NCBI GenBank assembly: GCA_018882885.1
Contig: VERG01000002.1
Span: 1 to 64,000 of the forward strand
From: Candidatus Nanopelagicaceae bacterium
GTDB taxonomy: Bacteria > Actinomycetota > Actinomycetes > Nanopelagicales > Nanopelagicaceae
DNA: 64,000 nt
Reading direction: 5' to 3'
Made by a program: the position numbers and the translations under genes. The notes under the pieces were generated by a model. It was not told the origin of the DNA, ran no database searches, and saw nothing but the letters and a program-made list of their open reading frames with translations. Below are positions 1-64,000 of this stretch, piece by piece. Positions within the stretch are counted from its first letter, which is position 1, and the number at the start of each line of letters is the position of its first letter.

Positions 1-459
1 TGCTGCTTCGACCGCTACCGCGCCAGTGTTGGAGCCCAAGCGACCTTCTGCTTTGCAGTAAATTTTTCGTCCCTCTTGTCCCACAATCTCAGCGTTAATG
101 AAAAGTGTGGTTCCCACCGGAACAGGGGCCACAAATAATGTTTCCAATTTGCCGGTAACAGCAGGTTGTCTAACTAACCACATTAACTTTCCTAGCGCCT
201 CATCAAAGGCGCAAGAGAGCAAACCACCGTGAGCTAAGCCAGGAGCACCTTGATGAAGCTCAGTAACGGTGAACTTTGCATTGATTGTCATTCCCTCACC
301 GGAGTAGGCGATGAGATGTAAACCTGCGGGATGTGAAGCACCGCATCCATAACAATCCTGATTATGCGAACCAAGCAAAGAACCAGCTACCGGTGCTTGG
401 GGATGACGTTCCGGCACTTTTGCGCCAGCCGGTGGATTAATACTCAAGCCTCGAGACAT
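1..459 (-). CDS. PaaI-like hotdog thioesterase (3' end cut off)
   Basis: Translating leftward from the ATG at 459 gives an open frame of 153 codons running off the window edge, starting MSRGLSINPPAG. It contains NQDCYGCG and then LAHGGLLSCAFDEALG, the HGG-containing segment typical of PaaI/YigI-type hotdog acyl-CoA thioesterases, which hydrolyse acyl- or aroyl-CoA in the cytoplasm. There is no purine-rich ribosome site before the ATG. Instead a TAACCT box (467-472) lies 7 nt upstream, so the mRNA may be leaderless. The gene is divergent from the DUF3093 gene. The family call rests on motif recognition; the substrate is unknown and the C-terminus is missing. Confidence 0.72.
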   Translation of the reverse strand, partial: MSRGLSINPPAGAKVPERHPQAPVAGSLLGSHNQDCYGCGASHPAGLHLIAYSGEGMTINAKFTVTELHQGAPGLAHGGLLSCAFDEALGKLMWLVRQPAVTGKLETLFVAPVPVGTTLFINAEIVGQEGRKIYCKAEGRLGSNTGAVAVEAA

Positions 460-497
460 AGGTGAAAGGTTACCCTGTTTGAACCCTGAATTAACTA

Positions 498-513
498 CCT
501 GCAACCTTGCAGG
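498..513. promoter_or_regulatory. Perfect 7-bp inverted repeat between divergent genes
   Basis: CCTGCAA-cc-TTGCAGG lies in the 71-bp gap between the thioesterase and the DUF3093 gene. Its right edge is 4 bp from a TACTCT box. Arm length and position suit a dimeric repressor operator, but no regulator is identified, so function is inference. Confidence 0.3.
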
Positions 514-517
514 CAAG

Positions 518-533
518 TACTCTCCTGTCAGTG
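518..533 (+). promoter_or_regulatory. Candidate leaderless promoter (-10 TACTCT) of the DUF3093 gene
   Basis: TACTCT at 518-523 fits TAnnnT and is followed by 7 nt and then GTG at 531. Transcription would begin at or next to the start codon. This favours GTG 531 over the in-frame TTG at 507, which lies upstream of the -10 box. No clear -35 is visible. Confidence 0.4.
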
Positions 534-956
534 AGAGAGATAATTCGCTGGCCATTATGGATCTGGCTTCTAGTTATTGGACTGGATTTTTCTATTGTGC
601 TGGCATTTTGGGCCGCGCTTGGTAACTCTGCAACATGGATTGCACTCTTCATTTTGCTACTTCTCTCAGGGTTTTTTTATCAATTCACCAAACTTAAAAT
701 TGAGGTTACCAGCGATGTTATCAAGGTAGGACGGGCAAATATTGCAAAAACTTTTCTCGGAGATATTGAGATTTTGAAAGATGATCAGATGAAGCATCTA
801 AGAGGTCCAGGCATTAACCCTTCCGCATTTCTTGCGCTGCGTTTTTGGGTAAGAGGAGGGGTAAAAATAAATATTGCAGATCCCAGAGATCCAACGCCTT
901 ACTGGTTAGTGAGCACAAAAGACCCAGAGAAAGTAATTAAGGCAATTAAAGATTAA
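531..956 (+). CDS. DUF3093 membrane protein
   Basis: This small protein of about 141 aa has two closely spaced hydrophobic segments near its N-terminus (roughly LWIWLLVIGLDFSIVLAFWA and WIALFILLLLSGFFY). A soluble beta-rich C-terminal part follows, with RFWVRGGVKINIADPRDPTPYWL. This fits DUF3093, an actinobacterial family of unknown function usually found beside dut and DUF4193; DUF4193 is its convergent neighbour here. The stops of the two genes overlap by 4 bp (953-956). I chose GTG 531 because a TACTCT box precedes it by 7 nt; TTG 507 would add 8 residues. No catalytic motif is visible. The family call is by recognition and context. Confidence 0.72.
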   Translation: MREIIRWPLWIWLLVIGLDFSIVLAFWAALGNSATWIALFILLLLSGFFYQFTKLKIEVTSDVIKVGRANIAKTFLGDIEILKDDQMKHLRGPGINPSAFLALRFWVRGGVKINIADPRDPTPYWLVSTKDPEKVIKAIKD

Positions 957-1246
957 ATGCAGTCTTTGCAGATAGCTTTGGCGCCCTCGCCTTTAGCTAA
1001 CTGTGTTATGTGATGTACCAAGAAACAGCGAGAACAGGTGAACTCATTCTCTTGTTTTGGAACAACGCGAACCGCCAACTCTTCACCAGAAAGATCCGCA
1101 CCTGGCAGCTCAACATTCTCTGCCTCTTCTTCATCGAGATCAACCTGTCCTGATTGCGCCTCTGCTCGTCGAGCTTTTAACTCTTCAAGCGACTCCTCAT
1201 GTAACTCTTCATCGGTTTTTCGGGGCGTGTCGTAATCCGTTGCCAT
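953..1246 (-). CDS. DUF4193 zinc-ribbon-like protein
   Basis: A 97-aa acidic protein. The N-terminal two thirds is rich in Asp and Glu and looks extended or helical. The C-terminus carries CSRC and, about 20 residues later, CKDC, a four-cysteine site likely to bind zinc or iron. Length, acidity and the paired CxxC motifs match DUF4193, a widespread actinobacterial family of unknown function that typically neighbours DUF3093 and dut. The ATG at 1246 follows a GAGAGA ribosome-site-like stretch. Its stop codon overlaps that of the convergent DUF3093 gene. No dut is in view. Confidence 0.75.
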   Translation of the reverse strand: MATDYDTPRKTDEELHEESLEELKARRAEAQSGQVDLDEEEAENVELPGADLSGEELAVRVVPKQENEFTCSRCFLVHHITQLAKGEGAKAICKDCI

Positions 1247-1408
1247 TGATCTCTCACCACCATTCCAAAGTTTGACTAGCTGTCATCGGTCTGACCGCTA
1301 GATGTGCACGGGCGGATAATGCCCAAAACCCACGCTCGTGTCCTGACCAACACTCGGCGTGTCGCGATTATTCCCGCATGAAACCCATAACTTTATGAAA
1401 AATCTCAG

Positions 1409-2095
1409 TTATTTGTGGGGTTCGCCTTTTGATCGCAACTTCCCTTGAGTAGTACGCCACTTTGCAATCTCACCATGGTTGCCAGATAGCAATATCTCGG
1501 GCACTGCATGCCCCCGCCAAAGAGCTGGCTTAGTGTAACTTGGATACTCAACACTTCCCAGCTCATTGTGTGATTCTTCTGCAAGTGAATCTGGATTACC
1601 AATAACTCCCGGAATCAATCGCGTTACCGCTTCGATAATAACCATGGCGGCGACCTCTCCACCATTTAACACATAATCCCCAATTGAAATCTCATGAACC
1701 CTTACGTTTTTTGCGCTGCGATAAAAATCAGCAACACGGGCATCTATTCCTTCATAACGACCACAAGCAAAAAGTAGATGTGCAGAGTTAGAGAACTCTT
1801 CGGCAACCCTTTGATTAAATTGTTTTCCAGCAGGTGTAAGAATCACTAAATCAATTAATTGATCAGATTTATCAATTACCGCATCGATAGCCTCGCCCCA
1901 AGGCTCTGGTTTCATCACCATTCCAGCACCACCGCCGTAAGGGGTGTCATCTACTGTGTGATGGTTGTCGTAGGTGTAATCCCGAAGGTTGACCGCTTTG
2001 AAATCAACAATCTTATGTTCTCTAGCTTTACCAATAAGTGAAAGCTCTAAGGGCGCAAAATACTCTGGGAATATTGAGATAGCTGTAATCTTCAT
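1409..2095 (-). CDS. trmD: tRNA (guanine-37-N1)-methyltransferase
   Basis: TrmD methylates N1 of G37 next to the anticodon using S-adenosylmethionine and so prevents +1 frameshifting. The 228-aa length is normal. Visible motifs are DTPYGGGAGMVM (about 50-61), GRYEGID (112-118) and SIGDYVLNGGE (137-147), which form the trefoil-knot cofactor pocket of the SPOUT family; GNPDSLAEESH lies further on. The start overlaps the rimM stop as ATGA (2092-2095), so translation is probably coupled. It is the last gene of the rpsP-khpA-rimM operon. In many bacteria rplS follows trmD, but here the next gene is DUF4193. Confidence 0.97.
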   Translation of the reverse strand: MKITAISIFPEYFAPLELSLIGKAREHKIVDFKAVNLRDYTYDNHHTVDDTPYGGGAGMVMKPEPWGEAIDAVIDKSDQLIDLVILTPAGKQFNQRVAEEFSNSAHLLFACGRYEGIDARVADFYRSAKNVRVHEISIGDYVLNGGEVAAMVIIEAVTRLIPGVIGNPDSLAEESHNELGSVEYPSYTKPALWRGHAVPEILLSGNHGEIAKWRTTQGKLRSKGEPHK

Positions 2096-2592
2096 AGCAA
2101 CCCTGCAAAATTAATTATGGTCAATCGCTTGGTCTCAATATCTACCTTTGGAACATAAGCTTTAACAAAGGGCACTAGGACCTCTTTGCCCTCATGTTCT
2201 ACGACAAGGGTGTCCTGTGCTGGTAGCTGGAGAACATCTACCACCTTGCCCCACTCTCTTCCAGATTCATCAATCACTGTGCAATCAACTATTTGAGAAA
2301 TATGGAAATCATCCTCTGAAGTATTTGATTCTCTTGGATCGACCTCGGCCAATAACAATACATTGCGCAGTTTTTCTACCGCAGTTCGATCTGCTACGCC
2401 CTCAAAAGCCAATAAGAGTGTCCCGCTATGAACCTTTACTTCTCGGATTGTTAAAGGGCCTTTATCCATTGGATCGGTTTTTAATTCTGCGCCAACAAAG
2501 AAACGGGCCTCGGGGTTATCGGTTCGAATTTCAATCGTAGCTTCGCCGCGCACTCCATGTGCGCGGCCGATGCGTCCTACGACTAGTAACAA
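2092..2592 (-). CDS. rimM: Ribosome maturation factor RimM
   Basis: RimM assists assembly of the 30S head by binding ribosomal protein S19. The protein has 166 aa. The N-terminal RimM barrel starts VVGRIGRAHGVRGE, and a PRC-barrel-like C-terminal half contains GREWGKVVDVLQL and VPFVKAYVPKVD. The only usable start is TTG at 2592, because an in-frame stop lies 3 codons upstream and no ATG or GTG comes early enough. A TATAAC box (2598-2603) lies 5 nt before this TTG, and a GC hairpin (2615-2629) separates it from khpA. Rare-start or leaderless expression is therefore possible despite the operon layout. Confidence 0.95.
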   Translation of the reverse strand: MLLVVGRIGRAHGVRGEATIEIRTDNPEARFFVGAELKTDPMDKGPLTIREVKVHSGTLLLAFEGVADRTAVEKLRNVLLLAEVDPRESNTSEDDFHISQIVDCTVIDESGREWGKVVDVLQLPAQDTLVVEHEGKEVLVPFVKAYVPKVDIETKRLTIINFAGLL

Positions 2593-2597
2593 AACTA

Positions 2598-2629
2598 GTT
2601 ATAAAAGCGGAAGAGCGCGATTAACGCGC
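2598..2629 (-). promoter_or_regulatory. Hairpin plus TATAAC box between khpA and rimM
   Basis: Right after the khpA stop is GCGCG-ttaat-CGCGC (2615-2629), followed leftward by TCTTCCGCTTTTATAAC. The hairpin and T-rich stretch resemble a weak attenuator. TATAAC (2598-2603) could act as a -10 box for a nearly leaderless rimM mRNA. Both roles are inference. Confidence 0.35.
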
Positions 2630-2863
2630 CTCATCCGCCTCAATTAAATCAACTCGAACACTGCGTCCAGCCAAAGCCGAGACCACTGTGCGTAATGCTT
2701 TTGCTGTGCGACCATTTCGGCCGATTACTTTGCCAATATCCTCTGGATGAACCCGCACCTCAAGAGTGGTGCCACGTCTTCCCTCTTTTTCAGAGATGAC
2801 TACCTCTTCAGGGTTATCAACGATTCCCTTAACGAGATGCTCTAAAGCTTCGTCAATCATCAC
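2621..2863 (-). CDS. khpA: KH-domain RNA-binding protein KhpA
   Basis: This 80-aa protein is a single KH domain with the nucleic-acid-binding GxxG loop as GRNG (about 48-51) inside GKVIGRNGRTAKALR. KhpA (YlqC family) binds RNA and in Gram-positives partners with KhpB in cell-size and cell-envelope control. Its position between rpsP and rimM is the conserved one. It starts 6 bp after the rpsP stop, so it is co-transcribed. Length is normal for the family and nothing is missing. Confidence 0.93.
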   Translation of the reverse strand: MMIDEALEHLVKGIVDNPEEVVISEKEGRRGTTLEVRVHPEDIGKVIGRNGRTAKALRTVVSALAGRSVRVDLIEADEAR

Positions 2864-2869
2864 AGCTGA

Positions 2870-3415
2870 TTACTCTGCAGGTGTTTCTGCTGGGGCTTCA
2901 GCCTCTGCTGCTGGCGCAGCTTCAACTGGAGTTTCAGCGACAACTGCTTCAGATGCAACAGCTTCAACAGGTGCAGACTCTGCAACCGCACTTTCTTCCG
3001 CAGGCGCTGACTTCGCAGCTAATTTCTCTGCAGCGCGCTTCTTCATTGTGGTTGCACCATCTTTTGGCTCATTCATCGCTGCTTTAACAGCTGCTTCATA
3101 AGCCGCACGCTTATCAGCACGAGCTGGAAGAGTTTTCAATGTTCCCTCTGCTCCTGCAATACCTTTGAACTTTTGCCAATCACCGGTTACCTTCAAAATC
3201 GCCTCTACGGCTTCGGTTGGCTTTGCACCATTTTTTAACCAGTGTTGTGCGCGCTCTGAGTTAACCTGAATCAAAGATGGCTCAGAGGCTGGTGAGTAAC
3301 GACCAATCTCTTCAATCTTCAAACCATTACGAGCTTTACGGGAATCTGCAACAACAATGCGGTAATGCGGGGTACGGATTTTTCCAAGACGTACCAATCT
3401 AATCTTTACGGCCAC
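2870..3415 (-). CDS. rpsP: 30S ribosomal protein S16
   Basis: The start is GTG at 3415, giving MAVKIRLVRLGKIRTPHYRIVVAD. It is preceded by AAGGAG with 8 nt spacing, which rules out longer upstream readings. The S16 core occupies about residues 1-85 and is followed by an S16-adjacent helix region. A long C-terminal tail of about 60 residues is very rich in Ala, Glu, Pro and Val. Such acidic Ala-rich tails on S16 are common in actinobacteria and are thought to be disordered. It heads the rpsP-khpA-rimM-trmD operon. Confidence 0.95.
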   Translation of the reverse strand: MAVKIRLVRLGKIRTPHYRIVVADSRKARNGLKIEEIGRYSPASEPSLIQVNSERAQHWLKNGAKPTEAVEAILKVTGDWQKFKGIAGAEGTLKTLPARADKRAAYEAAVKAAMNEPKDGATTMKKRAAEKLAAKSAPAEESAVAESAPVEAVASEAVVAETPVEAAPAAEAEAPAETPAE

Positions 3416-3580
3416 GAAGGCTTTCTCCTTGCATAATCGTTCGAATGATGAAATCAAACCCGAGTGGGATGCCAGGTGAATTTCAATCAATTCTGGTTAA
3501 TGGTTGCCGGTCAAGAGGTAGAGGGCTCTTGAACAGGAGGCCAATATTGCCATGAGCCAACAGATATGCCCAATTTGGCC

Positions 3581-5044
3581 TCAACGCCCTTCTTGAGCCG
3601 CTCGCTTTGCTGGGTTGCCTGAACGGGATTTCTTCTTGGGGCTTTGGGGTTTTCCGCCACCTATTCCAGTTGGCACTCCGGCCGGTAGTGACATCCCAGG
3701 CGGTAACGCCATCCCCTTTGGCATGCCGCCGCCAGTGCGCATCTGTTTCATCATCTTTTGAGCCGCTGAAAAGCGATCAACTAAGGAGTTAACTTCGGTA
3801 ACGGTTCTGCCACTGCCTTTGGCAATACGAGCCCTTCTTGAGCCATTTAACAATTTGGGATTTTGTCGCTCTTCTCGGGTCATGGATTGCACAATTGCTT
3901 GGGTCCGCACAAGCTCATTGTCATCAAGTGAATCAATCTGTTTTTTCATAGCGGCGTTGTTTGCGCCAGGCAACATTCCCAATAACTTGGTCATTGAACC
4001 CATTTTCTTCATAGCCTGTAGCTGTTCTAGAAAATCTTCGAGAGTGAACTCCTCTCCAGATACAAACTTCTCTTCAAGTCTTTTCGCACTCTCCCCATCA
4101 ATAGCTTTTTTAGCTTGCTCGGCCAAGGTTTGGATATCACCCATACCCAAAATTCTTGAGGCCATGCGGTCCGGGTAGAAGTAATCAAAGTCAGAGAGCT
4201 TTTCGCCGTTAGATACAAAGAGGATTGGCTTTCCAGACATCTCTGCAATAGATAAAGCGGCGCCACCCTTCGCATCGCCATCTAGTTTGGTAAGAACTAC
4301 TGCGTCAAAACCAACACCTGATTCAAATGCTTGAGCCGTACGTACCGCATCTTGACCAATCATTGCATCTACAACAAATAAGGTCTCATCTGGATTTACC
4401 GCAGCTTTGATATCTCTAGCCTGTTTCATCAACTCTTCATCTATTCCGAGTCGGCCAGCGGTGTCGATGATAACTACGTTGTGAAGCTTTTCCTTTGCAA
4501 AGTTAATTGCATCTCGCGAAACCTTCACCGGATCTCCAACGCCATTTCCAGGCTCAGGTGCAAAAACTGGAAGTTTTAGAGATTCGGCCAGAACGCAGAG
4601 TTGGGTTACCGCATTTGGTCGTTGTAAATCAGCGGCCACAAGTAAGGGAGTATTTCCATCCTCTTTTAAGTAACTAGCTAACTTGCCGGCAAGGGTGGTC
4701 TTTCCCGATCCTTGCAAACCGGCCAGCATAATTACCGTAGGTGGATTCTTTGCGAATCGAATTCGACGGGCCGCTCCACCCAAAATCTCAATTAACTCGG
4801 CGTTAATTATCGAGTAGATCTCTTGGGATTGATTTGTTGATTTTCTTAACTCTGGAAGCGCGGTGAGTGATTTTTCCTTTACCCGCTGGACAAAGGTTTC
4901 AACCACTGAAAGCGCTACATCCGCCTCCAGCAATGCGGTACGGAGCTCCCCAGCTGCGTCATCAATATCTGATTCGGTAATACGTCCTTTGTTACGCAAA
5001 GCCCCAAATACTTCAGAGAATTTGTTGCTAAGCGATTCAAACAT
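3581..5044 (-). CDS. ffh: Signal recognition particle GTPase Ffh
   Basis: Ffh binds signal sequences of nascent membrane proteins and, with 4.5S RNA and FtsY, delivers ribosomes to SecYEG. The protein has 487 aa. The N domain is followed by the G domain, with P-loop GLQGSGKT (about 109-116), DTAGR (194-198) and TKLD (252-255). The methionine-rich M domain includes a GM-rich segment near 440-470 and a basic C-terminus. Its receptor gene ftsY lies 1.9 kb upstream on the same strand. The 33-nt gap between the glnB terminator and the ATG holds TAGGCT 7 nt from the start and no ribosome site, so the mRNA is probably leaderless. Confidence 0.97.
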   Translation of the reverse strand: MFESLSNKFSEVFGALRNKGRITESDIDDAAGELRTALLEADVALSVVETFVQRVKEKSLTALPELRKSTNQSQEIYSIINAELIEILGGAARRIRFAKNPPTVIMLAGLQGSGKTTLAGKLASYLKEDGNTPLLVAADLQRPNAVTQLCVLAESLKLPVFAPEPGNGVGDPVKVSRDAINFAKEKLHNVVIIDTAGRLGIDEELMKQARDIKAAVNPDETLFVVDAMIGQDAVRTAQAFESGVGFDAVVLTKLDGDAKGGAALSIAEMSGKPILFVSNGEKLSDFDYFYPDRMASRILGMGDIQTLAEQAKKAIDGESAKRLEEKFVSGEEFTLEDFLEQLQAMKKMGSMTKLLGMLPGANNAAMKKQIDSLDDNELVRTQAIVQSMTREERQNPKLLNGSRRARIAKGSGRTVTEVNSLVDRFSAAQKMMKQMRTGGGMPKGMALPPGMSLPAGVPTGIGGGKPQSPKKKSRSGNPAKRAAQEGR

Positions 5045-5057
5045 GGTCGAAAGCCTA
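5045..5057 (-). promoter_or_regulatory. Candidate leaderless promoter (-10 TAGGCT) of ffh
   Basis: On the minus strand TAGGCT (5057-5052) is followed by TTCGACC and then the ffh ATG at 5044. It lies directly downstream of a strong terminator, so ffh needs its own promoter and this box is the only good -10 candidate. Confidence 0.45.
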
Positions 5058-5076
5058 CTAAAGCCGGCTTGCTAAT

Positions 5077-5114
5077 AAAAATGGGCACAGAGACTCGGCT
5101 CTGCGCCCATTTTT
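5077..5114. terminator. Rho-independent terminator after glnB
   Basis: AAAAATGGGC-a-CAGAG, loop actcgg, CTCTG-c-GCCCATTTTT. This is a GC-rich stem with one mismatch, flanked by A and T tracts, so it can work on either strand. Leftward it ends the amtB-glnB transcript before ffh. Confidence 0.88.
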
Positions 5115-5131
5115 CAGTTGACTACTTGAGA

Positions 5132-6771
<1,640 letters not shown>

Positions 6772-6863
6772 TGCAATCTCCCAATACCAATTTTTCGGTA
6801 GTTCTCACCGTTGAGAATGGGAGCAGGGTGCCCTTGACGTATTACGGTCCAGGCCTCAACTAG

Positions 6864-6899
6864 GTTTCATTTTGGTGACAGTTATGCCGGGCTTGTTAC
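6864..6899 (-). promoter_or_regulatory. Candidate GlnR operator upstream of amtB
   Basis: Read leftward the region contains GTAAC-n6-GGCAT-n4-GTCAC-n6-GAAAC. The second half (6879-6864) matches the actinobacterial GlnR half-site gTnAC-n6-GaAAC exactly. The first half is degenerate and the repeat is 20 bp, not the usual 22. The box covers the expected -35 position of a TAATAC element at 6838-6843. GlnR itself is not in the window. Confidence 0.5.
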
Positions 6900-6913
6900 A
6901 GAGGTGTAAAAAA

Positions 6914-7750
6914 TCAGCTCAGGAGCTCTGAAATGTAGGGGTCCGGGTCGAAAGCTTTCAGATCCGCTACCCCTTCTCCAACCCCAACATACTTAAGCGG
7001 CAGAGCTAACTCCCGCTCTGTTGCCAGAGCAATTCCACCTTTAGTTGAACCATCAATCTTGGTAACAATCATTCCGGTTAAGGAAACACTTTCTGAAAAA
7101 ACTCGGGCTTGTGCGATGCCATTTTGTCCAGTGGTTCCATCTAAAACAAATAGCACCTCATTTACTGGGGTAACTTTTTCTATTACCCGCCGCACCTTTC
7201 CTAATTCATCCATCAAATTGCTCTTGGTATGTAATCTACCTGCAGTATCAATGAGCAAAACATCGTAACCTTCATTTTTCGCCTTGGTAGCGCCATCAAA
7301 ACACACTGCGGCCGGATCAGAGTATTCCGCTCCTCGAACCACATCCACACCAATACGTTGCCCCCAGGTGATCAATTGATCCACTGCTGCTGCGCGAAAA
7401 GTGTCGGCTGCAACCAAAAGAACTTTTTTTCCAGAAGTCTTTAGAAGATTTGCTAATTTCGCCGTGCTGGTAGTTTTGCCGGTTCCATTTACTCCAACGA
7501 CAAGGACTGTGGTTAATCCCCCCGCTTGTAATTTAAGTTCTCGTGAATCAGTGGATAAGAAGGATTTAATGCGCTCTGTAATCGCCGCCTCAAGATTTTC
7601 TGACTTTTCTTTTTTTACTAAATCTACAATCTCTTCCGCAGTCGTAGCACCGATATCAGATTCAATGAGAATTTTGCGAAACTCTTCAATGTCCTCTAAC
7701 GAGGCTCGGTTGCGAGAGAATTTAGAGAGAAAAGAGCCAAACAATCCCAT
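6914..7750 (-). CDS. ftsY: SRP receptor GTPase FtsY (minimal form)
   Basis: At 278 aa this receptor has only the NG core. It begins MGLFGSFLSKFSR, an amphipathic N-terminal helix of the sort that anchors FtsY to the membrane. The helical N domain follows, then P-loop GVNGTGKT (86-93), DTFRAAAVDQL, DTAGR (168-172) and TKIDGS. The long acidic A domain found in E. coli and many actinobacterial FtsY proteins is absent. It partners with Ffh. It starts 2 bp after the smc stop, so the two are co-transcribed. Confidence 0.96.
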   Translation of the reverse strand: MGLFGSFLSKFSRNRASLEDIEEFRKILIESDIGATTAEEIVDLVKKEKSENLEAAITERIKSFLSTDSRELKLQAGGLTTVLVVGVNGTGKTTSTAKLANLLKTSGKKVLLVAADTFRAAAVDQLITWGQRIGVDVVRGAEYSDPAAVCFDGATKAKNEGYDVLLIDTAGRLHTKSNLMDELGKVRRVIEKVTPVNEVLFVLDGTTGQNGIAQARVFSESVSLTGMIVTKIDGSTKGGIALATERELALPLKYVGVGEGVADLKAFDPDPYISELLS

Positions 7751-7752
7751 TG

Positions 7753-10700
7753 TTAGACGGATTCAGTTTCATTCTCACGCAAACGTTGTGAGATTACTTC
7801 CGAGACACCATCGCCGCGCATGGTTACGCCATACAGGGCATCACCAATCTCCATAGTGCGCTTTTGGTGGGTAATTATGATGAGCTGAGAATCTCTTCTT
7901 AACTCCTCGAGTACTCCAAGCAGACGACCTAAATTGGCATCATCCAATGCAGCCTCAACCTCATCCATTACATAAAACGGGCTTGGGCGAGCTTTGAAAA
8001 TCGCAACCAGCAAAGCCACCGCCGTCAGCGATCGCTCTCCACCAGAAAGTAATGAGAGTCTTTTAATCCGCTTTCCAGGCGGTCTGGCCTCGACATCAAC
8101 TCCGGAGTTGAGCAAATCGCTCGGGTCGGTTAAAACCAAACGCCCTTCACCGCCAGGAAATAGACGTGCAAAAATTTTTTCAAACTCTCTAGCAGTATCG
8201 CGATAGGCCTCTTCAAATATCTCCTGAACCTTTTCGTCAACCTCTTTAATGATGTCCAAAAGATCTTTCTTCGACTTCTTAAGATCTTCAAGTTGTTCTG
8301 CAAGATACTTCAATCTCTCCTCGAGAGATGAGTACTCCTCTAAAGCTAATGGATTAATCTTTCCAAGAAGCGCCAATGAGCGCTCCGCGGTTGCTAATCT
8401 CTTTTCTTGCTGTTCGCGGACATATGGGATGAAATCACCTTGAATCAAATCTCCCACTTCATCTTCAACAAAAGTTGGGACATCTTTATCTGGACCATAT
8501 TCACTAAATAGAGTCTGAGAATCTACGCCAAACTCCTCCATAGCTTTGCTTTCTAGCTGCTCAATTCTCAACCGCTGTTCAGCTCGTGCGATCTCATCTC
8601 GGTGCACACTTGAGGTTAGTTGATCTAGTTCGGTAGTTAACTCGCGAACCTGAGCACGAATTGCCAAAATCTCACCGTCACGGTTGGAACGTGAAACCTC
8701 TAATCTTTCTCGCTCTGCATTGGCGCGCGAAATAGAGTTTTCAATTTGAATTAAGGCTTCATATGCCGCATCAGCGATCGCCTGTGCGGTAACCGCTCCT
8801 CTGGCACGGGCTTCGCGTCTTGCAATACTTTTACTCGCCGCTTCTCTTTCATTACGTGCAGCTTGTTCGAGAGCAGCGGCACGTTGTGAGATTGCCGCAA
8901 CTCTTTCTTCGCTGGTTCTTAAACCAAGTCGGGCTTCAACCTCTACCGCTCTGGCGGTCGCAACAGCAGCCCGAAGATTTTCCAATTGAGCCAAATCAGG
9001 TTCATGTGGTTCTTCGCTCTTTCCAAACTCGTTCTGCGCTACAACCAACTCTTCTTCATCCGCACGAACCGCAATTTGCAGCTCATTAATGGAACTGGAC
9101 AAACGCTCTACCTCAGCAGTACTACCTCGAACGCCCTGACCGGCAGCTCCTAACTGCTCAGCCAATCCCGCCATCGCAGCATCAGACTCATTCAATTTAG
9201 CTAGAGCTTGGTCGTAATTAGCTTGATCTGCCCGAACTTTGTTTTCCGCGCTTGATATTTCAAACTTAATGCGATCGCATTCATGTGAGAATCTTTGAAG
9301 ATCGACTTCGCTCTTTTCAATCATGGCGGTAATTTCGATCAGCGAAGATTTAGTCGAAGATCCGCCACTGGCTCTTCCTCTGCCCACCAAATCTCCGTCT
9401 CGGGTAACAGCAATTAATGATTTATTTGAGCGGATAATCTCTTGAGCATGAGTTAGAGATTCAGCTGCGACATAACCTGCCAACAATCTAGGGATGATGG
9501 TACTTAAAGTCGCAGAGCTGACCTTGCTAGCCAGGGATGAGAATCCAGAGGTTGAGTTTAATTCCTGATCTGCTTCTACATCTGCTACAAACAAAATTTC
9601 CGCATTACCCGCTGATTCAGATTTAAGAAAGGAAAGTGCCGAAATAGCTTGTGACTCATCCTGAACCACCAAGGCATTTGCCATGGAGCCAAGCGCTGCA
9701 GAAACCGCACTCTCCCAACCTGGTTCAACGGTAATCAGAGATGCAACGCTGCCACGAATCTCAATTCCGCGGGTATTGGTTAATAAAGCGCCGCTACCAT
9801 CTTTATGTAACGTGGCCTGACGTAACGCATCCACCTTTGCTTCAGTAGAGCTCTTTTCACGCTCCGCACGAGATAGATCACTTTGCAATTTCTCTAAAAC
9901 TGATTTGGAATCATTTAGAAGTTGTTTAGCTTTTTCGAACTCTGCATCAAGTCCCAGTTCACCAGCATCTAATCCGGCGACCTCACTTTCCAATTTGGCA
10001 AACTCTCGCTTTGCCTCTTCAACGCGGGTGTTTGCCTCACTCAAAGCTTTTTCTAAACGGGATATCTCAGATTTGGTTCCATCAATTCGAGATTGCAGAC
10101 TCTTGATATGGCCCTCTTGCCTGGCGGTTCCTTCACGATAATCAGCGATAGCTCTCTGTGCCGCAGCAACTCGATCATCTTCATGCTTTAAACGCGACTC
10201 CAAATCGGCAACATTAGTAGTTGCGCTATTCAATTCAGTGCGCGCTTTATCAAGAGAGTTTTGTAGAACATTTTCCTCTTGACGCAAACCTTGGGCCTCT
10301 GCATCAAGGGCCTCTGGATCTCGTCCCAAAGCGCGGGCCTCTTCCGCTTCTTCAGCTAGAAATCTAGCCCGCTCAGAAGCTAGATTTTGAGTTCCTCGTA
10401 ATTTTTCACGTTGTGCGGTTAAGTTGTAATAATTATCTTGCGCCGCATTGAGTTGAGGTCCCTCTACGCCAGCGATTCGATCTAACTCCACCTCGCGATT
10501 GCGCAATTTGTCCAACTCTTGCTCAACAATAGAGCGGCGTTCACGTAAAGCGGTCTCATCCGCAACCTCTGAGGTCAACGTTGATTTAAATCCGATTAGA
10601 TCATCAGCCAAGATTCGAAGTTTGGCGTCACGAACATCGGCTTGGATAACAGCAGCCTTTTTCGCTACCTCTGCCTGTTTGCCAAGTGGCCTAAGTTGAC

Positions 10701-11298
10701 GGCGCAACTCATTTGTTAAATCTTGCACTCGAGCCATATTGCCCTGCATCGAATCTAGCTTTCTTAAAGCCTTCTCTTTACGTTTGCGATGTTTGAGAAT
10801 TCCAGCTGCTTCTTCAATAAAGCCCCGACGTTCCTCAGGATTCGCCGTCAAGATCGCATCAAGCTGTCCCTGTCCAACAATTACATGCATTTCGCGGCCG
10901 ATACCGCTATCGCTTAACAACTCTTGAATATCCAGCAAACGAGCTGATTCACCATTTATTTGATAATCACTTTGCCCATTTCTAAATAAAGTTCGAGAGA
11001 TTGTCACCTCTGTAAAATCAATTGGAAGAGCACCATCGGTGTTATCGATAGTTACCGAAACCTCGGCACGGCCCAATGGAGCGCGCCCTGAAGTTCCGGC
11101 AAAGATGACATCCTCCATCTTGCCGCCGCGCAAACTCTTGGCACCCTGTTCACCCATAACCCAGGACAACCCATCGACCACATTGCTTTTACCCGAGCCG
11201 TTTGGTCCGACTACACAGGTGATGCCGGGCTCGAACTTGAGCGTGGTTGGGGAGGCAAAGGACTTAAAGCCCTTCAGGGTCATGCTCTTCAAATACAC
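7753..11298 (-). CDS. smc: Chromosome partition ATPase SMC
   Basis: This large 1181-aa ATPase organises and condenses the chromosome with ScpA and ScpB. Its head begins MYLKSMTLKGFKSFA and carries P-loop GPNGSGKS (31-38). Two long coiled coils flank a hinge at roughly residues 500-660. The C-terminal head has the LSLLSGGERSLTA signature and Walker B YVMDEVEAALDD. The length is typical. The start is GTG 11298. TAGGTT ends 6 nt upstream, which fits a leaderless mRNA, and there is no ribosome site. ftsY follows directly, the usual actinobacterial order. Confidence 0.97.
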   Translation of the reverse strand: MYLKSMTLKGFKSFASPTTLKFEPGITCVVGPNGSGKSNVVDGLSWVMGEQGAKSLRGGKMEDVIFAGTSGRAPLGRAEVSVTIDNTDGALPIDFTEVTISRTLFRNGQSDYQINGESARLLDIQELLSDSGIGREMHVIVGQGQLDAILTANPEERRGFIEEAAGILKHRKRKEKALRKLDSMQGNMARVQDLTNELRRQLRPLGKQAEVAKKAAVIQADVRDAKLRILADDLIGFKSTLTSEVADETALRERRSIVEQELDKLRNREVELDRIAGVEGPQLNAAQDNYYNLTAQREKLRGTQNLASERARFLAEEAEEARALGRDPEALDAEAQGLRQEENVLQNSLDKARTELNSATTNVADLESRLKHEDDRVAAAQRAIADYREGTARQEGHIKSLQSRIDGTKSEISRLEKALSEANTRVEEAKREFAKLESEVAGLDAGELGLDAEFEKAKQLLNDSKSVLEKLQSDLSRAEREKSSTEAKVDALRQATLHKDGSGALLTNTRGIEIRGSVASLITVEPGWESAVSAALGSMANALVVQDESQAISALSFLKSESAGNAEILFVADVEADQELNSTSGFSSLASKVSSATLSTIIPRLLAGYVAAESLTHAQEIIRSNKSLIAVTRDGDLVGRGRASGGSSTKSSLIEITAMIEKSEVDLQRFSHECDRIKFEISSAENKVRADQANYDQALAKLNESDAAMAGLAEQLGAAGQGVRGSTAEVERLSSSINELQIAVRADEEELVVAQNEFGKSEEPHEPDLAQLENLRAAVATARAVEVEARLGLRTSEERVAAISQRAAALEQAARNEREAASKSIARREARARGAVTAQAIADAAYEALIQIENSISRANAERERLEVSRSNRDGEILAIRAQVRELTTELDQLTSSVHRDEIARAEQRLRIEQLESKAMEEFGVDSQTLFSEYGPDKDVPTFVEDEVGDLIQGDFIPYVREQQEKRLATAERSLALLGKINPLALEEYSSLEERLKYLAEQLEDLKKSKKDLLDIIKEVDEKVQEIFEEAYRDTAREFEKIFARLFPGGEGRLVLTDPSDLLNSGVDVEARPPGKRIKRLSLLSGGERSLTAVALLVAIFKARPSPFYVMDEVEAALDDANLGRLLGVLEELRRDSQLIIITHQKRTMEIGDALYGVTMRGDGVSEVISQRLRENETESV

Positions 11299-11310
11299 AG
11301 GCAGAACCTA
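11299..11310 (-). promoter_or_regulatory. Candidate leaderless promoter (-10 TAGGTT) of smc
   Basis: TAGGTT (11310-11305) is followed by CTGCCT and then GTG at 11298. It matches TAnnnT plus 6 nt. No Shine-Dalgarno sequence is present in the mutM-smc gap. Confidence 0.42.
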
Positions 11311-11337
11311 TCGGGTGGCATAGAGCCAGCTTGGCTT

Positions 11338-12204
11338 TTAAACCCGCTTAGCGCCGGATTTTTTGAGATTTTTCTGGCAGTTGGGGCAGAAATGCGAGGA
11401 GCGATTACCGAAAACAATACGACGTATCAAAACTCCACATCGAGAGCAGGGCTCATCCTCCTGGCCATAAGCCTCAAGTTCAACTGCAAAGTAGCCGCTC
11501 TCACCATTTACATTTATGTAGAGATCATCAAAACTTGTGCCGCCTTGTTTTAAAGCCTTAGACATAACCTTTTTGACCGCAGTTAATAATGCTTTTATCT
11601 CAACTTCAGAAAGAGTATTTGCCAAACGCTCCGGATGAATTTTGGCCAGCCACAAAGCTTCATCCGCGTAGATATTGCCCACACCGCTCATTACAGTTTG
11701 ATCTAAGAGAACTCTCTTGATGGCGCTCTTCTTATTAGTCAATTTCCCTTTGAATCTAGTGGCATCAAACTTCGAATCAAAGATATCAGGAGCGATTCGG
11801 GCAAAAGAGCGGGGAATTTTCTCGCCATCTTCCTCAACTAACTCATCAATCGCTACCCAGCCAAAGGTTCGCTGATCAATAAATCTAATCTCATTTTTGC
11901 GATCACCACAATCAATCCGGACCCTAAGATGTTTTTCATCATCTGCTTTTTTGGACTTAACCAAAAACTGTCCGCTCATTCCAAGATGTGCAACCAGCGC
12001 TAGATCACGGTTTAGTTGAAACCAAAGAAATTTCCCGCGACGTTTTAAATCAAGGATTTTTGCGCCCTCGACGGCGTTTAAAGGTGCGAATGTTGATGAC
12101 CGATTTCCACCTTTGTGAACTAAATCAATTCGCTTTAACTTCTTACCTTTTACCCAAGGTTCAAGGCCCCTACGAACCGTTTCGACCTCTGGTAACTCTG
12201 GCAT
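11338..12204 (-). CDS. mutM: Formamidopyrimidine-DNA glycosylase
   Basis: MutM/Fpg removes 8-oxoguanine and formamidopyrimidines and nicks the abasic site. The protein starts MPELPEVETVRRGLEPW. Pro2 (catalytic nucleophile after Met removal) and Glu3 are in place, with the catalytic Lys in the RRGKFLWFQ region. The helix-two-turn-helix segment contains LLDQTVMSGVGNIYADEALW. The C-terminal zinc finger reads CSRCGVLIRR, then HFCPNC (about 254-278). At 288 aa it is full length. It lies 28 bp downstream of rnc, as in other actinobacteria. Confidence 0.96.
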   Translation of the reverse strand: MPELPEVETVRRGLEPWVKGKKLKRIDLVHKGGNRSSTFAPLNAVEGAKILDLKRRGKFLWFQLNRDLALVAHLGMSGQFLVKSKKADDEKHLRVRIDCGDRKNEIRFIDQRTFGWVAIDELVEEDGEKIPRSFARIAPDIFDSKFDATRFKGKLTNKKSAIKRVLLDQTVMSGVGNIYADEALWLAKIHPERLANTLSEVEIKALLTAVKKVMSKALKQGGTSFDDLYINVNGESGYFAVELEAYGQEDEPCSRCGVLIRRIVFGNRSSHFCPNCQKNLKKSGAKRV

Positions 12205-12232
12205 TGGTATTCTGATTGGTAATTTGAGTGTT

Positions 12233-12916
12233 TTAAATTGTCGGTGTTGTCGTTATCTCTTCATAAGCTAAACGCGCAGCAACCTGCTCAGCCTCTCGCT
12301 TGCTTTTGCCATGGCCTGCTTTGTAAGTGACTCCATTAACAACCGCTACGGCAACGAAATCTTTGTCATGATCAGGTCCAGATTCTGTGACCTTGTACTC
12401 AGGTGGCAACCAACCGGATGCTGCAACAATCTCTTGAAGAGCTGTTTTGCCATCCAAACCAGCACCACGGGTTACAGCTTCTTCAATTGCCGGCGCCATC
12501 AATTTCATAACTACTTTTGTTGTTGTGGCAAAGCCATGGTCAAGATAAATGGCTCCAACTAAAGCCTCAAGCGCATCTGCCAAAATCGAATTCTTGTCCC
12601 GTCCTCCAGTGACCTCTTCACCTTTGCCTATTTTCAAAACGGAACCAAGTTGTAGCTCTCGTGCGATTGCAGCTAAAGCTCGCATATTCACAATTCCAGA
12701 ACGTAACGGCGAAAGTCTGGACTCATCTAAATCTGGAAACCGCTCATACAATGCTTCGGTAATGATTAAGCCCAAAACGCTATCGCCCAAAAACTCTAAA
12801 CGTTCATTGGTTGGTAGACCACCAAACTCATAGGCAAAAGAGCGATGAGTAAGCGCGAGATTGAGAAGCTCTGGACTTACCGAAACTCCGAGCTTTTCGG
12901 TTAAAGCCAGAGTCAG
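12233..12916 (-). CDS. rnc: Ribonuclease III, probably started at CTG
   Basis: RNase III cleaves double-stranded RNA, including rRNA precursors. The reading frame has ELLNLALTHRSFAYE, then the signature NERLEFLGDSVLG, and a C-terminal double-stranded-RNA-binding domain (KTALQEIVAASGW to AARLAYEEI). Conserved sequence extends well upstream of the first ATG/GTG/TTG-like codon, a TTG inside the signature motif. Going further upstream no ATG, GTG or TTG occurs before the in-frame stop near 12944. The best start is CTG 12916, two bases after the rpmF stop and 7 nt after AGAGG, giving 227 aa. A second CTG is at 12910. Confidence 0.9.
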   Translation of the reverse strand: MTLALTEKLGVSVSPELLNLALTHRSFAYEFGGLPTNERLEFLGDSVLGLIITEALYERFPDLDESRLSPLRSGIVNMRALAAIARELQLGSVLKIGKGEEVTGGRDKNSILADALEALVGAIYLDHGFATTTKVVMKLMAPAIEEAVTRGAGLDGKTALQEIVAASGWLPPEYKVTESGPDHDKDFVAVAVVNGVTYKAGHGKSKREAEQVAARLAYEEITTTPTI

Positions 12917-12918
12917 GG

Positions 12919-13092
12919 TTAGACCTCTAGAACTTGACGACGGTTATATGTGCCGCAGGTTGGACATGCCGTGTGCTGCAACTTTGGTTGCTGGCACTGG
13001 CTGCAGTTAGAGGTAGCGGCTGGAGTTGCTTTCCATTGGCTACGACGAGAACGTGTGCGCGAGCGGGACATCTTTCGCTTGGGTAATGGCAC
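12919..13092 (-). CDS. rpmF: 50S ribosomal protein L32
   Basis: A 57-aa product starting at GTG 13092: MPLPKRKMSRSRTRSRR, followed by WKATPA. Two cysteine pairs, CSQC and CPTC, sit about 13 residues apart, and the protein ends YNRRQVLEV. This is the zinc-binding form of L32. AGGAG lies 7 nt before the GTG. It sits between yceD and rnc, the widely conserved yceD-rpmF pairing. Its stop is 2 bp from the proposed CTG start of rnc, which suggests translational coupling. Confidence 0.94.
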   Translation of the reverse strand: MPLPKRKMSRSRTRSRRSQWKATPAATSNCSQCQQPKLQHTACPTCGTYNRRQVLEV

Positions 13093-13179
13093 GGTGGTTC
13101 TCCTTTAGTAAAAACTGCTTTGCACCCTTTTGGGCGGGCAAGTATCTCCCAGGCTAGGGAGGTTTGCCAAATTAATGCC

Positions 13180-13734
13180 TTACTTTTCTGGACCTGAGCT
13201 GGGGTTCCAGCCCGCCAACCCGCTCCACCGCGGGTCAACTACCTCATGACTGTGATCCTCAGGGAGCTCCGCCCACTTTTCACCACATTGCGGGCACAGT
13301 CCCTGGCAATCTTGAGAACAGATTGGATTGACCGGCATAGAAAGGATCACGGCATCTCTAACGGCAATCTCCAAATCCGCATCATCGCCATCTAAGACAA
13401 ATAGCTCATCATCCTCTTCTGGGTTTTCTGATTTTCTACTGGCATACAGGAAAAGCTCCTGAAACCGCTGATCTATTTCCTGATTAATAGGATCTAAACA
13501 GCGACCGCATTCACCTACAGCATGGGATTTAACCTGCCCGGTAATAAGCACCCCATCATCAACAGACTCCGCTTTGAAAGCTAGAGATATCTGTGATCCG
13601 GCGGTTATCTGAAGCAGGGGAACACCGATGGGTTCGGCAGCTGGAAAGGAAAACGCATACTCGCGCATCTCACCTGCACGTCTTGGAAGTTCATGCAGAT
13701 TTACCTTAAATGGGGATTGAGATTTCGAGTTCAT
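13180..13734 (-). CDS. yceD: YceD family (DUF177) protein
   Basis: A 184-aa protein of the YceD/DUF177 family, implicated in 23S rRNA accumulation and usually encoded directly before rpmF. It has the N-terminal segment VNLHELPRRAGEMREY and the central pair GECGRCLDPI. An acidic stretch (NPEEDDELFVLDGDDADLE) is followed by the C-terminal cluster CSQDCQGLCPQCG, so metal binding is likely. The C-terminus is longer than in E. coli YceD and ends SGPEK. It starts 17 bp after the upstream SepIVA-like gene. Confidence 0.88.
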   Translation of the reverse strand: MNSKSQSPFKVNLHELPRRAGEMREYAFSFPAAEPIGVPLLQITAGSQISLAFKAESVDDGVLITGQVKSHAVGECGRCLDPINQEIDQRFQELFLYASRKSENPEEDDELFVLDGDDADLEIAVRDAVILSMPVNPICSQDCQGLCPQCGEKWAELPEDHSHEVVDPRWSGLAGWNPSSGPEK

Positions 13735-13751
13735 GGCGCTGCCTTAAGAAA

Positions 13752-14228
13752 TTAATCAGCAAGCTGCGAGAGAACATCCTTGTCACTTGCTCCCGCTAAA
13801 CGTTCGCGACCACGGTTTACCGCTTCAAGAGTCTTGTTCAGAATTACTTCAAGGGTTGCCAGGCGAGAGTCAATGTAGGCATCAACCTCTTCACGCTCTT
13901 GCTCCACTTTTAAATGAGCTTCTTCAATTAAGCGAGCGGACTCTTCACGTGCAGCGGCCACGATTGCGGTCTGTTCAACCATCCGTGCTACCTCTTCACG
14001 GGCATGTGAGATTAACTGCTCGGCACTTTGTCTACCTTCTTCAACAATGCTCTCTCGATTAGATAATAATTTTTTGGCGTTTGCTAAATCTACTGGCAGT
14101 GCTTGATTAATCTCCTCGAGAATGCCTAGTAACTCACCGCGATGTACTACGCAGGAAGCGGACAATGGAACGGCGCGTGCCTCGTTAACCATAGTTATTG
14201 CAGATTGGAGTTTTTCAATAGCTTCCAT
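13752..14228 (-). CDS. DivIVA/SepIVA-like coiled-coil protein
   Basis: This 158-aa protein is almost entirely helical. A long coiled coil (about 50-150) is rich in Glu, Arg and Ala, including ARMVEQTAIVAAAREESARLIEEAHLKVEQEREE, and there is no membrane segment. Its place between coaD and yceD-rpmF-rnc is like that of mycobacterial SepIVA (Rv2927c), a DivIVA-like divisome protein, and the size suits a short version. Such proteins are often mislabelled ATP synthase subunit b. AAGGAG precedes the ATG. The call rests on context and coiled-coil character, so the exact role is inference. Confidence 0.68.
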   Translation of the reverse strand: MEAIEKLQSAITMVNEARAVPLSASCVVHRGELLGILEEINQALPVDLANAKKLLSNRESIVEEGRQSAEQLISHAREEVARMVEQTAIVAAAREESARLIEEAHLKVEQEREEVDAYIDSRLATLEVILNKTLEAVNRGRERLAGASDKDVLSQLAD

Positions 14229-14240
14229 GTTGAATCTCCT

Positions 14241-14723
<483 letters not shown>

Positions 14724-14737
14724 ACACGACCTAAAAA

Positions 14738-15307
14738 TTATGCGAGAGGTTCCGCGTAAAAAATGGTTGCTGCGCCGTATTTTCTGACCTTGACCTCGTG
14801 TAATCCCGCGGGCCAATTAAGCGGCTTTGATTTTGAGTCTCGTTCAATCGCGATAACTGAAGATGTTTTGAGAAAACCATTACGCAGCAATGACTCCATA
14901 ATTTTCTCTATCTCATTATTAGGAAGCTCATATGGTGGATCGACAAAGACAACATCAAATTGCAGATCAGCACCTTTTTCAAGAAACTTACCAACTGACA
15001 TGGTTATGACGCTGTGACTTCCGATTCCATTTAGCTTACTTAGTAGCTCAAAATTTTGTCTTGCAACTGCGGTCGCCTTTTCATCATTGTCAATTGCATA
15101 AACCACGGCAGCACCACGTGACAGCGCCTCTGCACCTACTGCACCAGAGCCACAGTACAAATCCAAAAACACTAAATCATTTATAGATCCAAACTCAGAT
15201 TCCAAGGTAGAAAATAAAGCCTCCCGGGCTCTATCTGATGTTGGCCGGGTACTTCCAATTGGTGAGTGAAGATTTCTTCCCTTGCCAAGCCCTGCAATGA
15301 TTCTCAT
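14738..15307 (-). CDS. rsmD: 16S rRNA (guanine-966-N2)-methyltransferase
   Basis: RsmD modifies G966 of 16S rRNA with S-adenosylmethionine. The protein has 189 aa. It starts MRIIAGLGKGRNLHSP and contains RPTSDRAREALFSTL and the cofactor-binding motif FLDLYCGSGAVGAEALSRGA (about 48-67). The catalytic motif is VFVDPPYEL, the NPPY/DPPY signature of amino-methyltransferases. Its ATG overlaps the recG stop as TAATG (15305-15309). coaD follows, the usual pairing. Confidence 0.95.
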   Translation of the reverse strand: MRIIAGLGKGRNLHSPIGSTRPTSDRAREALFSTLESEFGSINDLVFLDLYCGSGAVGAEALSRGAAVVYAIDNDEKATAVARQNFELLSKLNGIGSHSVITMSVGKFLEKGADLQFDVVFVDPPYELPNNEIEKIMESLLRNGFLKTSSVIAIERDSKSKPLNWPAGLHEVKVRKYGAATIFYAEPLA

Positions 15308-17523
15308 TATCTCTTCTCCAAGTACGAGGCCCGCTCTTCTTGGCGCAACTTATCAATTTCAATCTGCAACTGCGCAAATTTACTAAGGGCAGGGTCCACA
15401 GAGGTAATTCGCTCCGCCACCTCTCTAGCTTTAACAATCAAATCCTCATCTCGGATAACCCTCAACAATCGAAGATGTGAGCGTGCCCCGGATTGCGCAG
15501 CTCCCAACACATCGCCCTCTCTGCGTTGCTCAAGATCAAGTCGGCTCAATTCAAAACCATCCGTGGTGGAAGCAACTGCCTGCAAGCGTTGCATTGCATC
15601 TGACTGTTCATCAGCATTTGTTACCAGTAAGCAGAGCCCAGGGGTTGTTCCACGACCGACTCGACCACGCAGCTGATGAAGTTGAGAAACACCAAATCGA
15701 TCCGCATCCATGATTATCATCATTGAAGCGTTCGGAACATCAACACCAACCTCAATAACTGTTGTGGTGACCAAAGCATCGATTTCACCTTTAGCAAAAC
15801 GGTTCATTACCGCTTCTTTTTCCTCGCTCTTTAGCCGGCCATGCAACATTGCGATACGAACCCCTTTTAACCCACCATCTTGCAACTGCGGGTAAAGCTC
15901 CTCCACTGAGTTCATTGGCAGGCTTACAGAACTCTCAGTGTCATCAGAAAGTTTTCGAGCAAGTGCCAGCTCATCTGCTGTCAAGCCAAAACGTTGTAGA
16001 TCAGAGTCATCATTTGCAGAGATTCGAGGTGCGACAACATAAACCTGATGTCCCTGCTTTATCTCCTCGAGCGCCCTACCCCAAGCACGTTGTAGATGTT
16101 GTGGCTTTGAAATCGCGGAAACAACATGGGTAGTTATCGGTGATCGACCCAGCGGTAACTCTCGCAATGTAGAAACATCTAAATCACCAAAAATCGTCAT
16201 TGCCACAGTTCTGGGAATTGGGGTTGCGGTCATAACTAAGACATGAGGAGGCTGTTTTGCTTTACTACGCAGTGCATCCCGTTGTTCGACACCAAAACGA
16301 TGTTGTTCATCAACTACAACTAAACCTAAATCTGAAAACTCAACACTTTCACTCAAAAGCGCATGTGTGCCAACGACTATTCCGATTTCGCCAGAGGCAA
16401 TCGCTGATTGCATAGAGCGCTTGTCTGCTTGTGACATCGAGCCGGTCAATAAACCAATCTGGGTTCCCAACATATTGCCGCCCAACATGCCACCTTCCGC
16501 CAAGTCACCCAACAAGCGGCGAAAATTGTGAAAGTGTTGCTGTGCCAATACCTCGGTTGGCGCCAATAGAGCAGCCTGTCCCCCAGAATCAACCACAGCC
16601 AACATAGCGCGCAGCGCAACAATTGTTTTTCCAGATCCCACATCACCCTGCAACAATCGATACATCGGATGATTTCCAGATAGATCCATTACGATCTCTT
16701 GCCATACCTGCTTTTGACCCGCGGTAAGTTCAAATGGCATTCGAGAATCAAAAGCTTTTAACAAGCCATCTTCGCGCGGCGCCCTTTGCTTTGTCGTAGC
16801 AGACCGTAACTCTATGCGGCGCAGGGCAAGAAACAACTGCATCAACAATGCCTCATCGAAGGTCAAACGTTGTTTTGCTAAATCCGCTGCTTCTGCGCTG
16901 GTTGGCTCATGCACTTCATGTAATGCTGTAACAAATTCCGGATAACCTAACTCATCTAAAAACTCTTTTGGTACATAATCAGGCAAATTTTCCAAGGCAG
17001 CAAGTGTCAGCCGAACACATTGCGCAATCTTCCATGAAGGCAACTTCGCTGTTGCCGGGTATACCGGCAGGAATTTTCCGGCGAAATCTCCGATTGCCGA
17101 ATCAACATCATCACCTTCGGGAATTAAAAGGTAATCGGGATGAGAAAGTTGCCGCTTGCCTTTAAAGATTCCAACCTTGCCGGCAAACAATCCTTGCCGC
17201 CCTTCCCGCAAATCTTTCTCTCGCCAAGCTTGATTAAAGAAAGTTAAGATCAATTTCGCGCGGCCATCGGTGACTACGGTTTCGACAATTGCGCCTTTTC
17301 TTCCCGGAATTCTTCGTACCTTAGTACTTTCAACTTTGGCAAAGATGGTTACCTCTTCACCTTCCACCAAAGATTGGATATCGGTTAACTCCCCACGCAC
17401 TACATAACGTCTGGGGTAGTGACGTAACAAATCTCCAACTGTTTCAAGTTCTAACTGTTCGGCTAGTACTTTGGCGGTCTTGTCCCCGACTATCGAGACC
17501 AACCGTGAATCCAAAGCCGCCAT
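15307..17523 (-). CDS. recG: ATP-dependent DNA helicase RecG
   Basis: RecG remodels stalled forks and Holliday junctions. The protein has 738 aa. The N-terminal wedge/OB domain is followed by two helicase lobes. Walker A is GDVGSGKT, the DEAD-box variant is VVDEQHRFGVEQR, motif III is VMTATPIPRT, and motif VI is HQLRGRVGRG. Mycobacteria have a DAK-phosphatase-like gene between recG and rpmB. Here recG is divergent from rpmB with only a 163-bp gap. Confidence 0.97.
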   Translation of the reverse strand: MAALDSRLVSIVGDKTAKVLAEQLELETVGDLLRHYPRRYVVRGELTDIQSLVEGEEVTIFAKVESTKVRRIPGRKGAIVETVVTDGRAKLILTFFNQAWREKDLREGRQGLFAGKVGIFKGKRQLSHPDYLLIPEGDDVDSAIGDFAGKFLPVYPATAKLPSWKIAQCVRLTLAALENLPDYVPKEFLDELGYPEFVTALHEVHEPTSAEAADLAKQRLTFDEALLMQLFLALRRIELRSATTKQRAPREDGLLKAFDSRMPFELTAGQKQVWQEIVMDLSGNHPMYRLLQGDVGSGKTIVALRAMLAVVDSGGQAALLAPTEVLAQQHFHNFRRLLGDLAEGGMLGGNMLGTQIGLLTGSMSQADKRSMQSAIASGEIGIVVGTHALLSESVEFSDLGLVVVDEQHRFGVEQRDALRSKAKQPPHVLVMTATPIPRTVAMTIFGDLDVSTLRELPLGRSPITTHVVSAISKPQHLQRAWGRALEEIKQGHQVYVVAPRISANDDSDLQRFGLTADELALARKLSDDTESSVSLPMNSVEELYPQLQDGGLKGVRIAMLHGRLKSEEKEAVMNRFAKGEIDALVTTTVIEVGVDVPNASMMIIMDADRFGVSQLHQLRGRVGRGTTPGLCLLVTNADEQSDAMQRLQAVASTTDGFELSRLDLEQRREGDVLGAAQSGARSHLRLLRVIRDEDLIVKAREVAERITSVDPALSKFAQLQIEIDKLRQEERASYLEKR

Positions 17524-17625
17524 GCTTCATTCTCTCGGATGACCCCGCAATTCCCGCTCACATTTGGGCTCTTTCCAGGCAGATTGGCGCATGGGTGGGC
17601 TTTGCGGCTACTCTTGCGCCCGCTA

Positions 17626-17671
17626 GTTGCAGTAACAACTGGTTGAAGTAACCAAAGGTCAAATCTAAGTT
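17626..17671 (+). promoter_or_regulatory. Putative rpmB promoter with repeated GTTGnAGTAAC sites
   Basis: GTTGCAGTAAC (17626-17636) and GTTGAAGTAAC (17642-17652) differ at one base, start 16 bp apart, and are each partly palindromic. TTGAAG (17643-17648), 17 bp and TAAGTT (17666-17671) form a plausible -35/-10 pair for rpmB. Regulatory meaning of the repeat is inference. Confidence 0.35.
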
Positions 17672-17686
17672 TCAAGGAGTACGAAC

Positions 17687-17872
17687 GTGGCATCTGTATG
17701 CGATATCTGTGGCAAAGGGCCAAGCTTCGGCAATAACGTGTCACACTCAAACCGTCGTACCCGTCGTCGTTGGAACCCAAATATCCAGCGCATTCGCACT
17801 TTGGTAAACGGTTACACGAAGCGTCAAAATGTCTGCACCTCTTGCCTTAAAGCTGGCAAGGTCGCACGCTAA
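17687..17872 (+). CDS. rpmB: 50S ribosomal protein L28
   Basis: A 61-aa ribosomal protein starting at GTG 17687 ([22 protein letters not shown]), with AAGGAG 7-8 nt upstream. It has CDIC and, at the C-terminus, CTSC ([11 protein letters not shown]). This is the zinc-ribbon four-cysteine form of L28. The central part is basic ([15 protein letters not shown]). It stands alone on the plus strand between recG (divergent) and thiL (convergent, 21 bp away), as in many actinobacteria. Confidence 0.96.
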
Positions 17873-17893
17873 TTTAAATACGCTTCACCATTA

Positions 17894-18826
17894 TCACCAT
17901 TGATGCGCATAGCCGGTTTCCTGCTCTCCAATTTCCTTGCCATCTAGGCTAACCCCAGACCCGGCAACAACTTTTCCAATTACAAAAAAGTTTTGGATTG
18001 GGTTTTTAGCGGTAACAAGCAGAATATGATCCTCGCCGCCTCGTAGCAGCCAATCCATTACATCTACCGATAAATTTCTGGCCAGCTGATCCAACTCCGC
18101 AAAACCCATTATCTTATTAAAGGCGTTGGCATCAAGAGCAAGCTGACAACCACTCGCCTCGGCAATATTTTGAGCGTCGACAAGTAGTCCATCACTTGTA
18201 TCAGTTGCACAATTAAGCGCAGAAAATGCTTGACGGTATTTCTGGTAATCAATCTCGGGTGCTCGATGTGCAGCTAATGCTTTAGAGCTTTCAGGAGATT
18301 CGGGATTTCCACGCTGCAAGAGAGTTAATCCCGCCGCCGACCAACCAGGAAGATGCGAGATTTGAATTAGATCGCCAATCTGAGCACCGGATCTTTGAAT
18401 GATGTGTTCGGTTGCGCCAACCGCAGTTATTGAAATAACTAATTTATCTGAGGTTGATAAGTCTCCACCAATTACCTTGGCACCGACTTTTCTAGCTTCA
18501 TCACAAATACCTTGCGCCAACTGTTCTAAATTTCCCATAAAAGTTTTCGGAAAACCAACTGAAACCAATAAAAATTGTGGCCATCCACCCATTGCGCAGA
18601 TATCAGCCAAGTTAGCAGCTGTAATTTTCCGGCCAATTTCGTTGGCGGAGCTCCAACTCAAGCGAAAATGAACCTCCTCAACCGCCATATCGCTAGCGAC
18701 AACCACATTTGTGCTGCCGGCAGAAAATACCGCTCCATCATCTCCATTGGGCACGACGAGGTTTGCCGGATCTGCAACTTGGTCAAAAATAGCGCGCACC
18801 CGAGCCAGTACCTCGCGCTCATTCAC
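17894..18826 (-). CDS. thiL: Thiamine-monophosphate kinase
   Basis: ThiL phosphorylates thiamine monophosphate to the active diphosphate using ATP. The 310-aa protein has the PurM-like fold signature. Key stretches are GDDGAVFSAG, the Mg-binding SDMAVEEVHFRLSWSSANEIGRKITAANLADICAMGG and VIGGDLSTSD. ATDTSDGLLVDAQNIAEASGC and RGGEDHILLVT lie in the C-terminal half. The start is GTG 18826, with AAGGA about 9 nt upstream. No other thiamine genes or TPP riboswitch are visible here. Confidence 0.95.
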   Translation of the reverse strand: MNEREVLARVRAIFDQVADPANLVVPNGDDGAVFSAGSTNVVVASDMAVEEVHFRLSWSSANEIGRKITAANLADICAMGGWPQFLLVSVGFPKTFMGNLEQLAQGICDEARKVGAKVIGGDLSTSDKLVISITAVGATEHIIQRSGAQIGDLIQISHLPGWSAAGLTLLQRGNPESPESSKALAAHRAPEIDYQKYRQAFSALNCATDTSDGLLVDAQNIAEASGCQLALDANAFNKIMGFAELDQLARNLSVDVMDWLLRGGEDHILLVTAKNPIQNFFVIGKVVAGSGVSLDGKEIGEQETGYAHQW

Positions 18827-18979
18827 CGGTGCACATCCTTTATCACGCTAGTTTAAATTCGATAATCACAATGATTTTTACAACACCACTAGCCTAATTC
18901 CAAGAGGGCAATTACGCTAAGGCGGTAGAAAAACCGTTAACCCTCAATGGTGAGGTCACTGGATGAAATGGAACGAAAA

Positions 18980-19216
18980 ATGTCGATACAGGCATACATC
19001 TTGATTCAAACCGAAGTGGGCAAAGCTGGACTGGTTACTAAAGCGGTCACCGCCATAGCTGGGGTAACAATCGCAGAAGGGGTAACTGGACCTTACGATG
19101 TAATCATGCGAGCTGAGGCCGCAAACATGGATGAGCTCGGCAAGACTGTTCTCTCAAAGATTCAAGCGATTCCCGGAATTACTAGAACGCTCACCTGTCC
19201 GGTAACCAACCTTTAG
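18980..19216 (+). CDS. Stand-alone Lrp/AsnC ligand-binding (RAM) domain protein
   Basis: A 78-aa protein with only the RAM (ACT-like) effector-binding domain of Lrp/AsnC regulators: IQAYILIQTEVGKAGLV, ITAEGVTGPYDVIMRAEAAN-type core (here IAEGVTGPYDVIMRAEAAN) and IPGITRTLTCPV. No DNA-binding helix-turn-helix is present. Such proteins form oligomers that bind amino acids; their job is unclear. I chose ATG 18980 because it begins exactly at the domain and follows GGAACG. An in-frame ATG at 18947 would add 11 residues. Its stop is 2 bp from the convergent ddl stop. Confidence 0.85.
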   Translation: MSIQAYILIQTEVGKAGLVTKAVTAIAGVTIAEGVTGPYDVIMRAEAANMDELGKTVLSKIQAIPGITRTLTCPVTNL

Positions 19217-19218
19217 AT

Positions 19219-20256
19219 TTAGCGCACTACCCCTGATTCACGCGTCAGCGCGCTTTTTATCAATTGGGTAATTAGAGCGCTATAACTCATACCGCTGGCC
19301 TGCCACAACATCGGAAAAACCGAGGAATTCGTAAAGCCGGGCATGGTGTTAACTTCATTAATCAGAAGTTCATTTTCATGAGTTAAGAAGAAATCGACCC
19401 GAGCCAACCCCTCACACCCCAAAGCTTCAAATGCGGTTACCGCTGCTTCGCGAATCTGATTGGTGATTTTCTCTGGAATATTTGCCGGCACTTCAAAGCT
19501 GGTAGAGCCATCTAAGTATTTAGCTTCAAAATCATAAAACTCATGCGGCTCATGAACCCTTATCTCACCGATTATGGAAGCGGTAGCTTTGCCATCGATC
19601 TCCAACACAGCACATTCAACTTCGCGACCGTTAATGGCGACTTCGACAAGGGCTTTTGGATCATGCAAATGTGCTGCCTCAACTGCTGTTGCAATCTCGC
19701 TTTCCGACTTAACCTTTGTGGTGCCGCGGCTTGAACCACTTCTGGCAGGTTTTACAAATAATGGAAATCCGAGCGCGGAAATTTTGGCAATCTCGAGCGC
19801 CTGATTTTGCACCCAATCTCTTTTGTGAACCGTTAAGCCATCAGCAACCTTTAAACCAAAATCTGCGTAGATTGGTTTGGCAAAGGTTTTATCCATAGCT
19901 ACAGAAGAGGCCAGTACACCTGAGCCAACATAAGGCAGGTTCATCATTTCAAATAAACCTTGGATTGTTCCATCCTCACCATAAGGGCCGTGAAGTAAAG
20001 GAAAAGCCAGATCAACTTTAACCTCCGACCAGGATATTTCAGCCGCAGATTCCGGAACTACCGGCAACCCATCTTCATCCTTAGCAAAATCATCGGCGGA
20101 GTTGAGTTTTACCCATTTTCCCGATGAGGTAATTCCAATCAATATTGGTTCAAATAACTCTCTATCAATGGCGGCTAGAACGCCACGGGCTGATATGCAA
20201 GAGATTTGATGCTCGCTACTTCTGCCTCCACAGATGATTGCAACACGTTTTTTCAT
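19219..20256 (-). CDS. ddl: D-alanine--D-alanine ligase
   Basis: Ddl makes the D-Ala-D-Ala dipeptide of peptidoglycan with ATP. The 345-aa protein has the N-terminal CGGRSSEHQISCISARGV motif, LLHGPYGEDGTIQGLFEMMNLPYVGSGV, the ATP-grasp segment FVKPARSGSSRGTTKV, and the C-terminal metal and substrate residues RVDFFLTHENELLINEVNTMPGFT. It overlaps gpsA by 4 bp (ATGA at 20253-20256), so they are translated together. Confidence 0.97.
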   Translation of the reverse strand: MKKRVAIICGGRSSEHQISCISARGVLAAIDRELFEPILIGITSSGKWVKLNSADDFAKDEDGLPVVPESAAEISWSEVKVDLAFPLLHGPYGEDGTIQGLFEMMNLPYVGSGVLASSVAMDKTFAKPIYADFGLKVADGLTVHKRDWVQNQALEIAKISALGFPLFVKPARSGSSRGTTKVKSESEIATAVEAAHLHDPKALVEVAINGREVECAVLEIDGKATASIIGEIRVHEPHEFYDFEAKYLDGSTSFEVPANIPEKITNQIREAAVTAFEALGCEGLARVDFFLTHENELLINEVNTMPGFTNSSVFPMLWQASGMSYSALITQLIKSALTRESGVVR

Positions 20257-21257
20257 TCGTGATCAATCTCCGCTCCAGTTTGAATTTGCATCAGGGATCT
20301 AATTGCTTGTTCAGGCGTAATGTTATTACTAACCACCTCATAAACCGCCTCCATAATTGGAGCTTCCACCCCTACTAAATGCGCGAGATCCACTACCGCT
20401 TTGGCAGTTGAAACACCTTCGACGGTCGAAGAAACATCTGCCCGGGCGCTTTGCATAGAACCTGTTCGGCCCAAAGCCTCACCAAAAGATCTATTTCTGG
20501 ATAAAGGAGAGCCGCAGGTTGCGAGTAAATCTCCCACTCCGGCAAGTCCGACAAAGGTCAATGGCATCGCTCCCCGCGCCATACCTAAACGAGTTACCTC
20601 ATTCAAGCCTCTGGTTATTACAAGTGATTGGGTGTTCTCTCCAAACCCCATTCCAATAGACATTCCAACAGCAAGGGCTATCACATTTTTCGCCGCGCCA
20701 GCCAGCTCGCAACCAATGACATCATTTGAGGTGTAGACCCGAAAATAAGAAGTGTTAAATGCTTGAGCAACTAACTCTGATAACTCTTGGGACACGGAGG
20801 CAGCAACTGCTCCAGCGGGCTGACGCAAAACTACTTCTCGAGCCAAGTTCGGCCCAGTAATTATCGCTAACTTTTCCTCTGGTATCTCCAAAACCTGCTG
20901 TATTACCTCTGTCATGCGCAGTTGAGTGGAGACCTCAATTCCTTTTAAAGATGAAACTATTGGAGTATCTTTTTTAAACAAAGATTTCCATTTCTGCAAA
21001 TTCTCTCTTAAGGATTGAGCCGGAACCGCTAAGACCAACATTTGTGCCTGTTGCAAAGCCTCAGAGATATCATCTGTTGCCTTTAGATTTTGCGGTAATA
21101 CAACTCCCGGCAGCGAAGTGGTGTTTGTGTGTCGAGAGTTGATCTCATCGACAACGTTGGAGTTCCTCCCCCAAATAAGAACTTCATTTCCAGCATCGCA
21201 GAGTATTTGAGCTAATGCGGTACCCCACTGCCCGGTACCCAGAACTGAAATCTTCAT
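20253..21257 (-). CDS. gpsA: NAD(P)-dependent glycerol-3-phosphate dehydrogenase
   Basis: GpsA reduces dihydroxyacetone phosphate to sn-glycerol-3-phosphate for phospholipids. The protein has 334 aa. The dinucleotide-binding motif is VLGTGQWGTALAQ (about 5-17). Then come SSLKGIE, ITGPNLAREV, the catalytic-lysine helix ELAGAAKNVIALAVGM, and GLAGVGDLLATCGSPLSRNR. It overlaps plsC as TAATG and ddl as ATGA. The plsC-gpsA pair supplies and then uses glycerol-3-phosphate for lipid synthesis. Confidence 0.97.
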   Translation of the reverse strand: MKISVLGTGQWGTALAQILCDAGNEVLIWGRNSNVVDEINSRHTNTTSLPGVVLPQNLKATDDISEALQQAQMLVLAVPAQSLRENLQKWKSLFKKDTPIVSSLKGIEVSTQLRMTEVIQQVLEIPEEKLAIITGPNLAREVVLRQPAGAVAASVSQELSELVAQAFNTSYFRVYTSNDVIGCELAGAAKNVIALAVGMSIGMGFGENTQSLVITRGLNEVTRLGMARGAMPLTFVGLAGVGDLLATCGSPLSRNRSFGEALGRTGSMQSARADVSSTVEGVSTAKAVVDLAHLVGVEAPIMEAVYEVVSNNITPEQAIRSLMQIQTGAEIDHE

Positions 21258-22048
21258 TAACGCCTCTTGCGGGCTTTCTTATAATTTCCAATTCGCGGCA
21301 AATCAGATTTCTTAGGATCAAAGCGAACAGCAGGTGCTTTCTCTCCCCGCAATTTTTCTAATAGTTTTGTAATTTCATCCATGACGTAATCGGCAACCTC
21401 TTCAACCGCCACTGGGTCATTCTCTTTACCCTTCCAATGCTCTAGATTGAGTGGCTCCCCCATTAATACCGAAACCTTTGTGCGGGGAAATACCTTTAAT
21501 TTCTTCCCGTAAGGTGGCAGAACCTTTTCTGGCCCCCAGGATGCACAGGGATAAATTGGGGCTCCGGTGATTAACGCCAGGCGCGCCACTCCAGTCTTAC
21601 CCCGCATCGGCCAAAGATTTTCATCTCGTGTCAAAGTTCCCTCTGGATAAACACCAAGTAGGTGCCCTGCTTTCAAAACTGCAATCGCATGTTCTAATCC
21701 CTTGATTGCATCCTTGCTTTCTCTAGAAACCGGAATCTGTCCCGCACCTCTAATTACCTTGCCAATTAATGGGATCTTAAATACCGACTCTTTGCCCAAG
21801 TAGCGTGGCGCGCGGCCATTGTTGTAGAGAAAGTGAGTAAAGGTCAGCGGATCTACATAAGAGAGATGATTGCATACAACAATTGCGGCGCCGGATTTTG
21901 GCAAATTACTCGCGCCACGCCAGTCTCTTTTAATTATCAAATTCAGAATGGGGCGCAAGACTCCAGCGCCAAAACGAAACCAACCATTGGTGCCAAGAGG
22001 ATTTCCGGTTGGCGGATCATATGAAATCCGAATTTCTGAAGCCGTCAT
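21257..22048 (-). CDS. plsC: 1-acyl-sn-glycerol-3-phosphate acyltransferase (PlsC family)
   Basis: A 263-aa acyltransferase of the LPLAT family that probably converts lysophosphatidate to phosphatidate. Motif I is CNHLSYVDPL (HX4D), and VYPEGTLTRDENLWPMRGKTGVARLA carries the FPEGT-like motif III. A hydrophobic N-terminal stretch near GVLRPILNLIIK may dip into the membrane. The C-terminus is basic (KKARKRR). I start at ATG 22048. A longer frame to 22081 would begin inside the hup terminator hairpin. TACGCT ends 6 nt before this ATG, consistent with a leaderless mRNA. Confidence 0.88.
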   Translation of the reverse strand: MTASEIRISYDPPTGNPLGTNGWFRFGAGVLRPILNLIIKRDWRGASNLPKSGAAIVVCNHLSYVDPLTFTHFLYNNGRAPRYLGKESVFKIPLIGKVIRGAGQIPVSRESKDAIKGLEHAIAVLKAGHLLGVYPEGTLTRDENLWPMRGKTGVARLALITGAPIYPCASWGPEKVLPPYGKKLKVFPRTKVSVLMGEPLNLEHWKGKENDPVAVEEVADYVMDEITKLLEKLRGEKAPAVRFDPKKSDLPRIGNYKKARKRR

Positions 22049-22060
22049 AGTGGAAGCGTA
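22049..22060 (-). promoter_or_regulatory. Candidate leaderless promoter (-10 TACGCT) of plsC
   Basis: TACGCT (22060-22055), TCCACT, then ATG at 22048. It lies just downstream of the hup terminator, so plsC-gpsA-ddl needs a promoter here. Confidence 0.4.
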
Positions 22061-22071
22061 GGGCAGAAAAA

Positions 22072-22101
22072 TAAGGGCCACGCTTGATTGCGTGGCCCTT
22101 A
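22072..22101. terminator. Strong rho-independent terminator after hup
   Basis: A perfect 12-bp stem: TAAGGGCCACGC, loop ttgatt, GCGTGGCCCTTA. Read leftward it is followed by TTTTTC, so it ends the hup transcript. It is the strongest hairpin in the window along with 60323-60356. Confidence 0.93.
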
Positions 22102-22113
22102 CTAATCAGTAAT

Positions 22114-22533
22114 TTATTTCTTCTTGCCCTTTTTAGCTGACTTCTTAGCTGCCTTCTTAGGAGCCTTCTTTGCAGCCTTCTTTACAACCTTCTTGGCCGC
22201 CTTTTTGGCTACAGGCTTAGCAACTACGACTGGCTTTGGAGCTGGACCCAACTTACGTGCGCCAGAAACAACTTCCTTGAGCGCCTTAGCTGGGAGGAAG
22301 CGAACCTTCTTGCTCGCTTTGATTTGAATGGTCTCGCCGGTGAAAGGGTTACGACCCTTACGAGCCTTGCGATCTACCTTCTTAAACTTTCCAAAATCGT
22401 TGATGGTTACATCTTCGCCCTTTTGGATATTGCGCACGATGGAATCGAAAACGATTTCTACAGCGTGGCCTGCCTCTTTCTTGCTTCCGTTGAAGTGTGG
22501 TGCCAACGAAGCAATGAACTGGGTCTTGTTCAT
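22114..22533 (-). CDS. hup: HU DNA-binding protein with Lys/Ala-rich tail
   Basis: The 139-aa protein has an HU/IHF core of about 90 residues (MNKTQFIASLAPHF to ALKEVVSGA, with the DNA-binding arm GRNPFTGETIQIKASKKVRF). A tail of about 45 residues is built from Ala-Lys-Lys repeats (for example AKKAAKKVVKKAAKK). This two-domain form is typical of actinobacterial HupB; the tail resembles histone H1 and binds DNA non-specifically. GGGGA lies 5 nt before the ATG. It has its own terminator and a palindrome-rich upstream region. Confidence 0.96.
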   Translation of the reverse strand: MNKTQFIASLAPHFNGSKKEAGHAVEIVFDSIVRNIQKGEDVTINDFGKFKKVDRKARKGRNPFTGETIQIKASKKVRFLPAKALKEVVSGARKLGPAPKPVVVAKPVAKKAAKKVVKKAAKKAPKKAAKKSAKKGKKK

Positions 22534-22545
22534 TTAATCCCCTTA

Positions 22546-22684
22546 TTTACGCGTAAAGTTAAGCGTTTGCTTAACCTGTCGAGAAATTTACGCATATAAA
22601 TCAAGGTTTTCCCGCATCACCCTCGGTGTGTCGCAACAATTCACAAATAACCAATTAAGAAAAATGCTGATTTTTATGCGTAAA
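22546..22684. promoter_or_regulatory. Palindrome array upstream of hup
   Basis: Three elements sit between hup and leuD. TTTACGCGTAAA (22546-22557) is a perfect 12-bp palindrome. GTTAAGC-gttt-GCTTAAC (22558-22575) directly abuts it. TTTACGCATA (22587-22596) recurs as its reverse complement TATGCGTAAA (22675-22684). The shared TTTACGC core suggests binding sites for one protein controlling hup. No protein is identified. Confidence 0.45.
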
Positions 22685-22701
22685 AAACCCTCAATTAGAG
22701 G
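22682..22701 (-). terminator. Weak terminator after leuD
   Basis: Read leftward: CCTC-taatt-GAGG then GTTTTTT. The short stem and T run lie 36 bp past the leuD stop. It overlaps the TATGCGTAAA motif of the hup array. Confidence 0.45.
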
Positions 22702-22736
22702 TTGAGAGTCGGAGAAAAACTCTACTTATGACAAGG

Positions 22737-23336
22737 TTATGAGAGAACAGGCAGCGTTTTTGGCTTAAATTTCGCTCTTTTTTCCTCAAAATTCTCAACC
22801 GCATCAAGATTTCTCATGGTTAAGCCGATGTCATCCAACCCTTCCATCAATCTCCAGCGCGTGTAATCATCTAAATCAAAGCCAATTTCGCGATCTTTGT
22901 AAGAAACGCTCTTCTTCTCTAGATCTACCGCAATCTGCATCGCTGGATCCTGCTCAATCGCGCTCCAAAGGGCCTCAATCTCCCCTTGCGGCAGAATCAC
23001 AGTCAGAAGGCCGCCTTTTAACGAGTTGCCGCGAAAGATATCGGCAAATCTGCTGGAAATAACTACTTTAAAACCATAGTTTTGGAGCGCCCAAACCGCA
23101 TGCTCTCTGGATGAGCCGGTACCAAAATCAATCCCCGCAACCAAGATGCTCGCCTTTGCGTATTCGGGCTTATTCAAAACAAACTCCGGATCATTTCGCC
23201 AGGCAGCGAAAAGCCCATCTTCAAAGCCAGATCTAGTTACTCTCTTGAGATACACCGCAGGAATAATTTGATCGGTATCAACATTGCTGCGACGAAGTGG
23301 AATGCCAGTTCCAGTGTGTGAAATAAATTTTTCCAT
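22737..23336 (-). CDS. leuD: 3-isopropylmalate dehydratase, small subunit
   Basis: LeuD with LeuC isomerises 2-isopropylmalate to 3-isopropylmalate in leucine synthesis. The 199-aa swivel subunit has the motifs [63 protein letters not shown]. The length is normal. It starts 9 bp after leuC and is followed by a weak terminator before hup, the same neighbourhood as in mycobacteria. Confidence 0.97.
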
Positions 23337-23345
23337 TTTTAACTC

Positions 23346-24743
23346 CTAAAGATCCGCCGGTGAAGAAAGGGTTCCACGTATAGCTGTCGCCGCTGCAACC
23401 AATGGGCTCACCAAATGGGTTCTGCCGCCTTTGCCCTGGCGACCTTCAAAGTTTCTATTGCTGGTGGAGGCAGATCGCTCACCTGGTTTTAATTGATCTG
23501 GGTTCATGCCAAGACACATGGAACATCCCGCACTTCGCCACTCTGCCCCTGCAGCGAGAAATATCTGATCAAGCCCCTCGGACTCAGCTTGTAGTCGAAC
23601 TCTTGCCGATCCTGGAACAACCATCATCCTGGTATTTTCCGCAACCTTTTTGCCTTTAATGATTGCAGCAGCTGCTCGCAAATCTTCGATGCGCCCATTG
23701 GTACAGGAGCCAAGAAAAACAGTGTCCACCTTTATCTTTTTCATGGGGGTGCCGGCATCAAGATCCATGTACTCCAGTGCGCGCTGAGCAGCGGTGCGCT
23801 CTTCAGGATCATCGAAGCTCTCTGGATTAGGCACCGTTTCATTTAGCGGCACACCCTGTCCAGGATTTGTTCCCCAAGTTACAAAGGGAGAGAGTTCATC
23901 TGCATTCAAATAGATCTCTTTATCAAATTTGGCATCATCATCACTTTTCAGCGTTTTCCAGTACTCAACTGCAGCATCCCAATCTGCTCCAGTTGGTGCA
24001 TGTGGGCGCCCCTGTATGTAATCAAAGGTCGTTTGATCTGGGGCAATCAAACCTGCCCGAGCTCCTGCTTCGATCGACATATTGCAGATCGTCATGCGAG
24101 CTTCCATGGAGAGGGCTCTGATGGCGCTACCGCGATACTCCAATACATAACCCTGTCCGCCACCGGTGCTTATTTTTGCGATGATGGCCAAAATGATGTC
24201 TTTACTTGTAACGCCAGGCTTCAAACTTCCCTCAACATTTATCGCCATAGTCTTTGGTTTTGCTAATGGCAGAGTTTGGGTAGCCAAGACATGTTCTACC
24301 TCGCTGGTGCCGATGCCAAATGCCAAGGCACCAAATGCTCCATGAGTTGAGGTGTGTGAATCTCCGCAAACAATGGTCATACCTGGCTGAGTTAATCCGA
24401 GCTGCGGTCCAACCACATGCACAATTCCTTGCTCTACATCGCCAAGGGAGTGAATTCGAACCCCAAACTCTTGGCAGTTTTTACGCAAGGTATCAACCTG
24501 CAATCTGGAAACCGGATCAGCGATTGGTTTATCGATATCCAAAGTTGGAACATTGTGATCTTCAGTCGCCAAAGTCAGATCGGGACGACGCACTTTTCTG
24601 CCCGATAAACGCAGCCCATCAAATGCTTGTGGACTGGTTACCTCGTGAATTAAATGCAGATCGATATACAAAAGATCTGGCTCTCCGGCGTTGCGCCGTA
24701 CGACATGATCTTCCCAAACCTTTTCGGCGAGCGTCTTTCCCAT
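23346..24743 (-). CDS. leuC: 3-isopropylmalate dehydratase, large subunit
   Basis: This 465-aa aconitase-family subunit holds a [4Fe-4S] cluster. The three ligand cysteines are visible in GSCTNGR and, further on, CSMCLGMN. Other signatures are [49 protein letters not shown] and [20 protein letters not shown]. It is divergent from an IclR regulator across a 58-bp gap that contains an inverted repeat, so that regulator probably controls leuCD. Confidence 0.97.
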
Positions 24744-24771
24744 TGCTTTTCATTACCCCTTATAGCTTGCT

Positions 24772-24786
24772 TCTCACATGATGAGA
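24772..24786. promoter_or_regulatory. Candidate operator in the leuC/iclR gap
   Basis: TCTCA-catga-TGAGA is a perfect 5-bp-arm inverted repeat midway between leuC and the divergent IclR-family gene, next to the minus-strand TATAAG box of leuC. Known NdgR/AreB-type regulators bind such gaps. The link here is inferred from position. Confidence 0.45.
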
Positions 24787-24801
24787 TGGCAGTATTAGAT
24801 T

Positions 24802-25521
24802 ATGGACAGAAAGAATAGCGGAGTCGGCGTTCTAGATAAAGCCGTAAGAATCCTAGGTGTATTGGAATCCGGACCACATTCGCTCTCCGAGTTGGTTGCG
24901 GCTACAAAGATTGCCCGTCCAACAGCGCACCGTCTTGCGGTTGCTTTAGAACATCATCGCCTTGTTGCCCGCGATCTCAATGGTCGTTTCATTTTGGGGC
25001 CTCGCGCAGCCGAACTCGCTGCCTCTGCTGGAGAGGATCGCTTGCTGGCCGCAGCGGCTCCAGCTCTTACCGCTTTGCGAGATGCAACAGGAGAAAGCGC
25101 ACAGCTTTATCGCAGACAAGGTGATATGAGAATCTGTGTTGCAGCAGCTGAAAGACTCTCTGGTTTACGCGACTCCGTTCCAGTTGGAGCCGCCTTAACA
25201 ATGAACGCTGGATCTGCCGCCCAAGTACTTTTAGCTTGGGAGGATGCTGACAAGTTACATAGAGCCTTGACCAATGCCAGATTTAACGCTGCTGCATTAT
25301 CTGCTGTTCGTCGCCGTGGATGGGCACAAAGTGTTGGAGAACGTGAACCAGGTGTTGCATCGGTATCCGCGCCCGTGCGCGGTCCCAATAATCGAGTAAT
25401 CGCGGCGGTAAGTATTAGTGGACCCATTGAAAGATTAGGAAGACAGCCAGGGCGGGTACATGCTGCTGCTGTAGTTGCAACTGCAACAAAGTTAAGTGAG
25501 TTTATTGCCAAGAAAAATTAA
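24802..25521 (+). CDS. IclR-family regulator (NdgR-like) of leuCD
   Basis: The 239-aa protein has an N-terminal winged helix-turn-helix (GVGVLDKAVRILGVLESGPHSLSELVAATKIARPTAHRLAVALEHHRLV). An IclR effector domain follows, with GLRDSVPVGAALTMNAGSAAQVLLAW and the RRRGWAQSVGEREPGVASVSAPV segment. Divergence from leuCD is the hallmark of actinobacterial NdgR/Rv2989-type regulators of leucine and amino-acid metabolism. The C-terminus converges on the tRNA-Glu gene. The ligand is unknown. Confidence 0.88.
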   Translation: MDRKNSGVGVLDKAVRILGVLESGPHSLSELVAATKIARPTAHRLAVALEHHRLVARDLNGRFILGPRAAELAASAGEDRLLAAAAPALTALRDATGESAQLYRRQGDMRICVAAAERLSGLRDSVPVGAALTMNAGSAAQVLLAWEDADKLHRALTNARFNAAALSAVRRRGWAQSVGEREPGVASVSAPVRGPNNRVIAAVSISGPIERLGRQPGRVHAAAVVATATKLSEFIAKKN

Positions 25522-25538
25522 TCAAAAAATAACGAGTC

Positions 25539-25614
25539 TGGCAGCCCCGAAGGGATTCGAACCCTCGTAGCTGGCTTGAGAAGCCAGAGTCCTAGGCCGC
25601 TAGACGACGGGGCC
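25539..25614 (-). tRNA. tRNA-Glu (CTC anticodon)
   Basis: The reverse strand folds as a cloverleaf. The acceptor is GGCCCCG with CGGGGCT (G1-T72 wobble), and the discriminator G is followed by an encoded CCA. The anticodon arm CTGGC-TTCTCAA-GCCAG gives CTC, reading GAG. The T arm contains GGTTCGAATCC. It lies near tRNA-Gln and gltX, so the synthetase and its substrates are clustered. Confidence 0.94.
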
Positions 25615-25664
25615 AGATCTCGTTTTTATTTCTTTATTATTTAATTCTATTAAGTTGTACCGCG

Positions 25665-25736
25665 CTGGGGTACCAGGACTCGAACCTAGACAAGCTGAAC
25701 CAGAATCAGCTGGGCTGCCAATTACCCCATACCCCA
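25665..25736 (-). tRNA. tRNA-Gln (CTG anticodon)
   Basis: The cloverleaf on the reverse strand has acceptor TGGGGTA/TACCCCA with discriminator G and no encoded CCA. The anticodon arm is AGCTGA-TTCTGGT-TCAGCT, giving CTG, which reads CAG. The T arm has GGTTCGAGTCC. It lies 58 bp past gltX on the same strand. In bacteria without GlnRS this tRNA is first charged with Glu by GltX and then amidated by GatCAB; that is inference here. Confidence 0.92.
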
Positions 25737-25794
25737 AGGTCACAGCCTTTTTGGGCTTGCGACAAGAGGCAAAGAATACCAGCGAAAAATTAGG

Positions 25795-27258
25795 CTATCG
25801 AACCGCCGCCTGCAACCTAGCAAGGGAACGCTCTTTACCCAGAAGCTCCATCGATTCAAATAATGGCGGTGAAATATGGCTACCAGTTACGGCAATGCGA
25901 ACTGGACCAAAAGCTAACCTTGGTTTTAATCCCATTTCATCTAGCAAAACCGCACGTAATTTGGCCTCAATCTCCGCATGGTTCCAATTCTGGAGATCTC
26001 GTAGCGCATCTAAAGCTCTCTGAACAACATGTTGGGAAGGCTCTTCACCAAGTTTTGCCTCTGACTCCGGCTCGAAAGAAAGTTGTTCGACAAATAAGAA
26101 TTTCAACATTGCTGTGACCTCATTCATTCGCGCAATACGCTCTTGAATGATGGGCAGGGCCGATTTAACTACTGCGATTTCAGTATCGCTGCCGGAGATC
26201 ACGTCATCCTTCAACAAAAATGGCAATGCACGTGCTAAGAAATCATCAATTGTTAATGCTCGAATTTTGTCACCATTTATGGCCTCTAGTTTTTTCATAT
26301 CAAAGCGCGCCGGAGAGCTGTTAACCCGTTCTACAGTAAACAGTTCAACAAGCTCCTGCATCGAGATATTTTCACGATCATCACCAGGTGACCAACCTAG
26401 TAAAGCTAAATAATTACAAATTGCCTCTGGCAAAAATCCTTGTTCGCGGTACCAAGCGATAGATACCTCACCATTTCTTTTTGATAACTTAGCGTTGTCC
26501 TGTCCCATTACAAAAGGTAGGTGGGCAAATACCGGATAATCGGCGGGATCTAACTGCATAGCTTGATAAACCCTGATTTGTCGCGGAGTTGATGAGAGAA
26601 GATCCTCGCCGCGAAGTACATGGGTTACCTTCATCAAAACATCATCAACGGCTACCGCTAAGGTGTAGAGCGGGGAGCCATCAGCGCGCATCAATACAAA
26701 ATCCGGCACATATTTATGCTCGAAAGCAACCTCTCCACGGATTAGATCGGTGAAACGGGTTTCACCATCTGGCATTCGCATTCGTATCACGGGTAGACGC
26801 CCCTGAGCCTGAAAATCAGCGATTTCTGCAGCAGATAAATCTCTACACTTTCCGTCATATCCAGGCGCCTGATTTAGCTCCCGTTGTTTTTCGCGACGCG
26901 CCTCTAACTCCTCGGTTGAGCAATAACAATTGTAGGCATCACCATTTCGCAAAAAGGTTTGCGCCCATTCGGTATAAATTTCTAGGCGCTGTGATTGCAA
27001 ATATGGTCCATAGGGACCGCCAACTTCAGGACCCTCATCCCAATCCAATCCCAACCATCTCAATGTCTCGATAGCCCGAGCAATGTATTCATCGGTCACA
27101 CGTTCGCGATCGGTATCTTCAATTCTGAAGATTAACTTTCCACCGGTATGTCTGGCGTATGCCCAATCAAAAAGTGCGGTGCGGATATTTCCGACATGTA
27201 AATCTCCGGTCGGCGAAGGAGCAAAGCGAACTCGGACCTCTCTCTTATTATCAGCCAC
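25795..27258 (-). CDS. gltX: Glutamyl-tRNA synthetase
   Basis: This class I synthetase has 487 aa. The HIGH-like motif is APSPTGDLHVGNIRTALFDW, and the KMSKS motif appears as KLSKRNG within FVMGQDNAKLSKRNGE. A cysteine-bearing insertion CYCSTEELE ... CRDL fits the family's zinc site. The anticodon-binding helical C-terminal domain is complete. The GTG start overlaps the end of the FAH-family gene by 8 bp. tRNA-Gln and tRNA-Glu follow on the same strand. It is probably non-discriminating, charging both tRNAs, as usual in actinobacteria. Confidence 0.97.
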   Translation of the reverse strand: MADNKREVRVRFAPSPTGDLHVGNIRTALFDWAYARHTGGKLIFRIEDTDRERVTDEYIARAIETLRWLGLDWDEGPEVGGPYGPYLQSQRLEIYTEWAQTFLRNGDAYNCYCSTEELEARREKQRELNQAPGYDGKCRDLSAAEIADFQAQGRLPVIRMRMPDGETRFTDLIRGEVAFEHKYVPDFVLMRADGSPLYTLAVAVDDVLMKVTHVLRGEDLLSSTPRQIRVYQAMQLDPADYPVFAHLPFVMGQDNAKLSKRNGEVSIAWYREQGFLPEAICNYLALLGWSPGDDRENISMQELVELFTVERVNSSPARFDMKKLEAINGDKIRALTIDDFLARALPFLLKDDVISGSDTEIAVVKSALPIIQERIARMNEVTAMLKFLFVEQLSFEPESEAKLGEEPSQHVVQRALDALRDLQNWNHAEIEAKLRAVLLDEMGLKPRLAFGPVRIAVTGSHISPPLFESMELLGKERSLARLQAAVR

Positions 27259-28039
27259 GATTGGACACCCGATTTCTCAAACTTCCCAACCCTTCAATTG
27301 ATACAACTACCTCTCCACCAGCGTTCATGGGACCGATCCCTGATGGGGTGCCGGTAAGAATTACATCTCCTGGCAGTAGGGTCATCACCTTTGTAACAAA
27401 CTCGATGATGAATGGAACATTGAAAACCATATCGGATAAGGGAGCGGATTGTTTCAACTCTCCATCAACATGAGCGGTAACTAGTTGGCTTCCCGGTTTG
27501 AAATCTGTGTCGATCCACGGACCCAGCGGGCAAAAAGTGTCGAAACCTTTTGCTCTACTCCACTGTCCATCTCTCTTTTGTAGATCACGTGCAGTTACAT
27601 CATTGGCCAATGTGTAGCCGAAGATGACATCCTGCGCTTTTTCCTTAGGAACCTCTTTGCAAATCTTGGAAATTACCACCGCCAACTCGGCTTCATGATC
27701 AATTCGTTCGGAGGTACTGGGCCACTGAATGATTTCATTTGGTCCGATTACCGAGGTGTTCGGCTTTATGAAAATAATCGGCTCCGATGGCACCTCGCCA
27801 CCCATCTCCGCAGCATGATCAGCGTAGTTCTTACCAACGCAAACCACTTTGCTACGTGGGATAACTGGAGCCAAAAGACGTACATCATCAATTGAGAAGC
27901 GATCATCCTCTGGAAAAACCCCGGCGTATAAAGGATCACTTGCGATCGCTCGAATGGTGTTGTCATCCTCCATGACCCCAAAGTGTGGATCGGTTCCGAG
28001 TTTTGAGCCCTCAGGCGGAGCAAATCTGACTATGCGCAC
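27251..28039 (-). CDS. Fumarylacetoacetate hydrolase family protein
   Basis: The 262-aa protein has the FAH catalytic core from about residue 60. VCVGKNYADHAAEMGG and IDHEAELAVVISK hold metal-ligand Glu residues, with Asp in LANDVTARDLQ. GFDTFCPLGPW and LTGTPSGIGPM follow. The family includes 2-hydroxyhepta-2,4-diene-1,7-dioate isomerase, acylpyruvases and oxaloacetate decarboxylase. The substrate cannot be read from sequence. Pairing with gltX is conserved in actinobacteria; acylpyruvase or oxaloacetate decarboxylase activity is my best guess. Confidence 0.88.
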   Translation of the reverse strand: MRIVRFAPPEGSKLGTDPHFGVMEDDNTIRAIASDPLYAGVFPEDDRFSIDDVRLLAPVIPRSKVVCVGKNYADHAAEMGGEVPSEPIIFIKPNTSVIGPNEIIQWPSTSERIDHEAELAVVISKICKEVPKEKAQDVIFGYTLANDVTARDLQKRDGQWSRAKGFDTFCPLGPWIDTDFKPGSQLVTAHVDGELKQSAPLSDMVFNVPFIIEFVTKVMTLLPGDVILTGTPSGIGPMNAGGEVVVSIEGLGSLRNRVSNRG

Positions 28040-28048
28040 TGGCTAACC

Positions 28049-29350
28049 TTAAACCTCTTCTACCGGAACCTTGGTAGCCAAATCATCATTTTGATTCTCA
28101 AGAACAAATGTTGCAATTCTGTGACGTCTACCAACTGGTCGTTCTGCTGTTATCGCCCAACCGTGCAATTTCACAGCGCTTCCCGGAATTGGAACTCGAC
28201 CTAAAACTTTTGCTACATAACCGCCGACGGTATCAACATCTTGTAGCTCTTCTTCGCTTAACTCTAGTTGTAGATTATCTGCCAGATCTTCTAGATGAAG
28301 ACGGGCTGAAACTCTGGCCTGTTTCTCTGAAATCCATTCAATCTCTTCAACATCATCATCGTATTCATCGGCGATTTCACCAACAATTTCCTCCAGAATA
28401 TCTTCAATGGTGATTAATCCAGCAGTTCCACCATACTCATCTACCACTATTGCCAGGTGAATCTGATCTCGTTGCATCTCCTTCAATAACTCTGAAGCGG
28501 TCTTGGTCTCTGGAACAAAGGAGGCTTTCCGCAAATGCTCTTTGACTAACTCAGTTTGCTCTGATTCACGGTACTCATGGGTGCGCTTTGCTAAATCCTT
28601 AACATATGCAATTCCCAGGATGGTGTCGAGGTTTTCGCCGATTACCGGGATTCGGGTGAATCCTGAACGCAGGGCCAGGGAAAGTCCCTGGCGTAGATTC
28701 TTGTTCCCTTCAATCCACACCATCTCAGTGCGCGGAACCATTAGCTCTCTTACTAAAGTGTCGCCAAGTTCAAAAACTGAATGAATCATTTCATGTTCTG
28801 ATTCTTCGACCAGACCTCGTTCATGAGCTTGATCTACCAAATCTCGTAACTCAGCCTCGTTGGCAAATGGCCCTGATTTAAAACCTTTACCAGGGGTAAT
28901 CGCATTACCAATCGCAATAAGAAGAGTTGTTAGCGGGCCGAGAATTTTAGAGAGAAGCACTCCAACAAAACAGGCCGGAACAATCCATTTGCCAGCGTGT
29001 TGCTTGCCCAAAGTTCGCGGGCCTACGCCGACTACGACATAAGAAATCACTAACATCAATCCGATAGCAGAAGCCATGGATGCAAGGTTTGAATCAAAAA
29101 ACTCTCTGAAAGACTCGGCCACAATTACGGTGGCGGTCAGTTCGCAGGCCTTGCGGACAAAGAGAATTACATTCAAATATCGCGCTGGCTCTTTGACTAC
29201 CTTTTGCACCCAACCTGCTGCTCGAGAAGATTTAACCTGTAACTCTTCTACAAAAACGCGGGATATCGAGTTGATGGCAGATTCCGAGCCCGCAAGAAAA
29301 CCAGCAAATAACAGAAGTGCTACTACCGAAAGGGATGCATTTATTGTCAT
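28049..29350 (-). CDS. CNNM/CorC-like (HlyC) transporter with CBS pair
   Basis: A membrane protein of 433 aa. The N-terminal DUF21/CNNM domain has about four helices (SLSVVALLLFAGFLAGSESAIN; MASAIGLMLVISYVVVGVG; IVPACFVGVLLSKILGPLTTLLIAIGNAI). Two CBS motifs follow (MVPRTEMVWIEG to RIPVIGENLDTILGIAYVKDL; IHLAIVVDEYGGTAGLITIEDILEEIVGEI) and then a CorC_HlyC domain. Relatives export or regulate Mg2+ and are often misnamed hemolysin. ATG 29350 overlaps the ybeY stop; a start at 29365 is possible. Adjacency to ybeY is conserved. Confidence 0.9.
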   Translation of the reverse strand: MTINASLSVVALLLFAGFLAGSESAINSISRVFVEELQVKSSRAAGWVQKVVKEPARYLNVILFVRKACELTATVIVAESFREFFDSNLASMASAIGLMLVISYVVVGVGPRTLGKQHAGKWIVPACFVGVLLSKILGPLTTLLIAIGNAITPGKGFKSGPFANEAELRDLVDQAHERGLVEESEHEMIHSVFELGDTLVRELMVPRTEMVWIEGNKNLRQGLSLALRSGFTRIPVIGENLDTILGIAYVKDLAKRTHEYRESEQTELVKEHLRKASFVPETKTASELLKEMQRDQIHLAIVVDEYGGTAGLITIEDILEEIVGEIADEYDDDVEEIEWISEKQARVSARLHLEDLADNLQLELSEEELQDVDTVGGYVAKVLGRVPIPGSAVKLHGWAITAERPVGRRHRIATFVLENQNDDLATKVPVEEV

Positions 29351-29793
29351 TGCTGCGCTCTCCATTTGTTTAAGTAACTTTCCTGCATGCCGAACATAAT
29401 CTTTTTTTCATCCGCTTCGCGATGATCAAAACCAACAAGATGCAAAACCCCGTGAACAGTCAGAAGTTCCAGTTCCTCCTGAAGGCTATGCCCCACCTGA
29501 ACCGCCTGTCGTGATGCAAACTCAGGACAAAGAATGATGTCTCCGAGCATTCCCGGACCTGATGCCGCTGAATTGGGCCGCAGCTCATCCATAGGAAAAG
29601 ATAGGACATCGGTAGCGCCTGGCTCATCCATCCAACGCACATGTAAAGCGCTCATCTCTAACTCATCAACTAGTGAGATGCTCAATTCACACTCGCTGTG
29701 CAGCCCAAGTGATTGCATCGCAAACTCTGCGACAGACGCCAGCTTTGACTCAGAACAGTCAATCGCAGTTAGGTTAGTAAGTTCTATATTCAT
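29347..29793 (-). CDS. ybeY: Endoribonuclease YbeY
   Basis: YbeY is a zinc endoribonuclease needed for 16S rRNA 3' maturation and ribosome quality control. The 148-aa protein has the metal motif HGVLHLVGFDH (H3xH5xH type, about 113-123) and the supporting DEPGATDVLSFPMDE. It lies between phoH and the CorC-like gene, an order kept across bacteria. TAGAGT lies 5 nt upstream of the ATG. Confidence 0.95.
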   Translation of the reverse strand: MNIELTNLTAIDCSESKLASVAEFAMQSLGLHSECELSISLVDELEMSALHVRWMDEPGATDVLSFPMDELRPNSAASGPGMLGDIILCPEFASRQAVQVGHSLQEELELLTVHGVLHLVGFDHREADEKKIMFGMQESYLNKWRAQQ

Positions 29794-29835
29794 TTCGCAC
29801 TCTATTTCGCAAGCCCAAAAGCATTGCGGAACGAA

Positions 29836-30846
29836 TCAGCGATCACTCCTTAGCGAACGAGGTTTGTTTATCCGGCGACCAGTGTGGCTACCTTCGGACA
29901 GCGAATCAAATTTGCCATAGGCATCAACAATCTCGCTGACCAATCGATGACGAACTACATCCTCTGAGGTTAGATCCATAAAGGAGATATCAGATATTCC
30001 TTCCAAGATATCTCTGACAATACTTAAACCAGACTCCTGATGTGTTGGTAGATCTATTTGAGTTATATCCCCAGTCACGACCATCTTGGAGCCAAAGCCC
30101 AAGCGGGTCAAAAACATTTTCATCTGTTCGGGAGAGGTATTTTGTGCCTCATCCAAAATGATGAAGGAGTCATTCAAAGTACGACCACGCATGTAAGCCA
30201 ATGGAGCTACCTCAATTGTTCCGGAGGACATCAACCGCGGAATCGCCTCCGGGTCCAACATGTCATGCAAGGCATCAAACAATGGACGCAGATATGGATC
30301 GATTTTTTCATGCAAAGTTCCGGGTAAAAATCCGAGACGCTCTCCCGCTTCAACCGCGGGTCTGGTCAAAATAATTCTATTTATTTGCTTTGATTGCAGA
30401 GCTTGAACCGCTTTTGCCATTGCTAAATAGGTTTTGCCGGTACCGGCAGGACCTATTCCAAATGTGACGGTGTGTTTATCAATTGCATCCACGTAACGTT
30501 TTTGATTCGCGGTCTTTGGCCTAATTGTTTTTCCGCGATTGCTCAAAATGTTCAAAGTTAAAACTTCCGCTGGAGACTCATTGCCTCCTTGCACCATTGC
30601 AATCGAGCGCCGCACCGCATCATCACTTAAAGACTGACCTGAGCGCACAACGGTTAAAAAGTTGTGCATCAATTTCTTGACCCGTTCTGTGCCTTCAGCG
30701 CTACCCCGCACAATTACCTCATTACCTCGAACTGTGATGGCTATATCGGGAAAGGCATTCTCCAGAGCGCGAATGTATGAATCGTTTGGCCCAGTTAAGG
30801 CAACACTAGAAATATCGCCGGGCAGAGTAAGAACTATGCGATCCAT
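29836..30846 (-). CDS. phoH: PhoH-family ATPase
   Basis: This 336-aa protein has an N-terminal KH-like region (about 1-80; ENAFPDIAITVRGNEVIVRGSAEGTERV). The PhoH ATPase domain follows, with Walker A GIGPAGTGKTYLAMAKAV and Walker B FIILDEAQNTSPEQMKMFLTR. Then come VVTGDITQIDLP and EDVVRHRLVSEIVDAY. PhoH proteins act in RNA metabolism and pair with YbeY, the next gene. TAGAAT lies 7 nt before the ATG with no ribosome site, indicating a private leaderless promoter. Confidence 0.94.
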   Translation of the reverse strand: MDRIVLTLPGDISSVALTGPNDSYIRALENAFPDIAITVRGNEVIVRGSAEGTERVKKLMHNFLTVVRSGQSLSDDAVRRSIAMVQGGNESPAEVLTLNILSNRGKTIRPKTANQKRYVDAIDKHTVTFGIGPAGTGKTYLAMAKAVQALQSKQINRIILTRPAVEAGERLGFLPGTLHEKIDPYLRPLFDALHDMLDPEAIPRLMSSGTIEVAPLAYMRGRTLNDSFIILDEAQNTSPEQMKMFLTRLGFGSKMVVTGDITQIDLPTHQESGLSIVRDILEGISDISFMDLTSEDVVRHRLVSEIVDAYGKFDSLSEGSHTGRRINKPRSLRSDR

Positions 30847-30859
30847 TAGCCCAATTCTA
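30847..30859 (-). promoter_or_regulatory. Candidate leaderless promoter (-10 TAGAAT) of phoH
   Basis: TAGAAT (30859-30854) overlaps the stop of the HIT gene, followed by TGGGCTA and ATG at 30846. It is a near-consensus -10 box with 7-nt spacing. Confidence 0.48.
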
Positions 30860-31192
30860 GCCAGGTGGCCATTGCAGCGCTCGTCCGCCTAAAAGGTGTA
30901 AGTGAGCGTGAAAAACGCTCTGCCCTGCAGCTGCTCCTGTATTGAATACGGTGCGGTAACCCTCTAAAGAATTCTCCAACGAAAGCTGATGTGCCAGTTT
31001 GAATAGTTCTGAAACAGTCTCTGGTTCCTTGCTAGATAACTCTGCAACATTTTCATAATGTGATTTTGGAATTACTAAAATATGAACCGGGGCCTGCGGA
31101 TTAATATCATTGAAAGCTAAAGCCCTTTCACTTTCCAAAAGTTTCGCAGCTGGGATATCCCCTCTAGTTATTGCGCAAAAAAGACAATCCAT
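30857..31192 (-). CDS. HIT-family nucleotide hydrolase
   Basis: A 111-aa histidine-triad protein with the signature HAHLHLLGG (HxHxH, about 95-103) and the N-terminal CLFCAITRGDIPA. Bacterial HinT-type proteins hydrolyse adenosine phosphoramidates and related nucleotides. It is a stand-alone single domain, as usual. It follows rsmE by 9 bp, and its stop overlaps the proposed phoH -10 box. Confidence 0.93.
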   Translation of the reverse strand: MDCLFCAITRGDIPAAKLLESERALAFNDINPQAPVHILVIPKSHYENVAELSSKEPETVSELFKLAHQLSLENSLEGYRTVFNTGAAAGQSVFHAHLHLLGGRALQWPPG

Positions 31193-31201
31193 AGGGCATC
31201 T

Positions 31202-31918
31202 CTACCAGATTCTTAACCCGGTTTGAACCGCCGCCAAAGCTGCAGCGCCGGCATGAGCGGAACGAAATACCGGCTGACCCATTGCTACCTCTATAGCACC
31301 AGAGGCTTTGAAAGCACTCAACTCGGTTTCCGAAATGCCACCTTCCGGGCCGATAATCATTAGGAGAGAAGATGGCGACTTATCCTGTAAAACTTGGGAA
31401 AGTTTTCTCTCACCTGACTCATGGAAAATAAGTGAAATATTAAAATTGCTTAGTTCAGAAACAACATCATTAGTGCTGTGAATATTTGATATCTCGGGGA
31501 TCCAACTTCTCCTTGATTGCTTTGTTGCCTCTTTAGACCAACTCCGCCACTTTTCTAAAGCATCATCCTTCCATTGCCCAACACAGCGCTGCGCGCTCCA
31601 GGGAATAATTTGATTTACGCCAGCCTCGGTAAGCAGCTCGATAGTTTCTCTAGCTCTATCCCCCTTAGTCAACGCCTGCACAACTGTTAGCTTTACTAAA
31701 GAATTTTCCTCGAATCGATAACTCTTTATTTCAATTGCGATAGTTTTTCGGGTAACACCAATAACCAGCGCATCGGCTCTTGCACCCCTGCCATCGGTTA
31801 CTGAAATCAACTCTCCCTCTTTAATGCGCAAAGCTGAGATAGCGTGCTTTGCCTCATCTCCATCTATCTCAAGTGATCCGGAGTTAGGAAGATTCTCAAC
31901 TAGAAAAAGTGGCAGCAT
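31202..31918 (-). CDS. rsmE: 16S rRNA (uracil-1498-N3)-methyltransferase
   Basis: RsmE methylates U1498 of 16S rRNA. The 238-aa protein has an N-terminal PUA-like domain and a C-terminal SPOUT domain. Visible motifs are VVQALTKGDRARETIELLTEAGVNQIIPW, ERKLSQVL, IIGPEGGISETEL (AdoMet-binding) and the C-terminal MGQPVFRSAHAGAAALAAVQ. Its ATG overlaps the dnaJ stop by one base. The dnaJ-rsmE pair is conserved. Confidence 0.95.
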   Translation of the reverse strand: MLPLFLVENLPNSGSLEIDGDEAKHAISALRIKEGELISVTDGRGARADALVIGVTRKTIAIEIKSYRFEENSLVKLTVVQALTKGDRARETIELLTEAGVNQIIPWSAQRCVGQWKDDALEKWRSWSKEATKQSRRSWIPEISNIHSTNDVVSELSNFNISLIFHESGERKLSQVLQDKSPSSLLMIIGPEGGISETELSAFKASGAIEVAMGQPVFRSAHAGAAALAAVQTGLRIW

Positions 31919-33027
31919 TAGCCTTTAAACGCATCTCTAAATTTGCCGAAAATTCCACCCTCGGAGCTTTTTTTAACCTGAGTGGATTTTGAATTATCGC
32001 CACGTTCATCTGCGAACTGCCGCAACAACTCCTCCTGTTTCTTGGAGAGTTTGGTCGGGATCTCCACATTTATATGGGCGAACAAATCACCTCTGCCGCC
32101 ACCACGTAGTTTGGTCATGCCCTTTCCTTTTATCGGAATTACATGCCCGCTTTGTGTGCCAGCCTTAATCTCGATCTCAATCTCACCATCGAGAGATTCA
32201 ACATTCATTTTGGTACCCAAAGCCGCAGCGGTCATCGGGGTTGAAACTGAAAGATGTAAATCATCACCCTCTCGTACCAGGAACTCATGCTCTTCAACAA
32301 TAATCTCTACATATAAATCACCAGCTGGTCCACCGCCAGCTCCAACCTCGCCTTGTCCAGAAAGTTGCATACGATTTCCAGTTTCAACCCCGGCAGGAAT
32401 CTTTACATCGATAGTTCGTCTGGCTCTGACACGGCCATCACCGGAACACTCGCTACAAACCGAAGGAATTACAGTTCCGAACCCCTGACAACTGGCGCAC
32501 GGTCTCGAGGTCATTACCTGTCCGATAAAAGATCTTGTAACCTGTTGAATCTCACCACGACCTCGACAAATATCGCAGGTTTTTGGAGAGGTGCCAGGAG
32601 CGCAGCCATCACCCCCACATTTAGTGCAGATAACAGCGGTTTCGACACCAATCTCTCTATCTGTTCCAAAGCATGCTTCATGTAAATCAATTGTGGTTCT
32701 AATTAACGCATCTTGACCTTGCCGCATTCTTGGCCTTGGACCACGAGGCGAGCCGCCACCACCGAAAAACGCATCCATGATGTCGCTGAATCCACCAAAG
32801 CCACCACCAAAACCGCCGAAATTGTCTCCGCCGCGATCGTAACTACTTCTCTTTTGGGGATCACTTAAAACTTCATAAGCCGCGGTAATCTCTTTAAAAC
32901 GCTCCTGAGCTTTGGGGTCAGGGTTAACATCAGGATGCATCTCTCGCGCCAGCTTGCGATACACCTTCTTTATCTCATCAGCTGAAGCGTTGCGATCTAC
33001 TCCGAGGGTTTGATAGTGATCGCTCAT
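31918..33027 (-). CDS. dnaJ: Chaperone DnaJ
   Basis: The 369-aa protein has the J domain with the DnaK-stimulating HPD motif ([10 protein letters not shown]). A Gly/Phe-rich linker ([13 protein letters not shown]) follows, then four zinc repeats [24 protein letters not shown] and CSECSGDG. The C-terminal peptide-binding domains complete the protein, so it is a type I DnaJ. It overlaps hrcA by 4 bp (ATGA). The hrcA-dnaJ pairing matches DnaJ2 of actinobacteria; the dnaK operon is not in view. Confidence 0.96.
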
Positions 33028-34055
33028 GATTGATTATCCGTTAGGAATCGCCCAACATATCTAGCGACCGCATTCACTGCGGACATTGAGGATGAGTAAT
33101 CCATTCGAGTTGGACCGATAATTCCCAGTCCACCCAGAGATGAGCTATTCAGTGAAGAGCCATCAAATCCATACCCCATACTTACCAAACTCGTTTTTTT
33201 CAAAACTGATTCATTTTGCTCTTCACCAATTCGCACCCGCATGGTGTCGCCGGCATCGCTTAGCAAACGCAATAAAACCACCTGCTCTTCAAGCGCTTCG
33301 AGAATTCCATGAATCTCAACCGATGACTCTCCAGTAGACCGAGCCAAGTTAGCGGTTCCCGCCAAAACCACTTTCTCTTCAGGTCTTTCGATAGCCATTT
33401 CAATCAAATTGGAGATTATTAGTGCAGTTGAGGTTCTCTCATTTCTTCCAAATGCAGAGAGAATTCCCTCTAATTGCGGAGCAACATCTGACATTGATTT
33501 TCCAGTAACGGCAAGATTTAATCTGGTGCGTAAATCACTTAATAACGCCTCGCTCAAATCATAAGGCAGCTCTAAAACACGTTGCTCAACTCGTCCAGTA
33601 TTGGTGATTAGAACCATCATCAACCTAGAAGGGGTGAGTTGCACAAGTTCGATGTGTTTGACCCGCGATCTAGTTAAAGAAGGGTATTGCACAACTGCAA
33701 CCTGCTTTGTCACCTGAGCCAATAAGCGAACGGTGCGCATAACAATGTCATCTAAGTCATTGGCGCCCTCTAAAAAGGTTTCAATCGCTCGGCGTTCTGC
33801 TTTTGATAACGGTTTTACGGTTGCAATCTTGTCCACAAAAAGGCGATATCCCTTATCGGTGGGGATTCGGCCGGCGCTGGTGTGTGGCTGAGTAATTAAG
33901 CCGGCATCCTCCAAGATGGACATCTCATTTCGGATTGTGGCTGGAGAAATTCCCAATCCATGGCGCTGAGAGATCGCTTTGGAACCTACCGGTTCTTCAG
34001 TTGCGACATACTCTTCAACAATTGCGCGCAGGATTTCTAGTTGACGGGTTTCCAT
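33024..34055 (-). CDS. hrcA: Heat-inducible transcription repressor HrcA
   Basis: HrcA represses groE/dnaK operons by binding CIRCE elements. The protein has about 343 aa. The N-terminal winged helix contains [66 protein letters not shown] and is followed by a GAF-like domain. The C-terminus reads [22 protein letters not shown] 34055 is preferred over the TTG at 34064 because the core starts there. I saw no CIRCE inverted repeat in its upstream region, so the operon is not obviously autoregulated. Confidence 0.95.
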
Positions 34056-34067
34056 TTTTATCAAGCT

Positions 34068-34412
34068 CTAGATGGTTGCGATTCCAATAGTGGAGAGAAT
34101 TATTAACAGCATGGCTGGAAACGCTGTGCGGGCCTTGTTAGCTTTGAAGTGATAAAAAATGGCTCCTGCCATTATGAACCAAACAATCACAAATCCATAC
34201 AACTCTAAATCTGTATTTTTTAGAGCAAAGCCGATGAAAAGCGAGCAGGAAGCCAGGATCTCAAAGATTCCCACTAATCTTGCCAATCCATCTGGAAAGC
34301 CGACATCTCTAGTACCTGACAAGCCGGCGTTGCTGCCGCTGGCTTTAGATAATCCAGCAAAGAGAAAAGCCACCGCTAAAAAAAGCGTAATTACAGTGTG
34401 AAGTGTGGACAT
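34068..34412 (-). CDS. DoxX/MauE-like small membrane protein
   Basis: A 114-aa protein with four hydrophobic helices (about 3-22, 45-62, 70-87 and 96-113) and the N-terminal helix ending AFLFAGLSKASG, similar to the F.agl.K pattern of DoxX/MauE proteins. Family members act near quinones or in periplasmic redox, but function here is unknown. I use ATG 34412, which begins at the first helix. A start at 34460 would overlap hemW. It sits between hemW and hrcA, an extra gene in an otherwise standard hemW-hrcA-dnaJ order. Confidence 0.7.
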   Translation of the reverse strand: MSTLHTVITLFLAVAFLFAGLSKASGSNAGLSGTRDVGFPDGLARLVGIFEILASCSLFIGFALKNTDLELYGFVIVWFIMAGAIFYHFKANKARTAFPAMLLIILSTIGIATI

Positions 34413-34425
34413 GGGCGCAAATTTA

Positions 34426-35571
34426 CTACATGACCAGGGTACGCACGATTCGATCCGCAATTAAGCGGCCAGACTGGGTCAAAGTTAACTTTCCATCACG
34501 CCAACTCTGCTCATCTAAATACCCGGTCGTTAAATACTCCCTGCAGTTCTCAATTTGTTTGTTATTTAATCGATCCAGCGGGATTCCCTCTCGTCTTCTA
34601 ATCTGCAACATGATGAATTCATCTGCAAGGTTCTCCTCGGTTAATTCTTCTTCATTTAGTGCAGGCAAAACTCCCTCAGAAACTTTTTGAATATAAGTAT
34701 TTGGATGTTTCACATTCCACCATCTCTTGTTATCCAAATAGGAATGTGCGCCTGGGCCGACCCCCCACCAATATGAACCATCCCAGTATGCAATGTTGTG
34801 TTTACAGCTTCCGCCAGACCGGCTCCAATTGCTTAATTCATACCAATCAAAACCCGCCGCTATAAATTGATCATCGGCATACCGGTATTTTTCAGCGGTC
34901 TCATCCTCGGGCGGCAACTCTAACTCCCCCCTAGAAATCTGAGCCGCTAGCTTTGTTCCCTTTTCAACAATTAAGGCATAAGCGCTGATGTGATCAATCG
35001 GTATTGAAAGCGCAGCTTCAACTGAAATTCGCCAATCGTCAAAACTTTCTTTTGGCGCACCGTAAATTAAATCAACACTGACATGTTCAAAGCCTGCAGC
35101 TCTGGCTTTACCTACAGCGGTAGAAACATTCTCTGGATTGTGGGTTCGATCTAACACCTGCAACACGTGCGGAACCGCAGACTGCATTCCCATAGAGATG
35201 CGATTGGCACCTGCCGTACGCATCTCAGACAAGAACTCCGAAGTTACCGAATCTGGATTGACCTCAATAGTTATCTCAGCATCAGGTAGAAGTGAAAACC
35301 TGCTGCGGATCTCAGCAATTATCGAGGCTAATTCCTGAGCTGGCATTAAAGAAGGTGTGCCACCGCCGAAGAAGATGCTTGGGACATGGGCCTCTCCCAC
35401 AACTTTGTGGGCCATGCCGATCTCCGCAAGTGCTGCAGATATGTAATTGCTGGAGACTGATAAAAGATCTGGCCCTTTTAATTCGGCCGGCGTATAGGTA
35501 TTGAAGTCGCAGTAACCACAGCGCTTTATGCAGTAAGGAATATGAACATAAAACGAGAGCCTGCGGCTCAC
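34426..35571 (-). CDS. hemW: Heme chaperone HemW (radical SAM)
   Basis: HemW is a radical-SAM protein that binds and delivers heme; it was formerly called anaerobic coproporphyrinogen oxidase. The radical-SAM cluster motif is HIPYCIKRCGYCDF (CxxxCxxC), followed by FGGGTPSLMP, EVNPDSV and RISMGMQSA. HemW lacks the extra N-terminal part of true HemN, as here. I chose GTG 35571, one base after the lepA stop, giving 381 aa that begin RRLSFYVHIPYC almost directly. Longer frames to 35649 overlap lepA. Order lepA-hemW-hrcA is conserved. Confidence 0.92.
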   Translation of the reverse strand: MSRRLSFYVHIPYCIKRCGYCDFNTYTPAELKGPDLLSVSSNYISAALAEIGMAHKVVGEAHVPSIFFGGGTPSLMPAQELASIIAEIRSRFSLLPDAEITIEVNPDSVTSEFLSEMRTAGANRISMGMQSAVPHVLQVLDRTHNPENVSTAVGKARAAGFEHVSVDLIYGAPKESFDDWRISVEAALSIPIDHISAYALIVEKGTKLAAQISRGELELPPEDETAEKYRYADDQFIAAGFDWYELSNWSRSGGSCKHNIAYWDGSYWWGVGPGAHSYLDNKRWWNVKHPNTYIQKVSEGVLPALNEEELTEENLADEFIMLQIRRREGIPLDRLNNKQIENCREYLTTGYLDEQSWRDGKLTLTQSGRLIADRIVRTLVM

Positions 35572-35572
35572 C

Positions 35573-37441
35573 TTACTTTTTAACCTTTCCACTTTCGGCA
35601 TCTGCATTAGTTGATAGTGCAGCGATGAATGCCTCCTGAGGAACCTCAACCCTACCCACCATCTTCATGCGCTTTTTACCTTCCTTCTGCTTCTCCAGAA
35701 GTTTGCGCTTTCGAGTGATGTCACCACCGTAACATTTTGCCAAAACATCTTTTCGAATCGCACGAATATTTTCTCGGGCGATGATTTTTGCTCCAATCGC
35801 AGCCTGAATTGGAACTTCGAACTGTTGTCTTGGGATCAACTCGCGAAGCTTGGTTGTCATCATCACGCCGTATGGATACGCCTTGTCGCGGTGCACAATT
35901 GAGCTAAAGGCATCAACTGTGTCTCCTTGCAACAAGATATCAACCTTTACTAAGTCACCTTCAGCTTCGCCAATTGGTTCGTAATCCAAAGATGCATAAC
36001 CTTTAGTGCGAGATTTCAGCTGATCAAAGAAATCAAAAACAATCTCTGCCAAAGGTAATGTGTAACGAATCTCAACACGATCCTCAGAGAGATAATCCAT
36101 GCCATTTAGAGTTCCACGCCGCTGTTGGCACAACTCCATAATCGTTCCAATAAAATCGCTGGGCGAAAGAATTGTCGCACGCACAATTGGTTCTAGAACC
36201 TTCTCAACTTTTCCACTTGGATACTCACTTGGATTTGTTACGACCAGTTCCTGACCGCCCTCTGTGGTAACCCGATAAACCACGTTTGGCGCGGTTGAAA
36301 TTAAGGTTAAATTGAACTCTCTCTCAAGACGTTCACGAACAATTTCCATATGTAGAAGACCAAGAAATCCGCAACGGAAACCAAAACCTAAAGCTGCTGA
36401 GGTCTCTGGTTCATAAACCAGAGCCGCATCATTTAACTGCAACTTGTCCAGCGCATCGCGCAACATTGGATACTCATCTCCATCAATTGGGTAGAGACCG
36501 GAGAAGACCATTGGTTTTGGATCTTTGTAACCGGAGAGCGCTTCAGTGGCTGGCTTATGAAATGTTGTAACAGTGTCTCCAACGCGGGATAGACGTACAT
36601 CTTTAACGCCAGTAATTAGATAACCCACCTCGCCAACACCCAAGCCCTTGCTTGATACTGGTTCCGGAGAGATAACTCCAATATCCAAAAGCTCATGCTT
36701 CACACCAGTAGAAAACATTTGAATCTGTTCTCTAGGTGATAAATGGCCATCTACAACTCTTACATAGGTAACAACGCCGCGATAAGTGTCGTAAACCGAG
36801 TCGAAGATAAGTGCGCGTGCCGGCCCCTCTGGTTTTCCCTTTGGAGCTGGAATCTGGGCAACAATTTGATCCAACAACTCTTCCACACCTGCACCGGTCT
36901 TGCCGGAAACTCGAAGGCAATCCTCTGGCTTACAACCAACTAATTTAGAGAGCTCCAAGGCAAACTTCTCTGGTTGCGCGGCCGGTAAATCAATCTTATT
37001 TAGAACTGGAATGATGGTTAAATCATTTTCCATTGCAAGATATAAGTTGGCCAGAGTTTGCGCTTCAATCCCTTGTGCGCAATCAACAAGAAGAATTGCA
37101 CCCTCACACGCAGCTAAAGAACGAGAAACTTCATAAGTGAAATCCACATGGCCTGGAGTATCAATCATGTTAAGGATGTACTCCTTGCCATCGATCCCAG
37201 ATTTCCATGGCAAACGAACCGCTTGACTTTTAATGGTAATGCCGCGCTCGCGCTCGATATCCATTCGATCTAGATACTGCGCTCGCATATTGCGCGCCTC
37301 GACAACCTCGGTAATTCCCAGCATGCGATCGGCCAAAGTAGATTTACCGTGATCGATGTGCGCAATGATGCAGAAATTTCGAATCTGCTCCGGATTTGTG
37401 GCAGCGGGTTGCGGCGCTTTACTTAAAGGAATTGCAGGCAT
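35573..37441 (-). CDS. lepA: Elongation factor 4 (LepA)
   Basis: LepA is a ribosome-associated GTPase acting in initiation and ribosome maturation. The 622-aa protein has P-loop [14 protein letters not shown] (about 30-43), switch [21 protein letters not shown] and NKIDLP. The characteristic LepA C-terminal domain includes [23 protein letters not shown]. Length is normal. It is followed one base later by hemW. Confidence 0.97.
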
Positions 37442-37477
37442 TAGCGCTCGCCTACTAAGTTATTTTTGTCGGGGTGA

Positions 37478-37747
37478 TTAACGAACGCCAGCTTTGTGAG
37501 CTGACTTTGCCATCGCTGACTTCTTGTTAGCAGCTTGGTTGGCATGGATAACACCCTTTGAAACCGCAACATCTAATTCGCGGGTTGCGGCGCTTAGCTC
37601 GGTAGCAATCGCCTTTGAATCACCAGATGCAACAGCATCACGGAAGCGACGGATCGCGGTCTTGAAAGATGAGCGAACTGACTTGTTGCGCAGGCGCGCC
37701 TTCTCATTGGTCTTGATTCGCTTGATCTGAGACTTGATATTTGCCAC
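37478..37747 (-). CDS. rpsT: 30S ribosomal protein S20
   Basis: An 89-aa basic helical protein starting GTG 37747: [30 protein letters not shown], ending [29 protein letters not shown] precedes the start by about 9 nt. It lies between holA and lepA, the conserved order. The leader downstream of holA contains two overlapping, mutually exclusive hairpins (37828-37852) that could take part in autoregulation. Confidence 0.96.
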
Positions 37748-37827
37748 GAACGTATTGCCTTCCAGTTAATAAATCGGTGATGCTTAGGAGTAATTGAGCG
37801 CCGAAGGGTATCAGTCGACCGCGATGG

Positions 37828-37852
37828 GGCTCAAACTGAGCCTGTTCAGGCT
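37828..37852 (-). promoter_or_regulatory. Mutually exclusive hairpins in the rpsT leader
   Basis: GGCTC-aaact-GAGCC (37828-37842) and AGCCT-gttc-AGGCT (37839-37852) share AGCC, so only one can form at a time. They lie 80-105 bp before rpsT and 26 bp past the holA stop. An attenuator or S20-responsive switch is possible, or a weak terminator without a T run. Confidence 0.3.
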
Positions 37853-37878
37853 GACCAAGGCATCCCGCAGGCTCTGGA

Positions 37879-38841
37879 CTATCTATGGTTTTGAGCGACT
37901 TGATTGGCGATAGCCATCACGGTGCGCTCCAGGGCAAATATCGGATCGGCCTCCGCACCCTTTATGGCGACATCCGCGCGGGATAGCTCCCGAGTCGAGT
38001 ACGCGATTAGTGAGGGTGACCATTTTGCTAACTGGCGACGGGCTTTATCTATCTGCCACGGAGCAAGCCCAAGGCTGCCGGCTAACTGGAAAGCATTGAC
38101 GTTTCGAGGCGCGCCAGAGACCTTCGCTAAAGTTCGAATCGAAGAGGTTAATGCGGAGACAATCATTACGGGATCTGTTCCAGTTTCAAGTGCATTGCGA
38201 AGCGCGATCAATGCCGCCTTTGGATTTCCAGAAAGAGTCGCATCAGCAACATCAAATCCAGTTGCTTCTACCCGACCTTGGTAATACTTAGCGATATCAG
38301 TTTCATCAATAACCGCTTTTCCAGCGTTGGTGTCAAAAGAAATCTGGCTGCAAGCCGCAGCTAACTCTCGAGTATCACTTCCCGTCGCTTCAACAAGTGC
38401 CGTGATGCCTGCCGCAGATATCTTTCGACCATTTCTAGCAAACTCTTCTCTAACAAAACTTTCCTTATCGGCCGCCTTCTTCATCGGTTCGCAAGGAATT
38501 AATTCCGGTTTTAACTTCTTAATCTTTTCTAACAGCGCCTTGCCCTTGATCCCACCTTTGTGGAGAAAAACTAAATGTAGATTGGGCTCGATATGAGCAA
38601 ATTGTTGTTCTATCTCTTCCTGTACCTCAGATGCGACATCCTGCAAATCTCTAACAACTACAACCCGCTGATCAGCAAAGAGTGAAGGTGCAACAGTCTC
38701 GGCATATTTTCCTAAATCTAATTGAGTACCATCCAAAACAGTTTTCTCAAAACCAGATCGTTGCTCCAAAATTTGAGATAGAGCGCGATCGGCCAGTACC
38801 GCTTCGCCACCGAGAATAAGAACAACCTGAGCTAACGCCAT
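37879..38841 (-). CDS. holA: DNA polymerase III subunit delta
   Basis: HolA opens the beta clamp within the clamp loader. The protein has about 320 aa, beginning MALAQVVLILGGEAVLADRALSQI. A central pattern, GTDTRELAAACSQISFDT-like (here TGSDTRELAAACSQISFDT), fits delta subunits. The C-terminal helical collar contains ALRNALETGTDPVMIVSALTSSIRTLAKV. ATG 38841 lies inside the comEC end; GTG starts at 38853-38856 follow GGA more closely and are possible. Its place after comEC is typical. Confidence 0.92.
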   Translation of the reverse strand: MALAQVVLILGGEAVLADRALSQILEQRSGFEKTVLDGTQLDLGKYAETVAPSLFADQRVVVVRDLQDVASEVQEEIEQQFAHIEPNLHLVFLHKGGIKGKALLEKIKKLKPELIPCEPMKKAADKESFVREEFARNGRKISAAGITALVEATGSDTRELAAACSQISFDTNAGKAVIDETDIAKYYQGRVEATGFDVADATLSGNPKAALIALRNALETGTDPVMIVSALTSSIRTLAKVSGAPRNVNAFQLAGSLGLAPWQIDKARRQLAKWSPSLIAYSTRELSRADVAIKGAEADPIFALERTVMAIANQVAQNHR

Positions 38842-41081
38842 TGAACCCGCCACCACTCCTTTCTCATCTCTCTGATGGTGAATATATAACGCTTTAACCC
38901 GCTATCAAATCTCCACCCCACCGCGATTGGGCCATGTAAATCTGTTCTGCGCACAACACTGCCCATTTCCAGTAATGAATTGATTAATGAAACATCGGGA
39001 TGGCCGTAACTGTTTCCCCTTCCAACGCTAATCAAGGCAACCTTGGGTTGGGTAATTCTCAAGAACCCTTGATCTTGAAATCGGGAGCCATGATGGGCGA
39101 CCTTCAATATGTCTACAGCCGACAAAGCTCCCTGTGCCGCTATTTCACTTTGAGCCTCTGGCTCGATATCTCCGGTAACCAAGATTGAAACACCGTTATG
39201 GATCACTTTAATTACCAAGCTGCGGTTGTTTTCTGCCGACCCGTCTCCGGGAAGGTTTTGATATTGCGCACTTGATGATGAATATGGTTTTGGCCACAAC
39301 ACCTCAAGATCGGTATCTCCTATTTTTGCGCTGTCCCCTAATTTAACGACACGGATTATTGAATTTAATGTTTCGGGAGGCAAAGCGCCGCCATTACTCC
39401 AAATCTCGCCAACACTTCTATTTCTCATTGCGCCAGCAAGACCAAAGGTGTGATCAGCATGATCATGAGAAAGAACTATTAAAGGAAGTTTATTAATTTT
39501 TAGAGTTTTCAAACAACGATCAATTAGGGTGGGGTCTGGTCCAACATCAAACAGCAAACCGGCCCCGTGACCTAAAGATATTGCTAAGGCATCTCCCTGT
39601 CCGACATCACATTGCGCAATCTGCCACCCTGAACCAGGAAAACTCAATCGTGGGGACAAATTAATCAGCACGATTAGGGCAAGGGCTAGAAAAAGCAGAT
39701 TTCGTTTAGCTTTGTAAAGCAATAATCCAATTAAAATTACCGAGAGAAAAAATATCGGATTAATTCGCAATGTAGGTGTGGCTAGTGAGAAGGAAGCAAC
39801 CAGCGCAATCCACTTCGCTAGTGAAGCTGCCAAAGTCAGTAGCAAGTTTGAAAGCCAAGTTATAGGCAGCAGAATTACGGACAAGAAGCCCATGATGGTA
39901 ATCGGAGCGACGCTCGGTGCTACTAGAACATTAAATAGGACACTCAGGGCAGAGATCTCGCCAGAGAGAAAGAGAATGTAGGGCGTGCAAAGGACCGTGG
40001 CAGCCAATGAAACCGCCAAAATCTCAGCCAGCCATCCGGGCAACCATTTCTCTAATCGTGAGGAAATCTCTGGAGCGAGAAAAATCAATCCGCCGGTAGC
40101 CAGTACTGATAAAACAAAGCCGGGATCCTGTGATTGAAAGGGATCGAGCAACAATAGAGCAGTTATTGCCGCGGCCAACGCTGAGGCCGCATTTCTCCTA
40201 TTTCCAGTAGCACGGGCCAACAGAATAACGGCGGCCATAACTCCGGCTCGTAGAACAGATGGTGAAGGCCTTACCAGTAGAAGAAAAATAACCAAGAATC
40301 CACTTGTTATAAGTAACTGGATTATCAAACGCTTAAATATCAACCTGCTAATCCAGAAAACCAGGGCGCTAACAATTGCAAAGTTGGCTCCACTCACCGC
40401 AGTCAAATGAGAGAGCCCTGACCTACGCATCTGCGTGGCAAAGCTCTGCGATTGTAATGTTGTGTCACCCAGAATCATTCCTGGGATCAGTGAACCTGCA
40501 TCTGAATTAATTCGAGAAGCTTTTTTTCTAAACTCCTCTCTGATATCGCTAAGCAATTTGGATAGTTTTCCAGCAGAATGCAAAGCCTCTGGAGCTTCAT
40601 CAGCAATTATGGTGGCGGCCACTCTTTTTTCTTTTGTGAGAATTAAGTGACCGCTCAAAAGAATTTCATCGCCCACCCCAATAGTGGAGTTGAATTTGGA
40701 GAGAACTCGGACTGGCAAGCGAAGTGAACTCTCTTGACCCCGCCACTGCACCTTTGTCGCTCGAACCAGAAAGGAGTTTTGTGGTTGGTGCAGATTTGAA
40801 CCGCGCACCTTATGACCGGTTGATTTAATATCACTTGTTACCTTGGCATGTAAAACTACTTGCCCACGATCTTGGGCTATCTGGGCTAGAAAACTTTGCT
40901 GCAGAGTGGCTAAATGAAGCGAATAGATCCCACAGCCCACCAAGATCGACCAGGCAAAGATTGCGTATCGACTACTCCGAATCTGAGCTAGCAAGACAAT
41001 AAGAAAAAGTGGTATCGCCAACTTCCAGCTATATGCGCCGGCCATTAAAGCCCCGATCCAAATACCCGCTCCAAACAACAA
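38832..41081 (-). CDS. comEC: Competence DNA channel ComEC/Rec2
   Basis: ComEC forms the inner-membrane channel for single-stranded DNA uptake. The 749-aa protein has an N-terminal hydrophobic pair and OB-like soluble part (about 60-200). The competence domain has many helices (LSHLTAVSGANFAIVSALVFW to SAARASPSVLRAGVMA-like motifs; RPSPSVLRAGVMAAVILLAR is present). The C-terminal metallo-beta-lactamase domain has CDVGQGDALAISLGHG and LSHDHADHTFGLAGAM. All three domains are intact, so the channel may be functional. comEA is upstream. Confidence 0.94.
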   Translation of the reverse strand: MLFGAGIWIGALMAGAYSWKLAIPLFLIVLLAQIRSSRYAIFAWSILVGCGIYSLHLATLQQSFLAQIAQDRGQVVLHAKVTSDIKSTGHKVRGSNLHQPQNSFLVRATKVQWRGQESSLRLPVRVLSKFNSTIGVGDEILLSGHLILTKEKRVAATIIADEAPEALHSAGKLSKLLSDIREEFRKKASRINSDAGSLIPGMILGDTTLQSQSFATQMRRSGLSHLTAVSGANFAIVSALVFWISRLIFKRLIIQLLITSGFLVIFLLLVRPSPSVLRAGVMAAVILLARATGNRRNAASALAAAITALLLLDPFQSQDPGFVLSVLATGGLIFLAPEISSRLEKWLPGWLAEILAVSLAATVLCTPYILFLSGEISALSVLFNVLVAPSVAPITIMGFLSVILLPITWLSNLLLTLAASLAKWIALVASFSLATPTLRINPIFFLSVILIGLLLYKAKRNLLFLALALIVLINLSPRLSFPGSGWQIAQCDVGQGDALAISLGHGAGLLFDVGPDPTLIDRCLKTLKINKLPLIVLSHDHADHTFGLAGAMRNRSVGEIWSNGGALPPETLNSIIRVVKLGDSAKIGDTDLEVLWPKPYSSSSAQYQNLPGDGSAENNRSLVIKVIHNGVSILVTGDIEPEAQSEIAAQGALSAVDILKVAHHGSRFQDQGFLRITQPKVALISVGRGNSYGHPDVSLINSLLEMGSVVRRTDLHGPIAVGWRFDSGLKRYIFTIREMRKEWWRVQWR

Positions 41082-41119
41082 AAGCCGCAGCTCGAGCCGC
41101 GGCCTAGTAGCTGGTTGTA

Positions 41120-41722
41120 TTACAGAGTTAATCTCGGTTTTATTCTGCTTAAGGTCTTGGCGCCAATACCTGAGACTTTGAGTAGATCTTCGATACTCAT
41201 AAAAGGCCCGTTTTGATTTCGATAACTTACGATTCGCCCTGCAATTACTGGGCCGATTCCGACGAGAGAATCAAACTCAGCTTTTGTTCCCCGATTGATG
41301 TTTACGATACCGGTATAACTTTTCTTGCCAGTGCCGCCCTTAGATGAAGTACTTAACTTTGGTTGATAGCCAACATATATCTGCTCCCCATCTACCAGAA
41401 TTCGAGCCAGATTGATCTCTCCTAGATCTACCCCTTTCTTAGCTCCGCCTGCTGCCTTTATTGCATCAGCGACTCTTGAGCCCTGCAATAAAGGGTAGAC
41501 ATCTGGATTTTTTACTTTGCCGGCGACATGTACCAGGATGTTTTTTGCAATTGGGGCGATGCTCAACTTTGGCATAGGAGCTTCTTGCGCCTCGGCACTT
41601 CCTCTAGTTGTCGTAAATAGAAATAGGGCCAACCCGACCCCGATTAAACTTATGAAAACTAGGGCACGTCGTTGTGGATATGTGTAATTTGTTAGATTGT
41701 CTTTGAGCTCTGCAATGTTCAT
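41120..41722 (-). CDS. comEA: Competence DNA-binding protein ComEA
   Basis: ComEA is the membrane-anchored DNA receptor for transformation. The 200-aa protein has a basic cytoplasmic start, one transmembrane helix (LVFISLIGVGLALFLFTTT) and an SLBB-type domain (ILVHVAGKVKNPDVYPLLQGSRVADAIKAAGG). The C-terminus is a helix-hairpin-helix domain with NINRGTKAEFDSLVGIGPVIAGRIVSYR and LLKVSGIGAKTLSRI. ATG 41722 is chosen over a TTG at 41743. TTTTAT lies 6 nt upstream, again without a ribosome site. Confidence 0.93.
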   Translation of the reverse strand: MNIAELKDNLTNYTYPQRRALVFISLIGVGLALFLFTTTRGSAEAQEAPMPKLSIAPIAKNILVHVAGKVKNPDVYPLLQGSRVADAIKAAGGAKKGVDLGEINLARILVDGEQIYVGYQPKLSTSSKGGTGKKSYTGIVNINRGTKAEFDSLVGIGPVIAGRIVSYRNQNGPFMSIEDLLKVSGIGAKTLSRIKPRLTL

Positions 41723-41802
41723 TACCCGATAAAAGCACTGCAAATTGCCAGAGTTTCATTTAAGTGTATCTCGAGTGCAAAACCTTGAACTGTGGAAATC
41801 AG

Positions 41803-44259
41803 TTACAAAACTATATTTACAAACTTTGGCGCCTTAGTAATGATTTTCTTTGGTTGCGCTCCGCCAAGTTCAGATAAAACCTCTGCATCTGCTAAAGCCA
41901 TTTTTTCCAAATCAGCATCGGAAATGTCTGGAGCAATCTCTACTCGAGATTTAATCTTTCCATTGATCTGGAAGATTGCGGTCACCGAATCTTGAGCCAG
42001 CAATGCTGGATCAACTGTGGGCCACCCTGCCAAAGAGACTGATGGTTTATGGCCTAATTTCTCCCACATCTCCTCAGCGGTGTAGGGAGCGATTAAAGAT
42101 AGGGAGATAGCAACAATTTCAGCAGCTTCGCGCACCGCAGGGTCGGCAGGACCGCAGCCAGAATCAATCGCCTTTCGAGTTGCATTCACCAACTCCATTA
42201 CACGAGCAACTGCAACATTAAATCTAAAGGTTTCTACTGCCAATGAAATGTCATTCAAACTCTTGTGAGCGGTTTTACGCAGAGCTAAATCACCTTTAGT
42301 GAAATCAACGCCGGGCTCACTTGTTACATCTCCGGCCAATCGCCAAGCGCGGTTTAAGAATTTTGCAGATCCCGCAGGCGAAACATCGGCCCAATCAACA
42401 TCATCCTCTGGTGGACCGGCAAATACCATAGTTAGTCGAATCGCATCCACTCCATGCTTTTCTAATTCATCAGAGAGTCTGACTAAATTGCCGCGGCTCT
42501 TGCTCATAGCTGAGCCATCCATAATTACCATTCCCTGATTTAGTAATCTAGTAAATGGTTCGGTGAAGTTTAGGTATCCCATGTCATGTAGAGCTTTGGT
42601 AAAAAATCTCGAGTAGAGAAGATGCAAAATAGCGTGGGTTACTCCACCAACATATTGATCGACTGGAAGCCATTTCTCAACTTCTTCTTTGATAAATGCC
42701 TGATCATGAGAGTCAACGCTTGTGTAACGCAGGAAGTACCAAGATGAATCAACAAAGGTGTCCATCGTGTCGGTATCTCGCAAGGCTGCTGCGCCACATT
42801 TCGGACAGGAAACATTTACCCAATCAGTAGCGGTTGCTAATGGTGAGGTGCCTTTTGGTTTTAAATCTAAGGTTGAGGAGTTAGGTAACTTGACTGGGAG
42901 TTGATCTTCCGGAACTGGAACCTCTCCACATTTCTCGCAATGAATTATCGGAATTGGAGTACCCCAATATCGCTGCCGCGAAATTAACCAATCCCGCAGG
43001 CGATAATTATTTGAGGCTTTACCGAGTTTCTTATCTTCAAGCTCCTTAACAATCTGCGCTATGGCAGCTGTGCTGGAGAGGCCATCTAGGCTGCCAGAGT
43101 TGATTAATTCCCCATCGCCAGCGGTTGCGACCCCTGATTTTGCTGGATCTTCCTCATCAGTTTGAACAACTACTCGAATCGGAAGCTGCATCGCCCGAGC
43201 AAAATCTAAATCTCGTTGATCATGAGCCGGAACCGCCATGATGGCACCTGTTCCATAGTCCGCCAATACATAATCACTTGCCCAAATCGGAATCCGCTCG
43301 CCGTTTACCGGATTGATGGCGTATCGTCCAAGAAATACACCTGATTTAGGTCGATCAGTTGCTAATCGATCTATGTCGCTAGCCGCTTTTACAGAATCAA
43401 AATACTTTTCGAACTCCGCCTCAACCGGGCTACCTTTTACTAATTCGCGGGCCAACTCACTATCGACGGCAACCACCATAAAAGTGGCGCCGTACAAAGT
43501 ATCGGGTCTGGTTGTGTAAATAACCACGGGCTCTGTTCTGCCTTCAATTTGAAATGAGACCTCTGCGCCGGTTGATTTGCCAATCCAATTGCGCTGCATG
43601 GTTAGAACTTTTTCTGGCCATTTACCTTCGAGCTGCTCCATGTCGGAAAGCAAGCGCTCGGCATAATCTGTAATTTTGAAATACCACTGATTCAATTTCT
43701 TCTTTGTAACTGCATTGTCACAACGTTCACAGAGTCCAGCAACTACCTGTTCATTTGCCAGCACTGTTTGGCATGAAGGACACCAATTGACCGCGGAGTT
43801 TTTTCGATAAGCCAATTCTTTTTCATACATCTTGATAAAGATCCATTGATTCCACTTGTAATACTCAGGATCACATGTGTAAAGCACGCGATCCCAATCA
43901 AAGGAACAGGCGTAGCGTCGCATAGAAGCTTTTTGGGTATTGATATTTTCGTAGGTCCAAACACTTGGATCCTCGTTGCGTTTAATCGCAGCGTTTTCGG
44001 CAGGTAAGCCAAATGCATCCCAACCGATTGGATGCATAACGTTGAAACCTTTTTGCACCCAATACCGAGCAATCACATCACCTAGAGCGTAAGCCTCGGC
44101 ATGGCCCATATGTAAATCCCCAGATGGGTAGGGAAACATATCTAGAACATATTTTTTCGGGCGTGGGTCATCAGCTTTTCCAGAGCGGAATGGAGCTATC
44201 TGATCCCAGATTGGTAGCCATTTCTCCTGGACATGGTTGATGTCGTAGGCCTCATGCAT
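41803..44259 (-). CDS. leuS: Leucyl-tRNA synthetase
   Basis: This 818-aa class Ia synthetase has the HIGH motif as [15 protein letters not shown] (about 42-56). The zinc-like CPSCQ ... CERC segment, the editing domain ([15 protein letters not shown]) and a second zinc knuckle CEKCG ... CPKCG follow. KMSKS appears as [10 protein letters not shown]. The C-terminal anticodon domain is complete. The ATG is preceded by TAACCT with 6-nt spacing and no ribosome site. The gene is not near leuCD. Confidence 0.97.
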
Positions 44260-44271
44260 GTGCGTAGGTTA
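44260..44271 (-). promoter_or_regulatory. Candidate leaderless promoter (-10 TAACCT) of leuS
   Basis: TAACCT (44271-44266), ACGCAC, then ATG at 44259. The same hexamer precedes the thioesterase gene at 467-472. Confidence 0.4.
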
Positions 44272-44282
44272 CCGCCCTTGTT

Positions 44283-45227
44283 TTAATGCCATTGCACACC
44301 AGTTAATTCTTCGCTGACACTCCATAGATTGCGAGCCAAACTCTGGTCATAAGCAATTGATCTAGCCCGAGTCGCTTTGGGGTAGCCACGCATTTCCATC
44401 AATCCATCTGGCCCAATGTAGGAAGCTCCATAAAGATTTGGAAATGTAGCCGCGCACAAAGTTGGCAAAGCGCCTTTTGCAGCTGACTGCGCAATTATGG
44501 AGTTCATAAATGCAGTAGCGCGCTCCTCTCGCAAACTTCCCCGCATCTTTGGACCGACACTCTGCAGATTGGTATTGGAATATCCGGGGTGAGCCGCAAA
44601 AGCATTAAATCCATAGCCACGTGAATTCGCAATTCTCTCTAACTCAAAGGTAAATAAGAGATTAGCCAACTTGCTAGCACCATAAGCACCCCACGGCTGA
44701 TACTTATTGCGTCCCAAGCAAATATCTCTTATTGCATCAACCGAACCATCGCCAAAAGATCCAGTGCGATGCGCCTGACTTGAAATTGTCACAACACGAG
44801 ATTTGATTCTTTTGCTTAGTAAACCGGCAAAGGCAAAATGCCCTAAGTGATTAGTCCCAATTTGTAATTCAAAATCATCTGCGGTTTTTGTAAATGGAAC
44901 CGCCATAACGCCAGCATTCAAAATTAATACATCAATTTCACCGTCAAACTCCCGGGCCGCTTTGCGTACGCTATTTAGATCTGCTAAATCTAACTGCAAG
45001 ATAGAAATTAATTGGCTGGAGAGTTCCTTTTTGGTCCGCTCGGCCTTTTCAGGATTTCGAGCGGTAATAGTTACCTGCGCACCAGCCCGAACCAATTCGC
45101 GGGCCGCTTCCTTACCAATTCCACTTGTTCCACCGGTAATTAAGAAATGTTTTCCCACAAGATCCGGCAGGTCCTTCGCCGACCAACCAGTTGGAATATG
45201 TTGCAACGCAACCCTTGAATTACTCAT
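44283..45227 (-). CDS. Short-chain dehydrogenase/reductase
   Basis: The 314-aa protein has the Rossmann motif LITGGTSGIGKEAARELVRAGA (about 28-49), NAGV, the catalytic Ser in TISSQAHRTGS, and YxxxK as YGASK. The pattern resembles the WWOX/retinol-dehydrogenase-like SDR group (NHLGHFAFAGLL; AAHPGYSNTNLQ). The natural substrate is unknown. A retinal or retinol role would be tempting given blh at 57-58 kb, but nothing in the sequence proves it. It is flanked by leuS and tRNA-Ala. Confidence 0.85.
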   Translation of the reverse strand: MSNSRVALQHIPTGWSAKDLPDLVGKHFLITGGTSGIGKEAARELVRAGAQVTITARNPEKAERTKKELSSQLISILQLDLADLNSVRKAAREFDGEIDVLILNAGVMAVPFTKTADDFELQIGTNHLGHFAFAGLLSKRIKSRVVTISSQAHRTGSFGDGSVDAIRDICLGRNKYQPWGAYGASKLANLLFTFELERIANSRGYGFNAFAAHPGYSNTNLQSVGPKMRGSLREERATAFMNSIIAQSAAKGALPTLCAATFPNLYGASYIGPDGLMEMRGYPKATRARSIAYDQSLARNLWSVSEELTGVQWH

Positions 45228-45254
45228 GCCCTACTCTCTTTAGTTGCTTATCTG

Positions 45255-45327
45255 TGGAGCTAAGGGGACTTGAACCCCTGACCCCCTGCATGCCATGCAG
45301 GTGCGCTACCAGCTGCGCTATAGCCCC
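45255..45327 (-). tRNA. tRNA-Ala (GGC anticodon)
   Basis: The reverse strand has acceptor GGGGCTA/TAGCTCC with the G3-U70 wobble pair, the alanine identity element. The anticodon arm CCTGC-ATGGCAT-GCAGG gives GGC, reading GCC and GCU. The T arm has GGTTCAAGTCC. The discriminator is A and CCA is not encoded. It lies 31 bp past the phosphatase gene and is probably co-transcribed with nadD-rsfS. Confidence 0.95.
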
Positions 45328-45358
45328 GAACTTTCTTGCGCGGCAGACCTTACCTGAA

Positions 45359-46009
45359 CTAGGCCCCGCTTTCCTCTCCATAGATGGGCTCAGGTAAGGA
45401 TCCAGAGTTGTGCTCAACTAGAACCCAACCATTTCTATGGTGTCCACTTTCCAAAATCGACCAGCAGGCATTAGAAAGACCGCCAATTGCAGACCATTGA
45501 TTCATCGGCATTTCCAACATTTTGCCCAAAATGCAGCGTGCGGTACCGCCATGGGTTACTACAATCAAAGTTGAAACATCTTCACTCAGCGCAGCTTGAA
45601 TTGAATTCACCGCGCGATTAGCAATTTCACTTCGCCTTTCACCAGTTTGTCCCGCAGGCTGGTCATCACCATCTAGCCAATTAACAAAGCGGTCGTAATC
45701 CTCGGCGCGATTTTCTGCTCCGGTTTTTCCCTCCCAGTTTCCTCCATTGGTCTCACGTAAACCTGGATCAATCGCAACTTGCAACTGAGCAATCTTTGAT
45801 AAGGCGGCCGCGGTTTGCTGGGCGCGAATTAAATCGCTGGAGATAATCTTGTTTGGACGAAGTGCTAATAGAAGAGGTGCGGCATGCTCGGCTTGTTGCA
45901 AGCCAACTTCATTTAATGGAATATCAGAGTGTCCTTGAAAGCGATTTTCAATATTCCAATTTGTTTGACCATGACGCCATAAAACTACGCGCTGCCTATT
46001 TTTGGCCAT
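45359..46009 (-). CDS. Histidine phosphatase family protein
   Basis: The 216-aa protein has the phosphoglycerate-mutase-like motif LWRHGQTNWNIENRFQGHSDIPL (about 9-31), where RHG is catalytic. The second catalytic His is in VVTHGGTARCILG. In actinobacteria this gene follows nadD-rsfS and is usually annotated as a phosphoglycerate mutase or phosphatase. The substrate is not determined. It starts directly (1 bp) after rsfS. Confidence 0.88.
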   Translation of the reverse strand: MAKNRQRVVLWRHGQTNWNIENRFQGHSDIPLNEVGLQQAEHAAPLLLALRPNKIISSDLIRAQQTAAALSKIAQLQVAIDPGLRETNGGNWEGKTGAENRAEDYDRFVNWLDGDDQPAGQTGERRSEIANRAVNSIQAALSEDVSTLIVVTHGGTARCILGKMLEMPMNQWSAIGGLSNACWSILESGHHRNGWVLVEHNSGSLPEPIYGEESGA

Positions 46010-46396
46010 TTATACCTCGCCCTTTTTGAACTTGGCCGCCTCTTTGACTGCATCTAAAGGCAAGGAAGGACAATCATTCCAAAGGCGATCAAGCATGTAG
46101 TACTGACGTATTTCCTCAGTTTGAACGTGTACCACTAGATCTTCATAATCCAAGAGGATCCAATGTTCGGATCCTTCTCGACGCATCGGCTTCTCACCAA
46201 CCTTGGCTAACTCTCTTTCAATCTCATCAGCAATAGCATCTATCTGTCTCTCATTTTGTCCACTTACCAATAAAAAAACCTCACTTAAAACCATTTGTGC
46301 AGTGAGATCTATCGCGACTAAATCCGTTCCCAATTTTTCAATCGCGGCATGCGCAGCGCGCTGTGTGAGATCTAAGGTTGATTTACGCGGCGCCAT
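46010..46396 (-). CDS. rsfS: Ribosomal silencing factor RsfS
   Basis: RsfS binds L14 and blocks subunit joining in stationary or starved cells. The 128-aa protein has the family segments ATDLVAIDLTAQMVLSEVFLLVSGQNERQIDAIADEIE (here GTDLVAIDLTA...) and PMRREGSEHWILLDYEDLVVHVQTEEIRQYYMLDRLW. It overlaps the nadD 3' end by 14 bp, so the two are coupled. The order nadD-rsfS-phosphatase-tRNA-Ala is actinobacterial. Confidence 0.95.
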   Translation of the reverse strand: MAPRKSTLDLTQRAAHAAIEKLGTDLVAIDLTAQMVLSEVFLLVSGQNERQIDAIADEIERELAKVGEKPMRREGSEHWILLDYEDLVVHVQTEEIRQYYMLDRLWNDCPSLPLDAVKEAAKFKKGEV

Positions 46397-46970
46397 ATAG
46401 TCCTTTGCTCTTTATGAACTCAGCGACTTTATCAGGGATGAGCTCTCCGATATCACCTTGAGCCGCTATGGCGCTTCGCACCTGCGTTGCAGAGATATCT
46501 AGGGCGGCAATTTCAATTTCAGTAAAGTTTATGAAGTTGGGTATCTGTGTTGTATCTATCTTTGAGTTTGGTCTTTTCACAATTAAAAACTTCACTAATT
46601 GAGCAAGTTCTTCTATATGGTGCCAGGTGTGCAGCTGTGAGACTATGTCGCTACCGGCAATCCAAACTATCTGGCAAGGATCGAATTCACTCTTTAATTC
46701 ATTAACGGTATCGATTGCATAGCTATTACCGCTTCGCTTTACCTCAACATCACTAATCCGAACTGGTAAATCTTGCAATGCTAATTTAGTCATTTCCAGA
46801 CGATCAAACTTGGATGCGACGGGATTTTTTTGCCACGGCTGTCCAGCGGGAACTACAACGAACTCATCAAAATTCGTTCGTTTGCTTAACTCAGAAATCA
46901 AGTGAACATGACCAAGGTGAATGGGATCAAAGCTCCCACCAAATATGCCGACTTTCTTAATCGCGATCAA
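46383..46970 (-). CDS. nadD: Nicotinate-nucleotide adenylyltransferase
   Basis: NadD makes nicotinate adenine dinucleotide in NAD synthesis. The 195-aa protein has GIFGGSFDPIHLGHVHLI (about 8-25), WIAGSDIVSQLHTWHHIEEL, and the C-terminal ISATQVRSAIAAQG motif (ISxTxxR). The only good start is TTG 46970, which lies 14 bp inside the end of the upstream small membrane gene, so translation is likely coupled to it. Confidence 0.94.
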   Translation of the reverse strand: MIAIKKVGIFGGSFDPIHLGHVHLISELSKRTNFDEFVVVPAGQPWQKNPVASKFDRLEMTKLALQDLPVRISDVEVKRSGNSYAIDTVNELKSEFDPCQIVWIAGSDIVSQLHTWHHIEELAQLVKFLIVKRPNSKIDTTQIPNFINFTEIEIAALDISATQVRSAIAAQGDIGELIPDKVAEFIKSKGLYGAA

Positions 46971-47115
46971 GGCGAAGAACTAAATAAAGCATCAGCATCA
47001 GAACCGCAAAGGTAAATACGCCAAAGAAAACTGGAGGGGCGGGAAGTTCGCGGCCTTTTTCGCCAACTTCGCTAAACAAACTCTGTGCCTTTAGAGCAAA
47101 CATCGCTTTCATCAT
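46957..47115 (-). CDS. Small single-span membrane protein
   Basis: A 52-aa product starting at ATG 47115: MMKAMFALKAQSLFSEVG, then ELPAPPVFFG and one transmembrane helix (about 29-47, GVFTFAVLMLMLYLVLRL), ending DRD. AGGA lies 8 nt upstream. Similar tiny proteins with an ELP.pP..fG start before a helix occur beside nadD in many actinobacteria; their function is unknown. It is 16 bp after ligA and overlaps nadD by 14 bp. Easily missed because of its size. Confidence 0.75.
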   Translation of the reverse strand: MMKAMFALKAQSLFSEVGEKGRELPAPPVFFGVFTFAVLMLMLYLVLRLDRD

Positions 47116-47131
47116 GTTGTAATCCTAACTC

Positions 47132-50274
<3,143 letters not shown>

Positions 50275-50286
50275 CTGTTCGCTTCT

Positions 50287-51477
50287 CTATTTGGAGACTG
50301 AGTTGGATACTGAATATGCGGCACGGGCCCGCTCGATAACCCGCTTGATACAGGTATGAAGATATTCGATATCGCTCTCGGTATTTGTAACTCCCAGCGA
50401 GAATCGCAGTGATGAGCGGGCCTGTGCCTCACTCTTACCTAAAGCCAGCAATACATGGCTAGCTTCCTGGACACCTGCACTACAGGCAGATCCAGTTGAA
50501 CAGGCGATTCCCTCTGCATCAAACAAAACTAGCAAAGAGTCACTTTCAGTATTTGGAAAAGTTATGTTTGCAATTCCAGGCAAAGTTTGTCCATCAAGCA
50601 CTCCATTTAACGTTGCATCGGGAATCTGATCTTGGATGGCGGAAATCAACTTCTTCCGTAATTCAGAAACTCTTTTTTGGTTTGCCTCCATGTCACGCAC
50701 CACGGATTGGGCAGCGGCTACAAATGCGGTGATCCCGGCAGCGTTTAATGTTCCACTGCGGATATCACGCTCTTGACCGCCACCATGTAGCAGCGGAGTG
50801 ATGTCAACACCTTTTTGCAGAACAAGTGCGCCAACCCCAACTGGACCGCCGATCTTGTGTGCGCTAATTGTCAGCGCAAATACCCCAAACTCTTTGAATG
50901 AGATTGGAATCTTGCCAAAACTTTGCACCGCATCGGTATGAACTGGAATATCAAAACCTTTTGCCAGCTTTACCACCTCTTGAATTGGCTGAACCGTGCC
51001 GATCTCATTGTTGGCATGCATGACACTAATAACAGCAACCTCTTTACCTCTTTGAGTTAAGAGTTTTTCCAATTCATCGATCTTTAAGTATCCCTGCGAG
51101 TCAACAGGAATCTGTATCAACTCCGCGCCATTGAAATCCTTTAACCAGATCGCCGGATCCAAAACCGCATGATGTTCGAAGGCAGAGATGACAACAATCT
51201 TTCGATTGGAATCTTCTTTGTTGCGCTGCCAATAGATTCCCTTTAAAGCTAGATTGTTAGCCTCGGTACCAGACCCGGTGAAAATTACTTCGGTCGAGTG
51301 CGCTCCGATCAACTCGGCTAGTTTTTCTCTTGCCTCTTCCAACTCTTTTCGAGCGTTACGACCAAAGGTATGAAGGCTGGATGGATTGCCAACCTCGCGT
51401 GATTGTTTGATGAAGGCTTGAAGTGCGACCTCTGAGATGGGCGTGGTCGCAGCGTTATCAAAGTAGACGCGTGGCAT
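50287..51477 (-). CDS. iscS: Cysteine desulfurase (IscS/NifS)
   Basis: This pyridoxal-phosphate enzyme takes sulfur from cysteine. The 396-aa protein starts PRVYFDNAATTPISE. It has HANNEIGTVQP, the cofactor lysine in ISAHKIGGPVGVGAL, and the persulfide Cys in STGSACSAGVQE near 326-337. The adjacent mnmA suggests tRNA thiolation is a main use. TAGAAT lies 6 nt before the ATG without a ribosome site. sufS-type alternatives lack the SACSAG loop form seen here. Confidence 0.95.
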   Translation of the reverse strand: MPRVYFDNAATTPISEVALQAFIKQSREVGNPSSLHTFGRNARKELEEAREKLAELIGAHSTEVIFTGSGTEANNLALKGIYWQRNKEDSNRKIVVISAFEHHAVLDPAIWLKDFNGAELIQIPVDSQGYLKIDELEKLLTQRGKEVAVISVMHANNEIGTVQPIQEVVKLAKGFDIPVHTDAVQSFGKIPISFKEFGVFALTISAHKIGGPVGVGALVLQKGVDITPLLHGGGQERDIRSGTLNAAGITAFVAAAQSVVRDMEANQKRVSELRKKLISAIQDQIPDATLNGVLDGQTLPGIANITFPNTESDSLLVLFDAEGIACSTGSACSAGVQEASHVLLALGKSEAQARSSLRFSLGVTNTESDIEYLHTCIKRVIERARAAYSVSNSVSK

Positions 51478-51489
51478 GAGCTAATTCTA
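51478..51489 (-). promoter_or_regulatory. Candidate leaderless promoter (-10 TAGAAT) of iscS
   Basis: TAGAAT (51489-51484), TAGCTC, then ATG at 51477, in the 32-bp etfA-iscS gap. The box matches the phoH box exactly. Confidence 0.48.
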
Positions 51490-51509
51490 ATTGCCAAGCG
51501 GTCAGCTAA

Positions 51510-52463
51510 TTAGCTGCGTTTTGACGCAATCGCCTCGCGCGCCTGTGGCAGTACCGCAAACAAATCCCCAACGACTCCGAAATCTGCCAAATCAAAGATT
51601 GGCGCCTCTGGATCTTTGTTGATTGCCACGATTGTCTTTGAGGTTTGCATACCGGCGCGATGTTGAATCGCTCCTGAAATTCCACATGCTACATAAAGTT
51701 GTGGGCTGACCGTCTTTCCAGTTTGTCCTACCTGATGAGTGTGCGGATACCAACCCGCATCGGTGGCTGCACGAGATGCGCCAACCGCTGCTCCGAGCAA
51801 ATCAGCCATCGCCTCCACCTGTGAGAAATCACCATTTGTTCCCCGACCACCTGAGATAACAATCTTTGCCTCAGTCAGCTCTGGACGACCTCCTTTTGCA
51901 GCTGGTTGAGTGCCGGTGATTGTCACCAACTTTGCTGAGTCAGAAATTGTCAGTGACATTTTTTCAATCGCAGGATTTGTAGAAGTAGAAGTTGCTTCAA
52001 CCGCACTTGGTCTAATCGTAATGACTGGAGTGCCTTTATTCACCTTCGATGAGACTGTAAATGAGCCACCAAAAACAGATTGGGTAGCACCAAGATCAGA
52101 GTTAACATCAACCGCATCAGTGATTACTCCACCGCCAATCCGCACCGCTAATCGACCGGCGACCTCTTTACCTCTTGCGGTAGAAGGAATCAAAATAGCA
52201 TTTGGATTCTCAGAGCTAACAATTTGAGCTAGTGCATCAACAAGAGCTGGAATTCCATGTCGTGCAAAATCATCACTTTCTACCAAGACAACTTTTTCAA
52301 TTTCTGTATTGGATAGCTGTGCTGCAAGTGCATCCCCTTGACCTGCTGGAGCTAGAACTACAGCGGTTACTGAACCCGCTCTCTTTCCGAGTGTCGCTAA
52401 TTCAGCAGCGGTCTTTGAAATCTTGCCACCATCGTGGTCAGCCAAAATCAATACTTTGCTCAT
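51510..52463 (-). CDS. etfA: Electron transfer flavoprotein, alpha subunit
   Basis: EtfA carries FAD and passes electrons from acyl-CoA dehydrogenases to the quinone pool. The 317-aa protein has the FAD-binding C-terminal half with [68 protein letters not shown] and [20 protein letters not shown]. It follows etfB by 2 bp. The dehydrogenases and ETF-quinone oxidoreductase are not in the window. Confidence 0.96.
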
Positions 52464-52465
52464 AG

Positions 52466-53266
52466 TTACACCAACCGCTTCTCTGCCAAGTAATCGGCTA
52501 ATTTAGTTCCGGCATCGCCAGAATCCTCAATCTTTACACCTTTTTCTCTCGGTGGTCGGGCCTGAGCACTTTCTACAACGCTCCAGGCACCCGCGATACC
52601 AACCTCGTTTGCAGAGATTGAAATATCTGCCAGAGATTTATTCTCAATTGTTTTTTTCTTAGCAGCCATAATTCCCTTAAATGATGGGTAACGTGGCTCG
52701 TTAATCTTTTCAATTACGCTAATTACACAGGGAAAGTTAGCGGACATGTTTTCTACTCCGCTTTCAGTCATGCGAGCGATTTCGACACTCTTGGCCGCTG
52801 CATCAACTTTGACTGAGCCAGCAAAGGTGAGCTGCGCCCAGCCCAAACGCTCCGCCAACATCGCAGGTACAACACTCATACGAGCATCAGTTGATTCGGT
52901 GCCGCAGAAAACCAAATCAAAGCCACCATTCTTTATGACTTCAGCCAACACCTTTGAGGTTGCTATGGCATCAGAACCTGCCAAGGCAGCATCTGATACC
53001 AAAACCGCATCATCTGCACCCATTGATAAACCTTTGCGGATCGCTTCAGTTGCTCGATCTGGTCCCATTGAAATCAAAGTGATGGTGTGTTCTGGAGACT
53101 CTTTACCTTCATTTAACGGCTCTACTATGCGCAGCGCCTCTTCGATTGCATATTCATCAAGATCATTAAGCACCGCATCGACACTCTCTCGATCCAGCAA
53201 ACCATTGACCATTTTTTTCTCCGCCCAAGAATCAGGCACTTGCTTAACGCAGATTGCAATCTTCAT
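52466..53266 (-). CDS. etfB: Electron transfer flavoprotein, beta subunit
   Basis: The 266-aa EtfB binds AMP and pairs with EtfA. It has the N-terminal MKIAICVKQVPDSWAEK, MGADDAVLVSDAALAGSDAIATSKVLA, the signature CGTESTDARMSVVPAMLAERLG and SFKGIMAAKKKTIE. Its ATG is preceded by TAACAT with 7-nt spacing and no ribosome site. It is divergent from glgX across 81 bp. Confidence 0.96.
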   Translation of the reverse strand: MKIAICVKQVPDSWAEKKMVNGLLDRESVDAVLNDLDEYAIEEALRIVEPLNEGKESPEHTITLISMGPDRATEAIRKGLSMGADDAVLVSDAALAGSDAIATSKVLAEVIKNGGFDLVFCGTESTDARMSVVPAMLAERLGWAQLTFAGSVKVDAAAKSVEIARMTESGVENMSANFPCVISVIEKINEPRYPSFKGIMAAKKKTIENKSLADISISANEVGIAGAWSVVESAQARPPREKGVKIEDSGDAGTKLADYLAEKRLV

Positions 53267-53279
53267 GGCGGGTATGTTA
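53267..53279 (-). promoter_or_regulatory. Candidate leaderless promoter (-10 TAACAT) of etfBA
   Basis: TAACAT (53279-53274), ACCCGCC, then ATG at 53266. It fits TAnnnT plus 7 nt. Confidence 0.4.
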
Positions 53280-53313
53280 CTGGTCAGTAATCTAGCTCTC
53301 CACTCGGCCTTCC

Positions 53314-53348
53314 TTGGATATGTGGTGGCTGATGCTTAGATAGCAAAG
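53314..53348 (+). promoter_or_regulatory. Complete leaderless promoter of glgX
   Basis: TTGGAT (53314-53319), a 17-bp spacer and TAGATA (53337-53342), then GCAAA and the GTG start at 53348. Both boxes and the ideal spacing are present, and the predicted start site falls on the initiation codon. Confidence 0.55.
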
Positions 53349-55486
53349 TGAAACCAGCCAATCCGCACATATTGGGAAGCCATGTTGTCGCTGGCGGAAC
53401 TGATTTCGCAATTTGGGCCCCAGCCGCAGATGCGGTCGAGTTATCTCTCTTTGATCGGCGCGAATCAGCGAGCGGGAGCTGGCAATGGGTCGAAACCAAA
53501 TTCTCTCTTGCTCACCGTGAAGGTCCAATATGGCATGGCCACCTCACCGGCATTGGCCCCGGTCAGCATTATGGCTACCGGATCTACGGCCCCTGGCAAC
53601 CAGAACAAGGCTGGCGTTTCAATCCTGCAAAAGTTTTATTGGATCCTTACGCCCACCAGATTGATGGCGAAGTTATTTATGCTCCGGAGATTTTTGGGCA
53701 CCAAGCTGTTGATCAACTCGGAAATGGTGATTTAAATCGGAGGGATGAGCGCAACTCTTTGGGTTTTGTACCGCTCTCAGTTGTAACCGCAAGCGCACCA
53801 CGCATTATTAACAGACCTCGTACACCATGGAAAAAAACCTTTATATATGAAGCCCATGTTCGCGGATTAACCGCCGACAATCTTGAGATTCCCGTAGCTG
53901 AACGTGGCACATATAAGGCATTGGGTCATCCCTCAACCATTAAACATTTACAACATTTGGGTGTTACCGCACTTGAGTTGCTTCCGATCCATCAATTTGT
54001 GACCGAGGTTCACACAAAAGCAAGAGGCCGGCAAAATTACTGGGGCTATAACCCCTTGGCATTTAGCGCCCCGCATGCCGCATATGCGGCCAGTCAAGAT
54101 CCAATAACTGAGCTACAAAAAGCAGTTGATGCGTTACATGAAGCCGGTATCGAGGTAATCCTTGATGTGGTTTATAACCACACAGCGGAGGAAGGAATTG
54201 CTGGTCCCACATTTTGCTTCAAAGGCATCGACAATAAAACCTTCTATCGTCATGCTGCTGAGGACAAGTATGAAGATGTAACCGGCTGCGGTAACACTAT
54301 CGACTCCCGCCAACCATTTGTGACTCGAATGATCATAGATTCCTTGCACTGGTGGAGCCAGATAATTGGTGTAGATGGCTTTCGCTTTGATTTGGCGACG
54401 GCAATTTCTCGAAGCAATGATGGGATAGATACTCATGGACCATTGATTTCAGCAATCTCGTCGGATCCAATACTCCGAGAGCGAAAGTTGATTGCCGAGC
54501 CATGGGATGTTGCAGGTTATGCATTAGGCGAGTTCCCTCATCCATGGAGAGAGTGGAATGATGCTTATCGCGATGCAACCCGACAATTCTGGTTAGCAGA
54601 TAGCGCTCGTGGCTACAGCAACGGAGTTTCAGATTTAGCCTCAAGGGTTGCTGGATCAAATGACATCTTCTATTTCCGCGGCCCTACTTCCTCAGTGAAT
54701 TTTGTTACAGCGCATGACGGTTTCACCCTTAGAGATTTGGTTTGTTATAGCAACAAACACAATGAGCCAAATGCAGAGAACAATCATGATGGCAGCGAGC
54801 AAAATAGATCCTGGAACCTTGGCATTGAGGGTCCATCAAATGATGCCGAGATTGATAAAAGACGGTTTCAAATACAAAAATCAATTCTGGCAACTCTGCT
54901 GCTCTCATCCGGCGTACCCATGCTCAATATGGGTGATGAAGTTTCAAGAACGCAAAATGGTTCAAACAACGCATACTCTTTATCGGCTAAAGATCAAACG
55001 GATAGCTGGGAAAACTTTCTTGGTGGTTGGAAGTTGAATTGGACACCCGATGAGCGTCAAGAGGATTTGATAGAGACTGTGGCTGCTCTTTCTCGAATCA
55101 GAAGCAGCTATATGTTTGATGCTACTGAGCGGTTTTACACTGGAGAAATCGATCAAGAGACTAACCGCAAAGATGTTGCCTGGTTTGATCGGGATGGCAA
55201 TGAGATGAGCCAACACAATTGGCAGGACAGCTCAATTCGCCACCTAGCCTTTAGCGTTGATGCTACCCACAATCAAGGTCTTTTCATTATTTTAAATAGC
55301 GCTGGGCAAGATTTCGAGTTCACTTTGCCTAATCAGGATTGGGGTGATTCATTCCGCACCGTATTTGATTCGGCGGAGTTAATTAATGATTTTAGCCCGA
55401 CTCTAAAAAAGCCCAGAGATAAAGTAATTGTGCGGGCTATGAGTGTTCAGGTGTGGCTAATTAATCGACATCAAACATCACAGTGA
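53348..55486 (+). CDS. glgX: Glycogen debranching enzyme GlgX
   Basis: GlgX cleaves alpha-1,6 branches of limit dextrin during glycogen breakdown. The 712-aa GH13 protein has an N-terminal CBM48-like domain (FAIWAPAADAVELSLFDR). The GH13 catalytic core has DVVYNHTAEE, GVDGFRFDLATAI (nucleophile Asp), LIAEPWDV (acid Glu) and NFVTAHDGFTLRDLV. The length is normal for GlgX/TreX. The start is GTG 53348, without a ribosome site. Its end overlaps the convergent SIMPL gene by 26 bp. No other glycogen gene is in view. Confidence 0.95.
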   Translation: MKPANPHILGSHVVAGGTDFAIWAPAADAVELSLFDRRESASGSWQWVETKFSLAHREGPIWHGHLTGIGPGQHYGYRIYGPWQPEQGWRFNPAKVLLDPYAHQIDGEVIYAPEIFGHQAVDQLGNGDLNRRDERNSLGFVPLSVVTASAPRIINRPRTPWKKTFIYEAHVRGLTADNLEIPVAERGTYKALGHPSTIKHLQHLGVTALELLPIHQFVTEVHTKARGRQNYWGYNPLAFSAPHAAYAASQDPITELQKAVDALHEAGIEVILDVVYNHTAEEGIAGPTFCFKGIDNKTFYRHAAEDKYEDVTGCGNTIDSRQPFVTRMIIDSLHWWSQIIGVDGFRFDLATAISRSNDGIDTHGPLISAISSDPILRERKLIAEPWDVAGYALGEFPHPWREWNDAYRDATRQFWLADSARGYSNGVSDLASRVAGSNDIFYFRGPTSSVNFVTAHDGFTLRDLVCYSNKHNEPNAENNHDGSEQNRSWNLGIEGPSNDAEIDKRRFQIQKSILATLLLSSGVPMLNMGDEVSRTQNGSNNAYSLSAKDQTDSWENFLGGWKLNWTPDERQEDLIETVAALSRIRSSYMFDATERFYTGEIDQETNRKDVAWFDRDGNEMSQHNWQDSSIRHLAFSVDATHNQGLFIILNSAGQDFEFTLPNQDWGDSFRTVFDSAELINDFSPTLKKPRDKVIVRAMSVQVWLINRHQTSQ

Positions 55487-56198
55487 CCGTTGATGTAATT
55501 GTTTTTTCGATGGTTTGAGTGTCGTAATAACCGCCGGCAGAGGTGTCCACTGAATCTGGTGAGGTGACTTGGAATGGACCTGAGCGGACGCTCATTACAT
55601 TTCCAACCTTCCCGCCAGTTGCCTTAACAATAGCTTCAGCACGCACCTTTGCATCTTCCATAGCTTGTTCTAGAAGCTTTGGACGAAGTTCATTTAACTT
55701 AGAAACATAATATTGTGGACCATAATTCGAAACGCTAACACCAGATTGCAACAGTGCACCAATGCCGTTGCTCAACTTTGAAATTAACTCAACGTCATCA
55801 CTGCGCACAGTAATTGTGCGAGAGGCGCGGTAATTCAAAATTCGACCAGTGCTATTTCCATTTGAATACTCTTCCTGTGGGTATGCCGATACCGATCCAA
55901 ACTCAATTGCATCAGTAGGAATGCCTCCGTCAGTCAGATACTGAGTGACCGATTTGGTGGCAACCTCAACTTTGCGCACAGAGTCTGACAATGTTGGTGC
56001 AATTTGCTCGGCATTTAGTGACCAGACCGCTCGATCTGCTGTAGCGGTTACTCGAGCCGAACCAGTTACTGAAATTCCTTCATTGGAACGAGAAGCAAAC
56101 CCGGCACCAACTTGATTCAATCCGAGGCCCATAGCAACCGCAACTATCGCAGCAGCAACAATTAAGGAAATCGATTTTTGCTTCTCATTTTCGCTCAT
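55461..56198 (-). CDS. SIMPL domain (DUF541) exported protein
   Basis: The 245-aa protein has an N-terminal hydrophobic anchor or signal (SISLIVAAAIVAVAMGLGLNQVGAG). The SIMPL domain follows: ISVTGSARVTATADRAVWSLNAEQ, SVSAYPQEEYSNG, LNYRASRTITVRSDDVELISKLSNGIGALLQSGVSVSNYGPQYYVSKLNELRPKLLEQAMEDAKVRAEAIVKATGGKVG. DUF541 proteins are secreted or membrane-anchored; some are linked to oxidative stress, but the molecular role is unknown. No lipobox or clear signal peptidase site is present, so it probably stays anchored. Confidence 0.85.
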   Translation of the reverse strand: MSENEKQKSISLIVAAAIVAVAMGLGLNQVGAGFASRSNEGISVTGSARVTATADRAVWSLNAEQIAPTLSDSVRKVEVATKSVTQYLTDGGIPTDAIEFGSVSAYPQEEYSNGNSTGRILNYRASRTITVRSDDVELISKLSNGIGALLQSGVSVSNYGPQYYVSKLNELRPKLLEQAMEDAKVRAEAIVKATGGKVGNVMSVRSGPFQVTSPDSVDTSAGGYYDTQTIEKTITSTVTVMFDVD

Positions 56199-56363
56199 GT
56201 GTGCAGTTTACTCCCGACAGGTTCTGGTTATCTCTCTTCAAACTCCCATTAATCCATTGGAAAATGCTCAAAAACCTATGAATTCACAGCGTAAATCCGC
56301 CGCTTTTTATCAGCGAAAAATCAGGGTAGGCTCAGCCCTAGTCCAACGCTTATCAGTACCCGC

Positions 56364-56392
56364 TTGATGGCTTTAGCTTGAATCGGTATCGC
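56364..56392 (+). promoter_or_regulatory. Possible promoter and long leader of csp
   Basis: TTGATG (56364-56369), 17 bp, TATCGC (56387-56392) is a weak -35/-10 pair. It would give a 5' leader of about 60 nt ending in GAAGGAAAG before the csp ATG. Cold-shock genes often have such leaders. The rest of the 261-bp gap holds no gene that I can see. Confidence 0.3.
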
Positions 56393-56459
56393 TGTAGAAC
56401 GGAAAGACTGGCGATCGTGGAATTCACGTTTGTCCCCAATAAATACCGAAGGAAAGTAA

Positions 56460-56663
56460 ATGGCAACAGGTACAGTTAAGTGGTTCAACTCTGAAAAGGG
56501 TTTTGGTTTCATTGCTGTTGATGGCGGTGGACAAGATGTATTCGTTCACTACTCAGCTATCCAGGGAAATGGCTACAAGTCCCTTGAAGAAGGTCAGTCA
56601 GTTTCATTTGAGGTAGTCCAGGGTCCAAAGGGTCCTCAGGCTGATCAAGTAACTGCCAACTAA
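56460..56663 (+). CDS. cspA: Cold-shock protein (CspA family)
   Basis: A 67-aa single cold-shock domain: [32 protein letters not shown], then [24 protein letters not shown]. The RNP1 (KGFGFI) and RNP2 (VFVHY) motifs are intact, so it should bind single-stranded RNA and DNA as a chaperone. GAAGGAAAG lies just upstream. It is followed by a strong bidirectional terminator shared with the convergent M23 peptidase gene. Confidence 0.97.
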
Positions 56664-56680
56664 ACCAAATAACTAGTTGT

Positions 56681-56712
56681 AAAAAAGCCTCGGGGCGACC
56701 CGGGGCTTTTTT
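56681..56712. terminator. Bidirectional terminator between csp and the M23 gene
   Basis: AAAAAAGCCTCGGG, a GCGA (GNRA-type) loop, then CCCGGGGCTTTTTT, with one T-G wobble. T runs flank it on both strands. The left strand serves the peptidase-blh transcript; its last two bases overlap the peptidase stop codon (56711-56713). Confidence 0.92.
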
Positions 56713-57274
56713 ATTTGCCGGCTTTTGCTTTGGCTTTTGCGACAGCCTTCACTGGTGACAAATCTTTACCAACCTTCCAAGCATCTAGAAAGCGCCACGG
56801 ATACAGCACTCCCCTTCGAATCTCCCAGTCACCTGGTTTGGTGGGATATGAAATTCCAAAATGCAAATGAGGTTTAGTTCCCCGAGCACTTCCGGTTGCA
56901 CCGACCTCGCCAAGTTTTTGTCCCACGACGACTACTACGCCAGGTGCAATCCCTGGTTCAATCCTTGAAAGATGCGATCCGTAATAACGAACTCCATCTT
57001 CGCCAATTATAGAGACCGACAATCCTCCACGATCCTTACCTAAATTAGTTTTTCCGCTCCAGATGTCTTTTGAGTTTACATCTTCAACCACTCCATTAAT
57101 CGGCGCGACAAATGCACAACCAAGTTTGGCTTGAATGTCAGTAGCAGGGTAATCATGATGATATTTGCCATAACTGCTTTTGCAATCAGCAACTGGGAAT
57201 GCGTAGATGGGCGCTGCGTTTGCAGGAAAAACAGGAACCAAAGCCAAAACCAAAATGCCGATTAATTTCTTCAC
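56711..57274 (-). CDS. Secreted M23 (LytM) peptidase
   Basis: A 187-aa protein with a signal peptide (MKKLIGILVLALVPVFPANAAP, cleavage near NAA). The M23 metal ligands are visible: HHDYPATDIQAK (H and D) and HLHFGISYP (HxH). A central GCAFVAPINGVVEDV segment is typical. All catalytic residues seem present, so it may cut peptidoglycan cross-links. The C-terminus is Lys/Ala-rich (VKAVAKAKAKAGK). The start GTG overlaps the blh stop (GTGA at 57271-57274), so it is translationally coupled to a retinal-making enzyme, an odd pairing. Confidence 0.88.
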   Translation of the reverse strand: MKKLIGILVLALVPVFPANAAPIYAFPVADCKSSYGKYHHDYPATDIQAKLGCAFVAPINGVVEDVNSKDIWSGKTNLGKDRGGLSVSIIGEDGVRYYGSHLSRIEPGIAPGVVVVVGQKLGEVGATGSARGTKPHLHFGISYPTKPGDWEIRRGVLYPWRFLDAWKVGKDLSPVKAVAKAKAKAGK

Positions 57275-58227
57275 CGCAACGCCGCCTTATCTAGTCGTGC
57301 CGTCACAATCATGTGCGGAACAGTTAAAGCCCACACCACTACTAGTGAGAGCCACAGGAACTCATCACTTAGTTTCCCAGGCGTAAATAGGGCAATTCCG
57401 AACGACACTATGAAAGTGCCCACAAGAGCAGGAACGCCCGGGAGTACCGCTTGGCGAAATGCTTTGGCGGGTTGATTGTTATGTAAAGATTCTTGAGAAC
57501 TCTTTAAATTTAGAGTTAACCGAGCTGTATGACGCATCGCATGCCAGGTGCCGAAGTATGCGGCAAAGGCAACCAGGGGTGGAGTAAAGAAGGCAAGGAG
57601 TAAAAGCAGATTAATATCGATCAAATCTCTCCACCGTCGATTGGCCGCTAAGACCAGTACGGCAACGAGATACATTCCGGTTACCAGGTTTGTTAACTCT
57701 TGATCTAATCCTCCATGCCAATTAATCAAAACATCATTAACTGCTGCAAGAGCTGAGGTGCTCTCCTGATTGGTAAGAGGTATCACGACCGGCAAAGCAC
57801 CTGCTGTAATAGCATAAAAAGTTTGGGCTAATCTATTTACTCGCACAGACCCTTTGGCTCGCTCAAGTTCATTAATAAAAGCGGTATCGCCAATTCCAAA
57901 ATGAAGTGCGCTCATTACAACCACGCCAATGAATCCATAAACATTCCATTGCAGTATCGCTAGTACCGCTAAAGCTGCAATCAAAACATAAATCAAAATA
58001 AATAAACTCATTCGCTTGATTGAGGCGCGTGGCAGAGTGACTAAATGATCAAGCGCCCCATGCGGAATACCGACCGCTAAAGCAAATAAAGCTATTACTA
58101 CCTGCCAAGAAATATCGGTTTCATCTATGAACTGAGAGAAAACTAGTGAAAGTAAAATAACCACACTCACGGCGATACTAGAGAAGTTACGGGTGCGGGT
58201 GAAAAGTTTCACCTGTGCTTCCGACAT
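57271..58227 (-). CDS. blh: Brp/Blh-family beta-carotene 15,15'-dioxygenase
   Basis: Blh splits beta-carotene into two retinals. The 318-aa protein is polytopic (about 8 helices). It has the conserved GIPHGALDHLVTL, ALHFGIGD, and HAMRHTARL, where the histidines bind iron. In actinobacteria such genes supply retinal to rhodopsins (actinorhodopsin or xanthorhodopsin-like). No opsin is in the window. It is divergent from crtYc-crtYd across 47 bp. TACCTT lies 6 nt before the ATG, and GAGAG could also serve as a ribosome site. Confidence 0.9.
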   Translation of the reverse strand: MSEAQVKLFTRTRNFSSIAVSVVILLSLVFSQFIDETDISWQVVIALFALAVGIPHGALDHLVTLPRASIKRMSLFILIYVLIAALAVLAILQWNVYGFIGVVVMSALHFGIGDTAFINELERAKGSVRVNRLAQTFYAITAGALPVVIPLTNQESTSALAAVNDVLINWHGGLDQELTNLVTGMYLVAVLVLAANRRWRDLIDINLLLLLAFFTPPLVAFAAYFGTWHAMRHTARLTLNLKSSQESLHNNQPAKAFRQAVLPGVPALVGTFIVSFGIALFTPGKLSDEFLWLSLVVVWALTVPHMIVTARLDKAALR

Positions 58228-58274
58228 ACTCTCAAGGTAGCAAAATCCATTACCTGATGTGAGAAACTAATGAA

Positions 58275-58613
58275 ATGTCGCAAGGGCTAACACTAGAAAA
58301 CTGGTCCTATTTAGGCATGCTGCTTTTTGTGGTAACTGGATCTTGGTGGCTAGAGTTTGCCTTCAAGATTAGGGTCCTGCGTCGTCCGCGTTTAGCTCTT
58401 TCAGCAATTTTCCCCGTAAGCATTTTTTTCCTGGTTTGGGATGCCTTTGCAATCAATCAAAACCATTGGGAGTTCGACAACCAACAGATGTTAGGTATTT
58501 ACGGTCCATTCAATATCCCACTTGAGGAGTACCTCTTTTTCTTCATTATTCCGCTGGCTGCTTTGCTTACTCTCGAAGGTGTTAAATCTCTAATTAATCG
58601 AGCCAAAAAATGA
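58275..58613 (+). CDS. crtYc: Lycopene cyclase subunit CrtYc
   Basis: One half of the heterodimeric membrane lycopene beta-cyclase found in actinobacteria. The 112-aa protein has three helices and the conserved motif IPLEEYLFF (PxE(E/D)). N-terminal WSYLGMLLFVV and WWLEFAFKIRVLR fit the family. It overlaps crtYd by 4 bp (ATGA), so the two subunits are made in equal amounts. It closes both ends of lycopene to give beta-carotene, the Blh substrate. Confidence 0.88.
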   Translation: MSQGLTLENWSYLGMLLFVVTGSWWLEFAFKIRVLRRPRLALSAIFPVSIFFLVWDAFAINQNHWEFDNQQMLGIYGPFNIPLEEYLFFFIIPLAALLTLEGVKSLINRAKK

Positions 58614-58924
58614 GATTTGAACTCACCTACACTCAAATCACGGTTTACGCCCTGATCATCACAATCTTTTTTGATATGTTCATAACTCGGAACTCCTTGC
58701 TTTCAACTATGCGCTTCTGGTTCAGCTACTCAATCATTCTGCCCTTTCAGCTGTTAACTAATTGGTGGCTCACAAGCCGTGAGATAGTCACCTATAACCC
58801 AGATTCCATTATGGGTCTGCGGGTCGCAGGCGCCCCCTTTGAGGATTTGATCTTTGGTTTTGCGATGGTTCTTGCGGTCATGAGCATGTGGGAAGCGTTG
58901 GTAGGTCGGAAAAACTCTGCATGA
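58610..58924 (+). CDS. crtYd: Lycopene cyclase subunit CrtYd
   Basis: The partner of CrtYc: 104 aa with three helices and the cyclase motif APFEDLIFGFAMV (PxE(E/D)). It begins MRFELTYTQITVYALIITIFFDMF. crtE, crtB and crtI, needed to make lycopene, are absent from the window. It ends 29 bp before a tRNA-Met on the same strand. Confidence 0.86.
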   Translation: MRFELTYTQITVYALIITIFFDMFITRNSLLSTMRFWFSYSIILPFQLLTNWWLTSREIVTYNPDSIMGLRVAGAPFEDLIFGFAMVLAVMSMWEALVGRKNSA

Positions 58925-58953
58925 ATTTTTGGGTATTCTCTACCTGCGCCTTA

Positions 58954-59030
58954 GGGGCGGTAGCTCAGTTGGTTAGAGCCCCGGACTCATAATCCGGTCG
59001 TCGTCGGTTCGAGCCCGACCCGCCCCACCA
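58954..59030 (+). tRNA. tRNA-Met (CAT anticodon, elongator type)
   Basis: The cloverleaf has acceptor GGGGCGG/CCGCCCC, discriminator A and an encoded CCA. The anticodon loop ACTCATAAT gives CAT. The T arm has GGTTCGAGCCC. The perfect 1-72 pair rules out initiator tRNA. An Ile tRNA read through lysidine (tRNA-Ile-CAT) is the main alternative. It sits between crtYd and the ABC transporter operon. Confidence 0.9.
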
Positions 59031-59089
59031 GGGTTTACCTTCTTTATCAATATGCAATCTAACGATTCATGACTTTATTGCCCTGCCCT

Positions 59090-59114
59090 GTTATTGTGCT
59101 GCGTAAGCAATAAC
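59090..59114 (+). promoter_or_regulatory. Inverted repeat before the ABC transporter operon
   Basis: GTTATTG-n11-CAATAAC, a perfect 7-bp-arm inverted repeat starting 48 bp upstream of the substrate-binding-protein ATG. Position and size suit an operator. It does not match the DtxR or Fur consensus well, so the regulator is unknown. Confidence 0.35.
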
Positions 59115-59137
59115 CCTCGTATTGATGAAAGGCAAGA

Positions 59138-60292
59138 ATGAAAAGATCAAAGTTGATCGCATTCGGTGCGCTCTCCGCTCTCGTCCTATCACTTCTCTCA
59201 GTTGTCGCTCCTGCTCAGGCAGCACGTGACCTAAAGGGCAGCAAGTGTGCACAAGAAGGATTAGTACGCACCATCTCTGGAGTTACCTATACATGCGAAC
59301 GCGTGGCTGGCAACCTTCAGTATGCGCAAGGTCGTAAATTATCCGGAACCTTAAATGTTCTATGTGGCGCTCAAGAAGCTTGGTGCGTAGCAATGACATC
59401 TGCGTTCCAGAAGAAAACTGGAATTACAACAAAGTTCATCCGACTCTCTGCTGGTGAAGGATTGACCCGTTTGGTGGCATCCAAGAACAACCCAGAGTTT
59501 GATGTTTGGCATGGTGGACCGAATGACACTTATATCTCCGGTCGTGTTCAGGGAGTTCTAGATACTTATAAATCTCCAACTCGCAACATGCTTAAGTCTC
59601 AGCACAAAGATGCTGATGGATATTGGACCGGCGTTTACATGGGCGCACTTGGTTTCTGCTCAAATACAAATGAGTTGAAGCGTCTTGGTTTGAAGGCTCC
59701 TACCAGCTGGAATGATTTGTTGAACCCTAAGTACAAGGGCAACATCATGATGGCCCACCCAGGAACTTCGGGAACCGCTTACACAGCGTTGTTCTCACAG
59801 GTTCTTCGTCTGGGATCTGAAGATGCAGCTATCGATTACATGAAGGATCTAAACAAGAACATTCTTTCCTATACCCGAAGCGGAGCTGGCCCAACCGGTC
59901 CTCTTGGTCGTGGTGAGGTGGCAACTGGTCTTGTTTTCTCACATGACTGCACAGCAGCAAAGTTACGTGGTAATCCACTAGTTGTTTCCTTCCCTAAGGA
60001 AGGAACCGGCTTTGAAATCGGCGCTGTTGGTTTTGTAAAGGGTGCAAAGAACCCTGATGCAGCTAAGGCATATATCGATTTCACACTATCTGCTGAGGCA
60101 CAAAACCTTGGTCCAGCTTCAGCTGAGTCATTCCAAGTATTGACTAATCCAAATGCGAAGTATGACCGTCGTATGGTGCAGCTAAACAAGATCACCTTGT
60201 TGGATTACGATGCTGAAAAAGCTGGTCTCTCGGCTGTGAAGTTGAAGGCTCGCTTCGACAAGGAAGTTGCTCTAGCTTCATCTGCTAAGTAA
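59138..60292 (+). CDS. ABC transporter substrate-binding protein (FutA/FbpA type)
   Basis: The 384-aa protein has a signal peptide (MKRSKLIAFGALSALVLSLL, then APAQAA; SPase I site AQA-AR) and no lipobox cysteine. After the signal is a short two-Cys module (KGSKCAQEG ... YTCERV, about 34-55). A type-2 periplasmic fold follows: LNVLCGAQEAWCVAMTSAFQKKTGI, GLTRLVASKNNPEFDVWHGG, and AHPGTSGTAYTALFSQV. Relatives bind Fe3+ or 2-aminoethylphosphonate; the lack of the lipid anchor is unusual for Gram-positives. Followed by a hairpin (60323-60356). Confidence 0.88.
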   Translation: MKRSKLIAFGALSALVLSLLSVVAPAQAARDLKGSKCAQEGLVRTISGVTYTCERVAGNLQYAQGRKLSGTLNVLCGAQEAWCVAMTSAFQKKTGITTKFIRLSAGEGLTRLVASKNNPEFDVWHGGPNDTYISGRVQGVLDTYKSPTRNMLKSQHKDADGYWTGVYMGALGFCSNTNELKRLGLKAPTSWNDLLNPKYKGNIMMAHPGTSGTAYTALFSQVLRLGSEDAAIDYMKDLNKNILSYTRSGAGPTGPLGRGEVATGLVFSHDCTAAKLRGNPLVVSFPKEGTGFEIGAVGFVKGAKNPDAAKAYIDFTLSAEAQNLGPASAESFQVLTNPNAKYDRRMVQLNKITLLDYDAEKAGLSAVKLKARFDKEVALASSAK

Positions 60293-60322
60293 TCAGTCCG
60301 AAGAGCAAGAGAAGTAAACGGG

Positions 60323-60356
60323 ATGAGGGTTCTGAAGTTCTCTTCAGAACCCTCAT
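60323..60356 (+). terminator. Intercistronic hairpin after the substrate-binding gene
   Basis: ATGAGGGTTCTGAA, loop GTTCTC, TTCAGAACCCTCAT: a perfect 14-bp stem followed by TTTCTTG. It lies between the binding-protein and permease genes of one operon, so it probably acts as a partial terminator or 3' stabiliser that leaves more binding protein than membrane parts. Confidence 0.85.
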
Positions 60357-60395
60357 TTCTTGAAATCTACTAAATTGAAATTTAGGAGTATGTAA

Positions 60396-62096
60396 TTGGC
60401 CATTAAGACCAGTGGTGCCAGGTACGACATTTTTACCAAGATTGCTTTGGTTCTAGTCGTTTTGATTATTGGCTTCTTGATCCTTCTTCCATTGGCCAAT
60501 ATTTTGGTTTATTCAACACAGCCATCCGGCAGTGCAATTTTGACTAACTCCTGGAGTGACATTGTCACCAGAGATATTATTTGGAACACGATAAAACTCG
60601 GCTTATCTGTTGCGTTTTTAGGAACCTTGCTTGGTTTCATCATGGCCTACACTCAAGCTCGAGTAGAGTTCCGCGGCAAGAAGATTCTGCACATTATCAA
60701 TCTAATTCCGATCATCTCTCCGCCATTTGCTTTTGCTACCGCTGTTATCGTTCTATTTGGCCGAAGCGGAATCATCACTAGAGGGGTTTTTGATTGGCGA
60801 CCTACCCTTTACGGCTTTCCCGGACTAGTTTTGGTTTTGACGCTTTCTTTCTTCCCTATCGCATACATGAACTTATTGGGCATGTTGCGAAGCCTTGATC
60901 CAGCTCTCGATGAAGCGGGCTCTAGTTTGGGCGCAAGTAAATGGAAGGTATTTAAGACCGTAACTCTGCCACTGCTCATTCCGGGTTTCGCCGGTTCGTT
61001 CCTATTGTTATTCATTGAAGCAATCGCAGATCTAGCCAACCCGATCATTATTGGCGGTAATTACACCGTTTTGGCATCCCGCGCCTATATGGCGATAAAT
61101 GGCGATTACGACATCTCTCTTGCTGCTGGATATTCAACTTTATTGTTGCTGCCGGCTCTTCTAGTTTTCTTAATTCAAAGATATTGGGCACAAAAACGCT
61201 CCGTGGTCTCGGTAACCGGAAAGCCAAGTGGTAGACCCACAATGGTTACTTCCAAACCAGCCAAGTTCTTCTTGCTAAGCATCACTGGATTGCTTACTTC
61301 ATTAGTTATTTTGGTTTATCTAACCGTTGTATTCGGAGCCTTCGTAAAGATTATCGGCGTTAACAATGAATTTACTCTAGACAACTTCCGTTATCTGCTG
61401 GGTGGCTTTGCAAATGGAGCCATTAAGACCACAGCAACTTTGGCATTAATCGCGACACCGATAGCAGGAATCTTCGGCATGGTTATTGCCTGGCTCGTAA
61501 TTAGAAAGGTACGTCGTGGCGCTGAAGCTCTAGATTTCTTGGGCATGTTAGGAATTGCGGTTCCTGGAACCGTAATCGGTATTGGCTATGCCATTACCTA
61601 CAACGATCCGGTGAAGATTGGAGATTTCACCGTCTTTCCTCAAGTTGGTGGCGGTGGTGCAATCTTGGGCGGTGCGATTGCCATCGTGATGGTTTACATC
61701 ATCAGATCCAGTCCCGCGGGTCAGAGATCTGGCATTGCACAGTTGCAGCAGATTGATCCTGCGATAGAAGAAGCTTCAGCATCGCTTGGCGCATCGGGCG
61801 GTAAAACTTTCCGACTCGTGACTTTGCCTTTAATTAGCGGAGCATTTTTATCTGGCTTGATGTACGCCTTTGCTCACTCGATGACAACACTCTCCCCAAT
61901 TATCTTCTTGGTAACTCCAGATACTTCAATTTTGACTCAGAAAATCTTGGCGGAAGCCGATCAAGGTCGCTACGGAAACGTCTTTGCCCTTTGTTGCATT
62001 TTGATTGTTTTAATCATGATTATCGGAGGTTTAATCAACCTCTTTGTAAGAAAGACCCAAGTTTCGGTAGATCGCCCGATGGTGACAGGACGCTAA
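60396..62096 (+). CDS. ABC transporter permease, two fused membrane domains
   Basis: The 566-aa protein has about 12 helices and two EAA loops: EAGSSLGASKWKVFKTVTLPLLIPG (about 168-192) and EASASLGASGGKTFRLVTLPLIS. It is therefore one polypeptide with two permease halves, the FbpB/PhnU-type arrangement. The start is TTG 60396 with AGGAG 8 nt upstream. It belongs to the operon with the binding protein and ATPase. The substrate, iron or an organophosphonate, cannot be settled from sequence. Confidence 0.9.
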   Translation: MAIKTSGARYDIFTKIALVLVVLIIGFLILLPLANILVYSTQPSGSAILTNSWSDIVTRDIIWNTIKLGLSVAFLGTLLGFIMAYTQARVEFRGKKILHIINLIPIISPPFAFATAVIVLFGRSGIITRGVFDWRPTLYGFPGLVLVLTLSFFPIAYMNLLGMLRSLDPALDEAGSSLGASKWKVFKTVTLPLLIPGFAGSFLLLFIEAIADLANPIIIGGNYTVLASRAYMAINGDYDISLAAGYSTLLLLPALLVFLIQRYWAQKRSVVSVTGKPSGRPTMVTSKPAKFFLLSITGLLTSLVILVYLTVVFGAFVKIIGVNNEFTLDNFRYLLGGFANGAIKTTATLALIATPIAGIFGMVIAWLVIRKVRRGAEALDFLGMLGIAVPGTVIGIGYAITYNDPVKIGDFTVFPQVGGGGAILGGAIAIVMVYIIRSSPAGQRSGIAQLQQIDPAIEEASASLGASGGKTFRLVTLPLISGAFLSGLMYAFAHSMTTLSPIIFLVTPDTSILTQKILAEADQGRYGNVFALCCILIVLIMIIGGLINLFVRKTQVSVDRPMVTGR

Positions 62097-62105
62097 GGAG
62101 AAATA

Positions 62106-63233
62106 ATGGCAAGCAAAACCGGCAGCCTAAAACTAGAACGCCTAACAAAGGAGTTCGGCAACGGCAAAGAGAAGGTCGTTGCGGTCCGCGAACTTTCACT
62201 GACCATTAATCCAGGAGAGTTTGTAACCTTACTCGGGCCATCTGGGTGCGGTAAGACAACTGCGCTTCGAATGATTGCTGGATTTGAAACCCCAACATCT
62301 GGAAATGTGTTATTAGATGGCGAGAATTTGGTAGCGATGACACCGGATAAGCGTCCGATGGGAATGGTGTTTCAATCTTATGCACTGTTTCCACACATGA
62401 CAGTTTTTGACAATGTAGCTTATGGATTGCGTATCAAGAAGATGTCTGCTGCTGAGATCAAAACTGCGGTAGCTGAAGTTTTAGAATCAATGAGCCTTTC
62501 CCATCTAGCAAATCGAGCTCCAAATCAACTTTCTGGCGGACAACAGCAACGTGTGGCACTTGCACGTGCCATGGTGGTTCGTCCCAAGGTTTTGCTCTTT
62601 GATGAGCCGCTATCTAATCTCGATGCCAAATTACGCGCCCAAATGCGAATTGAAATTCGCAACATTCAACGACGCCTGGGAATCACCAGTATCTTCGTTA
62701 CACATGATCAAGATGAAGCGATGAGCCTTTCTGATCGAATCGTTGTTATGCGAAACGCGGTGGTAGAACAGGTGGGAAATCCAGATGAGGTTTACCGCCG
62801 CCCCGCATCTGTTTTCGTCGCTGACTTCATAGGCCGTTCCAATTTCCTAAAGGTTGAAAACGCCAAGAAAGCCCGCTCCGGCAAAGCCTCAGTAGTTGTG
62901 GGCGGAGTAGAGCTTGAGGTTGCTGCGCAAGAAAATGCTTTGAGTTCTAAGCATCCAGTTCTATTAGTTCGACCTGAATCAATCTCCGTTACCGCCGCTA
63001 GGTCGGCAAAACCGGGCAAGAGCGAAGGCGTGGTTTCAAATGTTGTGTTTTACGGAAACCATGTTGAGTACACATTAGATACCGATGAAGGCCTTATTTT
63101 GGCCGTCGTTTCAGATCCAATCTACGAAGAGATTGTTCCGGTCGGAAAGGTTGCCAGGTACTCATTTGATGAAGAGCGCGCCTGGTTACTACCTTCCGAA
63201 TCCGAGCGGGCAACCAAAGAGGATCAAGAATGA
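62106..63233 (+). CDS. ABC transporter ATP-binding protein (FbpC/PotA type)
   Basis: The 375-aa ATPase has Walker A LGPSGCGKTTALRMIAG (about 41-57), Q-loop MVFQSYALFPHMTV, signature LSGGQQQRVALARAM, Walker B VLLFDEPLSNLDAKLR and the switch His in VTHDQDE. A C-terminal TOBE-like domain of about 130 aa follows (VFVADFIGRSNFLKVE to GNHVEYTLDTD). GGAG lies 7 nt upstream. Its stop overlaps the next gene as ATGA. It powers the fused permease. Confidence 0.95.
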   Translation: MASKTGSLKLERLTKEFGNGKEKVVAVRELSLTINPGEFVTLLGPSGCGKTTALRMIAGFETPTSGNVLLDGENLVAMTPDKRPMGMVFQSYALFPHMTVFDNVAYGLRIKKMSAAEIKTAVAEVLESMSLSHLANRAPNQLSGGQQQRVALARAMVVRPKVLLFDEPLSNLDAKLRAQMRIEIRNIQRRLGITSIFVTHDQDEAMSLSDRIVVMRNAVVEQVGNPDEVYRRPASVFVADFIGRSNFLKVENAKKARSGKASVVVGGVELEVAAQENALSSKHPVLLVRPESISVTAARSAKPGKSEGVVSNVVFYGNHVEYTLDTDEGLILAVVSDPIYEEIVPVGKVARYSFDEERAWLLPSESERATKEDQE

Positions 63234-63475
63234 GTACTCCGAATTATTTTCGATATACCGCCTACGCTCTGATCGCAGTTGGTCTAATAAATCTCCGTTA
63301 CCAGACCGGTAAGTCAGATTTAAGCACTACTACACTCCTAATTGTTGGTACTGGAGCTGCGATTTTCGCTTTGACCTATCTAGGTTTTGGAAAAAAGTTC
63401 TTAACCACTTTAGCTGGAAAAGTAATCGTGTCTGTAGCAGCGATCGCTGCAGGGCTGTTAGCAATACTCAACTAG
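63230..63475 (+). CDS. Small three-helix membrane protein of the ABC operon
   Basis: An 81-aa protein with three hydrophobic segments (about 9-22, 32-50, 58-80): YRYTAYALIAVGLINLRY-like N-terminus (here FRYTAYALIAVGLINLRY), then TTTLLIVGTGAAIFALTYLGFG and LAGKVIVSVAAIAAGLLAIL. I do not recognise a family. Its ATG overlaps the ATPase stop (ATGA, 63230-63233), so it is made with the transporter. It might be a subunit or a regulator; nothing shows which. Confidence 0.6.
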   Translation: MSTPNYFRYTAYALIAVGLINLRYQTGKSDLSTTTLLIVGTGAAIFALTYLGFGKKFLTTLAGKVIVSVAAIAAGLLAILN

Positions 63476-63485
63476 CAATAAATTA

Positions 63486-63758
63486 ATGTCCCAAACTTTG
63501 ACCTTGTCGGAAATCAAAGCTCGATGGAACGAAGTATTGGATTTGGTAGAGCGGGAAAACCGTATCGCGTGGCTGGCTTTTTTTGATGCTCGGTTGGTTT
63601 CCTTTGATAACAATAAACTTAGATTGAGTTTTGTAGATGCTGAGAAACTCAGCGGAGTCCATGATTTTGCAGCGGTCCGTAAGGAATCTCACCGCAAAGT
63701 TTTGGAACAGGCGTGTGTTGAGATTTTTGGAGAGCAAATAGAGATAATGACGGAGTGA
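63486..63758 (+). CDS. Stand-alone protein resembling the DnaX tau C-terminal domain
   Basis: The 90-aa protein begins SLTLSEIKARWNEVLDLV-like (actual: TLTLSEIKARWNEVLDLVERENRIAW). It continues with a beta-rich core (ARLVSFDNNKLRLSFVDAEKL) and a terminal helix (HRKVLEQACVEIFGEQIEI). The pattern W-x2-vl-x2-v, then dg-x-L-x-L-x-F, then h-x4-lE-x-a-x5-fG matches domain V/IV regions of the polymerase III gamma/tau subunit by eye. A normal DnaX would carry this fused to its ATPase. It has no ATPase here. Its GTG-overlapping stop (63755-63758) couples it to the next gene. Low certainty on homology. Confidence 0.55.
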   Translation: MSQTLTLSEIKARWNEVLDLVERENRIAWLAFFDARLVSFDNNKLRLSFVDAEKLSGVHDFAAVRKESHRKVLEQACVEIFGEQIEIMTE

Positions 63759-64000
63759 TTCGACCGCGCCTTCTCTCCCCACTTCTGGCCATAGTTCTAA
63801 CCGCAACCCTTCTCTCTCCAGCGCAGGCCGCCAAAGCATCCTCCACCTTTAATTTGGTGCAAACTCCATCATTTCCAGAGTACAAGGTCACCTTTCATGG
63901 TGTTATCAAACCAAAGGTAAAAAATGCGGTAGTTAGAATCGATGTGAAGTTGGGAAACACCTGGAGCGATACGAGATTACGCACTAAATCAACACCGAGT
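63755..64000 (+). CDS. Secreted protein of unknown function (3' end cut off)
   Basis: Starting at GTG 63755 (overlapping the previous stop as GTGA), 82 codons remain open to the window edge. The N-terminus is a signal peptide: MIRPRLLSPLLAIVLTATLL, then SPAQAAKA with a likely cleavage after AQA. The following 50 residues (FNLVQTPSFPEYKVTFHGVIKP...) look like a beta-sandwich start, with VVRIDVKLGNTWSD repeating a strand pattern. No family can be named. It may be the exported product of the ABC operon. Confidence 0.65.
   Translation, partial: MIRPRLLSPLLAIVLTATLLSPAQAAKASSTFNLVQTPSFPEYKVTFHGVIKPKVKNAVVRIDVKLGNTWSDTRLRTKSTPS

Follow-up and report, generated by a model that had tools for sequence, protein, structure and literature searches.

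The 90-residue protein encoded near the end of the analysed stretch of Candidatus Nanopelagicaceae bacterium DNA (64,000 nucleotides, hereafter the window) is almost certainly a conserved paralogue of the C-terminal domain, or tail, of DnaX (tau). Tau-tail domains have so far been described as constituents of DnaX, and a literature search across open-licence papers returned none on a stand-alone DnaX tail. Here the domain is encoded by a single open reading frame (ORF) that is not fused to an AAA+ clamp-loader ATPase, as the sequence-only reading of the window had described it.

The gene (Table 1) is separated by 10 nt from an upstream ORF for a predicted membrane protein, which had no match in Pfam or NCBIfam and which itself overlaps the ABC transporter ATPase gene by 4 nt. 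At its other end the last 4 nt of the free ORF overlap the start of a gene for a secreted protein of GH25 type, which bears out the overlap with a secreted-protein gene read from the letters alone. From this gene spacing the free gene may be co-transcribed with its neighbours; a promoter and terminator scan of positions 59000-64000 was non-informative, yielding no promoter-like and two terminator-like sites, below the shuffled sequences and none of them near the free gene. Pairwise dN/dS values among close relatives ranged from 0.04 to 0.29 in 27 of 30 pairs, the other three having no computable dS, and the protein is therefore under purifying selection; the ORF proposed earlier is thus a real gene with an ATG start on the forward strand. 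The closest models for the transporter at 59138-63233 were those of the 2-aminoethylphosphonate proteins PhnS2 and PhnU2, but the scores lay far under their cut-offs. Further upstream, at 57271-58924, a Blh/Brp-type beta-carotene dioxygenase gene lies beside two small lycopene-cyclase genes, which together make up a retinal-making set (Pfam).

Table 1. Coordinates in the window of the free gene, of its neighbours and of the segments of the free protein discussed in the text.
Feature	Position	Strand	Remarks
ABC transporter substrate-binding protein	59138..60292	+	nearest PhnS2-type, below that model's cut-off
ABC transporter permease (fused)	60396..62096	+	nearest PhnU2-type, below that model's cut-off
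ABC transporter ATPase	62106..63233	+	Pfam ABC_tran, TOBE_2
Predicted membrane protein	63230..63475	+	81 aa; upstream neighbour in part of Nanopelagicaceae
Free DnaX-tail-like protein	63486..63758	+	ATG start, 90 aa plus stop
Predicted helix A, residues 7-24	63504..63557	+	includes W14, which is invariant in both free copies and DnaX tails
F33-D34-A35-R36-L37	63582..63596	+	end of helix B/start of strand 1; free-family signature, not conserved in DnaX tails
D51..K54	63636..63647	+	second free-family signature
Loop with H59 and R65	63660..63680	+	conserved in free copies; R65 without DnaX counterpart
GH25-type secreted protein, start	63755..64000	+	536 aa; runs past the window to contig position 65365

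The homology to DnaX was established by family models and by comparison of profiles. The NCBIfam DnaX model NF005848 matched the window protein with E 1.3e-6, the match spanning positions 484-565 of the 827 in the profile, and it also matched 25 of the 27 relatives of the free protein. The Pfam model DnaX_C (PF20964) gave the window protein 14.0 bits and E 0.05, short of its curated cut-off of 26.2 bits; among the free relatives the best E was 9.9e-5 and 16 of 27 were matched at E<=1, so that this model reaches most of the relatives. When the profile of the free copies (A1; 26 genomes, of which one contributed two of the 27 rows) was aligned with that of 24 DnaX tails, 81 columns were paired with a probability of 98.7%, E 1.9e-16 and a score of 86.2. 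The free profile reached a score of at most 17.4 against 100 column-shuffled versions of the DnaX-tail profile A3 and 8.7 against its reversed version, while nine DnaA_N sequences of the family scored 17.35 (hhalign probability 2.8) and ten DciA sequences of the family 16.8 (probability 1.3). As the score of 86.2 is far above both the shuffled and the unrelated controls, the free protein belongs to the DnaX tail superfamily. The tau-like pattern noticed in the 90 residues thus reflects true homology, and the other option left by the sequence-only reading, an unrelated fold with a coincidental likeness, is contradicted by the NF005848 matches and the profile comparison. The still stronger doubt, that the ORF is spurious and its DnaX pattern fortuitous, could draw on the weak single-sequence Pfam score and on a 118-aa antisense ORF that overlaps it, but it is already refuted by the conservation across genera with a dN/dS of about 0.1 and by the profile E value, and its probability is negligible. 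Solved structures searched by sequence with the free protein gave nothing under E 0.17.

The alignment separates what the free copies share with DnaX from what is their own. W14 is invariant in all 38 free rows and all 39 DnaX-tail rows, and R26, W29, L73 and G82 are mostly kept in both. The free copies carry in addition their own signature, F33-D-x-R-L37, D51..K54, H59 and R65, whose residues F33, D34, R36, L37, D51, K54, H59 and R65 are each present in 92-100% of the 38 free rows and are not conserved in the DnaX tails. The two groups differ also at the C-terminus: in DnaX the folded part is followed by a linker and then by a conserved terminal peptide of LLxxELGAxVI type (12 of 12 aligned tails), whereas the free ORFs stop at or soon past the last strand without an ELGA-type peptide (27 of 27). 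For E. coli tau, passages of PMC11470591 place the contact with alpha beyond the folded domain, in a stretch that runs from residue 611 to at least 636, and report that tau lacking its last 25 residues shows negligible alpha binding. On the assumption that the actinobacterial DnaX terminal peptide acts like the polymerase-binding peptide of E. coli, the free protein would, by analogy, be without a polymerase tether. Its lack of the terminal peptide makes polymerase tethering as in tau unlikely, and recruiting, blocking or bridging more likely.

AlphaFold models were made of the free protein (pLDDT 79.8; alignment of 57 rows, six of them DnaX tails) and of the DnaX tail (pLDDT 90.5; 24 rows), and both were predicted to have the element order helix-helix-strand-strand-helix-helix-strand. 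In the comparison with the tau C-terminal domain that had been proposed as a check, the free protein thus showed the same order of elements as the DnaX tail, and E. coli tau was among the weaker matches (5fku/2aya; Z 5.1/4.8 for the free model and 6.9/6.5 for the DnaX-tail model). The best PDB match of both models was DnaA domain I in complex with SirA (4tps), with Z 7.8 and an rmsd of 3.1 over 77 residues for the free model, and Z 11.7 and an rmsd of 1.9 over 80 residues for the DnaX-tail model; the value of 7.8 for the predicted free fold is under Z 8 and within the range of chance arrangements. DciA was matched at Z 5.4 (7ykm) by the free model and at Z 8.8 (8a3v) and 7.9 (7ykm) by the DnaX-tail model. 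Since the values for the free model are modest and ribosomal and EngA KH-like chains also reach Z of about 5 or more against it, the main support for its fold comes from the homology to the DnaX tail. The matches to ribosomal proteins, EngA and RbfA were set aside as clues to function, as they come with the KH-like class. Actinobacterial DnaX tails themselves (A3, L002:1464-1739 and others) matched DnaA domain I by profile (probability 87, E 3.7e-6), and this match by both profile and fold (Z 11.7) suggests that the two domains share an ancestor.

The free protein can accordingly be set beside three known systems. It shares profile homology and the predicted order of elements with the DnaX/tau C-terminal domain (PF20964; domain V in E. 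coli, 2aya/5fku), but it stands alone, lies below the Pfam cut-off, lacks the terminal peptide and has its own signature. DnaA domain I (PF11638) is the best PDB match of its predicted fold, at a Z under 8, but the free protein has no AAA+ domain and no profile similarity to the DnaA_N sequences of the family. With the DciA/DUF721 helicase loader (PF05258), which is likewise a small separate protein, it shares a KH-like fold among the matches of its model, but neither profile similarity nor a PF05258 match. The genome of the window encodes both DciA and a DnaA that includes domain I, and for this genome we therefore rejected the possibility that the free protein replaces either of them. DciA was found in all 31 genomes searched, and DnaA_N at E<=0.001 in 11 of the 31, including the genome of the window (two were over the model's cut-off), the search leaving the other 20 unsettled.

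A domain encoded alone raises the question of a split clamp loader, in which the free protein would be the separately made tail of the genome's own DnaX. The solitary ORF and the homology to the DnaX tail are what this arrangement predicts, and it had been suggested that a dnaX lacking the domain would support it. The dnaX gene of the genome, however, is full length: it lies on another contig, followed by a gene that by inspection is recR-like, and encodes 558 aa with the AAA+, lid and domain III regions recognized by Pfam and with a tail of its own that is 29% identical to the free protein. As this DnaX did not match Pfam DnaX_C at E<=1, it is the profile comparison that links its tail to the free protein. 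The tail and the terminal peptide are also kept in the eight other Nanopelagicaceae genomes with an aligned DnaX tail. A tree was built from 38 free copies and 39 DnaX tails (95 columns, poorly resolved inside each group); in it all free copies fell on one side of a branch with support 98/96, and a forced grouping of the free copies of the family with the DnaX tails of the same family was rejected (p-AU 0.00025). The complete dnaX refutes the split clamp loader for this genome and the tree speaks against it as well, and we consider it very improbable. As the free copies form one clade and the own-family grouping is rejected, the gene did not arise by a recent break of the Nanopelagicaceae dnaX; the best explanation is that the free protein descends from a DnaX C-terminal domain through one old event that predates the present Nanopelagicaceae.

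The free gene is nearly universal in its family and patchy outside it. The A1 profile matched 104 of 112 Nanopelagicaceae genomes with completeness >=90%, a count that includes one match (G313) to a fragment lying at the edge of its contig, and in a search of the whole order 252 of 296 genomes matched, with Nanopelagicaceae the sole family among the matches listed. A sample of the class gave free copies in 34 of 296 genomes (28 Nanopelagicaceae, 4 of family f38 and 2 of family f34); the rest of the matches were weak, and most of them fell in DnaX-sized frames. Of 198 genomes sampled across the phylum, the window's own was the only one with a free copy. Within f38 free copies were found in 13 of 17 genomes. 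The order comprising f34, f38 and f39, which may have gained the gene by descent or by transfer, has them patchily, in 37 of 119 genomes with E under 1e-18. Several genomes contain both a free copy and a match of DnaX size. In another collection, close copies occurred in seven named records assigned to Nanopelagicales, Nanopelagicaceae, Actinomycetota and, in one case, Bifidobacterium breve, the last of which looks like a mislabelled metagenome-assembled genome. One genome has, besides an intact free copy, a second, decayed-looking one (G004:C2; L057:4316-4564), whose open frame continues into unrelated sequence. A mobile origin was rejected, as viral contigs gave 10 pattern matches and no confirmed relative, phages and plasmids held no relative of the free protein, and PHROGs returned weak rows only (best 0.0073).

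We also compared the surroundings of the gene across genomes. Of 53 Nanopelagicaceae loci, 46 have a GH25 gene no more than 2.5 kb downstream, often with a 4-nt overlap; of the seven loci without it, one has only 565 bases of sequence left and two have about 1.2 kb, and three genomes (G032, G035, G242) keep the free gene without GH25 where over 3.9 kb of sequence follows it. Twelve of the 53 family loci, all of the window's genus, have an ABC ATPase no more than 1.5 kb upstream, one of these being a weak match. Outside Nanopelagicaceae, GH25 occurred in none of six loci, and the neighbours there included Der/EngA and exonuclease III and, by inspection, MenA-like, NhaA-like antiporter and CDGSH-like proteins. 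No gene is thus a constant neighbour across lineages, and the transporter and GH25 are therefore poor guides to function. The transporter operon in which the gene had been placed does adjoin it in the window, but most family loci lack the transporter, which is an accidental neighbour. At two loci of genus g6 (L050, L140) a protein rich in GGMQQ-type repeats is encoded beside the free gene in place of GH25. A dnaG primase gene with both DnaB-binding domains lies on the window's contig about 9.5 kb downstream (L066:15290-17146), and two g2 genomes (L048, L144) have a DnaG-like frame close to the free gene, at varying strand and distance; with the strands so varied, proximity to dnaG was taken as chance and rejected as a functional link.

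DnaA domain I and DciA bind DnaB, and tau domain V contacts the polymerase. The likeliest reading, in which we infer partner and function by analogy, is that the free protein would be a stand-alone adaptor like DnaA domain I and tau domain V. As with other domains of KH-like fold, a single domain would mediate protein-protein contact at the replication machinery, binding one partner among DnaB, DnaA, DnaX and DnaE, through a surface formed by D34, R36, D51, K54, H59 and R65, and it would recruit, block or bridge rather than tether the polymerase. The stretch from H59 to R65 has the lowest model confidence (pLDDT 53 for residues 51-60 and 63 for 61-70, with the loop under 50), which perhaps fits a loop that becomes ordered on binding. 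In DnaA domain I, helices 2 and 3 are described in a passage of PMC5448010 as binding DnaB and regulators. The absence of a constant neighbour across lineages is what is expected of a protein that acts by itself. The tight linkage within Nanopelagicaceae is to GH25 and not to replication genes, which counts against a replication role, and any domain can retain its fold while its old role is lost. We put the chance that the free protein acts at the replication machinery at about even. The fuller proposal, of an unnamed and near-universal replication factor of Nanopelagicaceae, present also in some families of another order, that docks on helicase, initiator or clamp loader, regulates fork assembly and would make a fourth protein using this fold in the same cell, along with DnaA, DciA and tau, is tentative and rather less probable.

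Three other roles have to be weighed against a replication adaptor. A binder of nucleic acid (ssDNA or RNA) of KH-like type, with no specific replisome partner, would suit the predicted fold, its matches to KH-like ribosomal and EngA chains and the conserved basic residues R26, R36, K54 and R65, and excerpts of PMC12547741 and PMC5448010 describe ssDNA binding by DciA and, weakly, by DnaA domain I; the invariant set is nevertheless mixed, with D34 and D51 beside R36 and K54, and the sequence matches DnaX and no KH family in Pfam, which leaves this role doubtful. A decoy or modulator of the contact between polymerase and tau, pairing with either DnaE or the DnaX tail and tuning the coupling, would follow from the homology to tau domain V, the alpha-binding domain in E. 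coli according to part of PMC11470591, yet binding there needs the terminal residues that the free ORFs lack and the DnaX tails keep, and we regard it as unlikely. A function in the cell wall or envelope together with the GH25 protein is suggested by the frequent and often overlapping GH25 gene within the family, but it is opposed by the different neighbours outside it and by the genomes that keep the free gene alone; moreover, the GH25 protein is secreted and no signal sequence was seen by inspection in the free protein, so that this role appears quite improbable.

An old and strongly conserved free copy of the tau tail in the very small genomes of these abundant lake bacteria points to a replication function, or a recruited one, that is unnamed in the annotation libraries searched. 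As a small expressible protein it offers a handle on the folded part of the tau tail apart from the polymerase-binding peptide. If its partner is DnaB or DnaA, the free protein would be an added regulator at a step that has until now been attributed to DnaA domain I and DciA.
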